A stretch of 64,000 nucleotides of DNA from Plantibacter sp. ME-Dv--P-122b (GTDB lineage Bacteria > Actinomycetota > Actinomycetes > Actinomycetales > Microbacteriaceae), in assembly GCF_030209375.1 (NCBI RefSeq), contig NZ_JARVSC010000011.1, positions 1-64,000 of the forward strand. Reading direction: 5' to 3'. This document shows positions 1-64,000 of the stretch, one piece after another. The notes beneath the pieces were generated by a model. It saw only the letters and a list, made by a program, of their open reading frames with translations, did not search any database and was not told the DNA's origin. The translations under genes were made by a program, and so were the position numbers. Numbering within the stretch: the stretch's first letter is position 1; each line of letters starts with the position of its first letter.

Positions 1-39
1 ATCCCGGTCGCGCGGGGGAGGTGCGGCTCCGTGCAGCCG

Positions 40-55
40 CCCCCCCCCCCCCCCC
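40..55. repeat. 16-base poly-C tract
   Basis: An uninterrupted run of 16 C lies about 190 bases before mntP. Homopolymers of this length slip during replication and can act as phase-variation switches. Whether this one lies in a transcript is unknown, and its length may vary between reads. Confidence 0.9.
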
Positions 56-242
56 GCAGTTCGACGGGCCGATCCTCGGGCGGAGGTGACCCGAACGATC
101 CGGTTAGGCGAGGCGAAACGCTGGCAATCGGGCGTCTCGGCTTGCCGCCGCCGCACCGCGCTGGCAACGTTGACGGGTCCTCGCGGCACGGCGCCCGAAC
201 GCAGCTCCGCGTCCAGGACGCATCACAGGAAGACCTCGCGAC

Positions 243-806
243 ATGACGTTCTGGCCGCTACTCCTCATCGCGCTCGGTGTCTCCGCCGACGCCTTCGCCG
301 TCGCCCTCACCAAGGGCCTGCACATGCGACGGTTCAACGTGCGTCACGCGCTCGTGATCGCCGGGACCTTCGGACTCTTCCAGGCGATCATGCCGCTCAT
401 CGGCTGGGTCCTCGGCACGCAGTTCGCGCGGTACATCACGGAGGTCGACCACTGGGTCGCCTTCGGCCTGCTCGCCCTCGTCGGCGGCAAGATGCTCTGG
501 GAGGCGTTCTCGAGCCACGAGGACACCGAGGTTGACTCCGACCGCATCGACGTCCGGCGACTCCTCATCCTCGCGCTCGCGACGAGCATCGACGCGCTCG
601 CCATCGGCATCACGCTCGCGTTCCTGCCCGGCTCGATCCTCGAAGCCGTCGTCCTCATCGGCCTGACGACGTTCGTGCTCGCCTTCCTGGGCGTCTTCAT
701 CGGCCGGCGCGTCGGTCAGCGCTTCGGCAAGCCCGCGGAGATCGCCGGTGGCGTCATCCTGATCCTCATCGGTACCAAGATCCTGATCGACCACCTCACC
801 GGGTAG
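243..806 (+). CDS. mntP: Manganese efflux pump MntP
   Basis: A 187-residue inner-membrane protein matching the MntP family in length and in its two-fold pseudo-repeat. It exports Mn2+. The repeat hallmarks are visible as VSADAF with Asp16 and TSIDALAIG with Asp117, the positions of the essential acidic residues in the E. coli protein. About six hydrophobic helices flank a short acidic linker near residues 91-103. The ATG is preceded by an AGGAAG-type ribosome site. The gene converges with the sugar porter seven bases downstream. A manganese riboswitch would be expected upstream in many bacteria, but none could be confirmed here. Confidence 0.93.
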   Translation: MTFWPLLLIALGVSADAFAVALTKGLHMRRFNVRHALVIAGTFGLFQAIMPLIGWVLGTQFARYITEVDHWVAFGLLALVGGKMLWEAFSSHEDTEVDSDRIDVRRLLILALATSIDALAIGITLAFLPGSILEAVVLIGLTTFVLAFLGVFIGRRVGQRFGKPAEIAGGVILILIGTKILIDHLTG

Positions 807-813
807 TCGGAGG

Positions 814-2256
814 TCACCGCTTCCGGGTGAAGATCGCGCCGGTCGACACGTCCTCGCCGAGCGCCTCGAGGCTCCGCCCACGCGTCTCGGGCACCTGGGT
901 GGCGACGAACAGGAGTGCGAGCGCGCCGACACCCGCGAACAGGAAGAAGGTCCCGGTGATGCCGAGGCCGTCGACCAGTGACGGGAAGTACAGCGCCAGG
1001 AACCCGTTGGCGACCCAGAGCATGAAGATCGAGACGCCCATCCCGAGGCCGCGCATCTGGAGCGGGAAGACCTCGGCGAGGTAGACCCAGACCGCCACGT
1101 TGAGGAACGTCTGCATCGAGCCGACGAACACGACCACGAGGACCAGGATGACCCAGGGACGCATCGGGTCGCCCGGCTCGAGCACCATCGACGAGAAACC
1201 GATGAGCAGATGGCACGCGGTCGTGAGTGAGAAGCCGATGACGAACGTCTTCCGGCGGTCGAGTCGGTCCATGTAGGTGAGGGCGATGAAGCCACCGACG
1301 ACGGCGATGACCCCGGGCGCGATGTTGGCGATGAGCGCTGCGCTCTCATCGAAGCCCGACTCCACGAGCACGGTCTGCCCGTAATACATGATCGAGTTGA
1401 TCCCCGTGAGCTGCTGGGCGATCCCGACGCCGACACCGACGAGCAGGATACGGACGAGCCACGGGTTGCGGAGGACGGCCCCGAGCCCGATCCGGTGTTC
1501 GTCGCGCTGAGCGGTGATGGACGCCTCCACCTCCGCGAGCTCGGCGACGGCGCGGTCGTCGGACCGGACGGTCCGCAGCACGTCGAGGGCGTCCTCGCGG
1601 CGACCGTGGTCGACGAGCCACCGCGGTGACTCGGGCATCCGCAGCATGCCGACGAACAGCGCGACCGCCGGCAGCGCGCAGACCGCGAACATGATGCGCC
1701 ACACGCTCGGGTGCTCGCTGAACACGTTGCCGATGACCGCGTTGATCACGAACGCCGACAACTGTCCGAGCACGATCGCGACCTCGTTGCGGCCGGTGAT
1801 CGACCCTCGGATCTCGTACGGAGCGAGCTCCGCCAGGTAGACCGGGACGACGGCGGAGGCACCGCCGACGGCCAGCCCGAGGAGGACGCGACCGGCGACG
1901 AGGAACTCGACGTTCGGCGAGCAGACGACCACGAGCGTACCGACGAAGAAGAGCACCGCCAGCGCGATGATGCTCCGCCGCCGGCCCCACGCGTCCGACA
2001 CCCGACCGCCGAGCAGCGCACCGACGGCGGCCGCGAAGACGAGCGAGCTCGTGACGACACCTTCGGTGATGGGGGTGAGCCCGAGCTCCGCGGTCATCGG
2101 ACGCAGCGCCCCGTTGATCACGCCGGTGTCGTAGCCGAAGAGCAACCCGCCGAAGCAGGCGACGATCGAGATCAGGCCGAGGTGGCGGCTGTGCGTCCCT
2201 GAGGTGAGGGCGGGCAGCGCGCTCGCCGACTGTCGGGCTGTGGGGGATCCGGCCAT
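814..2256 (-). CDS. Sugar porter family MFS transporter
   Basis: A 480-residue, 12-helix sugar:proton symporter of the XylE/GLUT type. Family signatures are GGLLFGYDTGVINGAL in helix 1, the DAWGRRRS loop after helix 2, PESPRWLV before the central loop, GINSIMYYGQ in helix 7 and PETRGRSLEALGED after helix 12. The ATG at 2256 follows a GAGGAAA ribosome site; a longer frame upstream has no such site and a non-membrane sequence. It lies downstream of the response regulator on the same strand with a 64-base gap. The sugar cannot be read from sequence; xylose, arabinose, inositol or galactose are all possible. Confidence 0.9.
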   Translation of the reverse strand: MAGSPTARQSASALPALTSGTHSRHLGLISIVACFGGLLFGYDTGVINGALRPMTAELGLTPITEGVVTSSLVFAAAVGALLGGRVSDAWGRRRSIIALAVLFFVGTLVVVCSPNVEFLVAGRVLLGLAVGGASAVVPVYLAELAPYEIRGSITGRNEVAIVLGQLSAFVINAVIGNVFSEHPSVWRIMFAVCALPAVALFVGMLRMPESPRWLVDHGRREDALDVLRTVRSDDRAVAELAEVEASITAQRDEHRIGLGAVLRNPWLVRILLVGVGVGIAQQLTGINSIMYYGQTVLVESGFDESAALIANIAPGVIAVVGGFIALTYMDRLDRRKTFVIGFSLTTACHLLIGFSSMVLEPGDPMRPWVILVLVVVFVGSMQTFLNVAVWVYLAEVFPLQMRGLGMGVSIFMLWVANGFLALYFPSLVDGLGITGTFFLFAGVGALALLFVATQVPETRGRSLEALGEDVSTGAIFTRKR

Positions 2257-2320
2257 CGTGTTTCCTCGTCTGCTGGGCCCTGGCGCCGAACGGCATCGTG
2301 GACAGGACGACAGTACCGGT

Positions 2321-2998
2321 TCAGTCGTCGGCGCCCGGCCGCAGCAGGCCGCTCTCATACGCGAGGATGACGAGCTGGGCGCGATCGTGGGCGGCGACCT
2401 TCGTCATGATGCGGTTCACGTGGGTCTTCGAGGTGTGCGGTGAGATGACGAGGTCGTCGGCGATCTGCTGGTTGGAGCGTCCGCGGGCCACGAGGAGCAG
2501 CACCTCGAGTTCCCGCTCGGTGAGCAGCGCCAGCTCGGCGGGGACCGGGCGTGGACTCGTCGGTTCGTCCGCAGCGACGACGTACTTCGTGATGAGACTC
2601 CGGGTCGCCGCTGGGGACAGGAGTGCGTCGCCGGCGTGCACCGCGCGCACGGCGCGGACGATCTCCTCGGGCTCCGAGCCCTTGCCGATGAAGCCGCTCG
2701 CGCCGGCTCGCAGGGTCGCGATGAGGTTCTCGTCCTCCTCGAACGTGGTGAGGATGAGGACCCGGGTGTCCGCGAGGTCGGGGTCCGCGCAGATCGCCGA
2801 GGTCGCACCGATGCCGTCCAGCACGGGCATGCGGATGTCCATGAGCACGACGTCCGGTCGCAACTCGCGGGCGAGCGACACCGCCTGCGCGCCGTCCACG
2901 GCTTCGCCCACGACCTCGAGGTCGGCCTCGGACGAGAGGATGTCGGCGACCGCCTGGCGGATGAGTGACTGGTCGTCGACGACGAGCACGGTGGTCAT
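2321..2998 (-). CDS. NarL/LuxR-family response regulator
   Basis: A 225-residue two-component regulator. The receiver domain (about residues 1-120) has the acidic pocket VVDDQ, the phospho-acceptor Asp in VLMDIRMP, the Thr in LILTTF and the Lys in FIGKG. A LuxR-type helix-turn-helix follows (about 155-218) with LTERELEVLLLVARGRSNQQIA. It is the partner of the kinase whose 3' end overlaps its start by four bases (ATGA), so the pair is co-transcribed. The divergent MacB-like exporter at 4397 is the likely target, as in other cell-envelope stress modules of this layout. Confidence 0.93.
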   Translation of the reverse strand: MTTVLVVDDQSLIRQAVADILSSEADLEVVGEAVDGAQAVSLARELRPDVVLMDIRMPVLDGIGATSAICADPDLADTRVLILTTFEEDENLIATLRAGASGFIGKGSEPEEIVRAVRAVHAGDALLSPAATRSLITKYVVAADEPTSPRPVPAELALLTERELEVLLLVARGRSNQQIADDLVISPHTSKTHVNRIMTKVAAHDRAQLVILAYESGLLRPGADD

Positions 2999-4230
2999 GC
3001 GGGGGACTCCTCAGGGTTCGTCGTATCTGCGTGCATCGGCTCGCCGGTCGGGAGGCTCGCGGACAGCCGCCAGCCGCCCGGGGTCGGGCCGACGTCGACG
3101 GTCCCGCGGACGGCGGCGACGCGCTCGCGGATGCCGAGGAGTCCGTGCCCGGTGGTCGGCGCCGCGTCGGCCTGCTCACGCGGGACATCGGGCGCCGTCG
3201 GATTGCTCACGCTGACGACGATCCTCCCGTCGCCGCCCTCCACGAGCACGTGCGCACGACGCTCAGGACCGTGCTTCAGTGCGTTCGTCAGCCCCTCCTG
3301 GACGACGCGGTACGCGACCGTGTCCGTGGCGGTCGACAGCTTCGGCGCGTCGGGGTCGACCCGTGTCGTGATGTCGAGGCCAGCGGCGGTGAACTCGGCG
3401 ATCAACGCATCGAGTCGGTCGAGCCCCGGCTGCGGCAGCGTTCCACGGGAGCCTGCGCCAGGGCCGTCGCTGTCGCTCCGCAGGACCTCGAGCAGATCAC
3501 CGATCTCGCCGAGCACCGTCCGCGACGCACGGCGGATCGAGACGAGCGCCTCCTTCGCCTTCTCCGGCCGCGACTCCAGGGAGCTCGACGCCACCCCGGC
3601 GTTCAGGCTGATCACCGAGATCTGATGGGCGACGGTGTCGTGGAGGTCCCGCGCGATCCGGAGCCGCTCCTCGGTCACCCGACGCCTCGCCTCGGCCTCG
3701 CGGGTCTGTTCGGCCCGCTCCGCGCGTTCGGTGATCGCCAGGATGTACGCGCGGCGCGAGCGCATCCCGTCTCCGGCTGCGGCGGCGAACGCGATCAGCA
3801 CCGCGAACTGCACCGTCCGCGGATCGAAGCTGCCGATCGACGCGAGCAGGCTGAGGAGGGCGACCGCGACCATCGTCGAGACGGCCGTGATGAGGGTCGT
3901 CCGCCGCGCGGAGCGCACGGCCACCCCGAACATCGCGATGGCGGCCGCGATCACGACACCGGGAGCGAGGGTCCCCGTGATCGCCGCCGCGCCGTAACAG
4001 GCGATGACGGCAGCGAGCACCGGGATGGGCCAGCGCCGACGGAGCGGGAGGAGGAGCGCCGGCGCGACCACCAGGGCGATGACGAGCGGGCTGCCCGGCC
4101 GGAACTCCGCGTTGGGGAACGGGATGAACGCCGAGGCGATGATGAGGACCGCGGCGACCACATCGCCCACCCACACCGGAGGTCTCGGATGCGGATCGCG
4201 CACCCGGTGATCCTGCGTCGCGGAGGTCAT
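2995..4230 (-). CDS. Sensor histidine kinase (HisKA_3)
   Basis: A 411-residue membrane kinase. Residues 1-170 hold several hydrophobic helices with little extracytoplasmic sequence, as in intramembrane-sensing kinases. Then come the dimerisation/phospho-acceptor helix IARDLHDTVAHQISVI (His in DLHD) and a short HATPase_c domain ending in GHGLLGIRERVAAVRG. The ATG at 4230 is chosen because a CAGACT -10-like box stands exactly six bases upstream, giving a leaderless transcript. An in-frame ATG at 4281 would add 17 residues but has no ribosome site. It phosphorylates the overlapping response regulator and is divergent from the ABC exporter. Confidence 0.9.
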   Translation of the reverse strand: MTSATQDHRVRDPHPRPPVWVGDVVAAVLIIASAFIPFPNAEFRPGSPLVIALVVAPALLLPLRRRWPIPVLAAVIACYGAAAITGTLAPGVVIAAAIAMFGVAVRSARRTTLITAVSTMVAVALLSLLASIGSFDPRTVQFAVLIAFAAAAGDGMRSRRAYILAITERAERAEQTREAEARRRVTEERLRIARDLHDTVAHQISVISLNAGVASSSLESRPEKAKEALVSIRRASRTVLGEIGDLLEVLRSDSDGPGAGSRGTLPQPGLDRLDALIAEFTAAGLDITTRVDPDAPKLSTATDTVAYRVVQEGLTNALKHGPERRAHVLVEGGDGRIVVSVSNPTAPDVPREQADAAPTTGHGLLGIRERVAAVRGTVDVGPTPGGWRLSASLPTGEPMHADTTNPEESPA

Positions 4231-4236
4231 GGGCCC

Positions 4237-4242
4237 AGTCTG
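4237..4242 (-). promoter_or_regulatory. Putative leaderless -10 box of the histidine kinase
   Basis: CAGACT on the minus strand, followed by six bases and the ATG at 4230. One mismatch from the TAGACT form common in actinobacteria. It matches the spacing of eight or more other genes in the window. Confidence 0.4.
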
Positions 4243-4396
4243 CCGGGAACCGGCGCCCGGCGACTCCTCCGCACGTGGCATTCAGCGGTACCACGGACGC
4301 GGTACACGGGTGTCCGCCGGTGGGGGACGCGTCGGACGGTCGTCGCCGCGAGTCTGGAGTGGTGCCGGAGCACCCGGCCCCAGACGAGGAGACACC

Positions 4397-5104
4397 ATGC
4401 AGAGCACCACAGCGCCGCCGATCATCTCGGTCAGGGACGTCCGACGTTCCTACGGTCGCGGTCAGAACCGGTTCGACGCGCTGAAGGGGGTGAGCTTCGA
4501 CATCCACGCCGGCGAGAGCGTCGCGATCGTCGGGAAGAGCGGCTCAGGCAAGTCCACGCTCATGCACGTGCTCGCGCTTCTCGACGCACCGAGTTCCGGC
4601 ACCGTCGAGCTCGAAGGGGTCGACACGAGCACCCTCCGCGGTCGCCGCCTCAACACGACCAGGAACAAGACCTTCGGGTTCGTGTTCCAACAGTTCTTCC
4701 TCACCGCCAACGCGACGGTGCTCGAGAACGTCCTGCTCCCGATGAAGATCGCCGGCGTCCGCCGCGGCGACCGACGTCGCCGGGCGCTCGCCGCACTCGC
4801 GCAGCTCCAGCTCGAGGACAAGGCCAGGAACCGCGCGGTGAACCTCTCCGGCGGGCAGAAGCAGCGGACGGTGATCGCCCGTGCGCTCGTCAACAACCCG
4901 CGGATCATCTTCGCCGACGAACCGACCGGCAACCTCGACACGGCGACCGGCGCCGTCGTCGAGGACATCCTCTTCTCCCTCAACCGGGAGAGCGGCATCA
5001 CCCTCATCGTCGTCACGCACGACGAGGAGCTGGCGGCACGCTGCGATCGACGGATCCTCATCCGAGACGGACTGCTCGTCGAGGACGAGGCGGTGGCCGC
5101 ATGA
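4397..5104 (+). CDS. MacB/LolD-type ABC transporter ATP-binding protein
   Basis: A 235-residue ATPase. Walker A is GKSGSGKST, the signature LSGGQKQR, Walker B IIFADEPTG and the H-loop VVTHDEE. The Y-x-x-G...ALKGVSFDI start and the LLPMKIAGV segment after the Q-loop are typical of the MacB/LolD/FtsE branch, which powers mechanotransmission rather than conventional transport. The ATG follows GAGGAG with good spacing. It overlaps the permease by four bases (ATGA). Divergent transcription from the two-component pair suggests induction by that system. Substrate unknown; peptide antibiotics or envelope lipids are typical. Confidence 0.93.
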   Translation: MQSTTAPPIISVRDVRRSYGRGQNRFDALKGVSFDIHAGESVAIVGKSGSGKSTLMHVLALLDAPSSGTVELEGVDTSTLRGRRLNTTRNKTFGFVFQQFFLTANATVLENVLLPMKIAGVRRGDRRRRALAALAQLQLEDKARNRAVNLSGGQKQRTVIARALVNNPRIIFADEPTGNLDTATGAVVEDILFSLNRESGITLIVVTHDEELAARCDRRILIRDGLLVEDEAVAA

Positions 5105-6411
5105 GAACCGTCGACCTCATCGGGACCGCCGTCGCGAACACGTTCCGGTCCAAGACCCGCACCATCCTGACCATCCTGGCGATCTTCGTCGGAGCGTTCA
5201 CGCTCACGCTGACGAACGGGCTCGGCACCGGCATCAACGCCTACATCGACGACACGGTGTCGAGCGTCGGTGCGTCCGACACGATGACCGTCACCAAGAC
5301 GGCCGACACCAGCGGCGGGCTGGGTGCGGCGACGAGCGGGCCGAAGGAGTACGACCCGGATGCCGTCGCCGCCACCGGTGCCGGAGCGCCAGGTTCGACC
5401 GTCGTCGCCCTGACACCGACCGATCTCGACGAGCTCGGCGGGATCGACGGCGTCCTCGACGTGCAGGCCGTGAAGTCGATCTCGACCGACTACATCGAGG
5501 CGGGCGGCGGCACGAAGTACGTCGTCGGCGTCGGCGGACTCATCTCCGGGCAGAGCGTCACGCTGTTGGACGGTGCACAGCCCGACGACGACACCGAGAC
5601 CCTCCAGCTCGTGCTCCCCACGTCCTATGTGGAACCGCTCGGCTTCGGAAGCGACGCGGACGCGGTCGGGCAGACGGTCACGGTCGCGATCACGGATGCG
5701 CAGCGGACGCAGCACACCGTGGACGCGACGGTCGTCGGGGTCGCCGAAGAGAGCCTCGCCTCGCCCACCGGTGCCTCGATCGTGCCGAACGCCGCGCTCA
5801 CCGACCTCCTCTACGAGACGCAGAACATCGGCGTCCCGTCCGACCAGGTCGAGCGGTACGCGCAGGCGTCCATCCGGTTCAGCGCGGACGCCACCGACGA
5901 GCAGGTCACGGCGTTGCAGGACCGACTGGCCGACGCGGGCTACACCGGCACGACCGTCGCGGACCAACTCGGCACCATCAAGACGGTGATCGACGGGATC
6001 GTCCTCGTCCTCAACGCCTTCGCGATCATCGCGCTCCTCGCGGCCAGCTTCGGGATCGTGAACACCCTCCTCATGTCCGTGCAGGAGCGCACCCGCGAGA
6101 TCGGTCTCATGAAGGCCATGGGGATGGGCAGCGGGAAGGTCTTCGGGCTGTTCAGTCTCGAGGCCGCGTTCATCGGCTTCCTCGGCAGTGCGATCGGCGT
6201 CGGCATCGCGGTGCTCGCGGGCACCGGCATCAGTGCCGCGCTGTCCGGATCGCTCCTCGCCGACCTGCCGGGTCTCGACCTCATCGCGTTCGACCCGGTG
6301 TCGCTCGGGATCATCGTCCTGGTCGTCATGGTGATCGCGTTCCTCGCAGGCACCCTGCCCGCCGCCCGTGCCGCCAAGGCCGATCCGGTGGAGTCGCTCC
6401 GCTACGAGTGA
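5101..6411 (+). CDS. MacB-like ABC transporter permease (FtsX domain)
   Basis: A 436-residue permease with the MacB topology: an N-terminal helix (about 18-40, RTILTILAIFVGAFTLTLTNG), a large extracytoplasmic domain (about 45-295) and three C-terminal helices. The FtsX signature LLMSVQERTREIGLMKAMG lies between C-terminal helices 1 and 2. It ends in the usual AARAAKADPVESLRYE motif that docks with the ATPase. Start ATGA overlaps the ATPase stop, so the two form one operon. The extracytoplasmic domain contains a Gly/Ser/Thr-rich insertion around residues 65-95. Confidence 0.92.
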   Translation: MRTVDLIGTAVANTFRSKTRTILTILAIFVGAFTLTLTNGLGTGINAYIDDTVSSVGASDTMTVTKTADTSGGLGAATSGPKEYDPDAVAATGAGAPGSTVVALTPTDLDELGGIDGVLDVQAVKSISTDYIEAGGGTKYVVGVGGLISGQSVTLLDGAQPDDDTETLQLVLPTSYVEPLGFGSDADAVGQTVTVAITDAQRTQHTVDATVVGVAEESLASPTGASIVPNAALTDLLYETQNIGVPSDQVERYAQASIRFSADATDEQVTALQDRLADAGYTGTTVADQLGTIKTVIDGIVLVLNAFAIIALLAASFGIVNTLLMSVQERTREIGLMKAMGMGSGKVFGLFSLEAAFIGFLGSAIGVGIAVLAGTGISAALSGSLLADLPGLDLIAFDPVSLGIIVLVVMVIAFLAGTLPAARAAKADPVESLRYE

Positions 6412-6437
6412 GGTGCAGCGGTCGGGGTTGCCGGGTG

Positions 6438-6477
6438 GCGGCTGTGGGGCGTGGCGGAAGCGGCGCCCCACAGCCGC
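6438..6477 (+). terminator. Strong stem-loop after the ABC exporter
   Basis: A perfect 14-base-pair inverted repeat (arms 6438-6451 and 6464-6477, GCGGCTGTGGGGCG and its complement) with a 12-base loop, 27 bases after the permease stop. No T-tract follows, which is common for actinobacterial terminators. Confidence 0.7.
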
Positions 6478-6753
6478 GCCGGCGCCAGGTTGAGGAGCAG
6501 CGCCGACGCAGACGCTCAGCTCGCGTCTGCAGCGTCCACGTTACGACCAGCGGCCGTCCCGTCGTCGGAGGTTGAGGCTCCGCGCCCGCTCTTCTAGGCT
6601 TCGCGTTTCGGGATGGTGACCTGTTCGGGCCGGATCCTGATCCCGATGAACCTCGCTGCAAGCGGTCGGACGACGGGTCCGGCGAGCCGCAGGCGGTCGC
6701 GTCGTGAAGGCGCTCGTGGGCCGGTGAGGGGTCCGGGGGCTGCGGACCCCTCC
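6478..6753. other. Intergenic stretch without a recognisable gene
   Basis: No convincing reading frame on either strand. A minus-strand frame ending at 6594 encodes a plausible protein tail (ARFIGIRIRPEQVTIPKREA), possibly a decayed gene end, but nothing upstream of it supports a gene. Confidence 0.5.
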
Positions 6754-6880
6754 CGTCCCTGAGCAACCCTCGCCGGTCCCTGAGCAACCCCCTCCGGTCC
6801 CTGAGCAAGCCCGTCCGGTCCCTGAGCAACCCTTTCCGGTCCCTGAGCAACCCTTTCCGGTCCCTGAGCCTGTCGAAGGG
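6754..6880 (+). repeat. Tandem 21-bp REP-like repeat array
   Basis: Six head-to-tail units at an exact 21-base period share the core GGTCCCTGAGC. The first five end in AACCC or AAGCC. The last is complete, CCCTGAGCCTGTCGAAGGG (ending at 6880). The same element recurs in alternating orientation at 8231-8414, on the other side of the HNH gene. Dispersed repeats of this sequence class are common between genes in high-GC bacteria. Confidence 0.88.
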
Positions 6881-6939
6881 TGCCCGATGAACTTCCACAA
6901 CCGCCTCCACTCGGCATCTGGAATGTCAGTGGTCCATGG

Positions 6940-6945
6940 TGGACT
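6940..6945 (+). promoter_or_regulatory. Putative leaderless -10 box of the DUF222/HNH gene
   Basis: TGGACT followed by six bases and the ATG at 6952, the spacing seen at other leaderless starts in the window. No -35 is evident. Confidence 0.3.
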
Positions 6946-6951
6946 GGTGTC

Positions 6952-8223
6952 ATGACCGAGACCACCTCCGCCGCGATCCGCGCCGGCGATGAATACGCCG
7001 CGCAGCTCGCGGAGTTCTCGGATGAATGGGCGGAGCTCAACCGGCAACAAGCGATCCTGGACGCACGCAAAGCGCGCCTCCTCGCCCGCTCCGCCGCGTA
7101 CGCGGATGCCTTCGCAGATGTCACAGTTCCGGCGATCTTCCCGCCGGCCGAACGTCAGGCGCTCTCCCGCCGCTCCACCTGCGCGGCCCTCGCGATGGCG
7201 ACCCGGATGCCCGAGCAGACCGTGCAGCGGGCGACCAACGACGCCGAGCGCCTGGTGAACGAAGCGCCCGCTGTACTTGCGTCCCTCGAGGCCGGCCGCA
7301 TCTCGGCTCGGCACGCGCAGACGATCATCGACCAACTCGGCGATGTACCGACCGCAGGGCGGGCGGTGTTCCTCGCTGAAGTCCTGCCCGTCGCGGAAGA
7401 GTCCACCGATGCGAACCTCCGCAGGCGCGCGCGTGTCCTCCGTGAGCGGCTCCACCCTGAGTCCATCATCGCCCGAGCAGTCCGCTCCGAGGCCGACCGT
7501 CGGGTCGAGTTCGAGCCCGCCGCCGACGGCATGGCGTGGGTGCATTTGTTCACGACGGCGCCCATCGCGCAGGGCATCATCGAGCGCGTCGAGGCCGCAG
7601 CGGCGGAGTCGCGCGCCGCGGGTGACGCCCGCACGTGCGCCCAGCTGCAGGCGGACGCCCTGGCGGTGCTCGCGCTCACGGGCGTCACGCCCGACGACGT
7701 CATGTCGAGCCCGGTGCTTCCGCACCCGATCGAGGTGCAGGAGCACATCAAGCCCACCGTGCAGATCACGGTGCCAGCACTGAGCATGGCCGGCGTCAGC
7801 GATGCCCCGGCGACGCTCGACGGGTACGGCCCCATCGATCCTGAGACCGCGGCCCGCATCGCGGTCAACGCCCCCAGCTTCACCCGGATCCTCGTCCAAC
7901 CCGAAACTGGCGCGGTACTCTCCGTCGGACGGAATCAGTACCGCGTTCCGTCCGACCTGCAACGGGCGGTCCGCCTGCGGGACGGCACCTGTCGGGCACC
8001 GGGCTGCGGAAGGCGAGCCCGGGCCTGCGACCTCGACCACTCGGTCGCGTGGGAGGACGGCGGGACGACAGATGCCGGCAATCTCGCCTGCCTCTGTCGA
8101 CATCACCACCGGATGAAGCATCTGCCCGGGTGGAACCTCGACCACGGCCCAGGCGGGGTCCTCGAGTGGACGACACCCGACGGTAAACACCATCGGACCG
8201 AACCGGACCCCGCGCCGTTCTGA
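6952..8223 (+). CDS. DUF222 / 13E12-repeat family HNH endonuclease
   Basis: A 423-residue protein. The N-terminal two thirds are the helical DUF222 domain (RQALSRRSTCAALAMATRM, GRISARHAQTIIDQL, RARVLRERLHPESI). The C-terminal HNH nuclease core contains CRAPGCGRRARACDLDHSVAWEDGG followed by NLACLCRHHHRMKH, with paired cysteines and the His of DLDH. The family is multicopy in actinobacteria, where it includes the REP13E12 proteins of Mycobacterium tuberculosis; its function is unsettled. The ATG at 6952 is preferred over one 72 bases upstream, which lies just after the repeat array. REP-like repeats flank the gene on both sides. Confidence 0.88.
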   Translation: MTETTSAAIRAGDEYAAQLAEFSDEWAELNRQQAILDARKARLLARSAAYADAFADVTVPAIFPPAERQALSRRSTCAALAMATRMPEQTVQRATNDAERLVNEAPAVLASLEAGRISARHAQTIIDQLGDVPTAGRAVFLAEVLPVAEESTDANLRRRARVLRERLHPESIIARAVRSEADRRVEFEPAADGMAWVHLFTTAPIAQGIIERVEAAAAESRAAGDARTCAQLQADALAVLALTGVTPDDVMSSPVLPHPIEVQEHIKPTVQITVPALSMAGVSDAPATLDGYGPIDPETAARIAVNAPSFTRILVQPETGAVLSVGRNQYRVPSDLQRAVRLRDGTCRAPGCGRRARACDLDHSVAWEDGGTTDAGNLACLCRHHHRMKHLPGWNLDHGPGGVLEWTTPDGKHHRTEPDPAPF

Positions 8224-8230
8224 CCACCCG

Positions 8231-8414
8231 CCGGTCCCCGAGCCCGTCGAAGGGCTCTTCGTGGGCACTTCCACAAGCTCAGCGACCGGGGGAGGTGGGC
8301 CCGGACCGCTCCGGCCCCTGAGCCTGTCGAAGGGTTCTTCGTGGGCACTTCGACAGGCTCAGTGACCGGAGGAGGTTCACCGGGATCGACTCGGTCCCTG
8401 AGCCTGTCGAAGGG
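8231..8414. repeat. Cluster of five alternating REP-like palindromic units
   Basis: Units in + orientation at about 8231-8254, 8311-8334 and 8391-8414 carry CCCTGAGCCTGTCGAAGGG or a close variant. Units in - orientation lie at about 8270-8290 and 8348-8370 (CTTCGACAGGCTCAGTGACC). Adjacent opposite units can pair as long hairpins, like the BIME arrangement of enterobacterial REPs. The spacer GGTTCTTCGTGGGCACTT is also repeated. Confidence 0.9.
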
Positions 8415-8461
8415 CAGTCGGTCCCGGAGGGCTTCCGGCACCGCGTCCGCACCCCGCCGGG

Positions 8462-8467
8462 TAGGCT
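8462..8467 (+). promoter_or_regulatory. Leaderless -10 box of the BLUF gene
   Basis: TAGGCT, then six bases, then the GTG at 8474. The same hexamer and spacing occur before the genes at 10298 and 44983. This supports GTG rather than the ATG at 8495 as start. Confidence 0.5.
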
Positions 8468-8473
8468 CCAACG

Positions 8474-8917
8474 GTGGGCACCGACGAAGACCAGATGCTG
8501 TCACTCGTGTACGCGAGCACAGCGACGCAGCCGTTCAGCGATGACGATCTCACCGCCCTGCTCGCCGTCTGCCGCGAGAACAACGCCCGCGCACAGCTCA
8601 CCGGCATGCTCGTCTACCGCGACGGCCGATTCCTGCAGGTCCTCGAGGGCCCGGACGCCTCCGTCCGCGAACTCATGGACACGCTCGCGGCCGATCCCCG
8701 CCACACCGGCATCCGCGTGATGTTCGAGGAGCCCATCCGCGAACGCCAGTTCGCCGCCTGGACGATGGGCTTCGAACGCGCCGACACCGGCTCCACCGCA
8801 GAGCTCGAGGGCTACCGCGACACCTTCGACGACCTCGACCGCGACGACCCGACCGCCACCATGCGCGCGCTGCTGGAACTCGCCCGCTGGTTCCGCAGCC
8901 GCGCCACGCGGAGCTGA
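8474..8917 (+). CDS. BLUF-domain blue-light sensor
   Basis: A 147-residue, single-domain BLUF protein that binds FAD and changes hydrogen bonding on blue light. With the GTG start the key residues fall at Tyr13 (SLVYAS), Asn37 (ENNARAQLTG), Gln55 (RFLQVLEG), Trp96 and Met98 (AAWTMGF). Their relative spacing equals that of Tyr21, Asn45, Gln63, Trp104 and Met106 in AppA, so the photocycle residues are complete. There is no output domain; it probably acts on a separate partner. The neighbouring HAD gene is convergent, so there is no operon to suggest that partner. Confidence 0.94.
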   Translation: MGTDEDQMLSLVYASTATQPFSDDDLTALLAVCRENNARAQLTGMLVYRDGRFLQVLEGPDASVRELMDTLAADPRHTGIRVMFEEPIRERQFAAWTMGFERADTGSTAELEGYRDTFDDLDRDDPTATMRALLELARWFRSRATRS

Positions 8918-8948
8918 GCCGCGCTCAAGCCCGCGCTCACGCCCGTCG

Positions 8949-9662
8949 TCAGCCTGCGAGCTTGCCGATCGGGCTGTCGTCGAGGTTCGCGAGCAGCTCC
9001 GCCACATCGCCGTAGACCGCGACCGCACCGGCGTCACGGAGCTCCTGCTCACCGAAGCCACCGCTGCGCACCCCGATGCACTCCACGCCGGCCCGCGCAG
9101 CCGCCTCGATGTCCCAGACGGCATCGCCGACCATGACCGCGCGCGACGCCGGCACGCCCGCACGATCGAGCGCGACCTCGACGATGTCGGGCTCCGGCTT
9201 GGCGGTCTCCACGTCACCGGACGAGGTCGCGGCGAAGATCGCATCGTCGACGTCGAGCAGGTCCCGCAGGATCCCGAGCTCGTTCTCCGGAGCCGACGTC
9301 GCCAGGACGACCGCGATCCCGCGCCCCGCCAACTCGCCGAGCAGCTCGCGCGCACCACCGATCACCCGTAGCCGTGAGGTGTTCTGGAGGTAGTACTCGC
9401 TGTGCAACTCCTTCGCCCGCTCGCCGTACTGCTCGACCTCGTCAGAACCGTCGAGGAGCGATTCGAGCAGCTCGCCGCCGTCCTTGCCGATCGAGCGGTG
9501 GATGCGCCAGGCGTCGACCGGTCGGCCGGCATCGGCGAACGCGCGATCCCAGGCGTCGACGTGCAGGTAGTTCGAGTCGACGAGCGTGCCGTCGATGTCG
9601 AAGAGCACCGCGATGCGGTCGTCGGAGTTCTCGGGGACGGTGGTGTCAGCTGGTTCGGACAT
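8949..9662 (-). CDS. HAD-superfamily hydrolase (phosphoglycolate phosphatase-like)
   Basis: A 237-residue cytosolic phosphatase. HAD motif I is LFDIDGTLVDSN with the nucleophile and acid/base Asp pair. Motif II is VLATSAPENE, motif III Lys is in ETAKPEPDI and motif IV is MVGDAVWDIEAA. The helical cap between motifs I and II (about residues 30-90) is the C1 type of phosphoglycolate phosphatases and beta-phosphoglucomutases. Substrate cannot be read. Start ATG 9662 follows a TTGACT box by six bases. A TTG 12 bases upstream is also in frame. Confidence 0.9.
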   Translation of the reverse strand: MSEPADTTVPENSDDRIAVLFDIDGTLVDSNYLHVDAWDRAFADAGRPVDAWRIHRSIGKDGGELLESLLDGSDEVEQYGERAKELHSEYYLQNTSRLRVIGGARELLGELAGRGIAVVLATSAPENELGILRDLLDVDDAIFAATSSGDVETAKPEPDIVEVALDRAGVPASRAVMVGDAVWDIEAAARAGVECIGVRSGGFGEQELRDAGAVAVYGDVAELLANLDDSPIGKLAG

Positions 9663-9668
9663 GCGTCC

Positions 9669-9674
9669 AGTCAA
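9669..9674 (-). promoter_or_regulatory. Putative leaderless -10 box of the HAD gene
   Basis: Minus-strand TTGACT followed by six bases and the ATG at 9662; one mismatch from TAGACT. Confidence 0.3.
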
Positions 9675-9743
9675 TCCCGCGAGCCCGCGATTGTGAAGCG
9701 GTGGTCATTCGCCGCAGAACGTGCGAGCCCGCGGTGCCGCCCG

Positions 9744-10298
9744 CTACTGGAACCGGCTGGTGAGGATCACCGAGCTGGTCGCATCGTCGAGGAACACCTG
9801 CGTGGAGCGGCCGTCCTGCGAGAAGGCGTCGTCGAGAGCAGACGAACGCGCGAACGGCCCCGGTGGCAGTGCGTCGTCGAGTCCGGCGTCGAGGTCCGGG
9901 AGCTCCGCCTCCTCGCTCGAGCCCGCCTCACCGGGTGCGAGCGCGCGCAGCTCCGCGTATCCTGCCTCGTCCAGGACGACGACCGCATCGATCCAGTACG
10001 TGCTCGGGCCCGGAACCCGCTCGTCCCCCATGGTCCCCGACATCCAGGTCGCCGAGAGCGCGGTGGCGAGCTGCGGGAAGCGGTCGGTGAGCGGCCCGAG
10101 CTGGTGCCGGATCTCACCGGTGCCGGAACGGGTGGCGGAATCCGATGCCGATGCAGTCGCCGCCGTCGTCCGGTCCGGCGAGGGTGACGACGCGCAGCCG
10201 GCGAGCACACCGGCGACCACGGCGACCGCAACGCCCACGACGGTCGCGCGCGGCGCGAGACGGTGACGTCGATCAAGCATCCGAGCAGCCGTGTCCAT
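9744..10298 (-). CDS. Small lipoprotein of unknown function
   Basis: A 184-residue secreted lipoprotein. Residues 1-17 are basic (ARMLDRRHRLAPR), a hydrophobic segment follows (VVGVAVAVVAGVL) and then the lipobox LAGC, giving a lipidated Cys near residue 35. The mature part is acidic and Ser/Thr/Ala-rich at first, then contains TYWIDAVVVLDEAGYAELRAL and ends in TSSVILTSRF. No family was recognised. The ATG at 10298 is supported by a TAGGCT box six bases upstream. Confidence 0.8.
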   Translation of the reverse strand: MDTAARMLDRRHRLAPRATVVGVAVAVVAGVLAGCASSPSPDRTTAATASASDSATRSGTGEIRHQLGPLTDRFPQLATALSATWMSGTMGDERVPGPSTYWIDAVVVLDEAGYAELRALAPGEAGSSEEAELPDLDAGLDDALPPGPFARSSALDDAFSQDGRSTQVFLDDATSSVILTSRFQ

Positions 10299-10304
10299 GC
10301 CAGC

Positions 10305-10310
10305 AGCCTA
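10305..10310 (-). promoter_or_regulatory. Leaderless -10 box of the lipoprotein gene
   Basis: Minus-strand TAGGCT, then six bases, then ATG 10298; identical hexamer and spacing to the BLUF and LysR genes. Confidence 0.5.
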
Positions 10311-10397
10311 GAGGTCGTCGATCACTGTCCGTTCGGCCAGCCCGGGACTGTGCGGCAGGCGGGGGCGCCGCCAACGGCTTGCGCCGAGGCTGGACCC

Positions 10398-11147
10398 ATG
10401 AACCTCTCCACCGCCCATCCCATCGAGGCTCGCGGGCTCCGCAAGACCTTCCACGGTCGCCCGCGCGTCGATGACGTGTCCTTCACCGTCGACCCCGGCC
10501 GGGTCGTCGGACTCCTCGGCCCCAACGGTGCCGGGAAGACCACCACCATCCGTCTGCTGCTCGGACTGGCCCGTCCCGACGCCGGAGATGGCCTCATCCT
10601 CGGCCGCCCGTACCGCGAGCTCGAGCAGCCGGCGCGCACCGTCGGCGCCGTCCTCGACGCGGGCGGACTCCACCCGGCTCGCACCGGTCGGCAGCACCTC
10701 CGCATCGCCGCCGTGCGGATCGGGGTCGACTCCTCCCGGATCGATGCGGTCCTCACCGAGGTGGGGATGGCACGCGACGCCGACCGCCCCGCCGGCGGGT
10801 ACTCGCTCGGGATGCGTCAGCGCATCGCGATCGCCGCAGCACTCCTCGGCGAGCCGGCCGTGCTCATCCTCGACGAGCCGTCGAACGGCCTGGACCCGGC
10901 GGGCATGCAGTGGCTCCGCCTCCGGCTGCGTGCGTTCGCCGACGCGGGTGGGACGGTGCTGCTGTCGTCCCACCTCCTCTCCGACGTCCAGGACATCGCG
11001 GACGACGTGGTCGTCATCACCGACGGGCGCGTCGTGGCCCAGTCGTCGATGGGTGACATCCTCGCCGCATCGGGCGGTGACCTCGAGGCGTACTACCTCC
11101 AGGTCACCGGAACGGCCCAGCTCACCGAGAACGGGCAGGTGCGCTGA
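10398..11147 (+). CDS. ABC transporter ATP-binding protein (drug/bacitracin-export type)
   Basis: A 249-residue ATPase. Walker A is GPNGAGKTT, the signature YSLGMRQR, Walker B VLILDEPSNGLDP and the H-loop SSHLLSDVQDIADDVVVI. The short form and the LDAGGLHPARTGRQHL segment fit the CcmA/BcrA branch that serves small antibiotic or bacteriocin exporters. The stop overlaps the permease start by one base (TGATG). The downstream beta-lactamase-like lipoprotein and two-component pair make a five-gene module. Confidence 0.92.
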   Translation: MNLSTAHPIEARGLRKTFHGRPRVDDVSFTVDPGRVVGLLGPNGAGKTTTIRLLLGLARPDAGDGLILGRPYRELEQPARTVGAVLDAGGLHPARTGRQHLRIAAVRIGVDSSRIDAVLTEVGMARDADRPAGGYSLGMRQRIAIAAALLGEPAVLILDEPSNGLDPAGMQWLRLRLRAFADAGGTVLLSSHLLSDVQDIADDVVVITDGRVVAQSSMGDILAASGGDLEAYYLQVTGTAQLTENGQVR

Positions 11148-11971
11148 TGTTCCGCGCTGAACTCATCGGGCTCGTCACCACGACCGCGACGAAGGTCACC
11201 GCGGCGGTCGCCATCGTGGGACTCATCGTCACGCAACTCGCCTTCGTCACGCTCATGCCCGCCCTCGCCGACGGCGACATCGGCCCTGGCCTCGACGCCC
11301 TCGGGAGCGACTTCCCCGTCCTGGACCTCGCCTCCCGTGCCGTCCAACTCGACGCGCTCAACCCCCTCGGCGCGTCGATGGGCAGCGGCTCCATCGGCGT
11401 CGCACTCCTGGCGATCACCCTGCTCGGCGTCCTCGCCGGCACGAGTGACGACCGCTACGGCGGCATCGTCGGCGCTGTCCTCGCCTCGCCGAAGCGGTTC
11501 CGCATCGTCGCAGCGAAGGCGGGCGCAGTCGCACTCATCGGCGCCGCCCTCGGTGTCGCGCTGGCCCTCGTGAGCCTGGTCACGCTCGTGATCACCCTGG
11601 CGGCGACCGGGACGCCGTTCGTCCTCGGTCTCCCGGATCTCGCAGCACGGTTCGGGCTCGGTGTCCTCGCTGTCACCGCCCTGTCGGTCATCGGCCTCGC
11701 GGTCGGACTCATCGTCCGTACCCAGCTCGCCGGCGTCCTGACGATGATCGCGATCCTCATCCTCGAACCGGTCGTCGCCTCCTCGATCCAGCTGATCACC
11801 GGCGGCACCCTGCCGGTCTGGACTCAGTTCCTGCCCGTCGCCCTCGCACAGGGCGTCATCCACGGCGGAACGGACGGACTCGGACCGATCGTCGTCATCC
11901 TCGCCCTCCTGGCCCTCACCGCCGCCCTCACTGCGGCGGCATCCGCTGCGCTGTCGCGTCGCGACATCTGA
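11147..11971 (+). CDS. ABC transporter permease (ABC-2-like)
   Basis: A 274-residue integral membrane protein with about six hydrophobic helices (VAIVGLIVTQLAFVTLMPAL, ALLAITLLGVLAG, AVALIGAALGVALALVSLVTLVITLA and others) and no large soluble domain. Its overlap with the ATPase gene and its length identify it as the exporter permease. It resembles the BcrB/YhaP-type permeases of bacitracin-like resistance exporters. Substrate unknown. Confidence 0.85.
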   Translation: MFRAELIGLVTTTATKVTAAVAIVGLIVTQLAFVTLMPALADGDIGPGLDALGSDFPVLDLASRAVQLDALNPLGASMGSGSIGVALLAITLLGVLAGTSDDRYGGIVGAVLASPKRFRIVAAKAGAVALIGAALGVALALVSLVTLVITLAATGTPFVLGLPDLAARFGLGVLAVTALSVIGLAVGLIVRTQLAGVLTMIAILILEPVVASSIQLITGGTLPVWTQFLPVALAQGVIHGGTDGLGPIVVILALLALTAALTAAASAALSRRDI

Positions 11972-11985
11972 AAGGAATCACCCAC

Positions 11986-13200
11986 ATGAACGACCAGACC
12001 CAGATCCAGACCAAGACGCAGCACCAGACCCGTCACCGCACGATCATCGCCGTCTCGGCCGCCGCCGCGCTGCTCGCGGGAACCGTCTCCCTCAGCGCCT
12101 GCTCCAGTGCTGTTGAGCAGACCGCCGGCACCGCATCCGGGCCGCTGCAGGACCGGATGCAGTCGCTCGTCGACGCCGGTTACCCCGCCGCACTCGCCTC
12201 GGTGATCGGTCCGGACGGTGAGGCGATCGACGTCGCGGCCGGCATCGGCGACCTCGCGACCGACGAGCCGGCTCCGGTCGACGGCGAGGTGCGGATCGCG
12301 AGCAACACGAAGATGTTCGTCTCGACTGTCGTCCTGCAGCTCGTCCAGGAGGGGAAGGTCGCGCTCGACGCCCCGATCGACACCTACCTCCCAGGGCTCA
12401 TCACGGGCGAGGGGATCGACGGCACCCGCATCACGGTCCGCCAGCTGCTCCAGCACACGGCGGGCCTCCCCGAGTACGCCGACCAGATCGCCGCCGACGC
12501 GTTCGCGGCACAGGAGCGGTACACCTCGCCCCGCGACATGCTCGACATCGCCCTCGCCAAGCCGGCCGTGTTCGCGCCGGGGGAGCGCTGGGAGTACAGC
12601 AACACGAACTACCTCGTGTTGGGGCTCATGGTCGAGAGCGTCACCGATCGGGCGCTCGCCCAGCAGATCGACGAGCGCATCGTCAAGCCGCTCGACCTCG
12701 AGCACACGTACTTCCCGGCGCCGGGCGAACGCGAGCTGCGCGGTGAGCACCCGCACGGGTACCACGCGAAGACCGTCGGCGACCTGCTGGACATCACGGC
12801 CCTCGACACCTCCTTCGCCTGGTCCGCCGGTGCCCTCGTCTCGACGCCGCACGAGCTCAACGTCTTCATGAAGGCCCTGCTCGACGGTGAACTCCTTGAG
12901 AAGGAGACCCTCGCCGAGATGCAGACCACGGTCCCGGCTGGTGACGAGCTGTGGCCGGGGGCGGGCTACGGGCTCGGCCTGCAGAGCTACCCGCTGAGCT
13001 GCGGCGGTGTGGCGTGGGGCCATGGCGGCGACATCCCCGGAACCCAGACGCGCAACGCGGTCGGCCCCGACGGCACCGCCGTCACCATCGCCGTCACCTC
13101 GCTGCCGTGGGCGGTCGTGTCGCCCGACGACAACGAGCGGTTGATGAAGCAGTACCGGATCGTCGTCGACGCCCTCGACGCGACCCTCTGCGAGCGATGA
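11986..13200 (+). CDS. Class C beta-lactamase-fold serine hydrolase, lipoprotein
   Basis: A 404-residue penicillin-binding-protein-like serine hydrolase. The N-terminus has a hydrophobic signal and lipobox LSAC (Cys about 38), so it is anchored outside the membrane. The catalytic SxxK tetrad is SNTK within VRIASNTKMFVS. The YxN motif is YSN in WEYSNTNYLVLG, and the third motif is HGG in WGHGGDIPG. Family members include D-alanyl-D-alanine carboxypeptidases and esterases. The start has AAGGA and lies 14 bases after the permease. Its place between an exporter and a sensor kinase suggests cell-wall damage defence, which is inference. Confidence 0.9.
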   Translation: MNDQTQIQTKTQHQTRHRTIIAVSAAAALLAGTVSLSACSSAVEQTAGTASGPLQDRMQSLVDAGYPAALASVIGPDGEAIDVAAGIGDLATDEPAPVDGEVRIASNTKMFVSTVVLQLVQEGKVALDAPIDTYLPGLITGEGIDGTRITVRQLLQHTAGLPEYADQIAADAFAAQERYTSPRDMLDIALAKPAVFAPGERWEYSNTNYLVLGLMVESVTDRALAQQIDERIVKPLDLEHTYFPAPGERELRGEHPHGYHAKTVGDLLDITALDTSFAWSAGALVSTPHELNVFMKALLDGELLEKETLAEMQTTVPAGDELWPGAGYGLGLQSYPLSCGGVAWGHGGDIPGTQTRNAVGPDGTAVTIAVTSLPWAVVSPDDNERLMKQYRIVVDALDATLCER

Positions 13201-13214
13201 TCGCTTCCCATCAG

Positions 13215-13254
13215 ACGCCGAGCGCCGGCCCCCACCGGGGTCGGCGCTCGGCGT
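13215..13254 (+). terminator. Stem-loop terminator after the serine hydrolase
   Basis: Perfect 13-base-pair arms (13215-13227 and 13242-13254, core CGCCGAGCGCCG) with a GC-rich loop, 14 bases after the stop. It separates the exporter/hydrolase unit from the kinase gene. Confidence 0.75.
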
Positions 13255-13256
13255 GG

Positions 13257-13262
13257 TTGACT
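13257..13262 (+). promoter_or_regulatory. Putative leaderless -10 box of the second histidine kinase
   Basis: TTGACT followed by six bases and ATG 13269, directly after the terminator stem. Same form as at the HAD gene. Confidence 0.3.
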
Positions 13263-13268
13263 CGACGC

Positions 13269-14564
13269 ATGACCTCTCCCGCGCGGCCCGCCCCTGTCGC
13301 GGCCCGTCTGCGCTCGGCGCTCCCGCCGGTCCTGGTCCTCGCCGGTGCGGTGGGGTACCTCGGGGTCGTGCCGTTGGTCGACGAGCTGCACGCCGTGCCG
13401 GGTCGGATCCCGCCGTGGGTGCACGCGGCCCTGGTCGTGCTCCAGGCCGTCGCGTTGCTGTTTCGGATCCGGTACCCGGTGGTCGTGTTCGGGGCTGTCG
13501 TCACGCTCGACCTCGTGATCCTCGGCAGTACCGGCGGTGAGCTCGGGATCGGCTCGTTCGGGGTGATCCTCGCCAGCTATGCGCTCGCTCGGCACCAGGA
13601 CCGTCGGACGGTGCTGACCGCACTGGTGACGGGCGCGGTGGCGACGACAGTCGTCGGCGGCATCGCGATGGTCTTCGGGTCGTCCGAGGCGCCGCTCATC
13701 CTCGTGTTCGCGGCCGTCGCGCGCATCGTGTTGCAGTACGTGCTCCCGGCCGGTGTCGCCGAGTACGCCAGGGGTCGCGAGCGCTTGCTGTCGGCGATCG
13801 AGGACCAGGCGCGCATGGCCGAGAACGAGCGTCGGATCAGCGTGCAGAACGACCTCCGCGCGGAACGCACCGCCCTCGCGCGGGAGCTGCACGACATCGC
13901 CGGACACCACCTGTCGGGGATCATCGTCAGTGCGCAGGCGGCCAGCGCTCTGGTGGAGCGCGACCCGGACCGCGCTCGGGAGATGCTCCAGACGGTGCAG
14001 TCGGATGCCCGCACCACGCTCGTGGACCTGCGGCGGACGGTCGGCCTCCTGCGCAGCGACGACGCGGACGCCCAGGGCGGCGGAGACGGATCGACGCTCG
14101 GGCCGGCGACCACTCCGACCATCGCGGCGATCCCGGAACTCGTCGAGGCGGCGCGGTCGCGGGGGCAGCACGTCGCGTACACCGTGACCGGTGAGCCTCG
14201 TGTGCTGGGGCCGCTTGCGGAGACGGCCGCGTATCGGACCGTCCAGGAGTCGCTTGCGAACGCCGCCCGGCACGCGCCCGGAGCCGTCTGCCGCGTGACG
14301 GTGCGGTTCGAGGCTGACGCGATCGAGCTCACCGTGACGAACGCCGCATCGTCGCAGCGGCCTGCTTCGCCGTCGCGTGACGGTTACGGCCTCTGGGGCA
14401 TGCGCGAGCGCGCCGAGCTCATCGGAGCGCGGTTGACCTCGGCGCCGACGGACGAGGGCGGGTGGCGCAACCGACTGACCATCCCTGACGAGCACCGTCC
14501 TGACGACCGTCCCGACGAGCACCGTCCTGACGACCGTCCCGACCAGCACCGGAGTGACCAATGA
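13269..14564 (+). CDS. Sensor histidine kinase (HisKA_3)
   Basis: A 431-residue kinase. About five membrane helices fill residues 15-165. The phospho-acceptor helix is ALARELHDIAGHHLSGIIVSAQA. The ATPase domain has ESLANAARHAPGA (N-box) and GYGLWGMRERAELIGA (G-box). The last 25 residues are a hydrophilic D-H-R-P repeat encoded by a 27-base tandem repeat, with no counterpart in normal kinases of this type. Start ATG 13269 is preferred because upstream codons in frame do not look membrane-like. Its stop overlaps the response regulator by four bases. Confidence 0.92.
   Translation: MTSPARPAPVAARLRSALPPVLVLAGAVGYLGVVPLVDELHAVPGRIPPWVHAALVVLQAVALLFRIRYPVVVFGAVVTLDLVILGSTGGELGIGSFGVILASYALARHQDRRTVLTALVTGAVATTVVGGIAMVFGSSEAPLILVFAAVARIVLQYVLPAGVAEYARGRERLLSAIEDQARMAENERRISVQNDLRAERTALARELHDIAGHHLSGIIVSAQAASALVERDPDRAREMLQTVQSDARTTLVDLRRTVGLLRSDDADAQGGGDGSTLGPATTPTIAAIPELVEAARSRGQHVAYTVTGEPRVLGPLAETAAYRTVQESLANAARHAPGAVCRVTVRFEADAIELTVTNAASSQRPASPSRDGYGLWGMRERAELIGARLTSAPTDEGGWRNRLTIPDEHRPDDRPDEHRPDDRPDQHRSDQ
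14485..14550 (+). repeat. 27-bp tandem repeat at the 3' end of the kinase gene
   Basis: Two full 27-base units (14485-14511, 14512-14538) differ at one base; a partial third unit ends at 14550. Because 27 is a multiple of three, each unit adds nine residues (DEHRPDDRP) without shifting the frame, so copy number can change neutrally. Confidence 0.9.
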
Positions 14565-15223
14565 TCCGTCTTCTCATCGCGGACGACCAGGCGGTCGTCC
14601 GCGCCGGCCTCTCGGTGATCCTCGGTGCCGAGCCCGACATCGAGGTGGTGGGCGAGGCGATCGACGGTGCCGACGCGGTGCGGTTGGCGAGGGAGCTGCG
14701 TCCGGACCTGATCTGCATGGACATCCGGATGCCGGGCATGGACGGGATCGCGGCGACCCGCACGATCACGGCGGATCCGGAGCTCGACGCCGACGTCCTC
14801 ATCCTCACGACGTTCGACGTCGACGCGGACGTGTTCGCCGCCCTCGAGGCCGGTGCGGCGGGCTTCCTGCTCAAGGGTGCCGATGAGGCGACGCTGCTCG
14901 CCGCGATCCGGTCCGTCGCAGCGGGGGAGGGGACGCTCGATCAGCGCCTCACCCGTCGCATCCTCCGTGAGTTCTCCGAGCGCAGACGCGAGGCGCCCGC
15001 GGCCACGATGGCACCGGCGGAGTCGCCGCTCACCGATCGCGAGTTCGAGGTCCTCGACCTGCTGGCGCAGGGACTCTCCAACGCGGAGATCGCCGACCGC
15101 CTGTTCGTCGAACCCACCACGGTGAAGTACCACCTCGCCGGTCTGCTCCAGAAGACGGGAGCGCGCGACCGCCTGCAGGCCGTGCTCTGGGGCATCCGCG
15201 CGGGGCTCGTCGACCCGCGGTGA
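14561..15223 (+). CDS. NarL/LuxR-family response regulator
   Basis: A 220-residue regulator. The receiver domain has IADDQ, phospho-Asp in ICMDIRMP, LILTTF and LLKGADE. The C-terminal helix-turn-helix is LTDREFEVLDLLAQGLSNAEIADRLFVEPTTVKYHL. It is the partner of the kinase it overlaps (ATGA) and probably controls the upstream exporter/hydrolase genes. The sequence changes to an AT-richer composition about 15 bases after its stop, where the island begins. Confidence 0.94.
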   Translation: MIRLLIADDQAVVRAGLSVILGAEPDIEVVGEAIDGADAVRLARELRPDLICMDIRMPGMDGIAATRTITADPELDADVLILTTFDVDADVFAALEAGAAGFLLKGADEATLLAAIRSVAAGEGTLDQRLTRRILREFSERRREAPAATMAPAESPLTDREFEVLDLLAQGLSNAEIADRLFVEPTTVKYHLAGLLQKTGARDRLQAVLWGIRAGLVDPR

Positions 15224-15295
15224 GCCGAGTGCAAACGACATAAGAAATATTATCGGATCAGCCTGATTGAGCATCAATTGACGGTCGCACGGCCG

Positions 15296-17047
15296 TTATC
15301 CCCGACCTGTCGGCAGCTCACTGAGCTTGTTGGGCAGTCTGGTGTAACCAGGGTGCTCATTGATGCCTTCTACTGACCATGGTTTCGTGATTACGACGGA
15401 GTGCCCGGCGGCTTCGAGATGTGACGGGCTGTAGATCACCCAAGGAAGCTCATCTGCGGGTCGTATGGCCAGATGGTTGCCTTCACCCTTGCCGGCACGC
15501 AGGTCAGCGAGCAATCGTTCGGAGCCATCTGCCACGGCGTGGTGTGTGTAGTACGCGACCTCGTCTAAGTGGAAGGGTGTATCGAGTACCTCGACGACAA
15601 AGTCTGGATCACTGGCTACAGCTGCAGCGCCCTTTACGAGCAGTAGCTCAAGGCCTTCGTCGAGCATGCCGTTCAGGGTCCCGCCAAACGTTCCCGTGTT
15701 GGGGTGCGCAACAGCTTCGCCTCGGATCAGCATGACGAGAATTCGCGCCCAGAGACGGTCCGATGCCGGCACGTCGTTCGAGGGGTAGCGGAGGGTGACA
15801 TCGAAGTGATCCTCGAGAGTGCAAAGGTCCTCCACGAAGTCCCAGAGTCCCCGATCCGGCAGCGGCGAAGCTTGGCTTCTGAAGTTCATCCACAGAGTGG
15901 TCTCGCCAGCGAGAGTGATCCCGATCTCCGTATGTGACGCAAGTGCATCGAGAAATCGCAGCGCTCTTCTGATCTCACGCGCACTGTTGCCGGCGAATTC
16001 GGCCTCGGTCGAGACTGCACCGGTGTCATTAATGTCAACTGGGAATCGCCAGGTCTGCGTGACGCCACCCTCAAGAGACACGCGAATAGTTCCGCCGCCA
16101 ACTCCACGTGCTCTCGCGCGTGTCTGGCCTGACAAGCTGGCCGCAGCGCGTTCATTCGGGTCTCGAACCTCGACCCTCGCACGTACCGGTTCATGGTCGT
16201 CCTCAGCCGGACCGATCACGAGACTGCCCCGTGAGCCCTCTTCCGCGAACCATTCCGGACCAACCTTGTCAAGGGAGAGCACGACCCGCTCCGGGAGGTG
16301 GATCGCATCGATGACGCCGAATTTCATAGAGTCCTCGAACTGCTTCTTCAGATCAGCATCATCGGCGTTGAACCCCAAGGAGAGAGATATTCCTAGCGGC
16401 TCCCGCTCGTGCGAATCCTCCCGTAAAGCCTGGAGTGTCTCGATATATGATCCGCCGGAGGCAAAGGTGACAGACGGGGCCCAGTACTCGCTTCGCCCTT
16501 CTAGACGTTCCTGGAGCCGGGAGACTTCAGCGCGCAGGTCCCCGGGTTTCGCGAGAGCTGCCTCCGGACGGTGCACGGCCGCGAGCATCTGGATAGACCG
16601 ATCGATTGTGAACCGATCTTCAATGTCGGGGTGCTTGGCGAGTAGCCCGTCAAGTTCGGCCGGGCCCATGAATCGAATGGTGACGCGTGCCCCATTCCTC
16701 ATTCCAAGCACAGCCTTGCGCTCTCGAGCCGTCGGGTTCGTCGGCACCACGAGCGTCCACAGTGGTGGGGTTTCCTTATCGATCGCCCGCGCCAAGGAGT
16801 GCTTGATCTGAGCGCGTCGACCTCCGTTGCCGCCAGAGAAACCGCCGGGGAAGTACTTGAGCTGCAGGGTGTGCACAAGTTGATTGGTCTTCTCCACGCG
16901 CACCGCAACATCAATCCCGTCGTCGCCGCCGCGCCCACCTAGCGCATGAGCCCTGAGGCCGTCCCGCGTGTACTCGCGAACGAGCAGAGCTTCGACGATG
17001 TCATTGAAGTCATTCTCGTTTATGTGTCGCCAGTCAATTCTGCCCAC
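15296..17047 (-). CDS. Large protein with N-terminal Mrr-like PD-(D/E)XK nuclease domain
   Basis: A 583-residue cytosolic protein. The start is GTG 17047, directly after AGGAGG with a five-base spacer; an in-frame TTG at 17143 lacks a ribosome site. Residues about 8-75 read as a restriction-endonuclease fold: helix NDFNDIVEALL, then GGRGGDDGIDV with the metal-binding Asp, then HTLQLKYFPGG with the Q-x-K core. This resembles Mrr-type enzymes that cut modified or foreign DNA. The remaining 450 residues (a predicted coiled stretch DLRAEVSRLQERLEG near 170, then mixed alpha/beta) match nothing I recognise. Codon use is AT-richer than the flanks. It lies in an island with a resolvase, so an anti-phage role is plausible but unproven. 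Confidence 0.75.
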   Translation of the reverse strand: MGRIDWRHINENDFNDIVEALLVREYTRDGLRAHALGGRGGDDGIDVAVRVEKTNQLVHTLQLKYFPGGFSGGNGGRRAQIKHSLARAIDKETPPLWTLVVPTNPTARERKAVLGMRNGARVTIRFMGPAELDGLLAKHPDIEDRFTIDRSIQMLAAVHRPEAALAKPGDLRAEVSRLQERLEGRSEYWAPSVTFASGGSYIETLQALREDSHEREPLGISLSLGFNADDADLKKQFEDSMKFGVIDAIHLPERVVLSLDKVGPEWFAEEGSRGSLVIGPAEDDHEPVRARVEVRDPNERAAASLSGQTRARARGVGGGTIRVSLEGGVTQTWRFPVDINDTGAVSTEAEFAGNSAREIRRALRFLDALASHTEIGITLAGETTLWMNFRSQASPLPDRGLWDFVEDLCTLEDHFDVTLRYPSNDVPASDRLWARILVMLIRGEAVAHPNTGTFGGTLNGMLDEGLELLLVKGAAAVASDPDFVVEVLDTPFHLDEVAYYTHHAVADGSERLLADLRAGKGEGNHLAIRPADELPWVIYSPSHLEAAGHSVVITKPWSVEGINEHPGYTRLPNKLSELPTGRG

Positions 17048-17398
17048 GTGATCCTCCTGGGTCGACCGTACGGCATCACCCCGACTCTCCAACACGATTG
17101 GCTGCAGCGTCCAATCCTCATCGTGTCGGGGCTCGTCCGCCAACCTCGTACGCGCGTAGGGGCGCTTAATGCCAGAGCAAGATCGCAGCGATATTGACCA
17201 ACAGCGATCGTTTTAGACCACGAACGATCCTGCCGGTGTCCCGTAGGAGGTCCCCCTGTCGGACAGATCCCCGGACGGGCCTGCTGGGACGTTTCCATAG
17301 GCAGCATGCTGCAGATCGTCCCTCGTTCTCTGAGCGTCCCGGTGAGAAATTCTCTATCGGGATGGTGCAATCCGGAGAAACGGTGCCACCCTAGCGGC
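17048..17398. other. Divergent intergenic region of the island
   Basis: This 351-base region separates the nuclease-like gene (minus) from the small membrane protein (plus). It contains an interrupted hairpin at 17091-17127 (ACACGATTGG / CCAAT...ATCGTGT), in the leader of the nuclease gene. There is also a perfect 7-bp inverted repeat GATCGTT/AACGATC at 17206-17212 and 17223-17229, and a 12-bp palindrome GCAGCATGCTGC at 17301-17312. A weak CACCCT box lies six bases before ATG 17399. No gene is supported. Confidence 0.6.
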
Positions 17399-17851
17399 AT
17401 GGCTTCTGACGCAAATCTCGTTCCGCTGATCGTCACACTCGGGCACGTCGGTGACGACAGCCTCCAATTGCGGTTTCCTCCGGAGTACAGCGAGGAGATC
17501 TTGAAACTGCTGGACGAGCACGACATTGACCACAACACGGCTGCGGAGTTTTCCGCTGGTCCTGTGGAATGGATCGAGGTCGTCACGGTCCTCGGTGCTG
17601 CCGCAGCGGGCGTCGGCGGGCTTAGCGGTCTGGCCGCTGTCATTACAGCGTTCGTCCGCCGCCATCAGGACAAGAGATTCATCTTCAAGCGCGGGGATGT
17701 TGAAATCGATGCGGCTGGGTACTCGCAGAAAGCCGTCGAATCTATGCTGCAGAAGCTTCCCGCGGAACAGGCGGCGCGGGACGCCGAGACTCGGCGCATC
17801 CTGGGTACATCCGCTGAGGAGGATGGCTCCTCCAGACGTTCACACCAGTAG
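17399..17851 (+). CDS. Small membrane protein, EACC1-like
   Basis: A 150-residue protein. Residues about 1-55 form a small soluble alpha/beta part (LQLRFPPEYSEEILKLLDEHDI). A hydrophobic segment follows (EVVTVLGAAAAGVGGLSGLAAVITAF), then a basic turn (VRRHQDK) and a short C-terminal unit FIFKRGDVEIDAAGYSQKAV. This order (soluble lead, one membrane helix, RR turn, beta-rich tail with G-D-V-E-I) resembles Effector-Associated Constant Component 1 proteins of actinobacterial conflict systems. The match is from memory of the family pattern. It is divergent from the nuclease-like gene across a shared control region. Confidence 0.65.
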   Translation: MASDANLVPLIVTLGHVGDDSLQLRFPPEYSEEILKLLDEHDIDHNTAAEFSAGPVEWIEVVTVLGAAAAGVGGLSGLAAVITAFVRRHQDKRFIFKRGDVEIDAAGYSQKAVESMLQKLPAEQAARDAETRRILGTSAEEDGSSRRSHQ

Positions 17852-17934
17852 CGACCCGAGGAAGACCGCAACAGAGCGGCCCGGCGGCGCATTCGCGCAG
17901 TCGGGCCGCTCGTGGTGGTGATGGGGGTGTGTGC

Positions 17935-18024
17935 TCAGAAGCCGCCGGCGGGGCGCACCTGGTAGTTCTCTTCGAGCGCAGTCACCTCGTCCGGGGTGAG
18001 GTTGATGTCGACGGCGGCGGCCGC
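17935..18024 (-). pseudogene. 3' remnant of an aldo/keto reductase gene
   Basis: The minus strand encodes AVDINLTPDEVTALEENYQV and then RPAGGF before a stop. This is the characteristic C-terminal tail of aldo/keto reductases (beta-strand, L-T-x-E-E-V-x-x-L-E-x-x-Y, basic residues, GF/GH end). An in-frame stop lies directly upstream, so only about 28 residues survive. It marks a recombination breakpoint inside the island. The GTGCTCAGAA overlapping its stop is repeated at 18111-18120. Confidence 0.5.
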
Positions 18025-18045
18025 TTACATGTGGTCGCCCACCCG

Positions 18046-18059
18046 GAAACGATCGTTTC
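18046..18059. repeat. 14-bp perfect palindrome
   Basis: GAAACGATCGTTTC. The half CGATCGTTT also occurs at 17205-17213 as part of another inverted repeat. It lies between the reductase remnant and the resolvase gene, so it could be a protein-binding site or a trace of the recombination that built the island. Confidence 0.6.
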
Positions 18060-18150
18060 TGAGCATGTTCCGGTCGACCCGATGCCGTAGCGAGGTTCTG
18101 CGAGCGTTGGGTGCTCAGAACTCGTTGTCGAAACCGAAGTGCTCGAAACG

Positions 18151-18744
18151 TCAGGCTGTTGGGGTTCTGCTCGAGGTGCTGGTCTGGTGTCGGTAGAGCG
18201 TCGCCCGGCTCCAGCCGACGAGTGCAGCGGCTTCTGCTGCCGTGCGGCCGCGATCGCGGGCTTCAGCGACGATGGCGAGCTTCTCGGCGATGACGTCGGG
18301 ATCCACTGGTGGGCGCCCAAATCGCGTGCCTGATTCGCGGGCCGCGGCGATGCCAGCGTTGACGCGTTCGACGATGAGCTCGCGCTCGTACTCGGCCAGG
18401 GTGGCGAGCATGTGGAGCATCAGCCGGCCTGTCGACGTCGCGGGGTCGATGCCATCCGAGAGTGATCGCACGTGGATCCCGCGGGCGCGCAGGAGCTCGA
18501 CCGTGTTGAGTACGTCGATCAGGGATCGTCCGAGGCGGTCGATGCGCGACACGATCACGGTGTCGCCGGTCTCGGCGTACTCGAGCAACTTCGTCATGCC
18601 GGGGCGCTCGATTGCTGTCTTACTGCCGGAGGTCACATCCGCGAACACGTCACGTTTCTGCACGCCGGCGTCGAGGAGCGCGTCGAGCTGCAGCTGTGCG
18701 TCCTGGCCGGCGGTGCTGACTCTGGTGTACCCGATCTGCCTCAT
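18151..18744 (-). CDS. Serine site-specific recombinase (resolvase/invertase)
   Basis: A 197-residue small serine recombinase. The catalytic domain opens MRQIGYTRVSTAGQDAQLQL, with nucleophile Ser10 and Arg8. It continues with the conserved DRLGRS (Asp, Arg) and ends its catalytic core at AEYERELIVERVNAGIAAAR. The C-terminal Hin-like helix-turn-helix is GRTAAEAAALVGWSRATLYRH. Length and layout are those of Tn3-type resolvases and invertases, not large integrases. The start is chosen at the conserved MRQIGYTRVS; upstream codons read poorly. No transposase accompanies it. A candidate recombination site lies directly upstream. Confidence 0.93.
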   Translation of the reverse strand: MRQIGYTRVSTAGQDAQLQLDALLDAGVQKRDVFADVTSGSKTAIERPGMTKLLEYAETGDTVIVSRIDRLGRSLIDVLNTVELLRARGIHVRSLSDGIDPATSTGRLMLHMLATLAEYERELIVERVNAGIAAARESGTRFGRPPVDPDVIAEKLAIVAEARDRGRTAAEAAALVGWSRATLYRHQTSTSSRTPTA

Positions 18745-18754
18745 TGCACCAAAA

Positions 18755-18818
18755 TGTCTCAGAAACCCACGTGAAGGTAATTGAGACACGCAACACCGTG
18801 AGACGAGTTTTCGAGACA
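18755..18818. other. Candidate res/crossover site upstream of the resolvase
   Basis: TGTCTCA (18755-18761) and TGAGACA (18782-18788) form a perfect 7-bp inverted repeat with a 20-base spacer. Further GAGAC copies at 18800-18804 and 18813-18817 give a four-element array just before the recombinase start. This is the expected place for a res site. The following stretch to 19045 shows no gene that I can support. Confidence 0.5.
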
Positions 18819-19045
18819 GAATGCTGGCTGGGAGATCCGCGGATCCTCGCGCCCGAGTTGGCCCGGTTGGACGCGGAGCCATGTGTCTCGTAAATCTGTG
18901 GCTTCCTGAGGCAAAGTGGCTTTCCGGCCGTCGAGCATGGAGTCGGCGTGGCGAATCGGCACTGAGTCCGCCACTTCCGCCTCGGTCCGGATTGTTCTCG
19001 CCTGCTCGATCGTGCAAGTCTCACCCTGGTAGGAATGGCGGGGTT

Positions 19046-19264
19046 ATGAATGTTGAGATGATGATCGGATCGATCATCGTGCTGATTGCAGGTGGGGGCC
19101 TGGTGATCTTCCCCAGGGCGTTCGACCGGTACGCAGGACCGCGCCTGCGGAGGACCATCCGGAGGCAGCAGACTTCTCCCGACGGAGGTGCAGCTCTCTG
19201 GCGATGGCTTGGGCTTCTTGCCGCCATCTTGGCAACGCTCATGCTCATCAGGTCGCTCGGGTGA
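19046..19264 (+). CDS. Small two-helix membrane protein
   Basis: A 72-residue protein with two hydrophobic segments (MIGSIIVLIAGGGLVIF and WLGLLAAILATLMLI) joined by a basic loop (RYAGPRLRRTIRRQQ). The ATG at 19046 is chosen because the membrane-like sequence begins there; the ribosome site is weak. No family recognised. It may pair with the next gene, which is also a small membrane protein on the same strand. Confidence 0.55.
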   Translation: MNVEMMIGSIIVLIAGGGLVIFPRAFDRYAGPRLRRTIRRQQTSPDGGAALWRWLGLLAAILATLMLIRSLG

Positions 19265-19323
19265 GAGGGACAATACGAAGAAGTCGTCTCAACAGTCTCG
19301 GCGCTGTGGCTCAGGAGGAATGC

Positions 19324-19665
19324 ATGTCCGACCCGTCGCCCGGACGTGCAAACGAGCCGTACAGAGACGAAGCCCCTTCAAATGGAACGCGAGTGTGGGT
19401 CGTCGCAGCGACCGCAGCACTCATCGCGCTGGTGCTGCAGATCATCCTCCGAGTCGTGATCGACCGGCTCGCATCAGCGCCAACGGAGTTCTTTTCGGCC
19501 GATGACACAAACGAGTCCCGGGTCACCCTGGTCTTCGGACTGAGCCTCATGTTCATCTTCCCGACCGCACTCTACCTGCAGACGGTTCGGGCCGCGCGAC
19601 GTGACCTGACCCTCCGTCAACGCATCGGTGGTGGTGGACGTACTGGGGGCCAATCGCGTGGGTGA
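19324..19665 (+). CDS. Small membrane protein, probably frameshifted near its 3' end
   Basis: A 113-residue frame starting after AGGAGG. It has a hydrophilic N-terminus and two membrane helices (VWVVAATAALIALVLQIILRVV and LVFGLSLMFIFPTALYLQ). The last residues (GGGGRTGGQSRG) look out of frame. In the -1 frame from about 19629 the sequence reads WTYWGPIAWVTAGFALSWG, then FLRFG and a stop at 19707-19709: a good third membrane helix. A GGT/TGG-repeat at the junction could have gained or lost bases, or the sequence has an error. Function unknown. Confidence 0.6.
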   Translation: MSDPSPGRANEPYRDEAPSNGTRVWVVAATAALIALVLQIILRVVIDRLASAPTEFFSADDTNESRVTLVFGLSLMFIFPTALYLQTVRAARRDLTLRQRIGGGGRTGGQSRG

Positions 19666-19751
19666 CCGCCGGTTTTGCGTTGAGCTGGGGATTCTTGCGT
19701 TTCGGCTGAGCTGCGTTCGGCGGTGGGAGCGGACCGATTCGCCTCCGGCAC

Positions 19752-19770
19752 TCAGGTAAGGCTATCCTTC
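19752..19770 (+). promoter_or_regulatory. IdeR/DtxR iron box
   Basis: CAGGTAAGGCTATCCTTCC closely follows the 19-bp DtxR/IdeR consensus (TTAGGTTAGGCTAACCTAA), including the central GG-CTA-x-CC. It stands 34 bases before the siderophore-binding lipoprotein gene. Repression by iron-loaded IdeR is the expected mode. Confidence 0.75.
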
Positions 19771-19803
19771 CTAGGTCCCACCCCCTCGAATGAAGGAGAC
19801 GAC

Positions 19804-20847
19804 GTGCACCAGCGCGCCGCCATCAGCCTCGCCCTCGCAGCCGTCCTCGCCATCGGGCTCTCCGCCTGTGGGGCCTCCGAAGCCGTCGAACCGGAGTCGA
19901 CCGCCGCCGCAGGGCAGGGCGCGACCGACTACCCGCTCACACTCGACAACTGCGGCACCGAGGTCACGATCGACGCCGCACCACAGCGGGTCGTCTCCCT
20001 CGACCAGAACTCGACCGAGATCCTGCTGTCCCTCGGTCTGGAGGACCGCATCGTCGGCACCGCCTCCTGGACGGACCCCGTCCTCGACTCCCTCGCAGAC
20101 GCGAACGCCGACGTCCCGCGGCTGGCCGACAACGCCCCCACCTACGAGGTCGTCCTCGGAGCCGACCCGGACTTCGTCACCGCGTCCTTCGGCCGCCACT
20201 TCAACGAGGGCGGCGTCGCACCACGCGAGCGCTTCGCCGAGACCGGTGTCGCCAGCTACCTCTCGCCCACCGACTGCGACAACGGGACGAGCATCAACGG
20301 CGGCGGGACGCGTACGACGCCGCTCACCATCGACGCGCTGTACCAGGAGATCACCGAGATGGGCGAGGTCTTCGACGTCTCCGCCCGTGCCGCCGCGCTC
20401 ATCGCCGAACTGCAGGATCGTGCCGCGAAGGCGACCGAGGGTGTCGACTTCGACGGGACGACCGTCGCGTTCTGGTTCGCCGACACGAAGACCCCGTACG
20501 TCGGCGGTGGGCTCGGATCCGCCGCGCTGCTCGCCTCGACCACCGGGCTCGACAACGTCTTCGGTGAGCTCGAGGACGACTGGCCGGCCACCACCTGGGA
20601 AGACCTCGTCGACCGTGACCCGCAGGTGCTCGTCCTCGGCGACCTGCAGCGCGACCGCTTCCCCGGCGACCGCCTCGACGACAAGGTCGCCTTCCTGGAG
20701 TCCGACCCGCTCACGAAGACCATGGACGCCGTGCGCAACCAGCGGTACATCGCCCTGCACGGCGCCGAGCTGAACCCGTCCATCCGCTTCGTCGACGGCC
20801 TCGAGAAGATCAAGGCGTGGTGGGTCGAGCACGAGGACGAGCTCTGA
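19804..20847 (+). CDS. Fe3+-siderophore ABC transporter substrate-binding lipoprotein
   Basis: A 347-residue FecB/FhuD-type receptor. GTG start after GGAG. The signal is LALAAVLAIGLSAC, with lipidation at the Cys in LSACG (about residue 22). The binding-protein fold begins PQRVVSLDQNSTEILLSLGLEDRIVG and contains VLGADPDFVTASFGR, typical of siderophore receptors with a rigid inter-domain helix. It heads a three-gene operon with the FecCD permease and ATPase and has an IdeR box upstream. The particular siderophore cannot be told. Confidence 0.93.
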   Translation: MHQRAAISLALAAVLAIGLSACGASEAVEPESTAAAGQGATDYPLTLDNCGTEVTIDAAPQRVVSLDQNSTEILLSLGLEDRIVGTASWTDPVLDSLADANADVPRLADNAPTYEVVLGADPDFVTASFGRHFNEGGVAPRERFAETGVASYLSPTDCDNGTSINGGGTRTTPLTIDALYQEITEMGEVFDVSARAAALIAELQDRAAKATEGVDFDGTTVAFWFADTKTPYVGGGLGSAALLASTTGLDNVFGELEDDWPATTWEDLVDRDPQVLVLGDLQRDRFPGDRLDDKVAFLESDPLTKTMDAVRNQRYIALHGAELNPSIRFVDGLEKIKAWWVEHEDEL

Positions 20848-20858
20848 ACCCCGACACG

Positions 20859-21953
20859 GTGACGAGTGACGACCCGGTGACGGGCATCGACGCGGTGAGG
20901 ACGAGCGACACGGCACGGCGACCCGCCTCACGCGCACGTCGCGCGACGATCACCGGTCTGCTCGTCCTCGCCGGCGTGGTCCTCCTCCTCGTCTCGGTCG
21001 GCGTGGCGATCACGCTCGGACCGGCGGACATCCTGCTCGTGAACGTGCGGGACATCGTCGCGAACCACCTCGGTGTCACCGACATCCCGGTGAAGCTGTC
21101 GAAGGACGCGATCGTGTGGGAGGAGCGCCTGCCACGGGCCCTCGTTGCGGCAGCCTGCGGTGCCGGGCTGGGGCTCTGCGGCGTCATCATGCAGTCGCTC
21201 CTCCGCAACCCGCTGGCCGACCCGTTCATCCTCGGCATCTCCTCCGGCGCGTCGACCGGTGCCGTGGCGATCGGGATACTCGGACTCGGCGGGGCGTCGA
21301 TCGGCCTCTCCGGCGGCGCCTTCATCGGAGCACTCGTCGCCTTCGGACTCGTGCTCCTGCTCTCCCGCCTGTCGGGTGGCGGGACGGACCGGGTCGTCCT
21401 CGCGGGCGTCGCCAGCACGCAACTCTTCTCCGCACTGACCTCGCTGATCGTCTTCGCGTTCGCCGACTCGGACGAGACACGCGGTGTGATGTTCTGGCTG
21501 CTCGGCTCACTCGAGGGCGTGCGTTGGGACGACGTGCTGCTCTGCGCGATCGTCGTCGTCGCCGGCTCGGTCCTCTGCCTCCGGTACGCCCACGCGCTCG
21601 ATGCGTTCGCCTTCGGTGAGGACGTCGCGGCGTCGCTCGGCATCCACGTCGCGAGGACGCGGGCGATCCTGCTCATCGCGACGGCACTCATCACGGCGAC
21701 GTTGGTGAGCGTCGCGGGGGCGATCGGCTTCGTCGGACTCGTGCTGCCCCACGCCGCCCGCCTGCTCGTCGGACCCCGTCATGGTCGCCTCATCCCGGCC
21801 ACGGCGATCATCGGTGCGATCTTCATGGTGTGGGTGGATGCCGGCTCGCGCGTCGCGTTCTCACCGACGCCGCTGCCGGTCGGCGTCGGGACCGCGCTCG
21901 TCGGGGTACCGGTCTTCATCGCCCTGCTGGCGCGGAGGAGGAAACGGGTATGA
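20859..21953 (+). CDS. FecCD-family siderophore ABC permease
   Basis: A permease of about 364 residues with roughly ten membrane helices. Family motifs are RLPRALVAAACGAGLGLCG, MQSLLRNPLADPFILGISSGAS and GAIGFVGLVLPHAARLLVGP, the last of which contacts the ATPase. It forms a homodimer, since only one permease gene is present. The exact start is uncertain: GTG 20859, 11 bases after the receptor stop, is chosen, and a GTG inside the receptor gene is also in frame. Its stop overlaps the ATPase start by four bases. Confidence 0.92.
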   Translation: MTSDDPVTGIDAVRTSDTARRPASRARRATITGLLVLAGVVLLLVSVGVAITLGPADILLVNVRDIVANHLGVTDIPVKLSKDAIVWEERLPRALVAAACGAGLGLCGVIMQSLLRNPLADPFILGISSGASTGAVAIGILGLGGASIGLSGGAFIGALVAFGLVLLLSRLSGGGTDRVVLAGVASTQLFSALTSLIVFAFADSDETRGVMFWLLGSLEGVRWDDVLLCAIVVVAGSVLCLRYAHALDAFAFGEDVAASLGIHVARTRAILLIATALITATLVSVAGAIGFVGLVLPHAARLLVGPRHGRLIPATAIIGAIFMVWVDAGSRVAFSPTPLPVGVGTALVGVPVFIALLARRRKRV

Positions 21954-22921
21954 CACTCCGCGCAGAGAATGTCTCCTGGAACCGCGGCGGCGCGCTCGTC
22001 GTCGACGGCGTGACCCTGCACCCCGAGCCGGGCCAGACCGTCGGCCTCCTCGGGCCGAACGGGTCGGGCAAGTCGTCGCTCCTGCGGGTGCTCCACGGCC
22101 TCGTGAAGCCGACCGCCGGACTCGTGACGCTCGACGGGGTCGACCTGGCGTCGGTCGGTCGACGGCGCATCGCGCGTTCGGTCGCCTCGGTGACGCAGCA
22201 CGCGGACACCGACGTCGACATCACGGTGCGCGACATCGTCCGGCTCGGCCGGATCCCGCACCGCTCGGGACTCGGCGGTGACACCGCGGCCGACGAGACC
22301 GCCGTCGACCGCGCGCTCGCCCACGTCGGTCTGTTCGACCAGGCCGGCCGTCTCTGGCACACCCTCTCCGGCGGTGAACGCCAGCGCGCGCAGATCGCGC
22401 GGGCCCTCGCTCAGGAGCCCCGTGAGCTGCTCCTCGACGAACCGACCAACCACCTCGACATCCGACACCAACTGGAGCTGCTCGACCTCGTCTGCGCACT
22501 CCCGGTCACGACCGTCATCGCCATCCACGACCTCAACCTCGCCGCGATGTACTGCGACACGGTCGTCGTGCTCCGGGCCGGTCGAGTGGTCGCTGCAGGG
22601 GCACCGGCCGAGGTGCTGACCGCAGCACTCATTGCGGACGTCTACGGCGTGGTGGCCGAGGTGACGCTGGACCCCAGGCGAGGCCACCCCGTCGTCACGT
22701 TCACGCGATCGGTCCCGGCTGACACCTCGGATGTAGTTCAGTCTTGTCCCGAAAAGGTCTATTCTGACTCTGACGTATCGCCTCGACTCGTTCGGGGAGC
22801 GGAGGGGGCGGGAAGTTGTCTCGAGATGGATCCACGAACGCCTGCCGGCTGGCGGGCAGCCAGCGAGGACAGGCGCCTCGACGACGTACCCAGCAGGTGT
22901 CGAACTCGACCCGCCCCGTGA
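21950..22921 (+). CDS. Siderophore ABC transporter ATP-binding protein with foreign C-terminal tail
   Basis: A 323-residue frame. The first 254 residues are a complete FecE-type ATPase: Walker A GPNGSGKSS, signature LSGGERQR, Walker B LLLDEPTNHLD, H-loop AIHDLNLAA and end DPRRGHPVVTFTRS. That is the usual family length. The following 69 residues are low-complexity and unlike any ATPase; the frame simply runs into the next DNA. A second copy of the codons for DPRRGHPVVTFTRS, with only synonymous changes, lies at 28409. So the gene end was recombined when the aspartate block arrived. ATG follows GGAGGA. Confidence 0.92.
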   Translation: MTLRAENVSWNRGGALVVDGVTLHPEPGQTVGLLGPNGSGKSSLLRVLHGLVKPTAGLVTLDGVDLASVGRRRIARSVASVTQHADTDVDITVRDIVRLGRIPHRSGLGGDTAADETAVDRALAHVGLFDQAGRLWHTLSGGERQRAQIARALAQEPRELLLDEPTNHLDIRHQLELLDLVCALPVTTVIAIHDLNLAAMYCDTVVVLRAGRVVAAGAPAEVLTAALIADVYGVVAEVTLDPRRGHPVVTFTRSVPADTSDVVQSCPEKVYSDSDVSPRLVRGAEGAGSCLEMDPRTPAGWRAASEDRRLDDVPSRCRTRPAP

Positions 22922-22938
22922 CCGCGAGCTGACGGCCG

Positions 22939-24651
22939 ATGGGTTGGATTCGCGACGTCTTCGTCAGTCATCCCGAAATCGCCGTGTTCGTCGCGCTCGG
23001 TTTCGGATTTCTCATCGGCAAGGTGACGATTCGGGGCCTCGGTCTCGGTGCCGTCACCGGAACGCTGCTGGTCGGCGTCGTCATCGGCGCGGTCCTCGGT
23101 GAAGACCTTCGTGTCGATCCCGTCGTCAAGCAGATCTTCTTCCTGCTCTTCCTGTTCTCGCTCGGCTACAAGCTCGGACCGCAATTCGTGGCAGGCCTCC
23201 GTGGATCAGGACTGCCCCAAGCGGTCTTCGCGGTGGCGCTGGCGGCAGTCGGACTCGGGGCCGCTGTGGCGACAAGTCTCGTCCTGGGCTACAACCCTGG
23301 AATCGCCGCAGGACTCGCAGGCGGCGGACTGACGCAGTCCGCCATCATCGGCGTAGCTCAGGACGCGATCTCAGGACTGCCGATCGACGCGGACACCGCG
23401 GCGCAGTGGAGTGACCTGGTGCCGGTGGCATACGCCGTGACGTATATCTTCGGCACGATCGGGGCAGCTCTGTACATCTCGTTCGTCGCCCCCCGCCTGC
23501 TCGGGATCAGAAACCTCCCCGAAGCCGCACACGACCTCGAGGTGCAGCTCGGGTTCCACGAGGACGACCCGGACGTCACGAGTGCGTATCAGCACATCCA
23601 TCGCCGCGCCTACCTGCTCGACGACACCTTCACCGCCCAGTCGATCGCGGAGTTCGAATCCGAATCCGTGCGTCGCACCGGCTCTCACCTGTACATCGCA
23701 CGCGTTCGTCATGGAGGGGAGATCGTCGAGCCGGACCTGGACCACGGTCTCGTCGCCGGCGATGTCATCGTCGTGGCCGGTGCATACCCTGCCCTCATCG
23801 ACGAGCATCTCGAACGATTCGCCGCCGAGGTGGTGGATCCGGAGATTCTCGACTTCGCTCTCGAGACGCTCAGCATCGTCGTGACGAGCAAGGAGGTCGT
23901 CGGAAGGACCGTTGCAGAGCTGCGTGCGGATCCACGCTCACGCCGGATCTTCCTCACCAAGGTGACTCGGGCCGGTCAGACGCTGCCGTTCACGGGGGCC
24001 ACCGTCCTCCAGGGTGGTGACGAGCTGCGCGTGCAAGGCCCGCTTTCCCTTCTGGAGCAGGGGATCCGTCACGTGGGCTACCCGGAACGCACCGACCCGA
24101 AATCCGACATGGTCACCGTCGCCTTCGGCATCACGGCGGGCGCGTTGATCGGAGTTCCGACGATCGTCCTCGGCTCCGTGCCCCTGTCGCTGACCACGAG
24201 CGTGGGCGCTCTCCTCGTGGGTCTGCTGCTCGGCTGGCGACGCGCGAAGAGCCCGACGTTCGGCCATGTACCACCCGGTGCACAGTGGTTCTTCGAGACC
24301 GTCGGCCTCACGCTGTTCGTAGCCGTCGTCGGCATCAACGCCGGCCCGGGCTTCGTCGCGGGACTCCGGGACTACGGCGTCCAGCTCTTCCTCGCGGGAG
24401 TCTTCGTGACCTTGGCACCCCTCATCGTGATGACCCTCGTCGGTCGGTTCATCTTCAGGAAGACGCACCCCGTCCTCATCCTGGGGATGTTGACGGGTGC
24501 ACTCACAACGACTGCCGCGGTCGGCACCCTCCGCGAGACAGCCAAGAGCAGTGTGCCGCTGCTCGGCTTCACGGTGCCGTACGCCGTGGGGAACATCGTG
24601 CTCACCATCGGAGGCGCCGTCGTCGTCGCCATCACCTCCACCACCGGTTGA
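22939..24651 (+). CDS. aspT: Aspartate:alanine exchanger (AspT family)
   Basis: A 570-residue antiporter. Two homologous membrane halves (about 10-190 and 385-570, YidE/YbjL duplication) carry the G-rich pieces GLAGGGLTQSAIIG and LTGALTTTAAVGTLRE. Between them are two RCK_C/TrkA-C-like domains (about 205-375), as in AspT. The family exchanges extracellular aspartate for intracellular alanine; with decarboxylation inside, this builds a proton motive force. The aspartate 4-decarboxylase gene follows after 14 bases, confirming the pairing. The ribosome site before ATG 22939 is weak. Confidence 0.88.
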   Translation: MGWIRDVFVSHPEIAVFVALGFGFLIGKVTIRGLGLGAVTGTLLVGVVIGAVLGEDLRVDPVVKQIFFLLFLFSLGYKLGPQFVAGLRGSGLPQAVFAVALAAVGLGAAVATSLVLGYNPGIAAGLAGGGLTQSAIIGVAQDAISGLPIDADTAAQWSDLVPVAYAVTYIFGTIGAALYISFVAPRLLGIRNLPEAAHDLEVQLGFHEDDPDVTSAYQHIHRRAYLLDDTFTAQSIAEFESESVRRTGSHLYIARVRHGGEIVEPDLDHGLVAGDVIVVAGAYPALIDEHLERFAAEVVDPEILDFALETLSIVVTSKEVVGRTVAELRADPRSRRIFLTKVTRAGQTLPFTGATVLQGGDELRVQGPLSLLEQGIRHVGYPERTDPKSDMVTVAFGITAGALIGVPTIVLGSVPLSLTTSVGALLVGLLLGWRRAKSPTFGHVPPGAQWFFETVGLTLFVAVVGINAGPGFVAGLRDYGVQLFLAGVFVTLAPLIVMTLVGRFIFRKTHPVLILGMLTGALTTTAAVGTLRETAKSSVPLLGFTVPYAVGNIVLTIGGAVVVAITSTTG

Positions 24652-24665
24652 TCTGAGGAGAACTC

Positions 24666-26294
24666 ATGCCCATCGCCAGCGTATCCCGCGAGCAGATCGC
24701 CCGACTACAGACGCTCTCCCCATTCGAGCTCAAAGCAGAACTGCAGCGGCTCGCAGGTGAGCACGAATCACGCACAGCCTTCCAGATGCTCAACGCGGGC
24801 CGCGGAAACCCCAACTTCATCGCTCCAACCCCTCGTGAAGCGTTCTTCGCGCTCGGGCAGTTCGCATTGGAGGTGTCTCGTGAGAACAAGGAGTGGGACA
24901 CCGAACTGATCGGGGTGCCGGAGAAGGACGGTATCGCCGAGCGCTTCCGCGCCTGGCTGGCCGCGCATGAGGGTGAGCCCGGGGTCGAGCTGCTTTCCAA
25001 GGTGCTGGCGTACGGCATCGACACACTGGGCTTCATTCCGGACTCGTTCGTGTGGGAGCTTGCAGATTCGGTGATCGGCGACCACTACCCCGAGCCGGAT
25101 CGGATGCTCGCCCACGCCGAGGCCATCACGCACGCCTATCTCGTACAGGAGATGTGCGCGGGAATCGAACCGGAGGAGCCCTTCGATCTCTTCGCGGTGG
25201 AAGGCGGCACCGCAGCCATGTGCTACATCTTCGACACCCTGCTCAAGAACCGCTTGCTGCACAAGGGCGACACCGTCGCGATCATGACGCCCATCTTCAC
25301 CCCCTACCTCGAGATCCCTCGACTCGCCGACTACGACTTCGACGTGATGCACATCGAAGCGAGCGTCGTCGACGCCCGGGGAGTGAACCTGTGGCAGTTC
25401 CCCGCAGAGGAGATCGAGCGCCTGCGTGATCCGTCGGTGAAGGCCCTCTTCGTCGTGAACCCCACGAATCCTCCGTCTGAACGGATCCCCGAAGACACGC
25501 TGCGACACATCGCCGATGTGGTCGCCACGGACAACCCGGATCTCGTCATCATCACCGACGACGTCTACGGCACCTTCATCGACGGTTTCCGCTCCTTGAT
25601 GTCGGAGATCCCCGAGAACACGATCGGGGTGTACTCGTACTCGAAGTACTTCGGGGCGACCGGTTGGCGACTCGGAGTCATCGCGGTCAACCGCGACAAC
25701 ATCTTCGACCGGCGCCTTGCGGAGCTCCCCGACACGGTCCTCGACGAGCTCGACGCCCGGTACGGCACACTGTCGCTGCATCCGAGACGGATCCGCTTCA
25801 TCGACCGCCTCGTCGCGGACAGCCGGTCTGTCGCGCTCAATCACACCGCCGGGCTCTCCCTCCCGCAGCAGTGCATGATGCTCCTCTTCTCCGCATACTG
25901 CATCCTCGACACCGCAGACCACTACAAGCACGAGACGCAGGCGCTCATCGCCCGGCGTCTTGAGTCGCTCACGAACGGTATGCAGGTGCACCTCCCGGAG
26001 GACGCGAACCGCGTCGGCTACTACATCGAGCTGGACATGCTGGCCTACGCGCGCCGGCATTGGGAGCCGGCTTTCGCCGACTTCCTCGAGGCGAACTACG
26101 AACCCACGGACATCCTGTTCCGACTTGCCGAGCAGACAGGGATCATCCTGCTGAACGGGGGAGGTTTCGAGGGACCGGTGTGGTCCATTCGCATCTCGTT
26201 GGCCAACCTGCGGGACGTGCAGTATGCGCAGATCGGAAGAAGTCTGCGTGCAGTCGCCCTCCAGTACGTCGACGAGTGGGAGCGAGCCCGTTGA
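24666..26294 (+). CDS. aspD: Aspartate 4-decarboxylase / aspartate transaminase (PLP-dependent)
   Basis: A 542-residue fold-type I PLP enzyme that converts L-aspartate to L-alanine and CO2. Length and sequence follow the bifunctional AspD family, which carries a long N-terminal extension absent from ordinary transaminases (QMLNAGRGNPNFIAPTPREA). PLP-site residues are visible: FVVNPTNPPSE, IITDDVYGTF and the Schiff-base Lys in SYSKYFGATGWRLG. The start follows GAGGAG. It lies between aspT and the MprF-like gene in one apparent operon. The consumed proton and exported alanine would raise internal pH. Confidence 0.9.
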   Translation: MPIASVSREQIARLQTLSPFELKAELQRLAGEHESRTAFQMLNAGRGNPNFIAPTPREAFFALGQFALEVSRENKEWDTELIGVPEKDGIAERFRAWLAAHEGEPGVELLSKVLAYGIDTLGFIPDSFVWELADSVIGDHYPEPDRMLAHAEAITHAYLVQEMCAGIEPEEPFDLFAVEGGTAAMCYIFDTLLKNRLLHKGDTVAIMTPIFTPYLEIPRLADYDFDVMHIEASVVDARGVNLWQFPAEEIERLRDPSVKALFVVNPTNPPSERIPEDTLRHIADVVATDNPDLVIITDDVYGTFIDGFRSLMSEIPENTIGVYSYSKYFGATGWRLGVIAVNRDNIFDRRLAELPDTVLDELDARYGTLSLHPRRIRFIDRLVADSRSVALNHTAGLSLPQQCMMLLFSAYCILDTADHYKHETQALIARRLESLTNGMQVHLPEDANRVGYYIELDMLAYARRHWEPAFADFLEANYEPTDILFRLAEQTGIILLNGGGFEGPVWSIRISLANLRDVQYAQIGRSLRAVALQYVDEWERAR

Positions 26295-26327
26295 ACCTGC
26301 AGGACGGCACCTCCGAGGGAGACGCTG

Positions 26328-28400
26328 ATGGTCACTGACGTCGAGAGACGCCCGCGAACGGCCATCGTCTCCGTGTCGAAACGGATTCCACTGACGTTGT
26401 CGCTGGTGGCAGTCCTGCTCGTCACCGGTCTCGTGTGGGGCGGGCTGTGGACCTCGTTCGAGCAGAACGCGTTGTTCGACTCCGTGGCGTACGGGCTACC
26501 GGCACTGCGGGAAGGGCGGTGGTGGACGGCGATCACGGGGACGTTCTTCGTCAATCATCCCGCGGTCTACCCCTTCGTCATCATCAGTGCGGTCGGACTC
26601 GCCGTGCTGGAGTACCGGCGCGGTTCGCGAACTGCCGCCTGCTACTTCGGTGCCGGTCAGCTCTTCGGCATCCTCGCCAGCGCCCTGTTCCTCTGGCTGG
26701 CGGCGCTCTTGCCGTGGTCCTGGGCGCAGGAACAGGCCATGGTGCTCGATGTGGGACCGTCAGGTGGCACGATGGCCGGTCTCGCGGCCGCTGCAGGCCT
26801 GCTGAAGGCGCCGTGGCGCGTACGTGCGTGGTTCGTCCTGCTGGGCTTCAAGTTCGTCATGCTGCTGTTCGTCGGAACCCTGGCCGATCTCGAGCATGCG
26901 TTCGCCGTGCTCCTCGTCCTCGTCATCGACCGGCCTCTTCGCATCGGGCGCACGACCGTTCGAGAACAACGTCTCATCGCCTTCGTGTCGACGCTGGTGA
27001 TCCTCGCGGTCGAACTCCTCACGCTTCTCGTACCCACTGATGGTCCTTTCGGTGCGACGGGAGCCTTCCAGGGGCCGTTCGTCGATGCCGTGATCGACGG
27101 CGGTGTCATCGCCCTCCTCGCGGTGGGTCTCCGGCGAGGGCGTCGGTGGGCATGGATCGCCGCACTCGTGCTGGCGATCGTCAACGTCATCACCGGAACC
27201 CTGCTGTTCGTCCTGGCAGCTGTCTTCGACCCTCAAGAACTGGCTGCCCAGTTCGGGGACTTCGACGTCACCCTGGCGCAATCCGTGTTGTGGCTGCTCC
27301 TCGTCGTCTACCTGGTGGTGGTTCGCCGAGCGTTCCGCTCCCGCCGACGGGCGACCATCGGTGACGCCCCGGCGCCCTCCCGGGACGAGGTCAAAGACGC
27401 CCTACGAGCAAACGGCGGCGGAACGCTCTCCTGGATGAGCACCTGGGATGACAACAGCTACTTCCGCTCCACCGCAGGCGCCATCGTGGCGTATCAGCGC
27501 CGGGCGGGTGTGGCGCTCGCGCTGGCTGATCCCGTCGGTCCACCGACGGCCCGAGCCACAGCGGTCAGCGAATTCATCCGCGTCGCCGAGGATGCCGGAC
27601 TTGTGCCCTGCTTCTTCAGCGCGAGCGAAGAGACGCTCCACGCGATTCCCGTCGGATGGCGCAGCATCGTCGTCGCCGACGACACCATCGTCGACCTGCC
27701 AGGCTTGGAATTCACGGGTAAGCGGTGGAACTCGGTCCGCACCGCCATGAACCGCGCGGACCGTGAACAGATGAGCTTCCGCCTCACCCGGCTCGCGGAC
27801 GAACCATGGGGCGTCAAACAGCAGCTCCGGGCCATTTCCGAAGCCTGGGTTGGTGACAAGGGCCTCCCTGAGATGGGCTTCACGCTGGGCACGCTGACCG
27901 AAGCCGAGGACCCCGAAGTGCGGGTGGCTCTCGCCATCTCGCCCGCAGGTGACGTCGACGGATTCACCTCGTGGCTCCCGGTGTACGGAGAGGAGGGCCG
28001 AGCGGCCGGTTGGACACTCGACCTCATGCGGCGCCGCGAGGGCGGATTCGGTCCGGTGATGGAATACCTCATCGGATCGTCGGCGCGACAGTTCTCACGC
28101 GAGGGAGCTCAGATCCTCTCCCTCTCCGGCGCGCCGTTGGCACACGGAGACCAATCCACCGGGGGCTCGATCGCACGCCTGTCCGACTGGCTGGCGGACG
28201 TCCTGGAACCGGTCTACGGGTTCCAGTCCCTGCACCGCTTCAAGGAGAAGTTCCATCCACGCTACGAGACCATGTACCTGCTGTTCCGCGACGAAGGCGA
28301 CCTCGGCCGTATCGGCGCGGGCCTCACGCGCGCGTTCCTGCCAGAGGCGACACTTCGCCAGTTCGCAGCAGCAGGACTCGACCTCGTCACTGAGCGGTGA
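26328..28400 (+). CDS. MprF/LpiA-like lysyl- or alanyl-phosphatidylglycerol synthase (DUF2156)
   Basis: A 690-residue membrane protein. The N-terminal half (to about 340) has many helices and a rhomboid-like section (TAITGTFFVNHPAVYPFV, GPSGGTMAGLAAAAGLL). The C-terminal 340 residues are the cytosolic DUF2156 aminoacyltransferase domain with two GNAT-like folds (AYQRRAGVALALADPVG, GKRWNSVRTAMNRADREQMSF, LSGAPLAHG, LHRFKEKFHPRYETMYLLF). Such enzymes move an amino acid from tRNA to phosphatidylglycerol and lower membrane negative charge. Whether Lys or Ala is used cannot be read; location beside an alanine-making enzyme suggests Ala. RBS GGGAG. Confidence 0.85.
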   Translation: MVTDVERRPRTAIVSVSKRIPLTLSLVAVLLVTGLVWGGLWTSFEQNALFDSVAYGLPALREGRWWTAITGTFFVNHPAVYPFVIISAVGLAVLEYRRGSRTAACYFGAGQLFGILASALFLWLAALLPWSWAQEQAMVLDVGPSGGTMAGLAAAAGLLKAPWRVRAWFVLLGFKFVMLLFVGTLADLEHAFAVLLVLVIDRPLRIGRTTVREQRLIAFVSTLVILAVELLTLLVPTDGPFGATGAFQGPFVDAVIDGGVIALLAVGLRRGRRWAWIAALVLAIVNVITGTLLFVLAAVFDPQELAAQFGDFDVTLAQSVLWLLLVVYLVVVRRAFRSRRRATIGDAPAPSRDEVKDALRANGGGTLSWMSTWDDNSYFRSTAGAIVAYQRRAGVALALADPVGPPTARATAVSEFIRVAEDAGLVPCFFSASEETLHAIPVGWRSIVVADDTIVDLPGLEFTGKRWNSVRTAMNRADREQMSFRLTRLADEPWGVKQQLRAISEAWVGDKGLPEMGFTLGTLTEAEDPEVRVALAISPAGDVDGFTSWLPVYGEEGRAAGWTLDLMRRREGGFGPVMEYLIGSSARQFSREGAQILSLSGAPLAHGDQSTGGSIARLSDWLADVLEPVYGFQSLHRFKEKFHPRYETMYLLFRDEGDLGRIGAGLTRAFLPEATLRQFAAAGLDLVTER

Positions 28401-28408
28401 GCGTGCGG

Positions 28409-28451
28409 GACCCCCGCCGAGGGCACCCCGTCGTCACGTTCACACGATCGG
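28409..28451 (+). pseudogene. Remnant of the siderophore ATPase gene 3' end
   Basis: The bases encode DPRRGHPVVTFTRS and match the end of the ATPase gene at 22670-22712 except at four positions (AGG/CGC, GGC/GGG, ACG/ACA), all synonymous. It begins nine bases after the MprF-like stop and runs into the 3' end of the convergent PhzF gene. It is best read as the original end of the resident ATPase gene, displaced by the inserted block. Confidence 0.75.
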
Positions 28452-29342
28452 CTGCGCCGTACCCGTCACGGAGATGCCGCCGGTGGCGGGGACGTCGACG
28501 GTCAGCAGGCTGGGCGCACCGACGTGGTGGCCCTGCCGGATGAGGATGCGGGCCGGAGGGGTGATCAGGCCGAGCGCTCGCAGGTAGCCGCCGAGGGAGG
28601 CTGCAGCGGAACCGGTCGCCGGGTCCTCGGTGATGTCTCCGACCGGGAAGAGGTTGCGGGCCTCGACGTGCAGGTGGCCGGCGTCGTCGAAGCCGTGATC
28701 GTGGACGACCGTTGCGGTCCCAGCCCAACCCTGCTCGTCCATGAGCGCGCGCAGGGCGGCAGGATCGAAGGTGAAGGCGTCGAACGCAGCCTGCTCACGG
28801 ACCGCGACGACCGGGTGCCGGTTGCCGGCGAACGACTCGCGGAGCGGCCACCGTTCGTCGAGGTCGGAGCGCTGCAGTCCGAGCAGGGACAGCAGGCGAT
28901 CGGCGACCTCGTCGTCGAGGTCGCGCACGGTGGGTTCGACGCTCGTGAACGACGCAGTGATCCGTCCGGAGTCGGGACCGGACCCGGCGTCGGCGTCGGA
29001 CGCGGTCTCGACGACGAGGGGTCCGACGTTCGTCTCCAGGGTGAAGCGTCCGACGCCACGGCGCTCGGCCAGTGTGACGGCGGTGGCGATGGTCGCGTGA
29101 CCGCAGAACGGCACCTCGGCACCGGGGGAGAAGTAGCGCAACCGCACGTGGCGGTCGTCGCCGTCCACACCCGCATCGACGACGAACGCCGTCTCCGGAT
29201 ACGCGACCTCGGTGGCGACCGCCTGCATCTCGGCGTCGGACAGCGACGAGGCGTCGAGGACGACCCCCGCCGGGTTGCCTCCGCCGGGCTCGGCGGCGAA
29301 GGCGGTGAGGCGGAGGATCTCGGGAGGTCGCGTGTTCGACAT
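28440..29342 (-). CDS. PhzF-family isomerase-like protein
   Basis: A 300-residue protein of the PhzF/diaminopimelate-epimerase fold. Signature pieces are RLTAFAAEPGGGNPAGVVLD, YPETAFVVDAG, VRLRYFSPGAEVPFCGHATIAT and EDPATGSAAASLGGYL. The conserved acidic residue of the PhzF active site corresponds to the Glu in YPETAF. Physiological substrates of most members are unknown. It lies downstream of the alpha-galactosidase, nine bases apart, and may be co-transcribed, although a TAGCAT box six bases before its ATG could give it a leaderless promoter. Confidence 0.9.
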   Translation of the reverse strand: MSNTRPPEILRLTAFAAEPGGGNPAGVVLDASSLSDAEMQAVATEVAYPETAFVVDAGVDGDDRHVRLRYFSPGAEVPFCGHATIATAVTLAERRGVGRFTLETNVGPLVVETASDADAGSGPDSGRITASFTSVEPTVRDLDDEVADRLLSLLGLQRSDLDERWPLRESFAGNRHPVVAVREQAAFDAFTFDPAALRALMDEQGWAGTATVVHDHGFDDAGHLHVEARNLFPVGDITEDPATGSAAASLGGYLRALGLITPPARILIRQGHHVGAPSLLTVDVPATGGISVTGTAQPIV

Positions 29343-29348
29343 CCGACG

Positions 29349-29354
29349 ATGCTA
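29349..29354 (-). promoter_or_regulatory. Putative leaderless -10 box of the PhzF gene
   Basis: Minus-strand TAGCAT followed by six bases and ATG 29342. It overlaps the stop codon of the alpha-galactosidase gene. Confidence 0.3.
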
Positions 29355-31529
29355 TCTCGCGAGGTCGTCGTCGCCGACGGCGGTGACCTCGACCATCCAC
29401 GCGCGTTCCGGGTGCGACGACGGGGTCTGGAGACCGGCGTGGAGGAGCGACCTGCCGGACGCGACGACGCCGGTCCAGCCCGCGAGCGGACCGTCGACGT
29501 CGTCCTCGTCACCGAACCAGGCGGGGACGGTGCGACCACCGGCCGGTTCGCCGATGCGCAGCGGTCGCACCCGGTAGCGGCGCTCCGGGTCGAGACCGCG
29601 CAGGGTGAACCGTCCGATCCTGGCCACGTCCGAGCGCCCGAGGAAGGCGAGCGCGTAGAGGGCGCTCGAGCCGTCCGCGGCGACCACGCCGGTGATCTGC
29701 AGCGCGTCGTCGACCATGTCCTCGCGGATGAGCCGTCCCGTGTGCAGCAGCGCACGCGTCGACCGGTACAGGGCGAACCACTCGCGCAGCTCGTCGAGCT
29801 CCGCCGGTGACGCCTGCCGCAGGTCCCACTCGACACCGAGGTGTCCGAAGAGCGCGGTCGTGGCACGGAACGACAGCTCGTGGGAGCGGCCGGTCGTGTG
29901 CGACCGCCCGGACGCGATGTGCGCGCCGAGCCGTTCGAGCGGGACGAGCTGGGCGGTCCAACGGTTGATCTGCTGCCGTTCGAGCGGGTCGCTGCAATCG
30001 GAGGCCCAGACCCGTTGGGTCCGTTCGAGGACGCCGAGGTCGACCCGCGAGCCGCCGGAGGAGCAGGACTCGATCTCGAGCCCGGGGAAGCGGTTCGCGA
30101 GCTCGTCCATCAACCGGTACACGGCCGCCGTCTGACGATGCACGCCGGCTTGGCCGCCGGGCGCCGAGCCGGCGTCGACGAGGTCACGGTTCTGGTCCCA
30201 TTTGATGTAGGCGATGTCGACCTCGGTGAGGATCGCCGTCATCCGCTCCAGGACGGAGGCGAACGCCTCGGGCCGACCGAGGTCGAGGACGTGCTGGTTC
30301 CTGGCCGGGACGGGCAGCCGACCGCCGGTCTGCATGACCCAGTCCGGATGTTCGCGAGCGAGGTCCGAGTCGAGGTTCACCATCTCCGGCTCGAACCACA
30401 GGCCGAACTCCATGCCCAACGCACGGACCCGGTCGGCGAGCGGCTGCAGGCCCTCCGGCCACACCGCCTCGTCCACGAACCAGTCGCCGAGCCCGGCCCG
30501 GTCGTGCCGTCGGCCGCGGAACCAGCCATCGTCGAGGACGAACCGTTCGATCCCGAGTGAGGCGGCGACCTCGGCCAACTCCGTCAGCGCCGCGGCGTCG
30601 TGATCGAAGTAGACCGCCTCCCACACGTTGAGGGTGATCGGGCGATCCCTGGTCGGATGACTCGGCCGCGAGCGCAGGTGCTCGTGGAACAGTGCAGCCT
30701 GGGCGTCCAAGCCGTCACCGTACGCGCCGTACACCCATGGGCTCGTGTAGGTCTCGCCTGGACCGAGGCGCACCTCGTCGGGCAGGAGCAGCTCGCCGCC
30801 CCCGATCACCTGATCGCCGGTCGAGACCCGCTCCGCGAGATGCCGCTGATTGCCGCTCCATCCGACGTGCACACCCCAAACCTCACCGGCGGCGAAGCCG
30901 AAGCCGGGGACGCCGACGTTCAGGACGAGCGGGGCGTCGGGGCCGGTCCGTCCGCGTCGGTCCTCGCGGACCCAGGCACCGACGTGGAGCGGTGCACGCT
31001 GCGGCGTCCGCTCCTTGCCCCAGCGGCCCGCGAGATCGAGGACCTCACGCGCGCGGGCGGGGATCGGCAGGGCGAGATGCAGGTCGTCGAGCCGGAAGAT
31101 GCCGTCGGCGGTGTTGCCGAGCGTGGCCCGGACACGGAGGAGGCCGGCCTCGCTCAGCTCGAACTCGAGCCGCACCGACAGCCCGGCCTCGGTGTCGCGC
31201 CCGTCGACCGTGACGGAGCGCGGCGTCACCTGCGCGGTCCCCATGGTGAACAGCGGCGACCAGTCACGTCCGTCGCGACTGCCGGTGATCCCGGGCCGGC
31301 CGAGCCAGGCCTCGCTCTGCTCCGGCAGCACCGCGAGACGCGTCGGGCGATCAGGGGCGTTCTCCGTGACGAAGCGCTCCGCACCCCGCACGAGGTCGGC
31401 GAGCTCCGGCTCTCCGAGGGGGCCGAGGTCGGCGCCCCAGTACGCGATCGACGGTGGTCGGGCGTCGCGCAGATCGAGCACGACGCTCACCGAGCGCGAT
31501 CGGAGATGGACGACGGTGTCTGCGGTCAT
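29352..31529 (-). CDS. GH36 alpha-galactosidase
   Basis: A 725-residue enzyme with the usual GH36 order: an N-terminal beta-sandwich (to about 290), a catalytic barrel and a C-terminal beta domain. Barrel motifs are FVLDDGWF, GLWFEPEMV, YIKWDQNRD (nucleophile Asp in KWD), IESCSSGGSRVDLG and WASDCSDP (acid/base Asp). It releases terminal alpha-galactose from galacto-oligosaccharides or galactomannan. No signal peptide, so it acts on imported oligomers. The start overlaps the lyase stop by four bases (ATGA), placing it in the operon read from 34500. Confidence 0.95.
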   Translation of the reverse strand: MTADTVVHLRSRSVSVVLDLRDARPPSIAYWGADLGPLGEPELADLVRGAERFVTENAPDRPTRLAVLPEQSEAWLGRPGITGSRDGRDWSPLFTMGTAQVTPRSVTVDGRDTEAGLSVRLEFELSEAGLLRVRATLGNTADGIFRLDDLHLALPIPARAREVLDLAGRWGKERTPQRAPLHVGAWVREDRRGRTGPDAPLVLNVGVPGFGFAAGEVWGVHVGWSGNQRHLAERVSTGDQVIGGGELLLPDEVRLGPGETYTSPWVYGAYGDGLDAQAALFHEHLRSRPSHPTRDRPITLNVWEAVYFDHDAAALTELAEVAASLGIERFVLDDGWFRGRRHDRAGLGDWFVDEAVWPEGLQPLADRVRALGMEFGLWFEPEMVNLDSDLAREHPDWVMQTGGRLPVPARNQHVLDLGRPEAFASVLERMTAILTEVDIAYIKWDQNRDLVDAGSAPGGQAGVHRQTAAVYRLMDELANRFPGLEIESCSSGGSRVDLGVLERTQRVWASDCSDPLERQQINRWTAQLVPLERLGAHIASGRSHTTGRSHELSFRATTALFGHLGVEWDLRQASPAELDELREWFALYRSTRALLHTGRLIREDMVDDALQITGVVAADGSSALYALAFLGRSDVARIGRFTLRGLDPERRYRVRPLRIGEPAGGRTVPAWFGDEDDVDGPLAGWTGVVASGRSLLHAGLQTPSSHPERAWMVEVTAVGDDDLAR

Positions 31530-33442
31530 CGTCCGACCCTATCCGCGGACAGCGCCCTGGAGAGTCGCAGGGCGTGCGCTCCGCTCGTCGCAGTCGACCG
31601 CTGCACCAGGCGGATCCGGGAGACGGTCGGCCCCCAGACCTCCAGGAGTTTCGGATCGTCGATCTCGATGCGGTCCACCTCGGCGTCGAACGAGGCGGTG
31701 TCGGTCTCCATCCGCGCGGCACCGACCAGGATCCCGTCGTCGGCGACGATCGGCTCGACGGCGGTCAGGAGGGTGAGCGTCATCCGCGAAGCCTCCGCGA
31801 ACGTCCAGGCGTCCTCGACGACGACGGCACCGTCCGCACGGTCGAGCGTCACCGTGCGGCCGAGCGCGGTGAGTCCCGCCTCGACCGGGTAGGCGCCTTG
31901 GAGGGACATGGCGAGGGAGGCGCCACTGCCCTCGTCCGAGAACCGTGTGCCGGTCGCCTCGTACCGCCGCCCGTGCGGCTGCTCGATCCCGGCCGGGAGC
32001 GGGACGTTGTGGAACGCACTCCGCATGGTCCAGATGCCGTAGCGGGTGTCGGGCATGAAGGTGTCGCGGCGGTACACCCCGACACCGACGTCGATGAGGA
32101 CCGGCGCCCCGTCGAGCGAGACGATGACCCCACCCACGTCGTTGTGGTTGTGACTGACGTCGTTGTGGCCGCCCTTCGCCGCGACCGCCCATCCGTCCAC
32201 GCGACCGGCGGCCTCCCGGAACACCGCGACCTCCGTGCCCGGCGCGTACCAGGACGCCGGCATCCCGGGCGCGGCGTCACCCGACGTCGTCCACCCCGGG
32301 TCGAGCAGTTCCGCCAGGGTGCGGCGGAACAGCGGCGCGAGCTGGCCCGAGAAGCCGAGCGGATGCAGCCGACCCATCCAGCGCGCGTGCGCCGCGACCG
32401 CCTCGTCACCGACGCGCTCGCCGAACCGGGCGAGCAGGTTCCAGGTCGCGTTCGCCGGCAGGTTCGCGGACCCGTCCGAGAAGTTCACCTGCGACTCGGC
32501 GGAGAGCTGCATGGCCATCGGGAACCGGGCCATCGCGGCCACCGGTGCGACCGCGAACCCGTCGAAGCCACCGTCCGTGACCTCGCCCAGGAGGTCGAGC
32601 GCTTCGAAGAGCGTCGCCCCCGCCCACCACCAGTAGGTCGCGCCCTCATCGCAGCTCCCGTCCTCGGCGTACCCGGCACGGAACCGGTCCAGGATGACGA
32701 GCGCTCGGTCGACCGACGCCGACAGCGCGTCCACGTCCGTCTCGACCACGGCCGAGCAGACGAGGACGTTCGACACGATCCACGGTGCCCAGTTGTTCGG
32801 CGGGCCGTCGAGCCCGTGCCAGAAGTCCACCTCGTCGCGCCACGGGTCCAACACGCGGCGTCTGATCTCGGCGTGCACCCGAGCCCGCAGCCCGGGGAAC
32901 AGTCGCTCCAGTCGGTCGCCGGCGATCGTGTCGATCGCGGCGAGCATGCCGCCGACATACCCGTCGGACAGGTCGAGCACGTCACGACCGGGGACCGGGA
33001 GGAAGGGGCGCTCGCCGGACTCCGGCAGGGCGTAGTGGGACGGCAGGCACCAGGCGGTGAGTTCGCACAGTCGCCAGATCCGGTCGCCGAGCTCGACGGC
33101 CCAGTCGTCGTCGTCGGTCACGCCGAGCGCGAGCGCGGAGGAGGCGACCGCGCCGAGGAGCGCCTGCTGCGCCGTCTCGTACGGGGTCCGTTCGCCGTCG
33201 GCGCTGTACCGTGCCCAGAGCGACAGGGTGGGCGGCGTGCGGTCCGCTTCCGCGCACCACGCTCGGGCGGCGTCGAGCAACGCCGAACGATCGCGTTCCG
33301 CGACCCGGTCCCAGGCGGCGCGGTCCCCGATCGGAGGGCCAGCACGCCAACCTCCGACCCGTAGGGCCAGCCGCGCGCTCGGCCCGAACCGTCCAGCGAA
33401 GCTCTGGGCCGTCGGCGCGGTGGTGTCCACTGGGAGGGTCAT
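31526..33442 (-). CDS. Heparinase II/III-like polysaccharide lyase family protein
   Basis: A 638-residue protein. The first half is an alpha-helical toroid (FGPSARLALRVGGW, NNWAPWIVSNVLVCSAV, CDEGATYWWWAGATLFEAL). The second is a beta-sandwich with GGHNDVSHNHNDVGGVIVSLDGAPVLIDVGVG, the metal/active-site segment of heparinase II/III proteins. No signal peptide. The ATG at 33442 follows AGGAG; a longer upstream frame lacks coding character. Members cleave uronic-acid polysaccharides or are predicted oligo-lyases. The gene sits between a hydroxyacid dehydrogenase and an alpha-galactosidase in one operon, pointing to intracellular breakdown of a uronate- and galactose-containing glycan. Confidence 0.85.
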   Translation of the reverse strand: MTLPVDTTAPTAQSFAGRFGPSARLALRVGGWRAGPPIGDRAAWDRVAERDRSALLDAARAWCAEADRTPPTLSLWARYSADGERTPYETAQQALLGAVASSALALGVTDDDDWAVELGDRIWRLCELTAWCLPSHYALPESGERPFLPVPGRDVLDLSDGYVGGMLAAIDTIAGDRLERLFPGLRARVHAEIRRRVLDPWRDEVDFWHGLDGPPNNWAPWIVSNVLVCSAVVETDVDALSASVDRALVILDRFRAGYAEDGSCDEGATYWWWAGATLFEALDLLGEVTDGGFDGFAVAPVAAMARFPMAMQLSAESQVNFSDGSANLPANATWNLLARFGERVGDEAVAAHARWMGRLHPLGFSGQLAPLFRRTLAELLDPGWTTSGDAAPGMPASWYAPGTEVAVFREAAGRVDGWAVAAKGGHNDVSHNHNDVGGVIVSLDGAPVLIDVGVGVYRRDTFMPDTRYGIWTMRSAFHNVPLPAGIEQPHGRRYEATGTRFSDEGSGASLAMSLQGAYPVEAGLTALGRTVTLDRADGAVVVEDAWTFAEASRMTLTLLTAVEPIVADDGILVGAARMETDTASFDAEVDRIEIDDPKLLEVWGPTVSRIRLVQRSTATSGAHALRLSRALSADRVGR

Positions 33443-33471
33443 GATCTGGCTGCTCCTGCTCGATGGTCGGG

Positions 33472-34500
33472 TCACGCCTGGAGGGCGAGTGCTGCGAGGG
33501 TGATCGGCTGTCGGAAGGTCCCGGTCCTGGCGAGGTGCAGGACCTCGTCGACCGTGTTGGTGGCGAGACGCGCGAGTTCGTTGCCGGCGGAGCCCGCGAT
33601 GTGCGGGGTGATGACGGTGTTCGGGGTGGACCACAGCCGCGACGACGGCGGCAGCACCTCGGGGGAGGTCACGTCCAGGATGGCGACGAGGTCGCCGCGG
33701 TCGAGTCGATCGGCGAGCGCCTCATGATCGATGAGGTCGCCCCGCGCGGTGTTGATGACGGTCGTGCCGGGACGCATCGCCTGCAGGAGCGACCGGTCGA
33801 CGAGATGACGGGTCGACGGCAGGGCCGGTGCATGGAGTGTGACGATGTCGCTCCGGGCGGCGAGCTCCTCGAGCGGGACACAGGGCACGCCGACGGCCAG
33901 CTGCTGCTCGTGATCGAGCGTCGGGTCCGCGACCAGCACCTGCACGTCGAGCGATGAGAGCCGCTCGATGACGAGCCGGCCGATGCGCGAGGCCCCGACG
34001 ACACCGACGGTGATCCCGTTCCCGCCGACCGTCGGCCAGACCCGCTCGCCGTCGACGGGTGCCCGGGAGGCCCGCAGGGCGTCCGCCGCCCAGAACGTGC
34101 GCTTCGCGGCGAGGATGACCATCGCCAGCGTGAACTCGGCGACCGGGACCGCGTTGGCGTCGGCGCTGGACGTGAGCGCCACGCGACGTTCGAGGAGGGC
34201 GTCGGTGACGATGCCCCGGACACTTCCCGCCGAGTGGGCCACCGCGCGCAGCGCCGGGAGGGCGCGGAGCAGCGGTTCGTCGAGGACCGGGGAGCCCCAG
34301 CCGGTCACGAGCACCTCGACCTGGCCGAGGCGTGCGCGGTCGTCAGCCAGCTCGGGATGCAGCGGCCGGTCGGCGACCAGTCGGACGCGGGGGTCGGACC
34401 GCAGCCGGTCGAGGTCCGACGCGGAGAAGACCCGGTCGAACGTGCCATCCGGCATGAGGAAGCCGATCACGCCCGGACGGGGGCTCTGGCTGTGCAGCAT
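33472..34500 (-). CDS. D-isomer-specific 2-hydroxyacid dehydrogenase
   Basis: A 342-residue NAD-dependent dehydrogenase. The Rossmann motif is GVVGASRIGRLV (about 165). Catalytic Arg lies in INTARGDLID, the Glu region is SPEVLPP and the catalytic His is in TPHIAGS. This is the layout of glycerate/phosphoglycerate-type reductases. It is the first gene of the catabolic operon, under a promoter and 11-bp-period operator directly upstream. Its substrate is probably a sugar-acid intermediate released by the lyase products, by context only. RBS GGAGG. Confidence 0.9.
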   Translation of the reverse strand: MLHSQSPRPGVIGFLMPDGTFDRVFSASDLDRLRSDPRVRLVADRPLHPELADDRARLGQVEVLVTGWGSPVLDEPLLRALPALRAVAHSAGSVRGIVTDALLERRVALTSSADANAVPVAEFTLAMVILAAKRTFWAADALRASRAPVDGERVWPTVGGNGITVGVVGASRIGRLVIERLSSLDVQVLVADPTLDHEQQLAVGVPCVPLEELAARSDIVTLHAPALPSTRHLVDRSLLQAMRPGTTVINTARGDLIDHEALADRLDRGDLVAILDVTSPEVLPPSSRLWSTPNTVITPHIAGSAGNELARLATNTVDEVLHLARTGTFRQPITLAALALQA

Positions 34501-34532
34501 CGTCGCCTCCGGTCGTCTCGACAGCAGGGTCC

Positions 34533-34562
34533 ATCCCAGTGCGTGCCGTTCGGTGGTGTCAA
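34533..34562 (-). promoter_or_regulatory. Promoter of the lyase/alpha-galactosidase operon
   Basis: On the minus strand a perfect -35 TTGACA (34557-34562) is followed after 18 bases by TGGGAT (34533-34538). The operator repeats lie just upstream of the -35. Confidence 0.5.
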
Positions 34563-34572
34563 GCGCGACCGA

Positions 34573-34594
34573 TCAAACGAACATCAAACGAACA
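34573..34594 (-). promoter_or_regulatory. Operator: two tandem TGTTCGTTTGA repeats
   Basis: Minus-strand TGTTCGTTTGA occurs twice in direct succession, an 11-bp helical-turn period. The same TGTTCG doublet and period occur at 35709-35730. Both flank the DeoR/LacI-type regulator gene, whose N-terminal DeoR domain would bind such direct repeats. Confidence 0.65.
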
Positions 34595-34604
34595 GAGAGC
34601 GATG

Positions 34605-35696
34605 TCAGCGTGGAGAGGCGGTGGAGTCGCGCAGGCTGAGGCTCGGGCGGAGGTTCATGTGCCGAGCGGCGAACCCCTGCTGCGAGGCCGCAGAGATGCG
34701 TTCGAAGCACATGGTCGCCGCGAACCGGCCGATGTCGCGCTTCGGTGGGGCGACGGCCGTGAGCGGCACCCGTGCCAGGCCGGCGACCTCGTCGTCGTAC
34801 GCGACGATCGAGAGGTCGCCGGGGATCGAGAGCCCGAAGTCGAGGGCCGCGTCCGCGAACTCGACCGCGTAGTGGTCCGAGTGGAGGAACACCGCCGTCG
34901 TGCCGGACGCCACGCAGGCCTCGAGGTATTGCCTGGTCTGCTCGCCGACCCCGCGCTGATCGTCGATGATGGCGGTGGTCGCGTCCGCGCGGAGGCCGAG
35001 TTGGCGGACGGCGCGTTCGTACCCGAGTCGCAGCGCGGGGGTCGTCGGGGTGTCGAAGGCCGCCATGCCGATGCGTTCGTGGCCGAGCGCCGCCAGGTGG
35101 CGGATCGCCGTGACGGCGCCGGCCGCGTGGTCGCTTCGCACGAACTCGAGGCCGTCGCCGACCGGCGACTCGGCGACCGACCGCTCCACCAGGACGACGG
35201 GTACCGGCGCCTGTTCGAGCCGCTCCAGCGTGGGGAGGGCGTCGAGGGCCGAGGTGGTGACGAGCAGGCCGTCCACGCCACCGGCGAGCAGCCGCTCGAT
35301 CTGGTCGCGTTCGCGCGCCGGGTCGTAGCGCGAGACGCCGAGGACGATCCTGCCGCCGAGCGACTGAGCCCGCTCGACCGCACCGGCCACGATCGTCGGG
35401 AAGTAGTAACTCGGGTCCGGGACCACGAATCCGAAGGTGAACAGGGTGTCGGCTGCGCCGGCGGACGGCGACGGACGGGCCCCCGGGCGATGTGCGATAC
35501 CGGTGGTCGGCTGCGTGTCGACGGACACCGCTCCGCCGTGCACACGGCGGAGCAGCCCCTGTTCGCCGAGCTCCCGGAGGTCCCGCCGGACGGTCATCGC
35601 CGAGATGCCCATGCGCTCGGCAAAGTCGGCCGCGGAGAGGCTCCCGTGGATCCGCAGCTCCGCGAGGATGCGGTCGTGCCGGTGCGAGAGCGCCAT
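34605..35696 (-). CDS. DeoR-HTH / LacI-type sugar-binding hybrid transcription regulator
   Basis: A 363-residue regulator with a mixed architecture. Residues 1-60 are a DeoR-family winged helix (RHDRILAELRIHGSLSAADF, ISAMTVRRDLRELGEQGLL, RRVHGGAV). Residues about 85-350 are a LacI-type periplasmic-binding-protein domain (FTFGFVVPDPSYYFP, GGVDGLLVTTSAL, LGHERIGMAAFDTP, IVAYDDEVAGLARVPLT). The effector is therefore probably a free sugar rather than the sugar phosphate sensed by classic DeoR proteins. ATG 35696 has GGAG at correct spacing; ATG 35702 is too close to it. It is divergent from the importer operon and shares its operator. Confidence 0.9.
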   Translation of the reverse strand: MALSHRHDRILAELRIHGSLSAADFAERMGISAMTVRRDLRELGEQGLLRRVHGGAVSVDTQPTTGIAHRPGARPSPSAGAADTLFTFGFVVPDPSYYFPTIVAGAVERAQSLGGRIVLGVSRYDPARERDQIERLLAGGVDGLLVTTSALDALPTLERLEQAPVPVVLVERSVAESPVGDGLEFVRSDHAAGAVTAIRHLAALGHERIGMAAFDTPTTPALRLGYERAVRQLGLRADATTAIIDDQRGVGEQTRQYLEACVASGTTAVFLHSDHYAVEFADAALDFGLSIPGDLSIVAYDDEVAGLARVPLTAVAPPKRDIGRFAATMCFERISAASQQGFAARHMNLRPSLSLRDSTASPR

Positions 35697-35708
35697 GGTC
35701 ATCTCCGA

Positions 35709-35730
35709 TGTTCGATATCTGTTCGGATGG
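35709..35730. promoter_or_regulatory. Operator: TGTTCGATATC and TGTTCGGATGG tandem repeats
   Basis: Two TGTTCG half-sites at an 11-bp period lie seven bases from the regulator's ATG codon and just before the -35 of the importer operon. They match the repeats at 34573-34594 in sequence and spacing. They probably mediate autoregulation and repression of the importer. Confidence 0.6.
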
Positions 35731-35740
35731 TTGAATGATC

Positions 35741-35770
35741 TTGACTTTACTCAGCGGCCCCGCGAATGAT
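35741..35770 (+). promoter_or_regulatory. Promoter of the first CUT1 importer operon
   Basis: TTGACT (35741-35746), an 18-base spacer and AATGAT (35765-35770). The predicted start near 35777 excludes the upstream ATG at 35766 as translation start and supports GTG 35838. Confidence 0.5.
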
Positions 35771-35837
35771 GGCCAACGTTCGAGAGAACGGCGCGGATGC
35801 CCCAGATCAGGCCTCCGCCGTGAGCAAGGGAGCTGCT

Positions 35838-36833
35838 GTGAGCGCGACGACGACCGATCGGCCGGAGACCATCCGACCACCGATCGCCCCAGCGGGGTCC
35901 GGAGGCCGGCCGACGAGGCGGAAGGTGCCGTTCCGGATGCAGTTCCGCCGTGACTCCCCGCTGCTGATCATGGTGACGCCGGCGGTCGTGCTCCTGCTCC
36001 TGTTCGTGTACATCCCGTTGCTCGGGAACGTCATCGCGTTCATGGACTACCAGCCCTACATCCCGATCCCGGACAGCCCGTGGGTGGGCTTCGCCAACTT
36101 CACGGCCCTCTTCGCCGACCAGGCGTTCTGGAACGCGGTCTCGAACACGCTCCAGATCACCTTCATTCAGCTGGTGCTGTTCTTCCCGGTGCCGATCGCC
36201 CTGGCGATCTTCATCCACTCCCTGACCTGGCCGTGGCTGCGCGCCACCGTCCAGTCGGTGCTGTACCTGCCGCACTTCCTGTCCTGGGTCATCGTGGTCG
36301 GCTTCTTCCAGCAGAGCCTCGGCTCGGGCGGGGTGCTGAACACCTGGCTGCGCCAGCTCGACCTCGGCACGATCTCGGTCATGTCCGACCCGGCCACCTT
36401 CAAGCTCCTGCTGTCCTCGCAGGTGATCTGGAAGGACGCGGGCTGGGGCACGATCATCTTCCTCGCGGCGCTCGCGGCCATCGACGACTCGCTCTACGAG
36501 GCCGCAGCCATCGACGGTGCGGGCGCGTGGAGTCGGTTCTGGCACATCACCCTGCCGGGGATCCGGCCCATCATCGTGCTCCTGCTCATCCTGCGGCTCG
36601 GCGAGGCGCTCTCCGTCGGGTTCGAGCAGATCATCCTGCAGCGGAACGCCGTCGGGCCCGGCGCGGCCGAGGTGCTCGACACCTACGTCTACTACCACGG
36701 GGTCATCGACGGGAACTGGAGCACCGGCATCGCCGCCGGGCTCATCAAGGGGCTCGTCGGTCTCATCCTCATCCTCGTCGCCAACAAGGCGGCGCACATG
36801 CTCGGCGAGCAGGGAGTGTATTCCAAATCATGA
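35838..36833 (+). CDS. CUT1 sugar ABC transporter permease (LplB-like)
   Basis: A 331-residue permease with six membrane helices. It has the LplB-type opening (LLIMVTPAVVLLLLFVYIPLLGN), the loop FMDYQPYIPIPDSPWVGFANF and the EAA-type motif EAAAIDGAGAWSRFWHITLPG that docks with the ATPase. GTG 35838 follows AAGGGA at good spacing and fits the predicted promoter; an ATG at 35766 would overlap the -10 box. Four-base overlap with the next permease gene. No ATPase gene is in the operon, as usual in actinobacteria, where one MsiK-like ATPase serves many importers. Confidence 0.93.
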   Translation: MSATTTDRPETIRPPIAPAGSGGRPTRRKVPFRMQFRRDSPLLIMVTPAVVLLLLFVYIPLLGNVIAFMDYQPYIPIPDSPWVGFANFTALFADQAFWNAVSNTLQITFIQLVLFFPVPIALAIFIHSLTWPWLRATVQSVLYLPHFLSWVIVVGFFQQSLGSGGVLNTWLRQLDLGTISVMSDPATFKLLLSSQVIWKDAGWGTIIFLAALAAIDDSLYEAAAIDGAGAWSRFWHITLPGIRPIIVLLLILRLGEALSVGFEQIILQRNAVGPGAAEVLDTYVYYHGVIDGNWSTGIAAGLIKGLVGLILILVANKAAHMLGEQGVYSKS

Positions 36834-37717
36834 GCACCATCGTCCGACCGGTCTGGGCGGGGAAGCCGAAGCCCGTCGTCCTCGCGCTCAAGGCGCTCGC
36901 GATCGTCATGATCCTCGCCGTCATCCTGTTCCCGTTCCTCATCGTGGTCTCCACGAGCGTGTCGACCGCCGAGGACGTCACGGCCGCCGGCGGCTACGTC
37001 GTCTGGCCGAAGTCCTTCACCCTCGACGCCTATGAGCAGATCCTCGCCGGCGGGGTGGTGACCCGGGCGATCCTCGTGACGCTGTTCGTGACGGTCGTCG
37101 GTACGCTCATCAGCCTCGTCTGCACCGTGTCGGCGGCCTGGGCCCTCAGTCGGCGGTCGTTCTTCCAGCGGCCGGTGCTCATGATCGTCCTCGCGACGTT
37201 CCTGTTCACCCCCGGCCTCATCCCGCTCTACCTGATGGTGAAGCAGCTCGGTCTCCTCGACAACGTCTGGGCGCTCATCCTGCCCGGCGCGTTCAGCGTG
37301 TTCAACATGGTGGTCGTGCGCGGCTTCATGATGGGCATCCCGCAGGAGCTGATCGACAGCGCGAAGATCGACGGCGCCGGGGAGTTCCGCATCCTCGGGA
37401 CGATCGTCCTGCCGCTGTCCCGCGCCGTCATCGCCGTCGTCGCCCTCTTCTACGCCGTCGGGTACTGGAACGCGTTCTTCAACGCGCTGCTCTACATCAA
37501 CGACACCTCCAAGTGGACGCTGCAGCTCGTCCTGCGCACCTACGTACTGCAGGGGTCCTCACTCGTCGGCGGTGCCTCGGACGCCTCGGTGCTCCCGCCG
37601 GCGGAGTCGTTGCAGATGGCCGTGGTGCTCATCGCCATCGTCCCGATCCTCATCGCCTACCCGCTCGTGCAACGCCACCTCACGAAGGGGGTGCTGACCG
37701 GCGCCGTCAAGGGCTGA
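36830..37717 (+). CDS. CUT1 sugar ABC transporter permease (YtcP/LplC-like)
   Basis: A 295-residue second permease of the importer. Helices include LAIVMILAVILFPFLIVVSTSVS and VLMIVLATFLFTPGLIPLYLMV. The EAA loop is IDSAKIDGAGEFRILGTIVLPLS. It ends VQRHLTKGVLTGAVKG, a hallmark of the LplC branch (oligogalacturonide, alginate and mannooligosaccharide importers). ATGA overlap with the first permease. Confidence 0.93.
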   Translation: MSTIVRPVWAGKPKPVVLALKALAIVMILAVILFPFLIVVSTSVSTAEDVTAAGGYVVWPKSFTLDAYEQILAGGVVTRAILVTLFVTVVGTLISLVCTVSAAWALSRRSFFQRPVLMIVLATFLFTPGLIPLYLMVKQLGLLDNVWALILPGAFSVFNMVVVRGFMMGIPQELIDSAKIDGAGEFRILGTIVLPLSRAVIAVVALFYAVGYWNAFFNALLYINDTSKWTLQLVLRTYVLQGSSLVGGASDASVLPPAESLQMAVVLIAIVPILIAYPLVQRHLTKGVLTGAVKG

Positions 37718-37818
37718 CCGGTCCGCGTCCCGCCGCACGACACCACACCACACCCCGGCACCGTCGCCGGGATCCGAACCGCGCCTCCGGCGCTCGCCCC
37801 ACCTCGAAGGAGACCTCG

Positions 37819-39477
37819 ATGAACGACACCACCCCCGGCCTGTCACGCCGCACCTTCCTCACCGCGGCCGGCGTCAGCCTGGCCGTCCTGGGCCTCGGCT
37901 CGACGCTCGCCGGCTGCACCCCCGGCGGTGCGACCTCGGGGGCGGCGGGTTCCGGCGCACTCGTGCCCCTGCCCACCTACGTACCGATCACGAAAGGGCC
38001 GACGCCCGACCTCGCCGGTTCGGCGACGGTCCAGCCGGTGTACTACTCCGCGCCGAAGGAGGCGGAGCTCTTCACCTCCGTGTCGGGGAAGGCCGCCGTG
38101 AGTGGGACGGTGTCGGGCTTCGTGATCTCGTACAGCCCGCCGGCGCCGGCGTCGAACAGCTATCTCACGGCGGCCGAGCAGGAACTCGGCTGCAAGCTCG
38201 ACCTGCAGGTGGTCCCCGCCGACTCCTTCGCGCCGAAGTTCGCCACGGTCATGGCGGGCGGCAGTGTGCCGGACCTCGTCGAGTTCCTCGCCTTCCAGCT
38301 GCCGCCCTCCTACCCGCAGCTGCTGAAGGCCCAGTTCGCCGACCTGTCCGACCACCTCTCGGGCGACAACGTGAAGACCTACCCGAACCTCGCGAACCTG
38401 CCGACGCCGTCCTGGGAGGGCTGCCGCATCAACGGTCGCATCTACGGCGTCCCGGTGAACCGGCCGCCCTTCGGCAACATGCTCATCTCGCGACCCGACC
38501 TCATCAAGGAGCTCACTGGGGCCGAGCCGACGCCGAAGACGAAGGACGACTTCACCGAGCTGTGCAAGGCGGTCACCGACGCCAAGCGCAACCGCTACGC
38601 GATCAGCGGGCAGAGCAACGGCGACAGTGTCGACTGGGGCTACGACTTCATGGGGGCGATGTTCGGCGTCCCGAACGGCTGGGAGCTGCAGGGCTCGAAG
38701 CTCGTGCACAAGTGGGAGTCGGACCGCTGGCTCGAGACGCTCTCGTACATCAAGGAACTCAAGGACGCCGGGTACTACCACCCCGACACCCCGAGCATCT
38801 CCGGCTCGCAGGCGAAGACCTACATGGCCAACGGCACGGTCCTCATGCACCAGGACGGCATCTCGGCGATCATCGACCCCAGTGCGCCGGAGGGCGTGTT
38901 GTACGACGCGATCCTCCCGTTCGCGGCGGACGGTGGCGACGGCATCGTCTACCAGGGGTCGTCGATGTTCTCGTTCACGGCCATCAAGCAGGCGGACGAG
39001 GCCCGGGTGAAGGAGCTGCTCACGCTGCTCAACCACCTCGCCGCCCCGTACGGCAGCACCGAAGGGTTCTTCCTCCAGTACGGTCGTGCCGGCGAGCACC
39101 ACACGCGTGAAGCGGACGGTCGCGTCGTCCTGACCGAGGCGGGGTCCGCACAGATCGGCCCCACCTCGTTGAACCGGCTCGCCGCTGCCCCGCAGATCCT
39201 CGCGAGTGCCGTCCCGATGGAGGAGCGGCTGCGTCGCTCGCACGAGTGGCAGCAGAAGGCCTCACCGATGCTGCAGAAGAGCCCGATCACCGGCCTCTAC
39301 TCCGAGACCGCCGGGAAGACGTCGTCGGCGACGAACAGCCTCTCGTCGACGATGAACGAGTACATCCTCGGCCGGACGGATCTCGACACGGTGAAGTCGG
39401 GCATCGCCTCCTGGAAGTCGTCGACGAACGACAAGGTCCGGGCCGAGTACCAGGAGGAGCTCGAGAAGCTGTCCTGA
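37819..39477 (+). CDS. LplA-type extracellular sugar-binding lipoprotein
   Basis: A 552-residue binding protein, the long form typical of LplA receptors for oligosaccharides. The N-terminus has a twin-arginine motif (LSRRTFLTAAG), a hydrophobic core and lipobox LAGC, so it is a Tat-exported lipoprotein (Cys about 34). The start follows GAAGGAG. The mature protein contains the long-domain pieces VMAGGSVPDLVEF and GKTSSATNSLSSTMNEYILG. It completes the first importer; the regulon context suggests a uronate- or galactose-rich glycan fragment as ligand. Confidence 0.93.
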   Translation: MNDTTPGLSRRTFLTAAGVSLAVLGLGSTLAGCTPGGATSGAAGSGALVPLPTYVPITKGPTPDLAGSATVQPVYYSAPKEAELFTSVSGKAAVSGTVSGFVISYSPPAPASNSYLTAAEQELGCKLDLQVVPADSFAPKFATVMAGGSVPDLVEFLAFQLPPSYPQLLKAQFADLSDHLSGDNVKTYPNLANLPTPSWEGCRINGRIYGVPVNRPPFGNMLISRPDLIKELTGAEPTPKTKDDFTELCKAVTDAKRNRYAISGQSNGDSVDWGYDFMGAMFGVPNGWELQGSKLVHKWESDRWLETLSYIKELKDAGYYHPDTPSISGSQAKTYMANGTVLMHQDGISAIIDPSAPEGVLYDAILPFAADGGDGIVYQGSSMFSFTAIKQADEARVKELLTLLNHLAAPYGSTEGFFLQYGRAGEHHTREADGRVVLTEAGSAQIGPTSLNRLAAAPQILASAVPMEERLRRSHEWQQKASPMLQKSPITGLYSETAGKTSSATNSLSSTMNEYILGRTDLDTVKSGIASWKSSTNDKVRAEYQEELEKLS

Positions 39478-39490
39478 CCGCGGCCGGCGG

Positions 39491-42358
39491 TCAGGCGCGC
39501 GGCCTGGCCCACATGACGACGCCGTACCAGGCGATGACCGCCACGACGCCGGCGATCAGCCCACCGAGGACGAGGTCGCCGAACGGGTCGTCGCCCGCGA
39601 CGCCATTCAGGGTCCAGATGCCCAGGATCACTGCGGCGGCGAGGGCCGACGGGGTCAGCCAGCGCACCGAATCGCGGGCCAGACCCGGCTTCGGGGCGCG
39701 GCGCCGGGCCGACCCGAGGGCGCCGATCACGGAACCGAGGACGGCGATGCCCGCGAAGACCACTGCGAAGAGCCCCGGTGCCAGGGCAGCCGCCCGAGCC
39801 CAGCCAGCGGCGCCGGCGTCGGTACCGGCGACCGTCCCGGCCGGGAGGTCGAGGACCACGCCGAGGTCGTCGCCACGGACGTCGAGTGGCCATCCGCCGT
39901 CGTCGTCAGGCGTGAGCTCGACGGTCGCCGTCTCGCGGCCGGAACCGCCCTGGGACGCCGCCGGTCGCCACGTCCCGGCATCGGTGGGGGTCCACCCGGT
40001 GTCGACGGCGGCGTCGAGGAGCTCGTCGTCGGCGGTGAAGCTGAGCCGGAACGGTCCCTGCGCGACCTCCTCATCCCAGGCGACGCCGCTCGTCCAGCCG
40101 TCGAGGAGCGCGACCCATTTGACCTGGTCGACGTCCCGTCCATCGACGGTCGCGGCGACGGCCGGCCTCGTGGCGGTCGTTTGGATCACGACGTCGTGCA
40201 GGCCGGTGCGCACGTCGGCGAAGGTCGTGCGGAGCAGCAGTCGGCCGTCCCCGTGTTCCGTCGTGAAGGGCGCGTCATCGCCGTCGACCGTCACGCGGTC
40301 GACCGCGAGGCCCAGGTCCTGGCCGTCGACCACGGCGGGCCATTCGCGCACCACCTGTGCAGGCACCGAGCCCTCGTCGGAGAAGTCCACACCGAGCCGT
40401 TCGGTCACGCGCAGTCGTGCACCGTCGCCGTCGGTCCGCGTGAGCTCTGCGTCGAGGTCGGCTGTCGCGATCGTCGTGAGGGTCGATCCGGGGATGTCCC
40501 CCATGAATGAACGGGGCGTCGTGGGCTCTAACGACGGGGCCGGGAGGACACTCACCGCGACGATCGCGCCGGCGACGATGAGTACGGCGAGCACCCGGAC
40601 GGCGATGCGCGGACCGCTCAGGAAGCCCGCTCTCGACCCGTCGGCGCGTGCAGCGCGTTCGGCCGCGGCGGCCGGCATGGTGATCTCCGGGGCGAGCAGC
40701 GCGGCCACCCGTCGGCCGGTCGCCCGAGGTGGAGCGCCGAGCACGGCGTAGGGCAGGAGGCGGTCGCGCAGGCTGGCGCGGTCGAGCAGCTGGGTCCGCT
40801 CGGCGAACACCCGGATGCCGAGCAGGTGCTGCTTCACGAGCGCACCCTTGCGGGTCAGCGGCCGGGCGGTCAGGGCGATCGCGAGCACGATGCCGGCGAA
40901 GACGGTCGAGAGGGCGACGAAGGCGAGCGGCCACCACACCACCGCGAGCACGGTCTGATGGGAGAGCTGCCGGACGATGCCCCACTGGAGGAGGGTCAGC
41001 GCGATCGGTGCGGCGATGAACCAGTCGCGGACGAAGCCCTTCGGGACCCGGCGGAGACCCGCACGGATCTGTCCGGCGCGTTCCGGCCCGGTGAGGTACC
41101 GGCGCAGGGCACGGGGTCGATCGCCCAGACGGCCGGCCCGCCTGGCGGCGCCTGCGGCCGCAACGAGGCGCGCCTGTCGCTTGGTCTGCTCCTTCGAGCC
41201 GCTGATGGCGGCGTCCTTCAGTCGCTCGGCGAGCTCCATCGTCGCGGGCGACCGGAGGAGGTGCGCCGCGGTGCGGGGCGTGATGCCCTCCGGAGGCTCC
41301 GACTGGGCGAGGTACCACGGACGTCCACGCGCGTCGCCCCACGCGACGGCCCTGGCTGCGAAGGACAGGAGGAGGGTCGCTGCGAGGACGAGCAGGGGGA
41401 GGACCGGCCCGAAGGTCTGCACCCAGAAGATCCAGGACTGCGGGGGCATGGTGATCGAGCCGGGCTCGAACGGCATGGTGAACCGCGCCTGCGCGTGCGG
41501 CGGGGCGGCGTCGTCACTCGTGAACGCGTAGGCGACCTCGCCGGGAGGCGAGTCGGCTTCCGGGGTCAGCCATTGCCCGGCACCGACCAGCGTCCAGGCG
41601 AGGGAGCCGCGTGGCTGGCGGACGAGACGGTCGTCGAGCTCCTGCGGGATGGTCACCCGGACGTCGAGCTTCGCCACGGCCTGCTGCAGATCGGGGCCGA
41701 ACACGTCCCAGCGGAGGAGGTCGACGGGTCGCCCGGTCGCCGCGTCGGTGTCGACGTAGGCGAGGTCGGAGAGCTGGTATCGGATGACGAGCTCGTGGTC
41801 GCCCGTGAGCTGCTCGCCGGGGTCGACGACGAGCCGGAGGAAGACCGCCGCCCGCTCCCGGGTCACGTCCTGCTCGACGCCGTCCAGGGTCACCGTGATG
41901 AAGGACGGGTCGAGCGCGTGCCCCTGGTACTCGGTCGCGAGCACCCGCTCGATGGTCCGATCGTCGAGGTCCTTGGGGAAGAACGCGTCGATGCGCTCCT
42001 CGACCTCGGTGACGAGTCGACCGTCCTGGTCCGTGGTCACGCGGTAGTCGGCATCGAAGGAGCGGGCGATCCAGGTGTCCGTGACGTCGGACGCCTCGTC
42101 GGTGAGATCGTCGAGGGTGAGGGGCGGGTTGATGACCGGGCCGACCAGGAGGATGACGCCACCGACCGCGACCAGGGTCCAGAACAGCCGCAGCGCTCTG
42201 CGCAACCGCGGGCCGCCGCGGGACTGCAGCCACCGCTCGACTCGCAGCAGCCACGCGGACAGCACGACCCACAGCGGCGTGTGCCGCGGTGCGGGGTCCG
42301 GGATACGGGCCTCGGGTTCGACGGCGTCCGGTCCGCTCACCTCGTCCGTTCCCGTCAC
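39491..42358 (-). CDS. DUF2207 domain membrane protein, double module
   Basis: A 955-residue membrane protein. After an N-terminal helix (LFWTLVAVGGVILLVGPVI, about 50-70) comes an extracytoplasmic beta-rich DUF2207 domain (about 85-310) and membrane segments with a cytoplasmic part (WYLAQSEPPEGITPRTAAHLLR). A second extracytoplasmic DUF2207-like domain (about 670-860) follows before the last helices. DUF2207 proteins are widespread and uncharacterised. GTG 42358 is preceded by TACACT seven bases upstream, giving a leaderless start. The much longer frame upstream is a shadow of the permease gene. Confidence 0.85.
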   Translation of the reverse strand: MTGTDEVSGPDAVEPEARIPDPAPRHTPLWVVLSAWLLRVERWLQSRGGPRLRRALRLFWTLVAVGGVILLVGPVINPPLTLDDLTDEASDVTDTWIARSFDADYRVTTDQDGRLVTEVEERIDAFFPKDLDDRTIERVLATEYQGHALDPSFITVTLDGVEQDVTRERAAVFLRLVVDPGEQLTGDHELVIRYQLSDLAYVDTDAATGRPVDLLRWDVFGPDLQQAVAKLDVRVTIPQELDDRLVRQPRGSLAWTLVGAGQWLTPEADSPPGEVAYAFTSDDAAPPHAQARFTMPFEPGSITMPPQSWIFWVQTFGPVLPLLVLAATLLLSFAARAVAWGDARGRPWYLAQSEPPEGITPRTAAHLLRSPATMELAERLKDAAISGSKEQTKRQARLVAAAGAARRAGRLGDRPRALRRYLTGPERAGQIRAGLRRVPKGFVRDWFIAAPIALTLLQWGIVRQLSHQTVLAVVWWPLAFVALSTVFAGIVLAIALTARPLTRKGALVKQHLLGIRVFAERTQLLDRASLRDRLLPYAVLGAPPRATGRRVAALLAPEITMPAAAAERAARADGSRAGFLSGPRIAVRVLAVLIVAGAIVAVSVLPAPSLEPTTPRSFMGDIPGSTLTTIATADLDAELTRTDGDGARLRVTERLGVDFSDEGSVPAQVVREWPAVVDGQDLGLAVDRVTVDGDDAPFTTEHGDGRLLLRTTFADVRTGLHDVVIQTTATRPAVAATVDGRDVDQVKWVALLDGWTSGVAWDEEVAQGPFRLSFTADDELLDAAVDTGWTPTDAGTWRPAASQGGSGRETATVELTPDDDGGWPLDVRGDDLGVVLDLPAGTVAGTDAGAAGWARAAALAPGLFAVVFAGIAVLGSVIGALGSARRRAPKPGLARDSVRWLTPSALAAAVILGIWTLNGVAGDDPFGDLVLGGLIAGVVAVIAWYGVVMWARPRA

Positions 42359-42365
42359 GCCGTCG

Positions 42366-42371
42366 AGTGTA
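42366..42371 (-). promoter_or_regulatory. Putative leaderless -10 box of the DUF2207 gene
   Basis: Minus-strand TACACT, seven bases before GTG 42358. It lies in the 50-base gap after the permease gene stop. Confidence 0.4.
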
Positions 42372-42408
42372 ATCGCGAGACGGCGACCGACCGGACGACG
42401 TCCGATGC

Positions 42409-43902
42409 TCAGCGTCGCCGAGAGCTGAAGGCGACCGCCTGGTGACCCGTCTCGGTGACGTCGCGTTCCGCCGCGGCCCGCTCGCGGCCCAGGTCGAGCG
42501 ACCGGGAGAGGAGCACGTAGGCGATCGCGGAGGCGGCGAGACCGATGAACAGGGCGAGGTCGGCACCGCCGAGCGCCTGTGCGATCGGACCGGTGAACCA
42601 CACCGTCACCACGAACGGGATCATCGCGACGATCCCGATCACGTAGGCGAGGAGGCCGCGCCAGCCCCAAGCGCCGTAGACGCCGTTCGGGGTGAAGATG
42701 TCGCGGACCACGTAGTGGCCCTTCCGGACGAGGTAGTAGTCGACGAGGTTGATCGAGGTCCACGGCACGAGGACATAGAGCAGGACGACGAGGAAGCTGC
42801 TGAAGTTCGCCAGGAACTCGCCGGTGCTGAGGAGTGAGCCGATGACGGCGGCCGCGGCGATCGCGAGGCAGGTGATGACCCGCAGGGCACGTGTCGGCCG
42901 GACCGGTCGGATGGAGTCGATGATCGTGATGGTCTCGATCGAGGCCGCGTAGATGTTGACGGTGATGACGCTGATCAGTCCGGGCAGTGCGGCGATGAGC
43001 AGCCAGGTGCCCGAGCCGGGCAGGATGGCGTCGGCGGCTTCGCGGACCCCTTCGAGCGGGTCGGCGCCCTGGAACGCGCTGGCGACGAACGCGCCGAGGC
43101 CCATCAGCCAGACGGCACCGACGAACACGCCGCCGTAGGTGTAGGCCAGCGCGCGGCCCGGGTTCGTCTGCGGCGGGAGATACCGCGAGTAGTCGGAGAC
43201 GTACGGCGCCCAGCCGAGCGCGTAGGCCGCGGCGCCACCGAACTGCACGAGGAACGCCGTCCAGCTGAAGTTCGCGAGCGACAGGGCGTCGGCCGGGAGC
43301 GGCACGACGAAGGGGACGACGACGGTGAACAGCCCGAAGGTGATGAGGAACAGCGCCGTGAGCCACGACTGCGTGCGGTGGATCCAGGAGTATCCGAAGA
43401 TCGCGAGGAGGACGGCGACGCCGCTGATGAGCACGTACCAACCCGCACCGGCGTCGACACCGGTCGTCATGGTGAGGACGTCCGCGCCGAGCATCTGGTT
43501 GAACATGTTGAACCCGACGAGGCTGAAGACGACGATCGCGCAGATGAGGACGACGCCGCGGTAGCCGAACTGGGCGCGCGACTGGATCATCTGCGGGAGC
43601 CCGAGCTGCGGTCCCTGCGCCGAGTGGAAGGCCGTGAACACGGTGCCGACCGCCACGCCGAGCACGATCGCGAGGAGCGATGTCGCGAGGTTCGCTCCGA
43701 GCGCTGCGCCGAGCATGCCGGTCGCCAGGGTCGTCACCTGGGCGTTCGACATGAACCAGAGCGAGAACAGTGAGCGCGGGCGACCGTGACGCTCGGCGAG
43801 CGGGACCCAGTCGATCGAGCGGGACTCGACGAGGGACGGCTGGGTGTCCGACCCACCGATGGCGGAACCGGACGGGGACGTGGGGTCGGCGGGTGTCGCC
43901 AT
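42409..43902 (-). CDS. NCS1-family nucleobase/cation symporter
   Basis: A 497-residue, 12-helix transporter of the cytosine/purine/hydantoin permease family. Marks are the opening SLFSLWFMSNAQVTTLATGMLGA, QMIQSRAQFGYRG in helix 3, ALGWAPYVSDYSRYLP after helix 6 and VPWTSINLVDYYLVRKGHY in helix 10. The start follows GGAGG. It is divergent from the nitrilase gene across a 186-base control region with an inverted repeat. Together with the nitrilase and HisD-like enzyme it suggests uptake and use of a nitrogen heterocycle; the substrate is not evident. Confidence 0.92.
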   Translation of the reverse strand: MATPADPTSPSGSAIGGSDTQPSLVESRSIDWVPLAERHGRPRSLFSLWFMSNAQVTTLATGMLGAALGANLATSLLAIVLGVAVGTVFTAFHSAQGPQLGLPQMIQSRAQFGYRGVVLICAIVVFSLVGFNMFNQMLGADVLTMTTGVDAGAGWYVLISGVAVLLAIFGYSWIHRTQSWLTALFLITFGLFTVVVPFVVPLPADALSLANFSWTAFLVQFGGAAAYALGWAPYVSDYSRYLPPQTNPGRALAYTYGGVFVGAVWLMGLGAFVASAFQGADPLEGVREAADAILPGSGTWLLIAALPGLISVITVNIYAASIETITIIDSIRPVRPTRALRVITCLAIAAAAVIGSLLSTGEFLANFSSFLVVLLYVLVPWTSINLVDYYLVRKGHYVVRDIFTPNGVYGAWGWRGLLAYVIGIVAMIPFVVTVWFTGPIAQALGGADLALFIGLAASAIAYVLLSRSLDLGRERAAAERDVTETGHQAVAFSSRRR

Positions 43903-44025
43903 GGGCTGGCCTCCAGGGCTCGGGCGGTCGAGGAGTGGGACGGGCAGCGGGGGTCTGCCTCGGGTCGGGGACTCGCTCGTGCCGACGACGGTATCCGCAG
44001 GCCACCGGCGTCCACAATCGGCATG

Positions 44026-44046
44026 CCCCGATCGCAACCATCGGGG
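44026..44046. promoter_or_regulatory. Inverted repeat between permease and nitrilase genes
   Basis: CCCCGAT (44026-44032) and ATCGGGG (44040-44046) are separated by seven bases, directly upstream of the nitrilase -10 box where a -35 would be. It is a likely binding site for the LysR protein encoded at 44983. Confidence 0.5.
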
Positions 44047-44076
44047 AACACGATGGTCCCGTCCGCGAGGGCTTCG

Positions 44077-44082
44077 TATGAT
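44077..44082 (+). promoter_or_regulatory. Leaderless -10 box of the nitrilase gene
   Basis: TATGAT, then six bases, then ATG 44089. Confidence 0.5.
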
Positions 44083-44088
44083 CGCTGG

Positions 44089-44952
44089 ATGACCAGCACC
44101 GACCCCACGGGCGCCACCGACCACGCCGACCCCGCCGCGCGCACCATCCGGGTCCGCGCCCAGGAGCTCGCCCCCGTCCTCGGCGACCTCGACGGCAACC
44201 TGCGCACGATCGAGACGGCCATCAGGGGCGCCGTCGCGGACGGGGTACAGCTCCTCGTGCTGCCCGAACTCGCGACGAGCGGCTATTACCTGGGCAGCCC
44301 GGAGGTGGCCCGCGCGGTCGCGCTCCCGAGCGACGCACCCGTGTTCAGCGACTGGGCCTCGCTGCTCCCCGAGGACGCCGTGCTGGTCGTCGGCTTCTGC
44401 GAGCTGGACGGTTCGGAGATCCGCAACAGCGCGTTGGTCCTCGGTGCCGCGGGCGTGCTCGGGGTCTACCGGAAGGTGCACCTGTGGGACGAGGAGCAGT
44501 CCGTCTTCGTGGCGGGTCGCGAGGCCCAGCCGGTGGTCGAGACGCCGCTCGGCCGGCTCGGCGTCCTCGTCTGCTACGACCTCGAGTTCCCCGAGGTGCC
44601 GCGGGGGCTCGCGCTCCGAGGTGCGGACCTGCTCGTCGTCCCCACGAACTGGCCGCTCGTCGAACGGCCCGACGGCGAGCGGGCGCCCGAGGTCGTCCAG
44701 GCGATGGCGGCGGCACGCGCGTCCGCGATCCCGATCGTGTGCTGCGACCGCTCCGGCACCGAGGCCGGCAACCCCTGGACCGAGGGCACCACGATCATCC
44801 CGGCCGACGGGTGGCCCGTCGGCGAGAAGGACGCTCGGGGACGGGTGGACGCGACGATTCGCATCGACCGGGGCGCGACCCGGATCGGTCCGCGCAACGA
44901 CGTCCTCGCCGACCGACGGCCCGAGCTGTACGGGACGCTCACGGCGCAGTGA
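44089..44952 (+). CDS. Carbon-nitrogen hydrolase (nitrilase superfamily)
   Basis: A 287-residue amidase/carbamoylase-type enzyme. The catalytic triad is complete: Glu in LLVLPELATSGY, Lys in GVYRKVHLWDEE and Cys in LVCYDLEFPEVPRG. The nearby second Glu (VCYDLEFPE) is also conserved. Such enzymes hydrolyse amides, nitriles or N-carbamoyl compounds. Long in-frame upstream codons are not used; ATG 44089 follows a TATGAT box by six bases. The LysR regulator and HisD-like dehydrogenase lie downstream on the same strand. Confidence 0.92.
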   Translation: MTSTDPTGATDHADPAARTIRVRAQELAPVLGDLDGNLRTIETAIRGAVADGVQLLVLPELATSGYYLGSPEVARAVALPSDAPVFSDWASLLPEDAVLVVGFCELDGSEIRNSALVLGAAGVLGVYRKVHLWDEEQSVFVAGREAQPVVETPLGRLGVLVCYDLEFPEVPRGLALRGADLLVVPTNWPLVERPDGERAPEVVQAMAAARASAIPIVCCDRSGTEAGNPWTEGTTIIPADGWPVGEKDARGRVDATIRIDRGATRIGPRNDVLADRRPELYGTLTAQ

Positions 44953-44970
44953 CGGGAGAACGCTCCTCGC

Positions 44971-44976
44971 TAGGCT
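44971..44976 (+). promoter_or_regulatory. Leaderless -10 box of the LysR gene
   Basis: TAGGCT, then six bases, then ATG 44983. Confidence 0.5.
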
Positions 44977-44982
44977 GACCGC

Positions 44983-45915
44983 ATGACCCTCGCGCAACTC
45001 CGCGCCTTCCTCGCCGCCTATGAGAGCGGCTCGTTCACCGCCGCAGCCGCCGAACTCGACAGCAGCCAGGCGTCCGTGTCGGAGCTCGTCAGCCGCCTCG
45101 AGCGTGAGATCGGCCTGCAGCTGTTCGCCCGTGGTGCGCGTCGGCTCGTCCCGACGGCGGCCGCCGAGGAGTTGCGCGAGCATGCCAGACGCGCGGTCGC
45201 CGCCATCGACGGCGGACTCGACGCGCTCTCGGCGATCACCTCCCTCGACGGCGGCGTGTGCACCTTCGGCGTCCTGCGCAACGCCGCCTACTACGAGCTG
45301 TCCGACCTGGTGCAGCGCTTCCACCAGCGGTACCCCAATGTGCGCGTGCGACTCGTGGGGCTGAACTCGGCCCTCGTCGCGGACTCCGTGGCGAGCGGCG
45401 AGATCGAGGCCGGGCTCGTCGTCCTCCCGGTCCCCGTCACGGGCCTCGCGATCCGGCCCCTTTTCCGCGACGAGGTCTTCTACGCCTCCACCACCAGGGA
45501 TCCCGCGGCGGGCCCGGTCGGGATCGACGAGTTCGCGGACGCCAAGCTCGTGCTCTACGACGCCTACGCCGGTTGGCGGGACCCCACGCGGCTCCAACTG
45601 CTGGAGCGCGCTCGCCTGCAGGGACGGTCGATCGAACCGGCCGTCGAGGTCGAGCACGTGGAGACCGCCCTGAGCCTCGCGGCGACCGGGGCCGCCGACA
45701 CGATCGTGTCCGGCACGGTCGCCCGCACCGGCGGGTTCCCGGAGCAGCTGACGCTCACCCCCTTCGCCGAACCGCTCTACGACACGATCGCGCTCGTCCA
45801 GCGCGAGGGGGCCTACCTGTCGCCGGCAACCGCGCGGATCGCCGAGCTCGCCGAGCACACCCTGCTCGCGGCGGCGGAGCCCGACCAGGTGATCGCGACC
45901 ACTCCGAGACGCTGA
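44983..45915 (+). CDS. LysR-family transcription regulator
   Basis: A 310-residue regulator. The N-terminal winged helix is MTLAQLRAFLAAYESGSFTAAAAELDSSQASVSELVSRLEREIGLQLFARGARRLVPT, a textbook LysR start. The remaining 220 residues are the ligand-binding domain (LRLVGLN-type first strand seen as VRVRLVGLNSALVADSV, then EIEAGLVVLPVPVTGLAIRPL). Genomic position suggests it controls the flanking permease, nitrilase and dehydrogenase genes, perhaps through the inverted repeat at 44026. Confidence 0.94.
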   Translation: MTLAQLRAFLAAYESGSFTAAAAELDSSQASVSELVSRLEREIGLQLFARGARRLVPTAAAEELREHARRAVAAIDGGLDALSAITSLDGGVCTFGVLRNAAYYELSDLVQRFHQRYPNVRVRLVGLNSALVADSVASGEIEAGLVVLPVPVTGLAIRPLFRDEVFYASTTRDPAAGPVGIDEFADAKLVLYDAYAGWRDPTRLQLLERARLQGRSIEPAVEVEHVETALSLAATGAADTIVSGTVARTGGFPEQLTLTPFAEPLYDTIALVQREGAYLSPATARIAELAEHTLLAAAEPDQVIATTPRR

Positions 45916-45974
45916 GCGACACCCGCGAACCGGCGTATCGGATGACCCGATGGCTCGGGCAGGCACGTCCCCCG

Positions 45975-46003
45975 TTGTCGCCCCCGCGCCGCGTTCGTAC
46001 GCT
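45975..46003 (+). promoter_or_regulatory. Promoter of the HisD-like gene
   Basis: TTGTCG (45975-45980), a 17-base spacer and TACGCT (45998-46003), then six bases to ATG 46010. This is the best-formed leaderless promoter in the window. Confidence 0.55.
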
Positions 46004-46009
46004 CGCAGC

Positions 46010-47326
46010 ATGCGTTTCAGTCCTCCCGTGCTCCAGTCCCTCGACGGCTCCTTCCGTCACCTCAAGACCCCGCTCGTCGACGCCCCACCGGCGCAGCGCG
46101 ACCCGGCCGTCATCGAGACCGTCTCCGCGATGCTCCTCGACATCGAGCGACGCGGCATGGACGCCGTGCTCGACGCCGCGCGACGGCTCGACCGGTACGA
46201 CGGCGGTGACGTCGAGCTGACGCCCGAGCAGATCGCGACCAGTGGCGACCGCCTCCCCGCGGACCTCCGCGCCGCCATCGACCTCGGCGGCGAGCGCACC
46301 CGTGCCTTCGCCCAGGAGCAGCGATCACACCTGCAGGACTTCGAGACCGAGCTTGTCCCCGGACTCGTCACGGGCGTGAAGTACGTGCCCGTCTCCCGTG
46401 TGGGCGCCTACCTCCCGGCCGGCCGGTTCCCGCTCACCGCCAGCGCGTTCATGACGGTCGGTGTGGCCAAGCAGGCCGGCGTGCCGACGGTCATCGCCTG
46501 CACCCCGCCGCAGCCGAACGGTGGTGCGAACGACGCCGTGGTCTACGCCGCGCACGTGTCGGGTGTCGACCGGGTCTTCGTCCTCGGTGGGGTCCAGGCG
46601 CTCGCCGCCATGGCCTACGGGCTGCTCGGTGAGCTACCGATCGACATGCTCGTCGGTGCGGGCAACGCCTTCGTCGCCGAGGCGAAGCGACAGCTGTTCG
46701 GCACGGTCGCGATCGACCTCCTCGCCGGTCCGTCCGAAGTGGCCGTCCTCGCGGACGAGACCGCGGACCCGATCCTGGTGGCCGCCGACCTGCTCGGCCA
46801 GGCCGAGCACGGACCCAACTCGCCGGCCGCGCTCGTGACCACGTCGGAGGAGCTCGGCCGCGCGGTCATCGCCGAGGTCGAACGCCAGCTCCCGACGCTC
46901 TCGACCGAGTCGATCTGCGGGCCGGCCTGGCGCGACTACGGCTCCGTGACCGTGGCCGACGACCGCGAGACCGCCGCGGCGCTCATGGACGACCTCGCTC
47001 CGGAGCACCTCGAAGTCATCACGGCCGACGACGCCTGGTACCACGGGCGACTGCTCAACTACGGGTCGATCTTCCTCGGCCCGTGGAGTACCGTCGCCTA
47101 CTCGGACAAGGGCATGGCGGGGACGAACCACGTGCTGCCGACCGCCGGCGGCGCCAAGCACAGCGCCGGGCTCTCGGTGTCGCGGTTCCTGAAGCCGCTC
47201 ACGTACCAGCGGATCGCCGAGTCGGCGACGCCCCAGCTGGCCGACGCGGTGCAGGTCATCTCCGATTCGGAGGGCATGGCGGCGCACAGCGCGACCGCGA
47301 CCCTGCGGACGGCCCGCCTGCGCTGA
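46010..47326 (+). CDS. Histidinol dehydrogenase-family alcohol dehydrogenase (HpsN-like)
   Basis: A 438-residue zinc- and NAD-dependent enzyme. HisD-family residues are present: Gln and His in LLGQAEHGPNS, the catalytic Glu-His in LAPEHLEV, Asp in VAYSDKGMAGTNHVLPT and the last His in SEGMAAHSATA. The YSDK form replaces the G-D-Y of true histidinol dehydrogenases and is typical of the catabolic branch that includes sulfopropanediol dehydrogenase HpsN. Absence of other his genes supports a catabolic role. The substrate is probably an alcohol arising from the compound taken up by the NCS1 permease, by context only. Confidence 0.85.
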   Translation: MRFSPPVLQSLDGSFRHLKTPLVDAPPAQRDPAVIETVSAMLLDIERRGMDAVLDAARRLDRYDGGDVELTPEQIATSGDRLPADLRAAIDLGGERTRAFAQEQRSHLQDFETELVPGLVTGVKYVPVSRVGAYLPAGRFPLTASAFMTVGVAKQAGVPTVIACTPPQPNGGANDAVVYAAHVSGVDRVFVLGGVQALAAMAYGLLGELPIDMLVGAGNAFVAEAKRQLFGTVAIDLLAGPSEVAVLADETADPILVAADLLGQAEHGPNSPAALVTTSEELGRAVIAEVERQLPTLSTESICGPAWRDYGSVTVADDRETAAALMDDLAPEHLEVITADDAWYHGRLLNYGSIFLGPWSTVAYSDKGMAGTNHVLPTAGGAKHSAGLSVSRFLKPLTYQRIAESATPQLADAVQVISDSEGMAAHSATATLRTARLR

Positions 47327-47350
47327 GGCGGTCGGCGCGCACCCGCTTCG

Positions 47351-48010
47351 TCAGTCACCCTGGCGGAGCGAGTGCAGGGCCTCCTGCATCGCCTCGTCGA
47401 AGTCCAGCTCGGGGTCGTGGAGGATCCGGGCGGTCGCGCGGGCGTGCGCACGGGCCTCACGGTCGAACGCGTCGGATGCAGCCGTCTGTTCGACAGGTTC
47501 GATCGAGGGCTCGCCGATCGTGTCGAACGCGCGTGTGAGGCTGAGCTGCACCTCGCGATCGCCCCGGCCGAACTGCCTCGCCAGCAGCTCGGCGAGTGCC
47601 GGTGCCTCCCGCTCGGGGACGACCCCTGCGGCGGTGCGCCATGCGGCTCGGGCGACCTGATCCTCCTCGTCCTCAAGCAGTGCGAGGGTGATGGCCGACC
47701 AGGTGCGTGGGTCCCCGGTCTTGGAGAGGGTGTGCAGCGCCTGGCTGCGGGCTTGCGGGAAGACCGACCCGAGTTCCTCCATCAGGCGGGGCACGGTCAC
47801 GTCCGGATCGTGCCGCACGAGCGCCCAGGTGAGCATGTCGCGGACGAAGAAGTCGGGCTCCACAGCGCATCGGTCGATGAGGACCTCGATGTAGGCGGTC
47901 TTCGGGGTGGTGCCCGCCGCGAGCGCTGCCTGGAGTCGGTCCGAGGGGACGGGTGCGCGGAGGGCGATGCCCAGACCGTTCGCCGCGGCGGCGTCGTGCT
48001 CCTGGCTCAT
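47351..48010 (-). CDS. HEAT-repeat-like protein
   Basis: A 219-residue, all-helical acidic protein with recurring units of about 30 residues of HEAT type (DMLTWALVRHDPDVTVPRLMEEL, ARSQALHTLSKTGDPRTWSAI, DQVARAAWRTAAGVVPEREAPAL). These usually serve as protein-protein scaffolds. GAGGAG precedes the ATG. No partner is apparent; the neighbouring HisD-like gene converges with it. Confidence 0.8.
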   Translation of the reverse strand: MSQEHDAAAANGLGIALRAPVPSDRLQAALAAGTTPKTAYIEVLIDRCAVEPDFFVRDMLTWALVRHDPDVTVPRLMEELGSVFPQARSQALHTLSKTGDPRTWSAITLALLEDEEDQVARAAWRTAAGVVPEREAPALAELLARQFGRGDREVQLSLTRAFDTIGEPSIEPVEQTAASDAFDREARAHARATARILHDPELDFDEAMQEALHSLRQGD

Positions 48011-48211
48011 GGTCCGCTCCTCAGGTTCTGCATCCCGTCTCAGACCAGCGTACGTGCGGCAGACGGTTCGAGGTCCCTCAAGCCGTACGCCTACCGCCCG
48101 ACAACGGTCGCGCCGACGACACTGTCCACGACAGGCAGCACCCCACTTTGATTAATTAGTCATGAAAGGTCTTGACCTGCGACGGGTGACCGGGAAGTCT
48201 ATTGGGACCGT

Positions 48212-48229
48212 CGTCTCAATGAGGAGACG
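48212..48229 (+). promoter_or_regulatory. Inverted repeat in the GH26 leader
   Basis: CGTCTC and GAGACG are separated by six bases and stand 17 bases before ATG 48246. It could be an mRNA hairpin or an operator. An AT-rich TGATTAATTAG stretch and a TTGACC lie further upstream, but no clean -10 was found. Confidence 0.35.
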
Positions 48230-48245
48230 CGGGAAGGAGACGATG

Positions 48246-49253
48246 ATGCAGTCACACATCCGTGCCGCACGACTGGCGCTCGCCACCGTGCTCGTGGTCG
48301 GCCTGGTGGGAGCAGGGGTCGGCCAATCGGCACCCGCGGAGGCGTTCCCGGCGAAGACGAAGGCGTCGGTGATCCAGTACCTCCGGTCGATCACCGGTTC
48401 GAACGTCGTATCGGGTCAGCACAACAAGGAACCAGCGAGTGCTCCCGGCCAGTACACCCAGCAGGTGAAGGACGTCACCGGTCAGTACCCGGGGCTGTGG
48501 GGTGGCGACCTCATGTTCCGCGGCCAGGACGCCGCGAACCGGCAGCGGGTGATCGACCAGGCGAAGACGGAGTGGGCGAACGGTTCGCTCGTCGCGCTCA
48601 CCTGGCACGCCTGTTCACCGACGGGGCCGTCCACCTGCGAGTTCGAGGGCGGAGTGAAGACCCAGATCTCGAACACCCAGTTCACCCAGATCGTCACGGG
48701 CGGCACCGCCCTCAACGCGACGTGGCGGCAGCGCATGGCTGAGGTGGTGCCCTACCTGCGGCAGCTCAAGGACGCCGGCGTCCCCGTCCTGTTCCGGCCG
48801 TTCCACGAGATGAACGAGACCTGGAACTGGTGGGGTGGCCGGTCGGGCGCGAACGGCGGGGCGAAGATCTTCCAGCAGATGCGTGACTACTTCGATGCGC
48901 AGGGACTCGACAACCTGATCTGGGTCTGGAACGTGCAGGACAACCCTGCCGGCGGTTGGGCCAACTACTACCCGGGGAACTCGTACGTCGACGTCGTCTC
49001 ACTCGACGTCTGGTACAAGAACTACCCGAGCGCCGCCGACTATCAGCAGATACAGACGATCGCCGGTACCAAGCCGATCGCGATCGCCGAGTTGGGGAAG
49101 GCACCCGACGCGAACCTCCTGCAGTCGCAGACACGCTGGTCGTACTTCATGATCTGGTCGGAGCAACTGCGTGCCAACAACTCCAACGCCGAGATCCAGA
49201 ACGCCTACTTCCACCCGCGAGTGTTCAACCAGGGCGAGGTGGTCCTGCCCTAG
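48246..49253 (+). CDS. Secreted GH26 beta-mannanase
   Basis: A 335-residue extracellular enzyme. Sec signal peptide about residues 1-33 (RAARLALATVLVVGLVGAGV, cut near APAEA-F). The GH26 barrel contains VVSGQHNKEP, PGLWGGDL, LTWHACSP, the acid/base Glu in VLFRPFHEMNETWNWWGG and the nucleophile Glu in IAIAELGKAPD. It cleaves internal beta-1,4-mannosidic bonds; no binding module is present. ATG 48246 has AGGAG at six bases; ATG 48243 is also possible. The downstream GntR, esterase and importer suggest use of acetylated mannan, with the alpha-galactosidase at 29352 as a possible helper. Confidence 0.92.
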   Translation: MQSHIRAARLALATVLVVGLVGAGVGQSAPAEAFPAKTKASVIQYLRSITGSNVVSGQHNKEPASAPGQYTQQVKDVTGQYPGLWGGDLMFRGQDAANRQRVIDQAKTEWANGSLVALTWHACSPTGPSTCEFEGGVKTQISNTQFTQIVTGGTALNATWRQRMAEVVPYLRQLKDAGVPVLFRPFHEMNETWNWWGGRSGANGGAKIFQQMRDYFDAQGLDNLIWVWNVQDNPAGGWANYYPGNSYVDVVSLDVWYKNYPSAADYQQIQTIAGTKPIAIAELGKAPDANLLQSQTRWSYFMIWSEQLRANNSNAEIQNAYFHPRVFNQGEVVLP

Positions 49254-49257
49254 CCGC

Positions 49258-49983
49258 TCAGCGGATTCCGAGCAGGGCGGCGACCCGGTGGCGCAGCCCT
49301 GCTCGGACGAGCCTGGCGTGGTCCCGAGCGGCGGTCCTCGCATCATCGGGCTTCCCGGCGGCGACGGCGTCGAGCAGCTGTTCGTGGACCGCGAGGGAAT
49401 CCTCGGAGGTCTCGTCGCGGACGAGTCGGCCCCCGTAGGCGGAACGCTGCGTCGAGACCAACGCGCTCTCGATCCCGTCAAGGAGGAAGGACAGGACTTC
49501 GCTACCCGCTGCATCGACGAGGGCTGCATGGAACTCGCCGTTGGCCACGCCGAGCGCGTCGCCGGACGGTGCGTGGCGCATGCGGTCGAGGGCGGATCGC
49601 GCAGAGTCCACCGCGTGGGAGGCCGACGGCGACGACTGCTCGGCCGCCCGTTGAGCGACGAACTCGTCGAGGAAGTCTCTGATCTGCGCGAGCTCGATCA
49701 GTCGCTGTGGGTCGCGTCGGACCAGGGCTCCGAGTTGCACACCGAGCACCTCGCTCGTCGGACGGGTGACGGTGCCCCTGCGTCCTCGGCCCAGCTCGAT
49801 CAGCCCTCGGCCGCTGAGGACCTTCAGCACCTCACGGACCGTGGCCCGGCTGATCCCGTAGCGCTCGCAGAGCTCGGACTCGCTCGGCAGCTTCGCTCCG
49901 AACTCGAACTCGTCGGCGAGTTCCCGCTGCAGTTCGTCCGCGATGTCCTCGACCCGCGACTCGGTCCCTCCGGTGCGATCCAT
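49258..49983 (-). CDS. GntR/FadR-family regulator (FCD domain)
   Basis: A 241-residue regulator. N-terminal winged helix: ELADEFEFGAKLPSESELCERYGISRATVREVLKVLSGRGLIELGRGRRGTVT. The C-terminal FCD ligand-binding domain is helical with metal-site residues Asp and His (RDFLDEF, NGEFHAALVDAAG, HEQLLDAV, ARDHARLV). It is divergent from the esterase/importer operon. The TACCTT box six bases before its ATG is abutted by operator-like sequence, suggesting autoregulation. Confidence 0.92.
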   Translation of the reverse strand: MDRTGGTESRVEDIADELQRELADEFEFGAKLPSESELCERYGISRATVREVLKVLSGRGLIELGRGRRGTVTRPTSEVLGVQLGALVRRDPQRLIELAQIRDFLDEFVAQRAAEQSSPSASHAVDSARSALDRMRHAPSGDALGVANGEFHAALVDAAGSEVLSFLLDGIESALVSTQRSAYGGRLVRDETSEDSLAVHEQLLDAVAAGKPDDARTAARDHARLVRAGLRHRVAALLGIR

Positions 49984-49989
49984 GACGCG

Positions 49990-50045
49990 AAGGTATCAGA
50001 CAACTTTCGCAGGGCGACAACAGCGATTGAAAGTTATCAGACAGC
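49990..50045. promoter_or_regulatory. GntR promoter with two operator-like sites
   Basis: Minus-strand TACCTT at 49990-49995 is the probable -10 (six bases before ATG 49983). TCAGACAACTTTCGC begins at 49996, and GAAAGTTATCAGACAGC ends near 50045. Both contain TCAGACA beside an AACTTTC or GAAAGTT half, related to the palindrome at 50129. Confidence 0.5.
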
Positions 50046-50128
50046 TTCGCGGGCCTGTTCTCGCGAGAACGGCGCAGAAACTGACTACTTAGGCCAGTGC
50101 CATCATCGAAAGCATGAAGATTTTCGAG

Positions 50129-50147
50129 AAAGTTGCTTGACAACTTT
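50129..50147. promoter_or_regulatory. Palindromic operator of the esterase/importer operon
   Basis: AAAGTTG (50129-50135), five bases, CAACTTT (50141-50147): a perfect 7-5-7 palindrome overlapping the -35 box. It is a good candidate for binding by the divergent GntR protein. Confidence 0.65.
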
Positions 50148-50166
50148 TGCCCGTGAGGCGCAAGAT
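50137..50166 (+). promoter_or_regulatory. Promoter of the esterase/importer operon
   Basis: TTGACA (50137-50142), an 18-base spacer and CAAGAT (50161-50166). The -35 lies inside the palindromic operator. Confidence 0.55.
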
Positions 50167-50193
50167 CGATCCGTCAACGTCGATGGGAGTCAG

Positions 50194-51711
50194 GTGTTCG
50201 AGTACGTCACATCAGCAGGCCGGGTGCGCGGCGAAGGTCTGGACACCCCCGATGGCGCCGCGGTCGCGGTCCTCGGAGTCCCGACGGCCCGCGTCGCGGA
50301 ACGGTTCCTGCCCGCCGAGCGAGTTGACGGGTGGCGGGGTGTCCGCCCGAGCGCTCAGGGCCCCATCGCCTGGCAGGACGCCGGACGCGCCGGAGCCGCG
50401 CCGATGAGCGAGACCGACTGCCTCACGGCGAACGTCTGGCTGCCCGGCGGGCGTTCCGACTCGCCTCGTCCGGTCCTCGTCTGGGTCCACGGCGGTGCGC
50501 ACCTGTACGGCTCGAACGCGCACCCGCTGTGCGACGGCGCTCGGCTCGCCGCGGCCCACGGGGTCATCGTGGTCTCGATCGCCTACCGTCTCGGCGCCCT
50601 CGGCTCCCTCCGGCTCGACCATCTGCTCGGCCCGGACTACGCGGACGCCGGTAATCTCGCCCTCCGCGACACCCTCGCCGGCGTGCAGTGGGTCCAGGAC
50701 GAGATCGCCGCGTTCGGCGGCGACCCCACCCGGATCACGGTGATGGGACAGTCCGCCGGCGGTGTGGCCGTCGCAGCGCTACTCGCCGAGAGCTCCCTGG
50801 ACTCCCCGTTCCGACGCGTGATCATCGAGAGCGCCACAGCCGAGCGGGTGCACACGCTCGACGAAGCGGCTGAGGTGACCGACGAGCTGCTGCTGGAGCT
50901 CGCCGGACCGCACGCCGACGGACGCCGTCTGCTGAGCGCCACTCCCACGGAACTCGTCGCGGCGCAGGAGCGGATGGTCGACCGCTGGCGAGCGACGCGC
51001 CGTGGACCGGGCATCCCGTTCAGGCCCGTCGTCGACGGTCGCTTCCTCCACGACGTCCCGCTGCGTTCGATCGCCGCAGGGGCAGGTTCCCACATCGACG
51101 CGATCGTGGGGACGAATCGGAACGAGGCGAGCGGCTATGTCGACCTCCTCCGTCTCCCGCCTACACAGGCCCTGGCCACACTCGAGCGGGAACTCGAAGC
51201 CGACGGCCGACCTGGCTCGGCCGCGGCCTACGTCGAGGCCTGTGCGGAGGACGACGGCGGATCGCCGGACGCGGTCGCCGCGCTCGAGTCCTATGTCTCC
51301 GACCGGCTCTACCGGCGCCCCGTGAGCCGCCTGCTCGACGCCCGCTCGGCCGCGTCCGCGAACACCTTCGGCTACCTCTTCTCCTGGAGCCGGGCGGACA
51401 CGCCGAGCTGGGCCCGCCGTTCCGGCCATTCGCTCGAGCTGCCGTTCGTGTTCCGTCACCTCGACGACAGCGACACGGCCCGGGAGGAAGTCGGTGACGA
51501 CGCACCGTTCGAACTCAGCGAGCGCATGAGTGGCGGCTGGGCGGCGTTCGTCGCGACGGGCGATCCTGCGACGCCGGACGCCGCATGGCCTCCGTACGGG
51601 CACGAGCGTTCCACGCTCGTCCTCGACGAGCAGAGTCGGAGCACCCGGGACCCGTTCGCCGCCCGTCGGCGCTTCACCGACGCACCGGCCGCACTCGAAC
51701 CCCAGCACTGA
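50194..51711 (+). CDS. Type-B carboxylesterase
   Basis: A 505-residue alpha/beta hydrolase. The oxyanion hole is VWVHGGAHLYGS, the nucleophile Ser lies in VMGQSAGGVA, the acid residue is near GTNRNEASG and the catalytic His is in RRSGHSLELPFVF. GTG 50194 follows GGGAG and fits the promoter at 50137. No signal peptide, so it acts in the cytosol. It heads the operon with the importer genes 37 bases downstream, which suggests removal of acetyl or feruloyl groups from imported hemicellulose oligomers. That role is inference. Confidence 0.9.
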   Translation: MFEYVTSAGRVRGEGLDTPDGAAVAVLGVPTARVAERFLPAERVDGWRGVRPSAQGPIAWQDAGRAGAAPMSETDCLTANVWLPGGRSDSPRPVLVWVHGGAHLYGSNAHPLCDGARLAAAHGVIVVSIAYRLGALGSLRLDHLLGPDYADAGNLALRDTLAGVQWVQDEIAAFGGDPTRITVMGQSAGGVAVAALLAESSLDSPFRRVIIESATAERVHTLDEAAEVTDELLLELAGPHADGRRLLSATPTELVAAQERMVDRWRATRRGPGIPFRPVVDGRFLHDVPLRSIAAGAGSHIDAIVGTNRNEASGYVDLLRLPPTQALATLERELEADGRPGSAAAYVEACAEDDGGSPDAVAALESYVSDRLYRRPVSRLLDARSAASANTFGYLFSWSRADTPSWARRSGHSLELPFVFRHLDDSDTAREEVGDDAPFELSERMSGGWAAFVATGDPATPDAAWPPYGHERSTLVLDEQSRSTRDPFAARRRFTDAPAALEPQH

Positions 51712-51748
51712 CAATCGACCGATACATCGGCTTCAGAGGAGAAGACAG

Positions 51749-53449
51749 ATGTCCCACACGAACCCCTTGCACGACCTCCAACTCACGCGCCGGACGGCGC
51801 TCGGTCTCGGCGTCGGCGGCCTGGCCGCCCTGGCCCTCGCCGCATGTTCCCCGGGGGGAGCCGGCACGCAGGCCGCACGATCCGAACTCCTCCTCCCCAC
51901 CTTCCGGGCGCAGCGGGCCGCCGACGCGACGGCCATCGTGAGCCAGGTGGCCGGTGTCCAACCGGTGTACACCTCGTACCCGGCGAGCTACTGGGCGAGT
52001 GTGGCCTCGGCACCGGGTCGGGGTGGTGAACTCAAGACCTTCCAGATGCTCTACTTCTCACCACCCGCGCCGCTCGAGTCGAACCCGTTCTGGCAGGAAC
52101 TCAACAAGCGCATCAACGCCGACTTCAAGCCGAGTTACGCCTCGGGCGACAACTACGACGCGAAGGTCGCGACGACGCTCGCGGGCGGTACCCTCCCCGA
52201 CATCATGTACCTCCGCGACGAGGTGCCGGCCGTTCAGCAGGCGATCCAGGCCGGTGCGTTCGCGGACCTGTCGGACGCGCTCGGCGGCGACGCCGTCCTC
52301 GAGTACCCGAACCTCGCGAACCTCGAGACCCACGCCTGGCGCAACTCGGCGAAGGGCAACCGCATCATGGGCGTCCCGCGCACCAGCCCGCGCGTGACGG
52401 CATGCCCCGTCATCCGCACCGACCTCATGGAGGCGGTCGGCGCGACCGGCCAGCCAGCCGATGCGGCGGCGTTCGCGGACGTCCTGGCGGAGATCGCGAA
52501 GCTCGGCGAACACGCCGGCCGGCGTGTGTGGGCCGTCGGTGGCCTCGGCACGGGTCAGATCCAACTGCTGTCGCGCTGGATGTTCGGCGCGGGCGCGGAC
52601 TGGACGCTCGGCTCCGGCGGCTCACTCGTCAACACGATCGAGACCGACGAGTTCGAGGCGACCATGGAGTACCTGGCCGACCTCTGGAAGCGGAAGGTCT
52701 TCCACCCCGACGCGATCGCGCTCGGATCCGACTCCCAGCGCAGCAAGGAGAAGCAGCTCTGGCTCGAGGGCCAGATCGCCTTCGAACTCGACGACCCGGC
52801 CTGGCTCTCCTCGCAGGGCATGCTGCAGGTCGAACAGTCGACGAGTGGGGCCAAAGTCGGATACCTGCTCCCGCCGGGACATGACGGTGACGACATCGTG
52901 GTGCAGGCGGGACCCGGCTACGGCGGGTTCGACGCCATCTCGGCCTCCGCCGCGAAGGACCCGAAACGACTCGCCGAGCTCCTCCGCTTCCTCAACTGGT
53001 GGGCCGCACCGTTCGGCACCGAGGAGAACCTGTTCATCGGCGGTTCCGGTCTGGAGGGCTACAACTACACCTTCGGACCGGGCAAGCAGATCGTCTCGAC
53101 GGGAGACGCGACCGCCCTCGCCAACCTCCAGGGCCTCAAATGGCTGGGCGTCACCGCACCGCCGTACATCATGCTGAACAACGAGAACGCCGGGCGCGCC
53201 GACGGGCTCGTCGCGCAGATGGAGTACCTCACGAAGGCCGCCGTCGACAGCCCGGTCGTCGGCCTGACGTCCACTACGCAGACGAGCCGTGGGGCCCAGC
53301 TGACCCAGATCAACGACGACTACCGCAACAAGATCGTCTCGGGCAAGCTCTCGGTCTCCGCGATCAAGGACTGGCGGTCCGACTGGCGGAAGGCCGGTGG
53401 CGACCAGGTGAAGGCCGATTACCGCAAGCTCCTCGACGAACGGAAGTGA
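51749..53449 (+). CDS. LplA-type extracellular sugar-binding lipoprotein
   Basis: A 566-residue binding protein of the second CUT1 importer. N-terminus: twin arginine (LTRRTALGLGVGG), hydrophobic core and lipobox LAAC (Cys about 33). Conserved long-receptor pieces include TTLAGGTLPDIMYLRDEVP and VVGLTSTTQTSRGAQLTQ. It is similar in plan to the receptor at 37819 but clearly diverged. RBS AGAGGAG. It lies between the esterase and the permeases. Confidence 0.93.
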   Translation: MSHTNPLHDLQLTRRTALGLGVGGLAALALAACSPGGAGTQAARSELLLPTFRAQRAADATAIVSQVAGVQPVYTSYPASYWASVASAPGRGGELKTFQMLYFSPPAPLESNPFWQELNKRINADFKPSYASGDNYDAKVATTLAGGTLPDIMYLRDEVPAVQQAIQAGAFADLSDALGGDAVLEYPNLANLETHAWRNSAKGNRIMGVPRTSPRVTACPVIRTDLMEAVGATGQPADAAAFADVLAEIAKLGEHAGRRVWAVGGLGTGQIQLLSRWMFGAGADWTLGSGGSLVNTIETDEFEATMEYLADLWKRKVFHPDAIALGSDSQRSKEKQLWLEGQIAFELDDPAWLSSQGMLQVEQSTSGAKVGYLLPPGHDGDDIVVQAGPGYGGFDAISASAAKDPKRLAELLRFLNWWAAPFGTEENLFIGGSGLEGYNYTFGPGKQIVSTGDATALANLQGLKWLGVTAPPYIMLNNENAGRADGLVAQMEYLTKAAVDSPVVGLTSTTQTSRGAQLTQINDDYRNKIVSGKLSVSAIKDWRSDWRKAGGDQVKADYRKLLDERK

Positions 53450-53453
53450 CGTC

Positions 53454-54431
53454 ATGACGCAGCTGCAGACCAGGCCGGCGCGCTCCGCCGCCCGTGATCG
53501 TCGTCGGGAGGACGCGGCCCGTCGGCATCGCACCCCGCTCGGGACCCGGATGCGACGCGAGTGGCGGATGTACGCGCTCATCCTGCCCGGACTCCTGTTC
53601 TTCGTGCTCTTCGCCTACGTCCCGATCCTCGGCAACGTCGTCGCCTTTCAGGCGTTCTCGCCGTTCCTGGGGATCGAGGGTTCACCGTGGGTGGGCTTCG
53701 ACAACTTCGTCCGCATCGTCAGCGACCCGGAGGTGGTTCGGGCGGTGGTCAACACGATCCAGATCGCCGTCCTGCAGATCGTCTTCTCCTTCCCGGCACC
53801 GATCCTGCTCGCCCTCCTCCTCAACAGCCTGCTGTCGTCCCGCGTGAAGCGGGTCGTGCAGTCGATCGTCTACCTGCCGCACTTCATCTCCTGGGTGATC
53901 GTGATCTCCATCTGGCAGCAGATCCTCGGCGGCGCTGGACCGGTCGCCGGGCTGTTCGAGTCCCTCGGGGTCGACGGCGTCAACATCATGTCGAATCCGG
54001 ACACCTTCAAGCTCCTCGTGACCTCGCAGGTCATCTGGAAGGACATCGGGTGGGGCACCATCATCTTCTTCGCGGCGATCGCGGCGATCCCGCAGGAACT
54101 CTACGAGGCCGCGGCGGTGGACGGCGCGAAACCGTGGCGGCAGACGTGGCACGTGACCCTGCCGGGGCTCGTCCCGGTGATCTCGCTGTTGCTGGTCCTG
54201 ACCGTCGGCAACGTGCTGACCGTCGGGTTCGAGCAGCTGCTCCTGCAACAACCGATCGTCGGCGCGGATGCTGCGCAGGTCATCGACACCTTCGTGTACT
54301 TCCGAGGCGTGGTCGGAGGCGACTGGGGGATCTCCGCGGCCGCCGGACTCATCAAGGGCGTCATCGGCACGCTCCTGGTGCTGGGCGCCAACCGTCTGGC
54401 GAAACGAATGGGAACGGAGGGGGTCCTGTGA
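53454..54431 (+). CDS. CUT1 sugar ABC transporter permease (LplB-like)
   Basis: A 325-residue permease with six helices (MYALILPGLLFFVLFAYVPILGN first). The EAA loop is YEAAAVDGAKPWRQTWHVTLPG. It begins four bases after the receptor stop and overlaps the second permease by four bases (GTGA). Confidence 0.93.
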   Translation: MTQLQTRPARSAARDRRREDAARRHRTPLGTRMRREWRMYALILPGLLFFVLFAYVPILGNVVAFQAFSPFLGIEGSPWVGFDNFVRIVSDPEVVRAVVNTIQIAVLQIVFSFPAPILLALLLNSLLSSRVKRVVQSIVYLPHFISWVIVISIWQQILGGAGPVAGLFESLGVDGVNIMSNPDTFKLLVTSQVIWKDIGWGTIIFFAAIAAIPQELYEAAAVDGAKPWRQTWHVTLPGLVPVISLLLVLTVGNVLTVGFEQLLLQQPIVGADAAQVIDTFVYFRGVVGGDWGISAAAGLIKGVIGTLLVLGANRLAKRMGTEGVL

Positions 54432-55405
54432 CCACCATGACAGCACCGGAGACGCCGACGGCGCCGATGGCACCGGAAGCCGCGGGCAGCGCTCGCCCAC
54501 CGCGGACCAAACGTCGGCGACGCGGTCCCACGAGCGACCGACCGGCGTGGATGGGGCGTCCCTCCGTCCCTGTCCAGGCGCTCAAAGCCCTCGTCATCGG
54601 CTTCATCGTCCTGGTGATGCTGTACCCGTTCGTCTACATCATCGCGATGAGCTTCGCCTCAAAGGACGCGCAGACGAGCGGCTTCCTGCCGACCTCGTTC
54701 TCGCTGGACGCGTACCAGGCGATCCTCGCCGGCGACATCGTCACGCGTTCGCTGCTCATCTCGGCCTTCGTGACGATCGTCGGGACGGCGCTCTCGCTCA
54801 CCTGCACCGTGATGTTGGCCTACGGGCTCAGCCGCACCAGGCAGGTCCCCGGCTCGCGTGCGATCCTGCTCCTCGTCGTGTTCACCATGTTCTTCGGTGC
54901 CGGGATCATCCCCAACTACCTGCTGATGAAGAACCTCGGCCTGTTGAACACCCTGTGGTCGCTCATCCTCCCGGGCCTGATCTCGGCGTTCAACATGGTG
55001 GTCGTGCGCAACTTCTTCATGAGCATCCCGGCGAGTCTCATCGAGTCCGCGCGCATCGACGGCGCGAGCGACTTCCGGATCCTCTGGAAGATCGTCCTGC
55101 CGCTGTCGCGCCCGGTGCTCGCGGTCGTCGGGCTCTTCGCCGCCGTCGGGTACTGGAACAGCTACTTCAATGCGTTGCTCTACATCAACGACTCGAGCCT
55201 CTGGCCGGTGCAGGTCGTGCTGAACCAGTACGTCATCCAGGGGTCCGTCCTCACCGACATCATCGGTTCGGACGTCCCGACACCGCCGTCCCAATCGGTG
55301 CAGATGGCGGTCGTGGTCCTCGCGACCCTGCCGATCCTGATCGTCTACCCGTTCATCCAACGCCACTTCACGAAGGGCATGCTGACCGGCGCGATCAAGG
55401 GGTGA
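54428..55405 (+). CDS. CUT1 sugar ABC transporter permease (YtcP/LplC-like)
   Basis: A 325-residue permease with a Pro/Ala/Arg-rich cytosolic lead of about 45 residues. Six helices follow; the EAA loop is IESARIDGASDFRILWKIVLPLS and the end IQRHFTKGMLTGAIKG. GTG 54428 overlaps the preceding stop and has GGAGG; ATG 54437 is an alternative. Last gene of its operon, followed by a strong terminator. Confidence 0.92.
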   Translation: MTTMTAPETPTAPMAPEAAGSARPPRTKRRRRGPTSDRPAWMGRPSVPVQALKALVIGFIVLVMLYPFVYIIAMSFASKDAQTSGFLPTSFSLDAYQAILAGDIVTRSLLISAFVTIVGTALSLTCTVMLAYGLSRTRQVPGSRAILLLVVFTMFFGAGIIPNYLLMKNLGLLNTLWSLILPGLISAFNMVVVRNFFMSIPASLIESARIDGASDFRILWKIVLPLSRPVLAVVGLFAAVGYWNSYFNALLYINDSSLWPVQVVLNQYVIQGSVLTDIIGSDVPTPPSQSVQMAVVVLATLPILIVYPFIQRHFTKGMLTGAIKG

Positions 55406-55432
55406 TTCCCTGATCCGATGCCGAACGGACCG

Positions 55433-55468
55433 CGACACCCCGGACCCTCCTGGTCCGGGGTGTCGTTT
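55433..55468. terminator. Bidirectional terminator between importer operon and MFS pump
   Basis: A perfect 14-bp stem (CGACACCCCGGACC, arms 55433-55446 and 55452-55465) with a five-base loop CTCCT and TTT on the plus side. It lies between convergent genes. Confidence 0.85.
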
Positions 55469-55492
55469 CGCGGTGCGCTGCAGCCGTGCGCC

Positions 55493-56725
55493 TCAGTCGA
55501 TGGGGTCGAGTCGTCCCGGCCGGACGACGACCCACAGGATGACGATCGCGGCGAGCTGGCCGACCACCATGACCGCGGCCACGGGTGCGGCGCTCGTGAC
55601 CCCGATGAACCCGGCGATCGGGGTGGCGAGCGCGCCGAAACCCTGCCGGGTGGCGTTCAGGAGACTCGCCGCGGTGCCGGCGTCGCCGCCGTGGCGGGCG
55701 AGCGCGAGGGTCTGGATGCAGGGGGTGTTGACGCCGAGGAAGAAGGTGAACGCCCAGAGGAACACCATGATGCTCACGAGCGGCCCGACGGGCAGGAACC
55801 CGATCACGAGCAGCCCGATCGCGGAGAGCCCGAGACCGGCGGTTGACAGCATGACGATGCGGCGTGGTTCGATGCGATGGGCGACGCGGACCCCGAGTTG
55901 CGTGCCCAGGAGCATCATGAGTGCGTGCGAGGCGAAGACGAGGCCGTACTGCAGCTCGCTGAGTCCGTACACGCGTTGGAAGAGGAACGACGATGCCGCG
56001 AGGTAGCTGTACATGCCCGCCCAAGCGAGCGAGGTCACGAGGACGAGCCCGACGAAGGGTCGGTCGGAGCCCACCCGCCGCATCGCCGAGGCGCGAGCGC
56101 GCAGTCCTCCGGGGTGCCGGCGTTCCGGCGGGAGCGTCTCGCCGATGAGGACGAGCACCAGCAGCCCGATGGCGAGTCCGTATCCGGCGAGAGAGGCGAA
56201 GACCCCCCGCCACTCCATGACCTCCAGCAACAGCGACCCGAACAGTGGCCCGACGGCGATGGCCATCCCCGAAATGAGCGACATCGACGCCAGCATGCGC
56301 ATCATCGACAAACCGGAGTAGAGGTCGCGCACGATGGCGAGCGCGATGACGCCCGTCGCGGCCGACGCCGCGCCCTGGAGCACACGCGCGGCGACGAGCA
56401 TCTCGACCGAGGGGGCGAGGGCGCACGCGATCGAGGCGGCGACGTGGACGACCGTGGCGATGAGCATCGGCTGACGCCGACCGACGGCATCGCTCCACGG
56501 GCCGGCGAAGAACTGCCCGAAGACCATGCCGATCATCGCGCCCGTGAAGGTGAACTGGATCGACGGCTCCGAGACACCGAACGTGCCCGCGATCTGCGGG
56601 AAGGCCGGCAGGTAGATGTCGATCGTGAAGGTGCTGAGCGTCTGCAGCAGTCCCAGCGCGATGACGTACGCGATCCGTCGGCGTGCGAAGTCTCCGGCCG
56701 CCGGTGCCGCGTCGCCCGCGCTCAT
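55493..56725 (-). CDS. Bcr/CflA-type MFS drug efflux pump
   Basis: A 410-residue, 12-helix exporter. Marks are STFTIDIYLPAFPQIA in helix 1, GQFFAGPWSDAVGRRQPML (motif A), RVLQGAASAATGVIALAIVRDLY in helices 4-5 (motif C region) and GVNTPCIQTLALARHGGDAGTAASL in helix 10. The likely role is proton-driven export of antibiotics or sulfonamides. The start at ATG 56725 fits family length; its ribosome site is weak. It follows the ROK gene on the same strand with a 40-base gap and may be read with it. Confidence 0.9.
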   Translation of the reverse strand: MSAGDAAPAAGDFARRRIAYVIALGLLQTLSTFTIDIYLPAFPQIAGTFGVSEPSIQFTFTGAMIGMVFGQFFAGPWSDAVGRRQPMLIATVVHVAASIACALAPSVEMLVAARVLQGAASAATGVIALAIVRDLYSGLSMMRMLASMSLISGMAIAVGPLFGSLLLEVMEWRGVFASLAGYGLAIGLLVLVLIGETLPPERRHPGGLRARASAMRRVGSDRPFVGLVLVTSLAWAGMYSYLAASSFLFQRVYGLSELQYGLVFASHALMMLLGTQLGVRVAHRIEPRRIVMLSTAGLGLSAIGLLVIGFLPVGPLVSIMVFLWAFTFFLGVNTPCIQTLALARHGGDAGTAASLLNATRQGFGALATPIAGFIGVTSAAPVAAVMVVGQLAAIVILWVVVRPGRLDPID

Positions 56726-56765
56726 CGCCGGTGTCCCGCGGAGGACACCGGTCGGATCCCGCGGC

Positions 56766-57959
56766 TCATGCGGTCGCTTCGCGGGCGGTGAACCCGAGGG
56801 GGTCCCGGAGGAGCGCGGCGAACGCGACGTCGCTCGCCCCCGCGAGGAGCTGGCTCTCGCCGAGCCGCGGTTCGACGAGGCGGGCCGGGCTGCGCAGCGC
56901 GGAGATGGTCTCGTCCGAGAGTCGCCGCCGGATCGCACCGTCGCCCTGGTCGAGCAGCAGGCCGAAGAACCCACCCATGACGACGATCTCGGGGTCGTAG
57001 ATGTTGGTGATGACCCGGATCGCGGTCGCGACGTACTCCAGCTGTCGGTCGAGGGCGCCGGCGGTCCGGGCGGCGGAGCCCTCGGCGAGCGCGGCACGGA
57101 GGTCCGCGAGCGCGACCGAGGCGGCACCGGTGGCCGCGGCGATGGCGTGCGCAGAGACGACGGTCGTGAGACAGCCGACGTTGCCGCAACTGCACACCGG
57201 ACCGTCGGGGGCGACGAGCAGGTGGCCGAGGCGGGCGACGCCGCCGTTCGCTCCCTGCAGGATCCGGCCGTCGACGAGCGCCGACGCCCCGATCCCGCCG
57301 GGGCCGCCGTAGAGGTAGACGGCGTCGGCGGTGTCACGGGCAGCTCCCCAGTGTCGCTCCGCGGCCAGCCCGACGGCGGCGTCGAAAGCGACCCGGGAGG
57401 GGATGCCGGTCGCGTCCTGCAGCATCGACGCGAACGGCACGTTCCGCCACCTCAGGTGCGGCGCGTAGACCACGTCCTCGCCGGTCTTGTCGACACGGCC
57501 CGGCATGGCGGCGCAGAGCGCGACCAGGCGCGAGTCCGGCAGGCCCGCCCGCAGTTCGCGGACGGCGTCGGCGGTCATCGCGGCAGCCTCGTTCGGGGTG
57601 ACCACCCGCTCGCTCGGACGGAAGGTCTGCGCGACGATCCGCCCGCCGAGGGCGCAGAGGGCCACGCGGACCCCGTCGACGTCGGGGTTCACGGACACCG
57701 CGAGGAACCGATCCGTGGGGATGACGACGGGGGAGGGGCGCCCGACCCGGGTCGCCGGCGGAGCGGCCTCCTGGCTGACGACACCGGCGAGCTCGAGGTC
57801 AGTGATCACCGTCGCCACCGACGAGCGGGAGAGACCGGTGCGCCTGGTGATCTCCGCCCGGGAGAGCCCTCCGTCACCGTGGACGAGAGCGAGGACGGCG
57901 GAGACGTTCCGCCGGCGGATGTCCTCAAGGGTGTGCCCGGAGGCGGTTCCGATGCTCAT
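56766..57959 (-). CDS. ROK-family transcription repressor
   Basis: A 397-residue regulator. N-terminal MarR-like winged helix (residues 10-75: GLSRAEITRRTGLSRSSVATVITDLELAGVV). The sugar-kinase-like ROK domain follows, with the zinc motif CSCGNVGCL and its preceding Glu/His region LGHLLV, plus YGGPGGIGASALVDG and NIYDPEIVVMGGF. The phosphate-binding Asp-Gly loop is degenerate (VNPDVDGVRVAL), as in repressors rather than kinases. It is divergent from the ThuA/importer genes, and near-identical operator-like sites lie before two of their genes. Confidence 0.93.
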   Translation of the reverse strand: MSIGTASGHTLEDIRRRNVSAVLALVHGDGGLSRAEITRRTGLSRSSVATVITDLELAGVVSQEAAPPATRVGRPSPVVIPTDRFLAVSVNPDVDGVRVALCALGGRIVAQTFRPSERVVTPNEAAAMTADAVRELRAGLPDSRLVALCAAMPGRVDKTGEDVVYAPHLRWRNVPFASMLQDATGIPSRVAFDAAVGLAAERHWGAARDTADAVYLYGGPGGIGASALVDGRILQGANGGVARLGHLLVAPDGPVCSCGNVGCLTTVVSAHAIAAATGAASVALADLRAALAEGSAARTAGALDRQLEYVATAIRVITNIYDPEIVVMGGFFGLLLDQGDGAIRRRLSDETISALRSPARLVEPRLGESQLLAGASDVAFAALLRDPLGFTAREATA

Positions 57960-58006
57960 GGCGTCCTCTCGACAGGTTCCTCCGCGACCGGTGCGGCGCG
58001 AGCTGA

Positions 58007-58028
58007 TAAGTTCTAGTCTTGCACAAAT
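58007..58028. promoter_or_regulatory. Operator-like site 1 in the ROK/ThuA divergent region
   Basis: Read on the minus strand it runs from ATTTGTGCAAGACTAG to AACTTA. It matches site 2 at 58733-58754 at 18 of 22 positions. Core CAAG-x-CT(T/A)G is palindromic. It lies 48 bases from the ROK start and 24 from the ThuA start. Confidence 0.6.
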
Positions 58029-58051
58029 ACCAGATGATCGAGGAGACCGGC

Positions 58052-58732
58052 ATGCACAACGTACTCATTCTTCGTGGCGAGGGGCGCTACGCCGATCCCT
58101 GGCATGACTTCGCAGCGACGTCGGGCCGCGTGGCCGATCTCGCCCGCGAGGAGGGGCTCGAGGTCCGGGTGAGTGGCGCGGTGGAGGAGGAGCTGGCGTC
58201 ACTCGACAACGTCGACCTCCTCGTCCTCATGGTCGGCAATCCCACGCGGCACGGACTGGAGTCGTCGACCTTCGCGGCGGCGCAGGAGGGGTTCGAGGCC
58301 TATGCGCGCGACGGCGGGTCGATCTGGTCGCATCACGTCTCAGCCACCTCGTTCCCCCACATGCCGGCTTGGGAGCGGGTGATCGGGGGTCGCTGGGTCG
58401 GCGGCGTCTCGATGCACCCCGAGATCGGCGAGGCGCTCATCGAGGTGCCTGACGCCGGGCATCCGATCACGCGGGGTCTCGGCGACTTCACCGTCTGGGA
58501 TGAGCGCTACACGCACCTCCGGGTCTCCGACGCGATCCACCCGCTCGCGTTCCACGAGCACGAGGGGGTGCGTCATCCCGTGTTGTGGACGCACCGGTCG
58601 GGTCCCGCCCGCGTCGTGTACGACGCGCTCGGTCACGACGTGCGCTCGTTCGACTCGCCGAAGCGGCAGCTCATCCTGCGACGCAGCCTCGGGTGGCTGC
58701 TGGACGGCGACGCGATCGGGTTCGCCCCGTAG
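58052..58732 (+). CDS. ThuA-domain protein (trehalose-utilisation type)
   Basis: A 226-residue class I glutamine-amidotransferase-like protein. Fold pieces are NVLILRGEGRYADPWHDF, VDLLVLMVGNPTRHGLES, GGSIWSHHVSATSFP, GHPITRGLGDFTVWDERYTHL and the end RQLILRRSLGWLL. The catalytic Cys of amidotransferases is absent, as in other ThuA proteins. ThuA acts on sugars in trehalose-like catabolism through an uncertain, probably keto-sugar, step. ATG 58052 follows GAGGAGA. It lies in the ROK-controlled cluster. Confidence 0.9.
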   Translation: MHNVLILRGEGRYADPWHDFAATSGRVADLAREEGLEVRVSGAVEEELASLDNVDLLVLMVGNPTRHGLESSTFAAAQEGFEAYARDGGSIWSHHVSATSFPHMPAWERVIGGRWVGGVSMHPEIGEALIEVPDAGHPITRGLGDFTVWDERYTHLRVSDAIHPLAFHEHEGVRHPVLWTHRSGPARVVYDALGHDVRSFDSPKRQLILRRSLGWLLDGDAIGFAP

Positions 58733-58754
58733 ATTTGTCCAAGTCTTGAACATA
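58733..58754. promoter_or_regulatory. Operator-like site 2 before the third importer
   Basis: It runs from ATTTGTCCAAGTCTTG to AACATA, directly after the ThuA stop codon and 77 bases before the binding-protein gene. Core CAAGTCTTG is a perfect palindrome. It matches site 1 at 18 of 22 positions. Confidence 0.65.
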
Positions 58755-58830
58755 AGCTACTGTTCCTGAAAGCAGCATCGGCCTTCCTGACGACCGATGC
58801 GCCACCGAAGGATTACGAGGAGGTAATTCC

Positions 58831-60138
58831 ATGAAGCGATCAGCCGTCTGGATCACCGCAACTGTCGTCGGGGCACTGGCCCTCGGCGGATGCTCCGCTG
58901 GGAGCGACAGCGAGGCACCCGCCGAGAGCGGCCCGGTGACGCTCACCTGGTGGACCTGGTGGGCCGGTGCCCCCGGTATCGCGGACGCCTGGAACGCGGA
59001 ACATCCGGACATCCAGGTCAAGGTCACGAACGTCGGGGGTGGCACCGACCAGTTCACCAAACTCAACGCCGCCGTTCGGGCCGGGGAGGGCCCGGACCTC
59101 GCGCTCGCCGAGTACCAGTGGCTCCCCTCGTACATCTCGAGCGGCGTCGCCGCAGACATCAGCGAATACGTGGACGGCATCGAGGACCAGTACAGTCCTG
59201 CCGTCTGGAACCTCGTCCATCTCGGTGACGACGGGGTCTACGGCGTCCCGCTCGACCAGGCGCCGATGTTGCTCATGTACCGTGCCGACCTCTTCGAGCA
59301 GTACGGGCTGTCCGTGCCGACCACGTGGGACGCGTTCGCAGACACCGCTCGCCAGTCGAAGCAGGCCGCTCCGGACTCGGTCCTCGCGAACTTCCCGACC
59401 AGCGATGCCGGGTGGCTCGCCGGTCTCACCGCCCAGGCCGGTGGGGACTGGTGGTCGCTCGACGACGACACCTGGTCGGTCGACATCGACGGTGCTGCAC
59501 CGACGAAGGTGGCCGAGTACTGGGACGGACTCGTCGGTGAGGGCGTCGTCTCCGCCGGGGCGAGCGGCACCCCCGAATTCAACGCGCAGCTGAACTCAGG
59601 GAAGATCCTCACCCAGGTCATCGGGTCCTGGGGCGCGACCGGCTCCTCGGTGAAGACGGGCGCTCCGGACACCATCGGGAAGTGGCGGATCGCCCCGCTG
59701 CCGAGTTGGACCGACGACGACCCCGGTGTCGGGTTCCAAGGCGGCTCGTCGAGTCTCGTCACGACCACCTCGAAGCACCCGAAGCAGGCGGCCAAATTCC
59801 TCACCTGGCTCGGCTCCACCGCCGAGGGGCAGGGCGTCATGATCGAGCAGGGAGGCAACTTCCCGGCCTCCGCGCCCGGCCTCGACGTCTACGCGAGCAT
59901 CCCGCAGCCCGCCGACAAGGCCGCCGCCGGTCAGGAGGACTTCCACGACATCCTGCTCGACGTCGCCGCCGACACCACCGACGTGACGTGGGGACCGAAC
60001 ACGACCGTCGCCTTCAGCGCTTACACGGATCAGGTCGGCAAGGCCCTCGGGGCCGGTCGATCCTTCGCGGACGCGCTCCGGGCCGTCCAGAAGACGGTCC
60101 GTGCGGACCTCGAGAAGTCGGGATTCGACGTCGAATGA
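58831..60138 (+). CDS. CUT1 extracellular sugar-binding lipoprotein
   Basis: A 435-residue receptor of the ordinary (MalE/UgpB-like) length, unlike the long LplA forms elsewhere in the window. Signal AVWITATVVGALALGGC with lipobox LGGC (Cys 21). Mature start VTLTWWTWWAGAPGIADAWNAEHPDI and GQGVMIEQGGNFPAS are typical. AGGAGG precedes the ATG. It overlaps the permease by four bases. Oligosaccharide ligand; cellobiose- or mannobiose-type sugars would fit the downstream hydrolase. Confidence 0.93.
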   Translation: MKRSAVWITATVVGALALGGCSAGSDSEAPAESGPVTLTWWTWWAGAPGIADAWNAEHPDIQVKVTNVGGGTDQFTKLNAAVRAGEGPDLALAEYQWLPSYISSGVAADISEYVDGIEDQYSPAVWNLVHLGDDGVYGVPLDQAPMLLMYRADLFEQYGLSVPTTWDAFADTARQSKQAAPDSVLANFPTSDAGWLAGLTAQAGGDWWSLDDDTWSVDIDGAAPTKVAEYWDGLVGEGVVSAGASGTPEFNAQLNSGKILTQVIGSWGATGSSVKTGAPDTIGKWRIAPLPSWTDDDPGVGFQGGSSSLVTTTSKHPKQAAKFLTWLGSTAEGQGVMIEQGGNFPASAPGLDVYASIPQPADKAAAGQEDFHDILLDVAADTTDVTWGPNTTVAFSAYTDQVGKALGAGRSFADALRAVQKTVRADLEKSGFDVE

Positions 60139-61109
60139 ACGCCACGCCGCTCATGACGCCCACGAGCGCTTCGCCTCCGGTTCCGGACCATGGCCGGATC
60201 AGAACGCCTCGTCACCGGGCCCGGGTGCCGATCGTGCCCTACCTGTTCCTCCTCCCGGCCATCGTGCTCTTCCTCCTGTTCCTCGTGGCGCCGATCGGCT
60301 ACGCCGTGGTGCTGAGCCTGTTCGGTCAACGCGTCCCGGCCGGTTCGGGCGGGTACGGAGCCCGCGAACAGACCTTCGTCGGCCTCGACAACTACGTCAC
60401 CTCGCTCACCGACCCGGAGTTCGTCGCCAGCGTCGGCCGTCTCGGCCTGTACGCCGTCATCGTGATCCCCTGCACGCTCGGCATCGCCCTGCTCTTCGCG
60501 CTCCTCCTCGATCTCCCGAGCATCCGGGGCGCACGGATCTGGCGGACCGGCATCCTCCTGCCGTACGCGATCCCCGGCGTCATCGCGGCGATGATGTGGG
60601 GCTTCCTGTATCTGCCGTCGACCAGCCCGCTCAACGCGGTGCTCACCACCATCGGATTGCCCGCGGTCGAACCGCTCGCCTCCGGGTCGGTCATCGCCGC
60701 GCTCGCAAACATCAGCATCTGGGGTTCGCTCGGTTTCAACATGGTCATCATGTTCACGGCGTTGCGGGCCGTCCCAGCCGAGGTGTACGAGGCGGCCCGC
60801 ATCGACGGTTGCTCCGAGTTCGACATCGCGGTGCGGATCAAGATCCCCCTCATCGCGCCGTCGCTCGTCCTCACCTCCTTGTTCGCCCTCATCGGGACGC
60901 TGCAGGCCTATGCGGAGCCGACCGCCCTCCGGCCACTCACCGACACCATCAGCTCGACGTTCTTCCCGCTGATGAAGGTCAACACGGATGCGTTCACCAA
61001 CGACAACATCAACGGCGCAGCCGCGACAGCGGTCATCATCGCCGCGTTCACGCTCGTGGCCTCGGCCATCCTGCTGCGCGTGACCCGGGATCGGAGCGAC
61101 GCCTCATGA
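60135..61109 (+). CDS. CUT1 sugar ABC transporter permease (MalF-like)
   Basis: A 324-residue, six-helix permease (VPYLFLLPAIVLFLLFLVAPIGYAVVLSL). The EAA loop is YEAARIDGCSEFDIAVRIKIPL. ATGA overlaps on both sides (receptor and second permease). Confidence 0.93.
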   Translation: MNATPLMTPTSASPPVPDHGRIRTPRHRARVPIVPYLFLLPAIVLFLLFLVAPIGYAVVLSLFGQRVPAGSGGYGAREQTFVGLDNYVTSLTDPEFVASVGRLGLYAVIVIPCTLGIALLFALLLDLPSIRGARIWRTGILLPYAIPGVIAAMMWGFLYLPSTSPLNAVLTTIGLPAVEPLASGSVIAALANISIWGSLGFNMVIMFTALRAVPAEVYEAARIDGCSEFDIAVRIKIPLIAPSLVLTSLFALIGTLQAYAEPTALRPLTDTISSTFFPLMKVNTDAFTNDNINGAAATAVIIAAFTLVASAILLRVTRDRSDAS

Positions 61110-61996
61110 CCTCCACCACCCTCCGTGCTGGAGCCCCGGCTTCGGGCGCCGCCGTGCCACGACGGCCCCACCGCGGATCGCTCATCCCGACCGTCATCCT
61201 CCTCGTGGGGGCGGCGTACTGCCTCGCACCGCTCGTCTGGGTCGTCATGGCCTCGACGAAGTCACCGCAGGAACTGTTCTCCACCTTCACGCTCGCACCG
61301 GGGACCGGCTTCCTCTCGAACCTCGAGAAGCTGTTCACGATGCAGGACGGCGTCTTCCTCTCCTGGATCGGGAACACGATCGTGTACTCGCTCGGCGGTT
61401 CCGTGCTGTGCGTCCTCGTGTCGGCGCTCGCCGGGTACGCGCTGGCGAAGTTCCGGTTCCCCGGTCGAGACACGATGTTCCGGATCCTCCTCGGCGGGGT
61501 GCTCATCCCCGGGATCGCACTCGCGATCCCGCAGTACTTCGTGATGGCGGGGCTCGGCCTCACGAACACGTACTGGGCGGTACTCCTGCCGATGGTGATC
61601 AGCCCGTTCAGCATCTTCCTCTGCCGGGTCTACGCCACCTCCTCGGTGTCGTCGGACCTCCTCGAGGCGGCCCGGATCGACGGGGCGGGGGAGTTCTCGA
61701 TCTTCCGGAGGATCGCACTCCCGATCATGGTGCCGGGTCTCGTGACCGTGTTCCTCCTCCACTTCATCGGCACGTGGAACAACTTCCTGCTGCCCTACCT
61801 GATGCTGTCGAACGAACGGCTGTATCCGCTGACCCTCGGTCTGTTCACGCTCCTGAGCACCGGAGACGGGAAGGAGTTGCTGTACACGACGGCCATCGTC
61901 GGTGCGTTCGTGTCGCTCATCCCACTCGTCGCGCTCATGCTGTTCCTGCAGCGGTTCTGGAAGTTGGACCTCATCAGCGGTGGATTGAAAGGATGA
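61106..61996 (+). CDS. CUT1 sugar ABC transporter permease (MalG-like)
   Basis: A 296-residue, six-helix permease (IPTVILLVGAAYCLAPLVWVVMASTKS). The EAA loop is LEAARIDGAGEFSIFRRIALPI. It ends LQRFWKLDLISGGLKG. Four-base overlaps with neighbours keep the set translationally coupled; no ATPase gene is present. Confidence 0.93.
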   Translation: MTSTTLRAGAPASGAAVPRRPHRGSLIPTVILLVGAAYCLAPLVWVVMASTKSPQELFSTFTLAPGTGFLSNLEKLFTMQDGVFLSWIGNTIVYSLGGSVLCVLVSALAGYALAKFRFPGRDTMFRILLGGVLIPGIALAIPQYFVMAGLGLTNTYWAVLLPMVISPFSIFLCRVYATSSVSSDLLEAARIDGAGEFSIFRRIALPIMVPGLVTVFLLHFIGTWNNFLLPYLMLSNERLYPLTLGLFTLLSTGDGKELLYTTAIVGAFVSLIPLVALMLFLQRFWKLDLISGGLKG

Positions 61997-62970
61997 CCAT
62001 GACCGATCGGATCTCGACCCTCGTCGAACCACGCCCCCTCGGCGACACCGGGCTGACGGTGAGCCCGATCATCGCCGGCGCCGCCGGATGGCGCCGTCGG
62101 GAGGACGGCTCGGGCTCTTCGCCGGAGGAGAGCCTGGAACTCGCCGCGTCCATGGCGAGCGACGGCGTGGTCACCACGATCGACACCGCCAACAACTACG
62201 GGTTCGGTGACAGCGAGCGACGTGTCGCCTGGGCGCTCGGGCAGCTCGGCCAGTCGGCGGGACGGCTCTCCGTGCAGACGAAGGCCGACCGCGAGCCGGG
62301 GACCGACGACTTCTCCGCACCGCAGATGCGCCGATCACTCGAGCAGAGCATGGAACGACTCGGCGTCGACCGCCTCCCGATGGTCTACCTGCACGACCCG
62401 GAGAACACGACGTGGGAGCGTGCGATGGCTCACGACGGTCCGGTGGCAGCCCTCGTCGCAGCCCGGGACGAGGGCCTCATCGGAGGGCTCGGCATCTCGG
62501 GTGGCCCCGCCGAGCTGCTGTCCCGATTCGTCGACACGGGATGGTTCCAAGCGCTCATCACGCACAACCGCTTCACGCTCGTCGACCGATCGTCCGATGC
62601 ACTGCTCACCCAGGCCGCGGCGGCGGGTCTCGGCGTTCTGAACGCCGCTCCCTACGGCGGCGGGCTGCTCACCTCGTGGCCCGTTCGGACCACGAGGTAC
62701 GCCTACAGCACCGCCCCGGCGTCGATGCTCGAGGCGGTCGACCGCATCGGTCGGCTGTGCGACGAGGCCGGTGTCCCGCTGGCCGCCGCCGCGCTGCAGT
62801 GGTCCCTGCGCGATCCCCGCATCACCGGGACGATCGTCGGTATGGAACGGCTGGAGGACTACACGCGCACACTCGATCTGGCCGCGCTGCCCATCGACGA
62901 CGCGCTGTGGGCCGCGATCGAAGCGGTCGAACTCGACCGGTCGACCTGGCAGGACGCCGCACGGCGCTGA
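61993..62970 (+). CDS. Aldo/keto reductase (threo-aldose dehydrogenase-like)
   Basis: A 325-residue AKR. The catalytic tetrad is seen: Asp and Tyr in TIDTANNYGFGDSE, Lys in VQTKADRE and His in VYLHDPENT. The opening RPLGDTGLTVSPIIAGAAGW and the D-threo-aldose/L-fucose dehydrogenase-type spacing suggest oxidation of a free aldose. The start overlaps the permease stop by four bases, so it is co-expressed with the importer and should act on its cargo. Confidence 0.9.
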   Translation: MTMTDRISTLVEPRPLGDTGLTVSPIIAGAAGWRRREDGSGSSPEESLELAASMASDGVVTTIDTANNYGFGDSERRVAWALGQLGQSAGRLSVQTKADREPGTDDFSAPQMRRSLEQSMERLGVDRLPMVYLHDPENTTWERAMAHDGPVAALVAARDEGLIGGLGISGGPAELLSRFVDTGWFQALITHNRFTLVDRSSDALLTQAAAAGLGVLNAAPYGGGLLTSWPVRTTRYAYSTAPASMLEAVDRIGRLCDEAGVPLAAAALQWSLRDPRITGTIVGMERLEDYTRTLDLAALPIDDALWAAIEAVELDRSTWQDAARR

Positions 62971-63035
62971 CCGACTCCACATCCGGCGGAACGACGACGC
63001 TTCCGAGCCGACGCGAAACGACATCGAGGACATCC

Positions 63036-64000
63036 ATGAAACGACACGCCGCACACCTCCCGACTCCGGACGGCGTCGACGCCCTGATCGGGGTGAACTT
63101 CTGGTCGCGCACCGGCGGGCCCCTCATGTGGCGGGACTACGACGGCGATGTCGTCGCGCAGGAGCTCGAACAGCTCCGCGCCCACGGCATCACCCACACT
63201 CGCAGTTTCCTCTACTGGCCGGACTTCCACCCGGAGCCCGATCGTCTGTCCGAGGAGATGCTCGCCCACTTGGCCGACTTCCTCCAGCGGCATGTCGACG
63301 CGGGGATGTGGACGATCCCGACGTTCCTGGTCGGGCACATGTCCGCGCAGAACTGGGATCCGGTCTGGCGCGACGGGCGGGACGTCTTCTCCGACGTGTG
63401 GTTCGTCGGTCGTCAGGCGTGGTACATCCGCGAGGTCGTCTCCCGCTTCGCCGGTAGCCCGGCGATCGACGGCTGGCTCCTGACGAACGAGGTCCCGATC
63501 TACGCGGACTGGCGATCGCGGGGCATCGACACCATCGACGCCGAGGCGGTCACCGCCTGGGCGCAGCTCCTCATCGATGCGGTGCGGGCCGGGGGAGGGA
63601 CGCAGCCGGTCTCCGTCGGCGAGGGGGCCTGGGGCGTCGAGATCACCGGGAACGACAACGGCTTCCGAGTCCGCGAACTCGAACCGCTCATCGACTTCTT
63701 CGGCCCGCACGTCTACCGCATGGAGGACGACCCCGTGCGGCAGCACCTCGGTGCGGCCTTCATCTGCGAGCTGTTGGACCTCGGCGGCAAACCGGTCGTG
63801 ATGGAGGAGTTCGGGGTGACCTCGGACTACGTCGACGACGAGAACGCCGCGCACTACTACCGTCAGGTCCTGCACTCCACGCTGCTCGCCGGGGCGACGG
63901 CGTGGATCCCCTGGAACAACGTCGACTACGACGCGTTCTCGGACCGTGAGCCGTACAACCATCACCCCTTCGAGATGCACTTCGGACTCATCACCGACCA
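63036..64000 (+). CDS. Glycoside hydrolase, GH5-like (partial, runs off the window)
   Basis: The first 321 residues of a cytosolic barrel glycosidase with no signal peptide. Barrel motifs: ALIGVNFWSRTGGPLMW, THTRSFLYWPDFHP, the acid/base Glu in IDGWLLTNEVPIY, FFGPHVYR and the nucleophile Glu in KPVVMEEFGVTSDY, followed by AWIPWNN. The order fits clan GH-A, closest in feel to GH5 mannosidase/glucanase-type enzymes. GAGGA precedes the ATG, 65 bases after the reductase. It probably hydrolyses the oligosaccharide brought in by the importer. Confidence 0.85.
   Translation, partial: MKRHAAHLPTPDGVDALIGVNFWSRTGGPLMWRDYDGDVVAQELEQLRAHGITHTRSFLYWPDFHPEPDRLSEEMLAHLADFLQRHVDAGMWTIPTFLVGHMSAQNWDPVWRDGRDVFSDVWFVGRQAWYIREVVSRFAGSPAIDGWLLTNEVPIYADWRSRGIDTIDAEAVTAWAQLLIDAVRAGGGTQPVSVGEGAWGVEITGNDNGFRVRELEPLIDFFGPHVYRMEDDPVRQHLGAAFICELLDLGGKPVVMEEFGVTSDYVDDENAAHYYRQVLHSTLLAGATAWIPWNNVDYDAFSDREPYNHHPFEMHFGLITD

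Follow-up and report, generated by a model that had tools for sequence, protein, structure and literature searches.

A variable low-GC insert in a defence hotspot at the 3' end of a Plantibacter response regulator gene encodes a candidate nuclease defence protein

Introduction

Shedu is a single-protein nuclease defence whose nuclease is C-terminal; in the 583-residue protein described here the nuclease is N-terminal, and a PADLOC scan of this protein, with a library that includes Shedu models, gave no match to Shedu. The protein also differs from Mrr-like type IV restriction enzymes and from MspJI, since it falls below recognition by PF04471 (Mrr_cat), which had no match in it, and its body is not recognised. 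Avs4, among the closest systems, has an N-terminal nuclease domain (PDB 8dgf) and 1534 residues versus 583 here. No NTPase family was found in the body of the present protein, which has no solved fold match; for the STAND NTPase and repeat sensor of Avs4, scans with Pfam, NCBIfam and the Avs models of PADLOC gave nothing, and the fold-search matches of the body include none.

The gene lies in a segment of low GC content in the window (the whole stretch of 64,000 nucleotides of Plantibacter DNA that was analysed), which the original prediction, made from the sequence, had read as a mobile defence island. At the level of the chromosome the segment resembles the core defence hotspots cDHS1 and cDHS2 of Pseudomonas aeruginosa, in which conserved flanks enclose immune systems that are exchanged for one another (PMC10250203). 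The present site differs in phylum; its inserts are small and lie at the 3' end of a response regulator (RR) gene, and a small serine recombinase recurs in them. A narrow literature search yielded no recognised description of the large protein or of the hotspot site.

Results

Borders and gene content of the insert

In 500-base windows the GC content is ~0.58–0.67 at ~15.2–19.7 kb, versus ~0.69–0.74 before and 0.69–0.70 after this segment. The GC3 values of the large gene, the small gene and the recombinase gene are 0.66, 0.69 and 0.81, respectively, and those of the two flanking genes are 0.91 and 0.92; the abrupt shift in composition and codon use that had been predicted is thus borne out. 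The edges of the variable insert, the present genome's allele of the hotspot, were placed at 15225..19733 (no strand assigned; 61.5% GC) by blastn against six same-genus sites. Homology on the left ends at 15224–15225 in four genomes, at 15242 in one and at 15256 in one, and restarts on the right at 19731–19734 in all five same-genus genomes that have the right-hand gene there; the predicted borders, 15236 and 19720, lie close to these edges. The RR gene (14561..15223, plus strand; assigned by family scan and comparison with same-genus genomes) is the conserved left flank, its 3' end is the insertion point, and its stop codon (15221–15223) lies beside the left homology end. The low-GC segment is inserted DNA. 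The island is not conserved in the relatives: the insert was absent from the site in every one compared, which supports the predicted mobility. Recognisable paired attachment sites were not found in the island. A second drop in GC, to about 0.63–0.67, was seen at 22750–26000 of the window, beyond the iron ABC genes.

The largest gene of the insert (15296..17047, minus strand) has a GTG start preceded by AGGAGG and encodes the 583-residue protein, in which ORF analysis, alignment and structure prediction delimit a nuclease head (residues 1–147) and a body (about 150–575). Divergent from it is the gene of a 150-residue one-helix membrane protein (17399..17851, plus strand), with a top 19-residue hydropathy of 1.92 at residues 64–82; from hydropathy and the co-occurrence searches described below it is classed as an independent accessory gene. 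A gene remnant with an open C-terminal end, recognised by translation, follows at about 17937..18026 (minus strand); judged by eye, it is presumably an aldo/keto reductase-like tail. The 197-residue small serine recombinase (18151..18744, minus strand) matches PF00239 with an E-value of 7.4e-43. Two small hydrophobic ORFs of 72 (19046..19264, plus strand) and 113 residues (19324..19665, plus strand) were identified by translation and had no relative at E < 0.01 among the collected loci. The conserved right flank encodes an iron-siderophore binding protein (19789..20847, plus strand), named from its sequence and ABC neighbours rather than from a family scan. All genes foreseen in the original prediction, including the two small membrane proteins, which correspond to the small hydrophobic ORFs, were recovered in the ORFs, their translations and the PF00239 scan.

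The same site in six genomes of the genus

The RR gene is present in all six other genomes of the genus (94–99% identical) and the gene of the iron-siderophore binding protein comes next along in five of them (94–97% identical); in G004 the left flank alone matches. The insert measures 4509 bp in the window, 708 in G006, 10686 in G001, 5239 in G002, 8678 in G003 and 10326 in G005, and the GC content of these six inserts is 59.5–64.5% versus 70–71% in the flanks of the window. Conserved flanks with variable cargo between them are what characterises a hotspot. The recombinase block of the window (18181–18911) recurs at the same site in G003, G005 and G001, with matches of 731, 635 and 384 bp, respectively, at 80–85% identity; the inserts of G003 and G005 have 1119 bp of serine-recombinase block in common. 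Beyond this block, the pairwise matches between inserts are of 61 and 42 bp only, and the small serine recombinase is the sole long element that recurs between alleles. A second, partial copy of the RR 3' end was found at the right insert boundary in G002 (86 bases, L125 5993–6078) and in G005 (29 bases, reverse complement of L127 11169–11197), and none was seen in the window, G001, G003, G004 or G006. Past recombination at the RR 3' end is suggested by these two sequence traces.

The cargo was assessed by PADLOC scans of 15 chosen proteins from four sites. All four proteins scanned from G001 (L124) gave matches, namely a CBASS cyclase, an E1-E2 protein, a SAVED-HNH effector and a PifA-like NTPase, as did all three from G002 (L125: HamA, HamB and HamC) and three of five from G005 (L127: a cyclase, an OLD/GajA-like and a HEC-07-like protein); none of the three proteins scanned from G003 matched. 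Recognised anti-phage genes therefore occupy the site in three of the six relatives, and the presence of several known defence systems at one site (G001, G002, G005) marks it as a defence hotspot. The G006 insert has one 211-residue ORF, and the G004 site holds sugar-metabolism-like genes, judged by eye. Overall, the site is a defence hotspot and the segment one of its alleles, which refines the earlier reading as a mobile defence island. Two side observations concern the cargo: the G005 cyclase is a second CBASS-type cyclase at the same chromosomal point, beside the CBASS set of G001, and a 504-residue protein of the G003 site (L126 3575–5089, minus strand), without a PADLOC match, may likewise belong to a system not yet described.

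Head and body of the 583-residue protein

The Mrr-like nuclease head of the original prediction found support in two kinds of data. The residues D46, Q62 and K64, which correspond to the conserved catalytic D and QxK/ExK, are invariant in 54 of 54 aligned rows, and structure prediction gave the head a PD-(D/E)xK nuclease fold of the Mrr/Avs4 type. PF04471 matches were weak and occurred in 9 of the 54 members; no member of the Mrr_cat family was found in the own genome. The sole PADLOC match was to the phage-defence candidate PDC-M58A (E 5.7e-5, residues 36–176 of a 615-residue reading), a 154-residue model that spans the head alone and leaves the body outside. In a BFVD fold search with the whole model, the only match at E ≤ 0.001 was to a restriction endonuclease of a phage.

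The shape of the body (426 residues) was predicted confidently. No family was found in Pfam, NCBIfam and PADLOC scans and no solved structure was matched in the fold searches, in agreement with the predicted long unrecognised body; no known housekeeping family was matched either. SRA, SAVED (the ligand domain of CBASS Cap4 nucleases), CARF, TPR and STAND were not among the fold-search matches, an absence that excludes none of them. An alignment search with the body across the phylum retrieved 4 of 396 genomes, the own one included. G482 is among them, G515 has a head of the D..ExK type, and G786 (60% complete) has a 388-residue ORF that lacks the head and has its upstream side occupied by another ORF. 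Fusion of the body to another head was also considered, and no swapped head was seen in the phylum-search genomes inspected (G515, G786).

Distribution and neighbours

Relatives of the large protein were found in 6 of 398 genomes of the family (own included), in 15 of 72,556 plasmid records, all actinobacterial, and at 72 loci of the GTDB contig collection, whose titles assign every one to Actinomycetota; the latter scan depends on conserved short stretches and picks up near relatives only. One IMG/VR contig carries a copy beside a large serine recombinase, and tblastn of the whole protein against 50,697 phage records gave no match. Within the genus, the window genome alone has a full copy. 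Broken copies of the family occur in G318 and G002, the latter truncated (residues 1–98, 76%) and at another place than the hotspot. This G002 copy (L129 7332–12096, contig 7) adjoins a 1302-residue protein with a weak match to a protease model and a 100-residue ORF that we take to resemble Trypco1.

A tree was built from 54 copies. The window copy clusters with those of Microbacterium paulum and Demequina soli, and Demequina and one Pseudarthrobacter fall inside the Microbacteriaceae set. Because the window and one relative are labelled otherwise in the tree, the count of 4 for that family is inflated. The tree largely tracks the host family: 14 groups require 15 changes, and 13 would be the minimum. 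The presence is sparse, plasmids included, yet transfer between families looks limited, as the tree mostly follows host families.

Neighbours were surveyed at 83 loci with a copy (L001–L003 and L006–L010 were left out; a few loci are duplicated between collections). The commonest cluster was that of serine recombinases (13 of 83 loci, 11 after removal of duplicates), followed by those of short-chain dehydrogenases at 10 loci and of transposases at 7, both identified by eye. In three of the 11 distinct loci, from three genera, a small serine recombinase directly upstream overlaps the start of the large gene as called (L024 261–845, L037 5310–5987, L071 5418–6005). The large gene is without a conserved partner gene. 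Its 148 near neighbours matched 147 PADLOC families at 1e-10; GajA, HamB, cyclase, AbiEi, dGTPase, PDC-S18 and PDC-S28, among 25 families listed, were matched by one neighbour protein each. In the control, 147 random genes (13 stretches from five family genomes) matched 63 PADLOC families, with MADS ATPase models and PD-T4-6 kinases at the top. Since random genes match as well, and the figures count families, not proteins matched, neighbour counts alone prove little; the named defence systems among the neighbours are suggestive.

The small membrane protein had been predicted to be a partner of the large one, and this was not supported. At E < 0.01 it had no match outside the window's own two loci (tblastn, 95 loci) and it had none in the plasmid records; its relatives occur in five other family genomes, none with the large gene, so that carriers of the two overlap in the window's genome only (398 family genomes). 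On the basis of co-occurrence we reject the partnership. No Pfam family, the EACC1 family PF19953 included, matched the small protein at E up to 1. It represents a sparse family of its own (L130–L134; five other genomes of 398), for which no common neighbour was seen. Its surroundings in L132 include an array of small ORFs that are alike and resemble immunity genes.

Discussion

The explanation we favour, and consider fairly probable, is that the segment is an allele of a defence hotspot whose cargo is swapped at the RR 3' end, and that the 583-residue protein, alone, is most likely the defence gene. It builds on the insertion, the hotspot, the invariant catalytic residues, the predicted nuclease fold of the head, the lack of a conserved partner and the sparse spread, plasmids included. 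Weighing against it are the three G003 proteins that had no PADLOC match, the lack of a match in the phage records, the PADLOC matches of random genes and the limited transfer between families. The small serine recombinase may be the agent of cargo exchange. The body would sense an infection trigger or recognise incoming DNA, and this recognition would license the N-terminal PD-(D/E)xK (Mrr/Avs4-type) domain to cut what is presumably DNA. The most likely target of the nuclease is foreign DNA, or host DNA upon infection; the mechanistic steps beyond fold and location are inferred. Its function would probably be to defend the cell against phage or plasmids.

A type IV (modification-dependent) restriction enzyme would also join an Mrr-type head that cuts to a body that reads modified bases, with no signalling step; this we regard as rather unlikely, as the family scans and the fold searches of the body turned up neither SRA nor any other known reader of modified bases, although one may still be present. 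The 15 plasmid records, the serine recombinases at 11 distinct loci, overlapping the called gene start in three, and the copy on a virus-collection contig, where it adjoins a large serine recombinase, would suit a competition factor of plasmids or transposons, with the nuclease excluding rival mobile elements and not phage. The chromosomal site, however, holds phage-defence systems in relatives, and such a role appears improbable.

The gene could also be a non-functional relic that the recombinase has brought with it; this would be in keeping with the gene remnant within the island and the broken copies elsewhere, but the full-length open frame, the good ribosome site and the intact invariant head residues make this very improbable. 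Still harder to credit is a two-gene unit of nuclease and small protein, as membrane sensor and effector or toxin and antitoxin: the genes are adjacent and divergently transcribed in the window and the small protein has the one-helix build described for EACC1 (PMC7159879), but among the loci searched it was not found near any other copy, and carriers overlap in the window's genome alone.

Within the favoured explanation, a defence gene at a hotspot, we advance one proposal only tentatively: the 426-residue body may have a new fold, by which it would directly detect a component of a phage or plasmid and gate the attached Avs4-like nuclease. The protein would then be a compact, single-protein, NTPase-free counterpart of Avs, spread thinly across Actinomycetota. 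If the hotspot reading is true, two conserved genes mark a place at which each new genome can reveal new immune systems of actinobacteria, a use also proposed for the P. aeruginosa core hotspots (PMC10250203). It would further mean that a familiar nuclease is paired with a recognition body whose predicted fold is without a solved counterpart, so that its structure could show how an invader is recognised without an NTPase switch.
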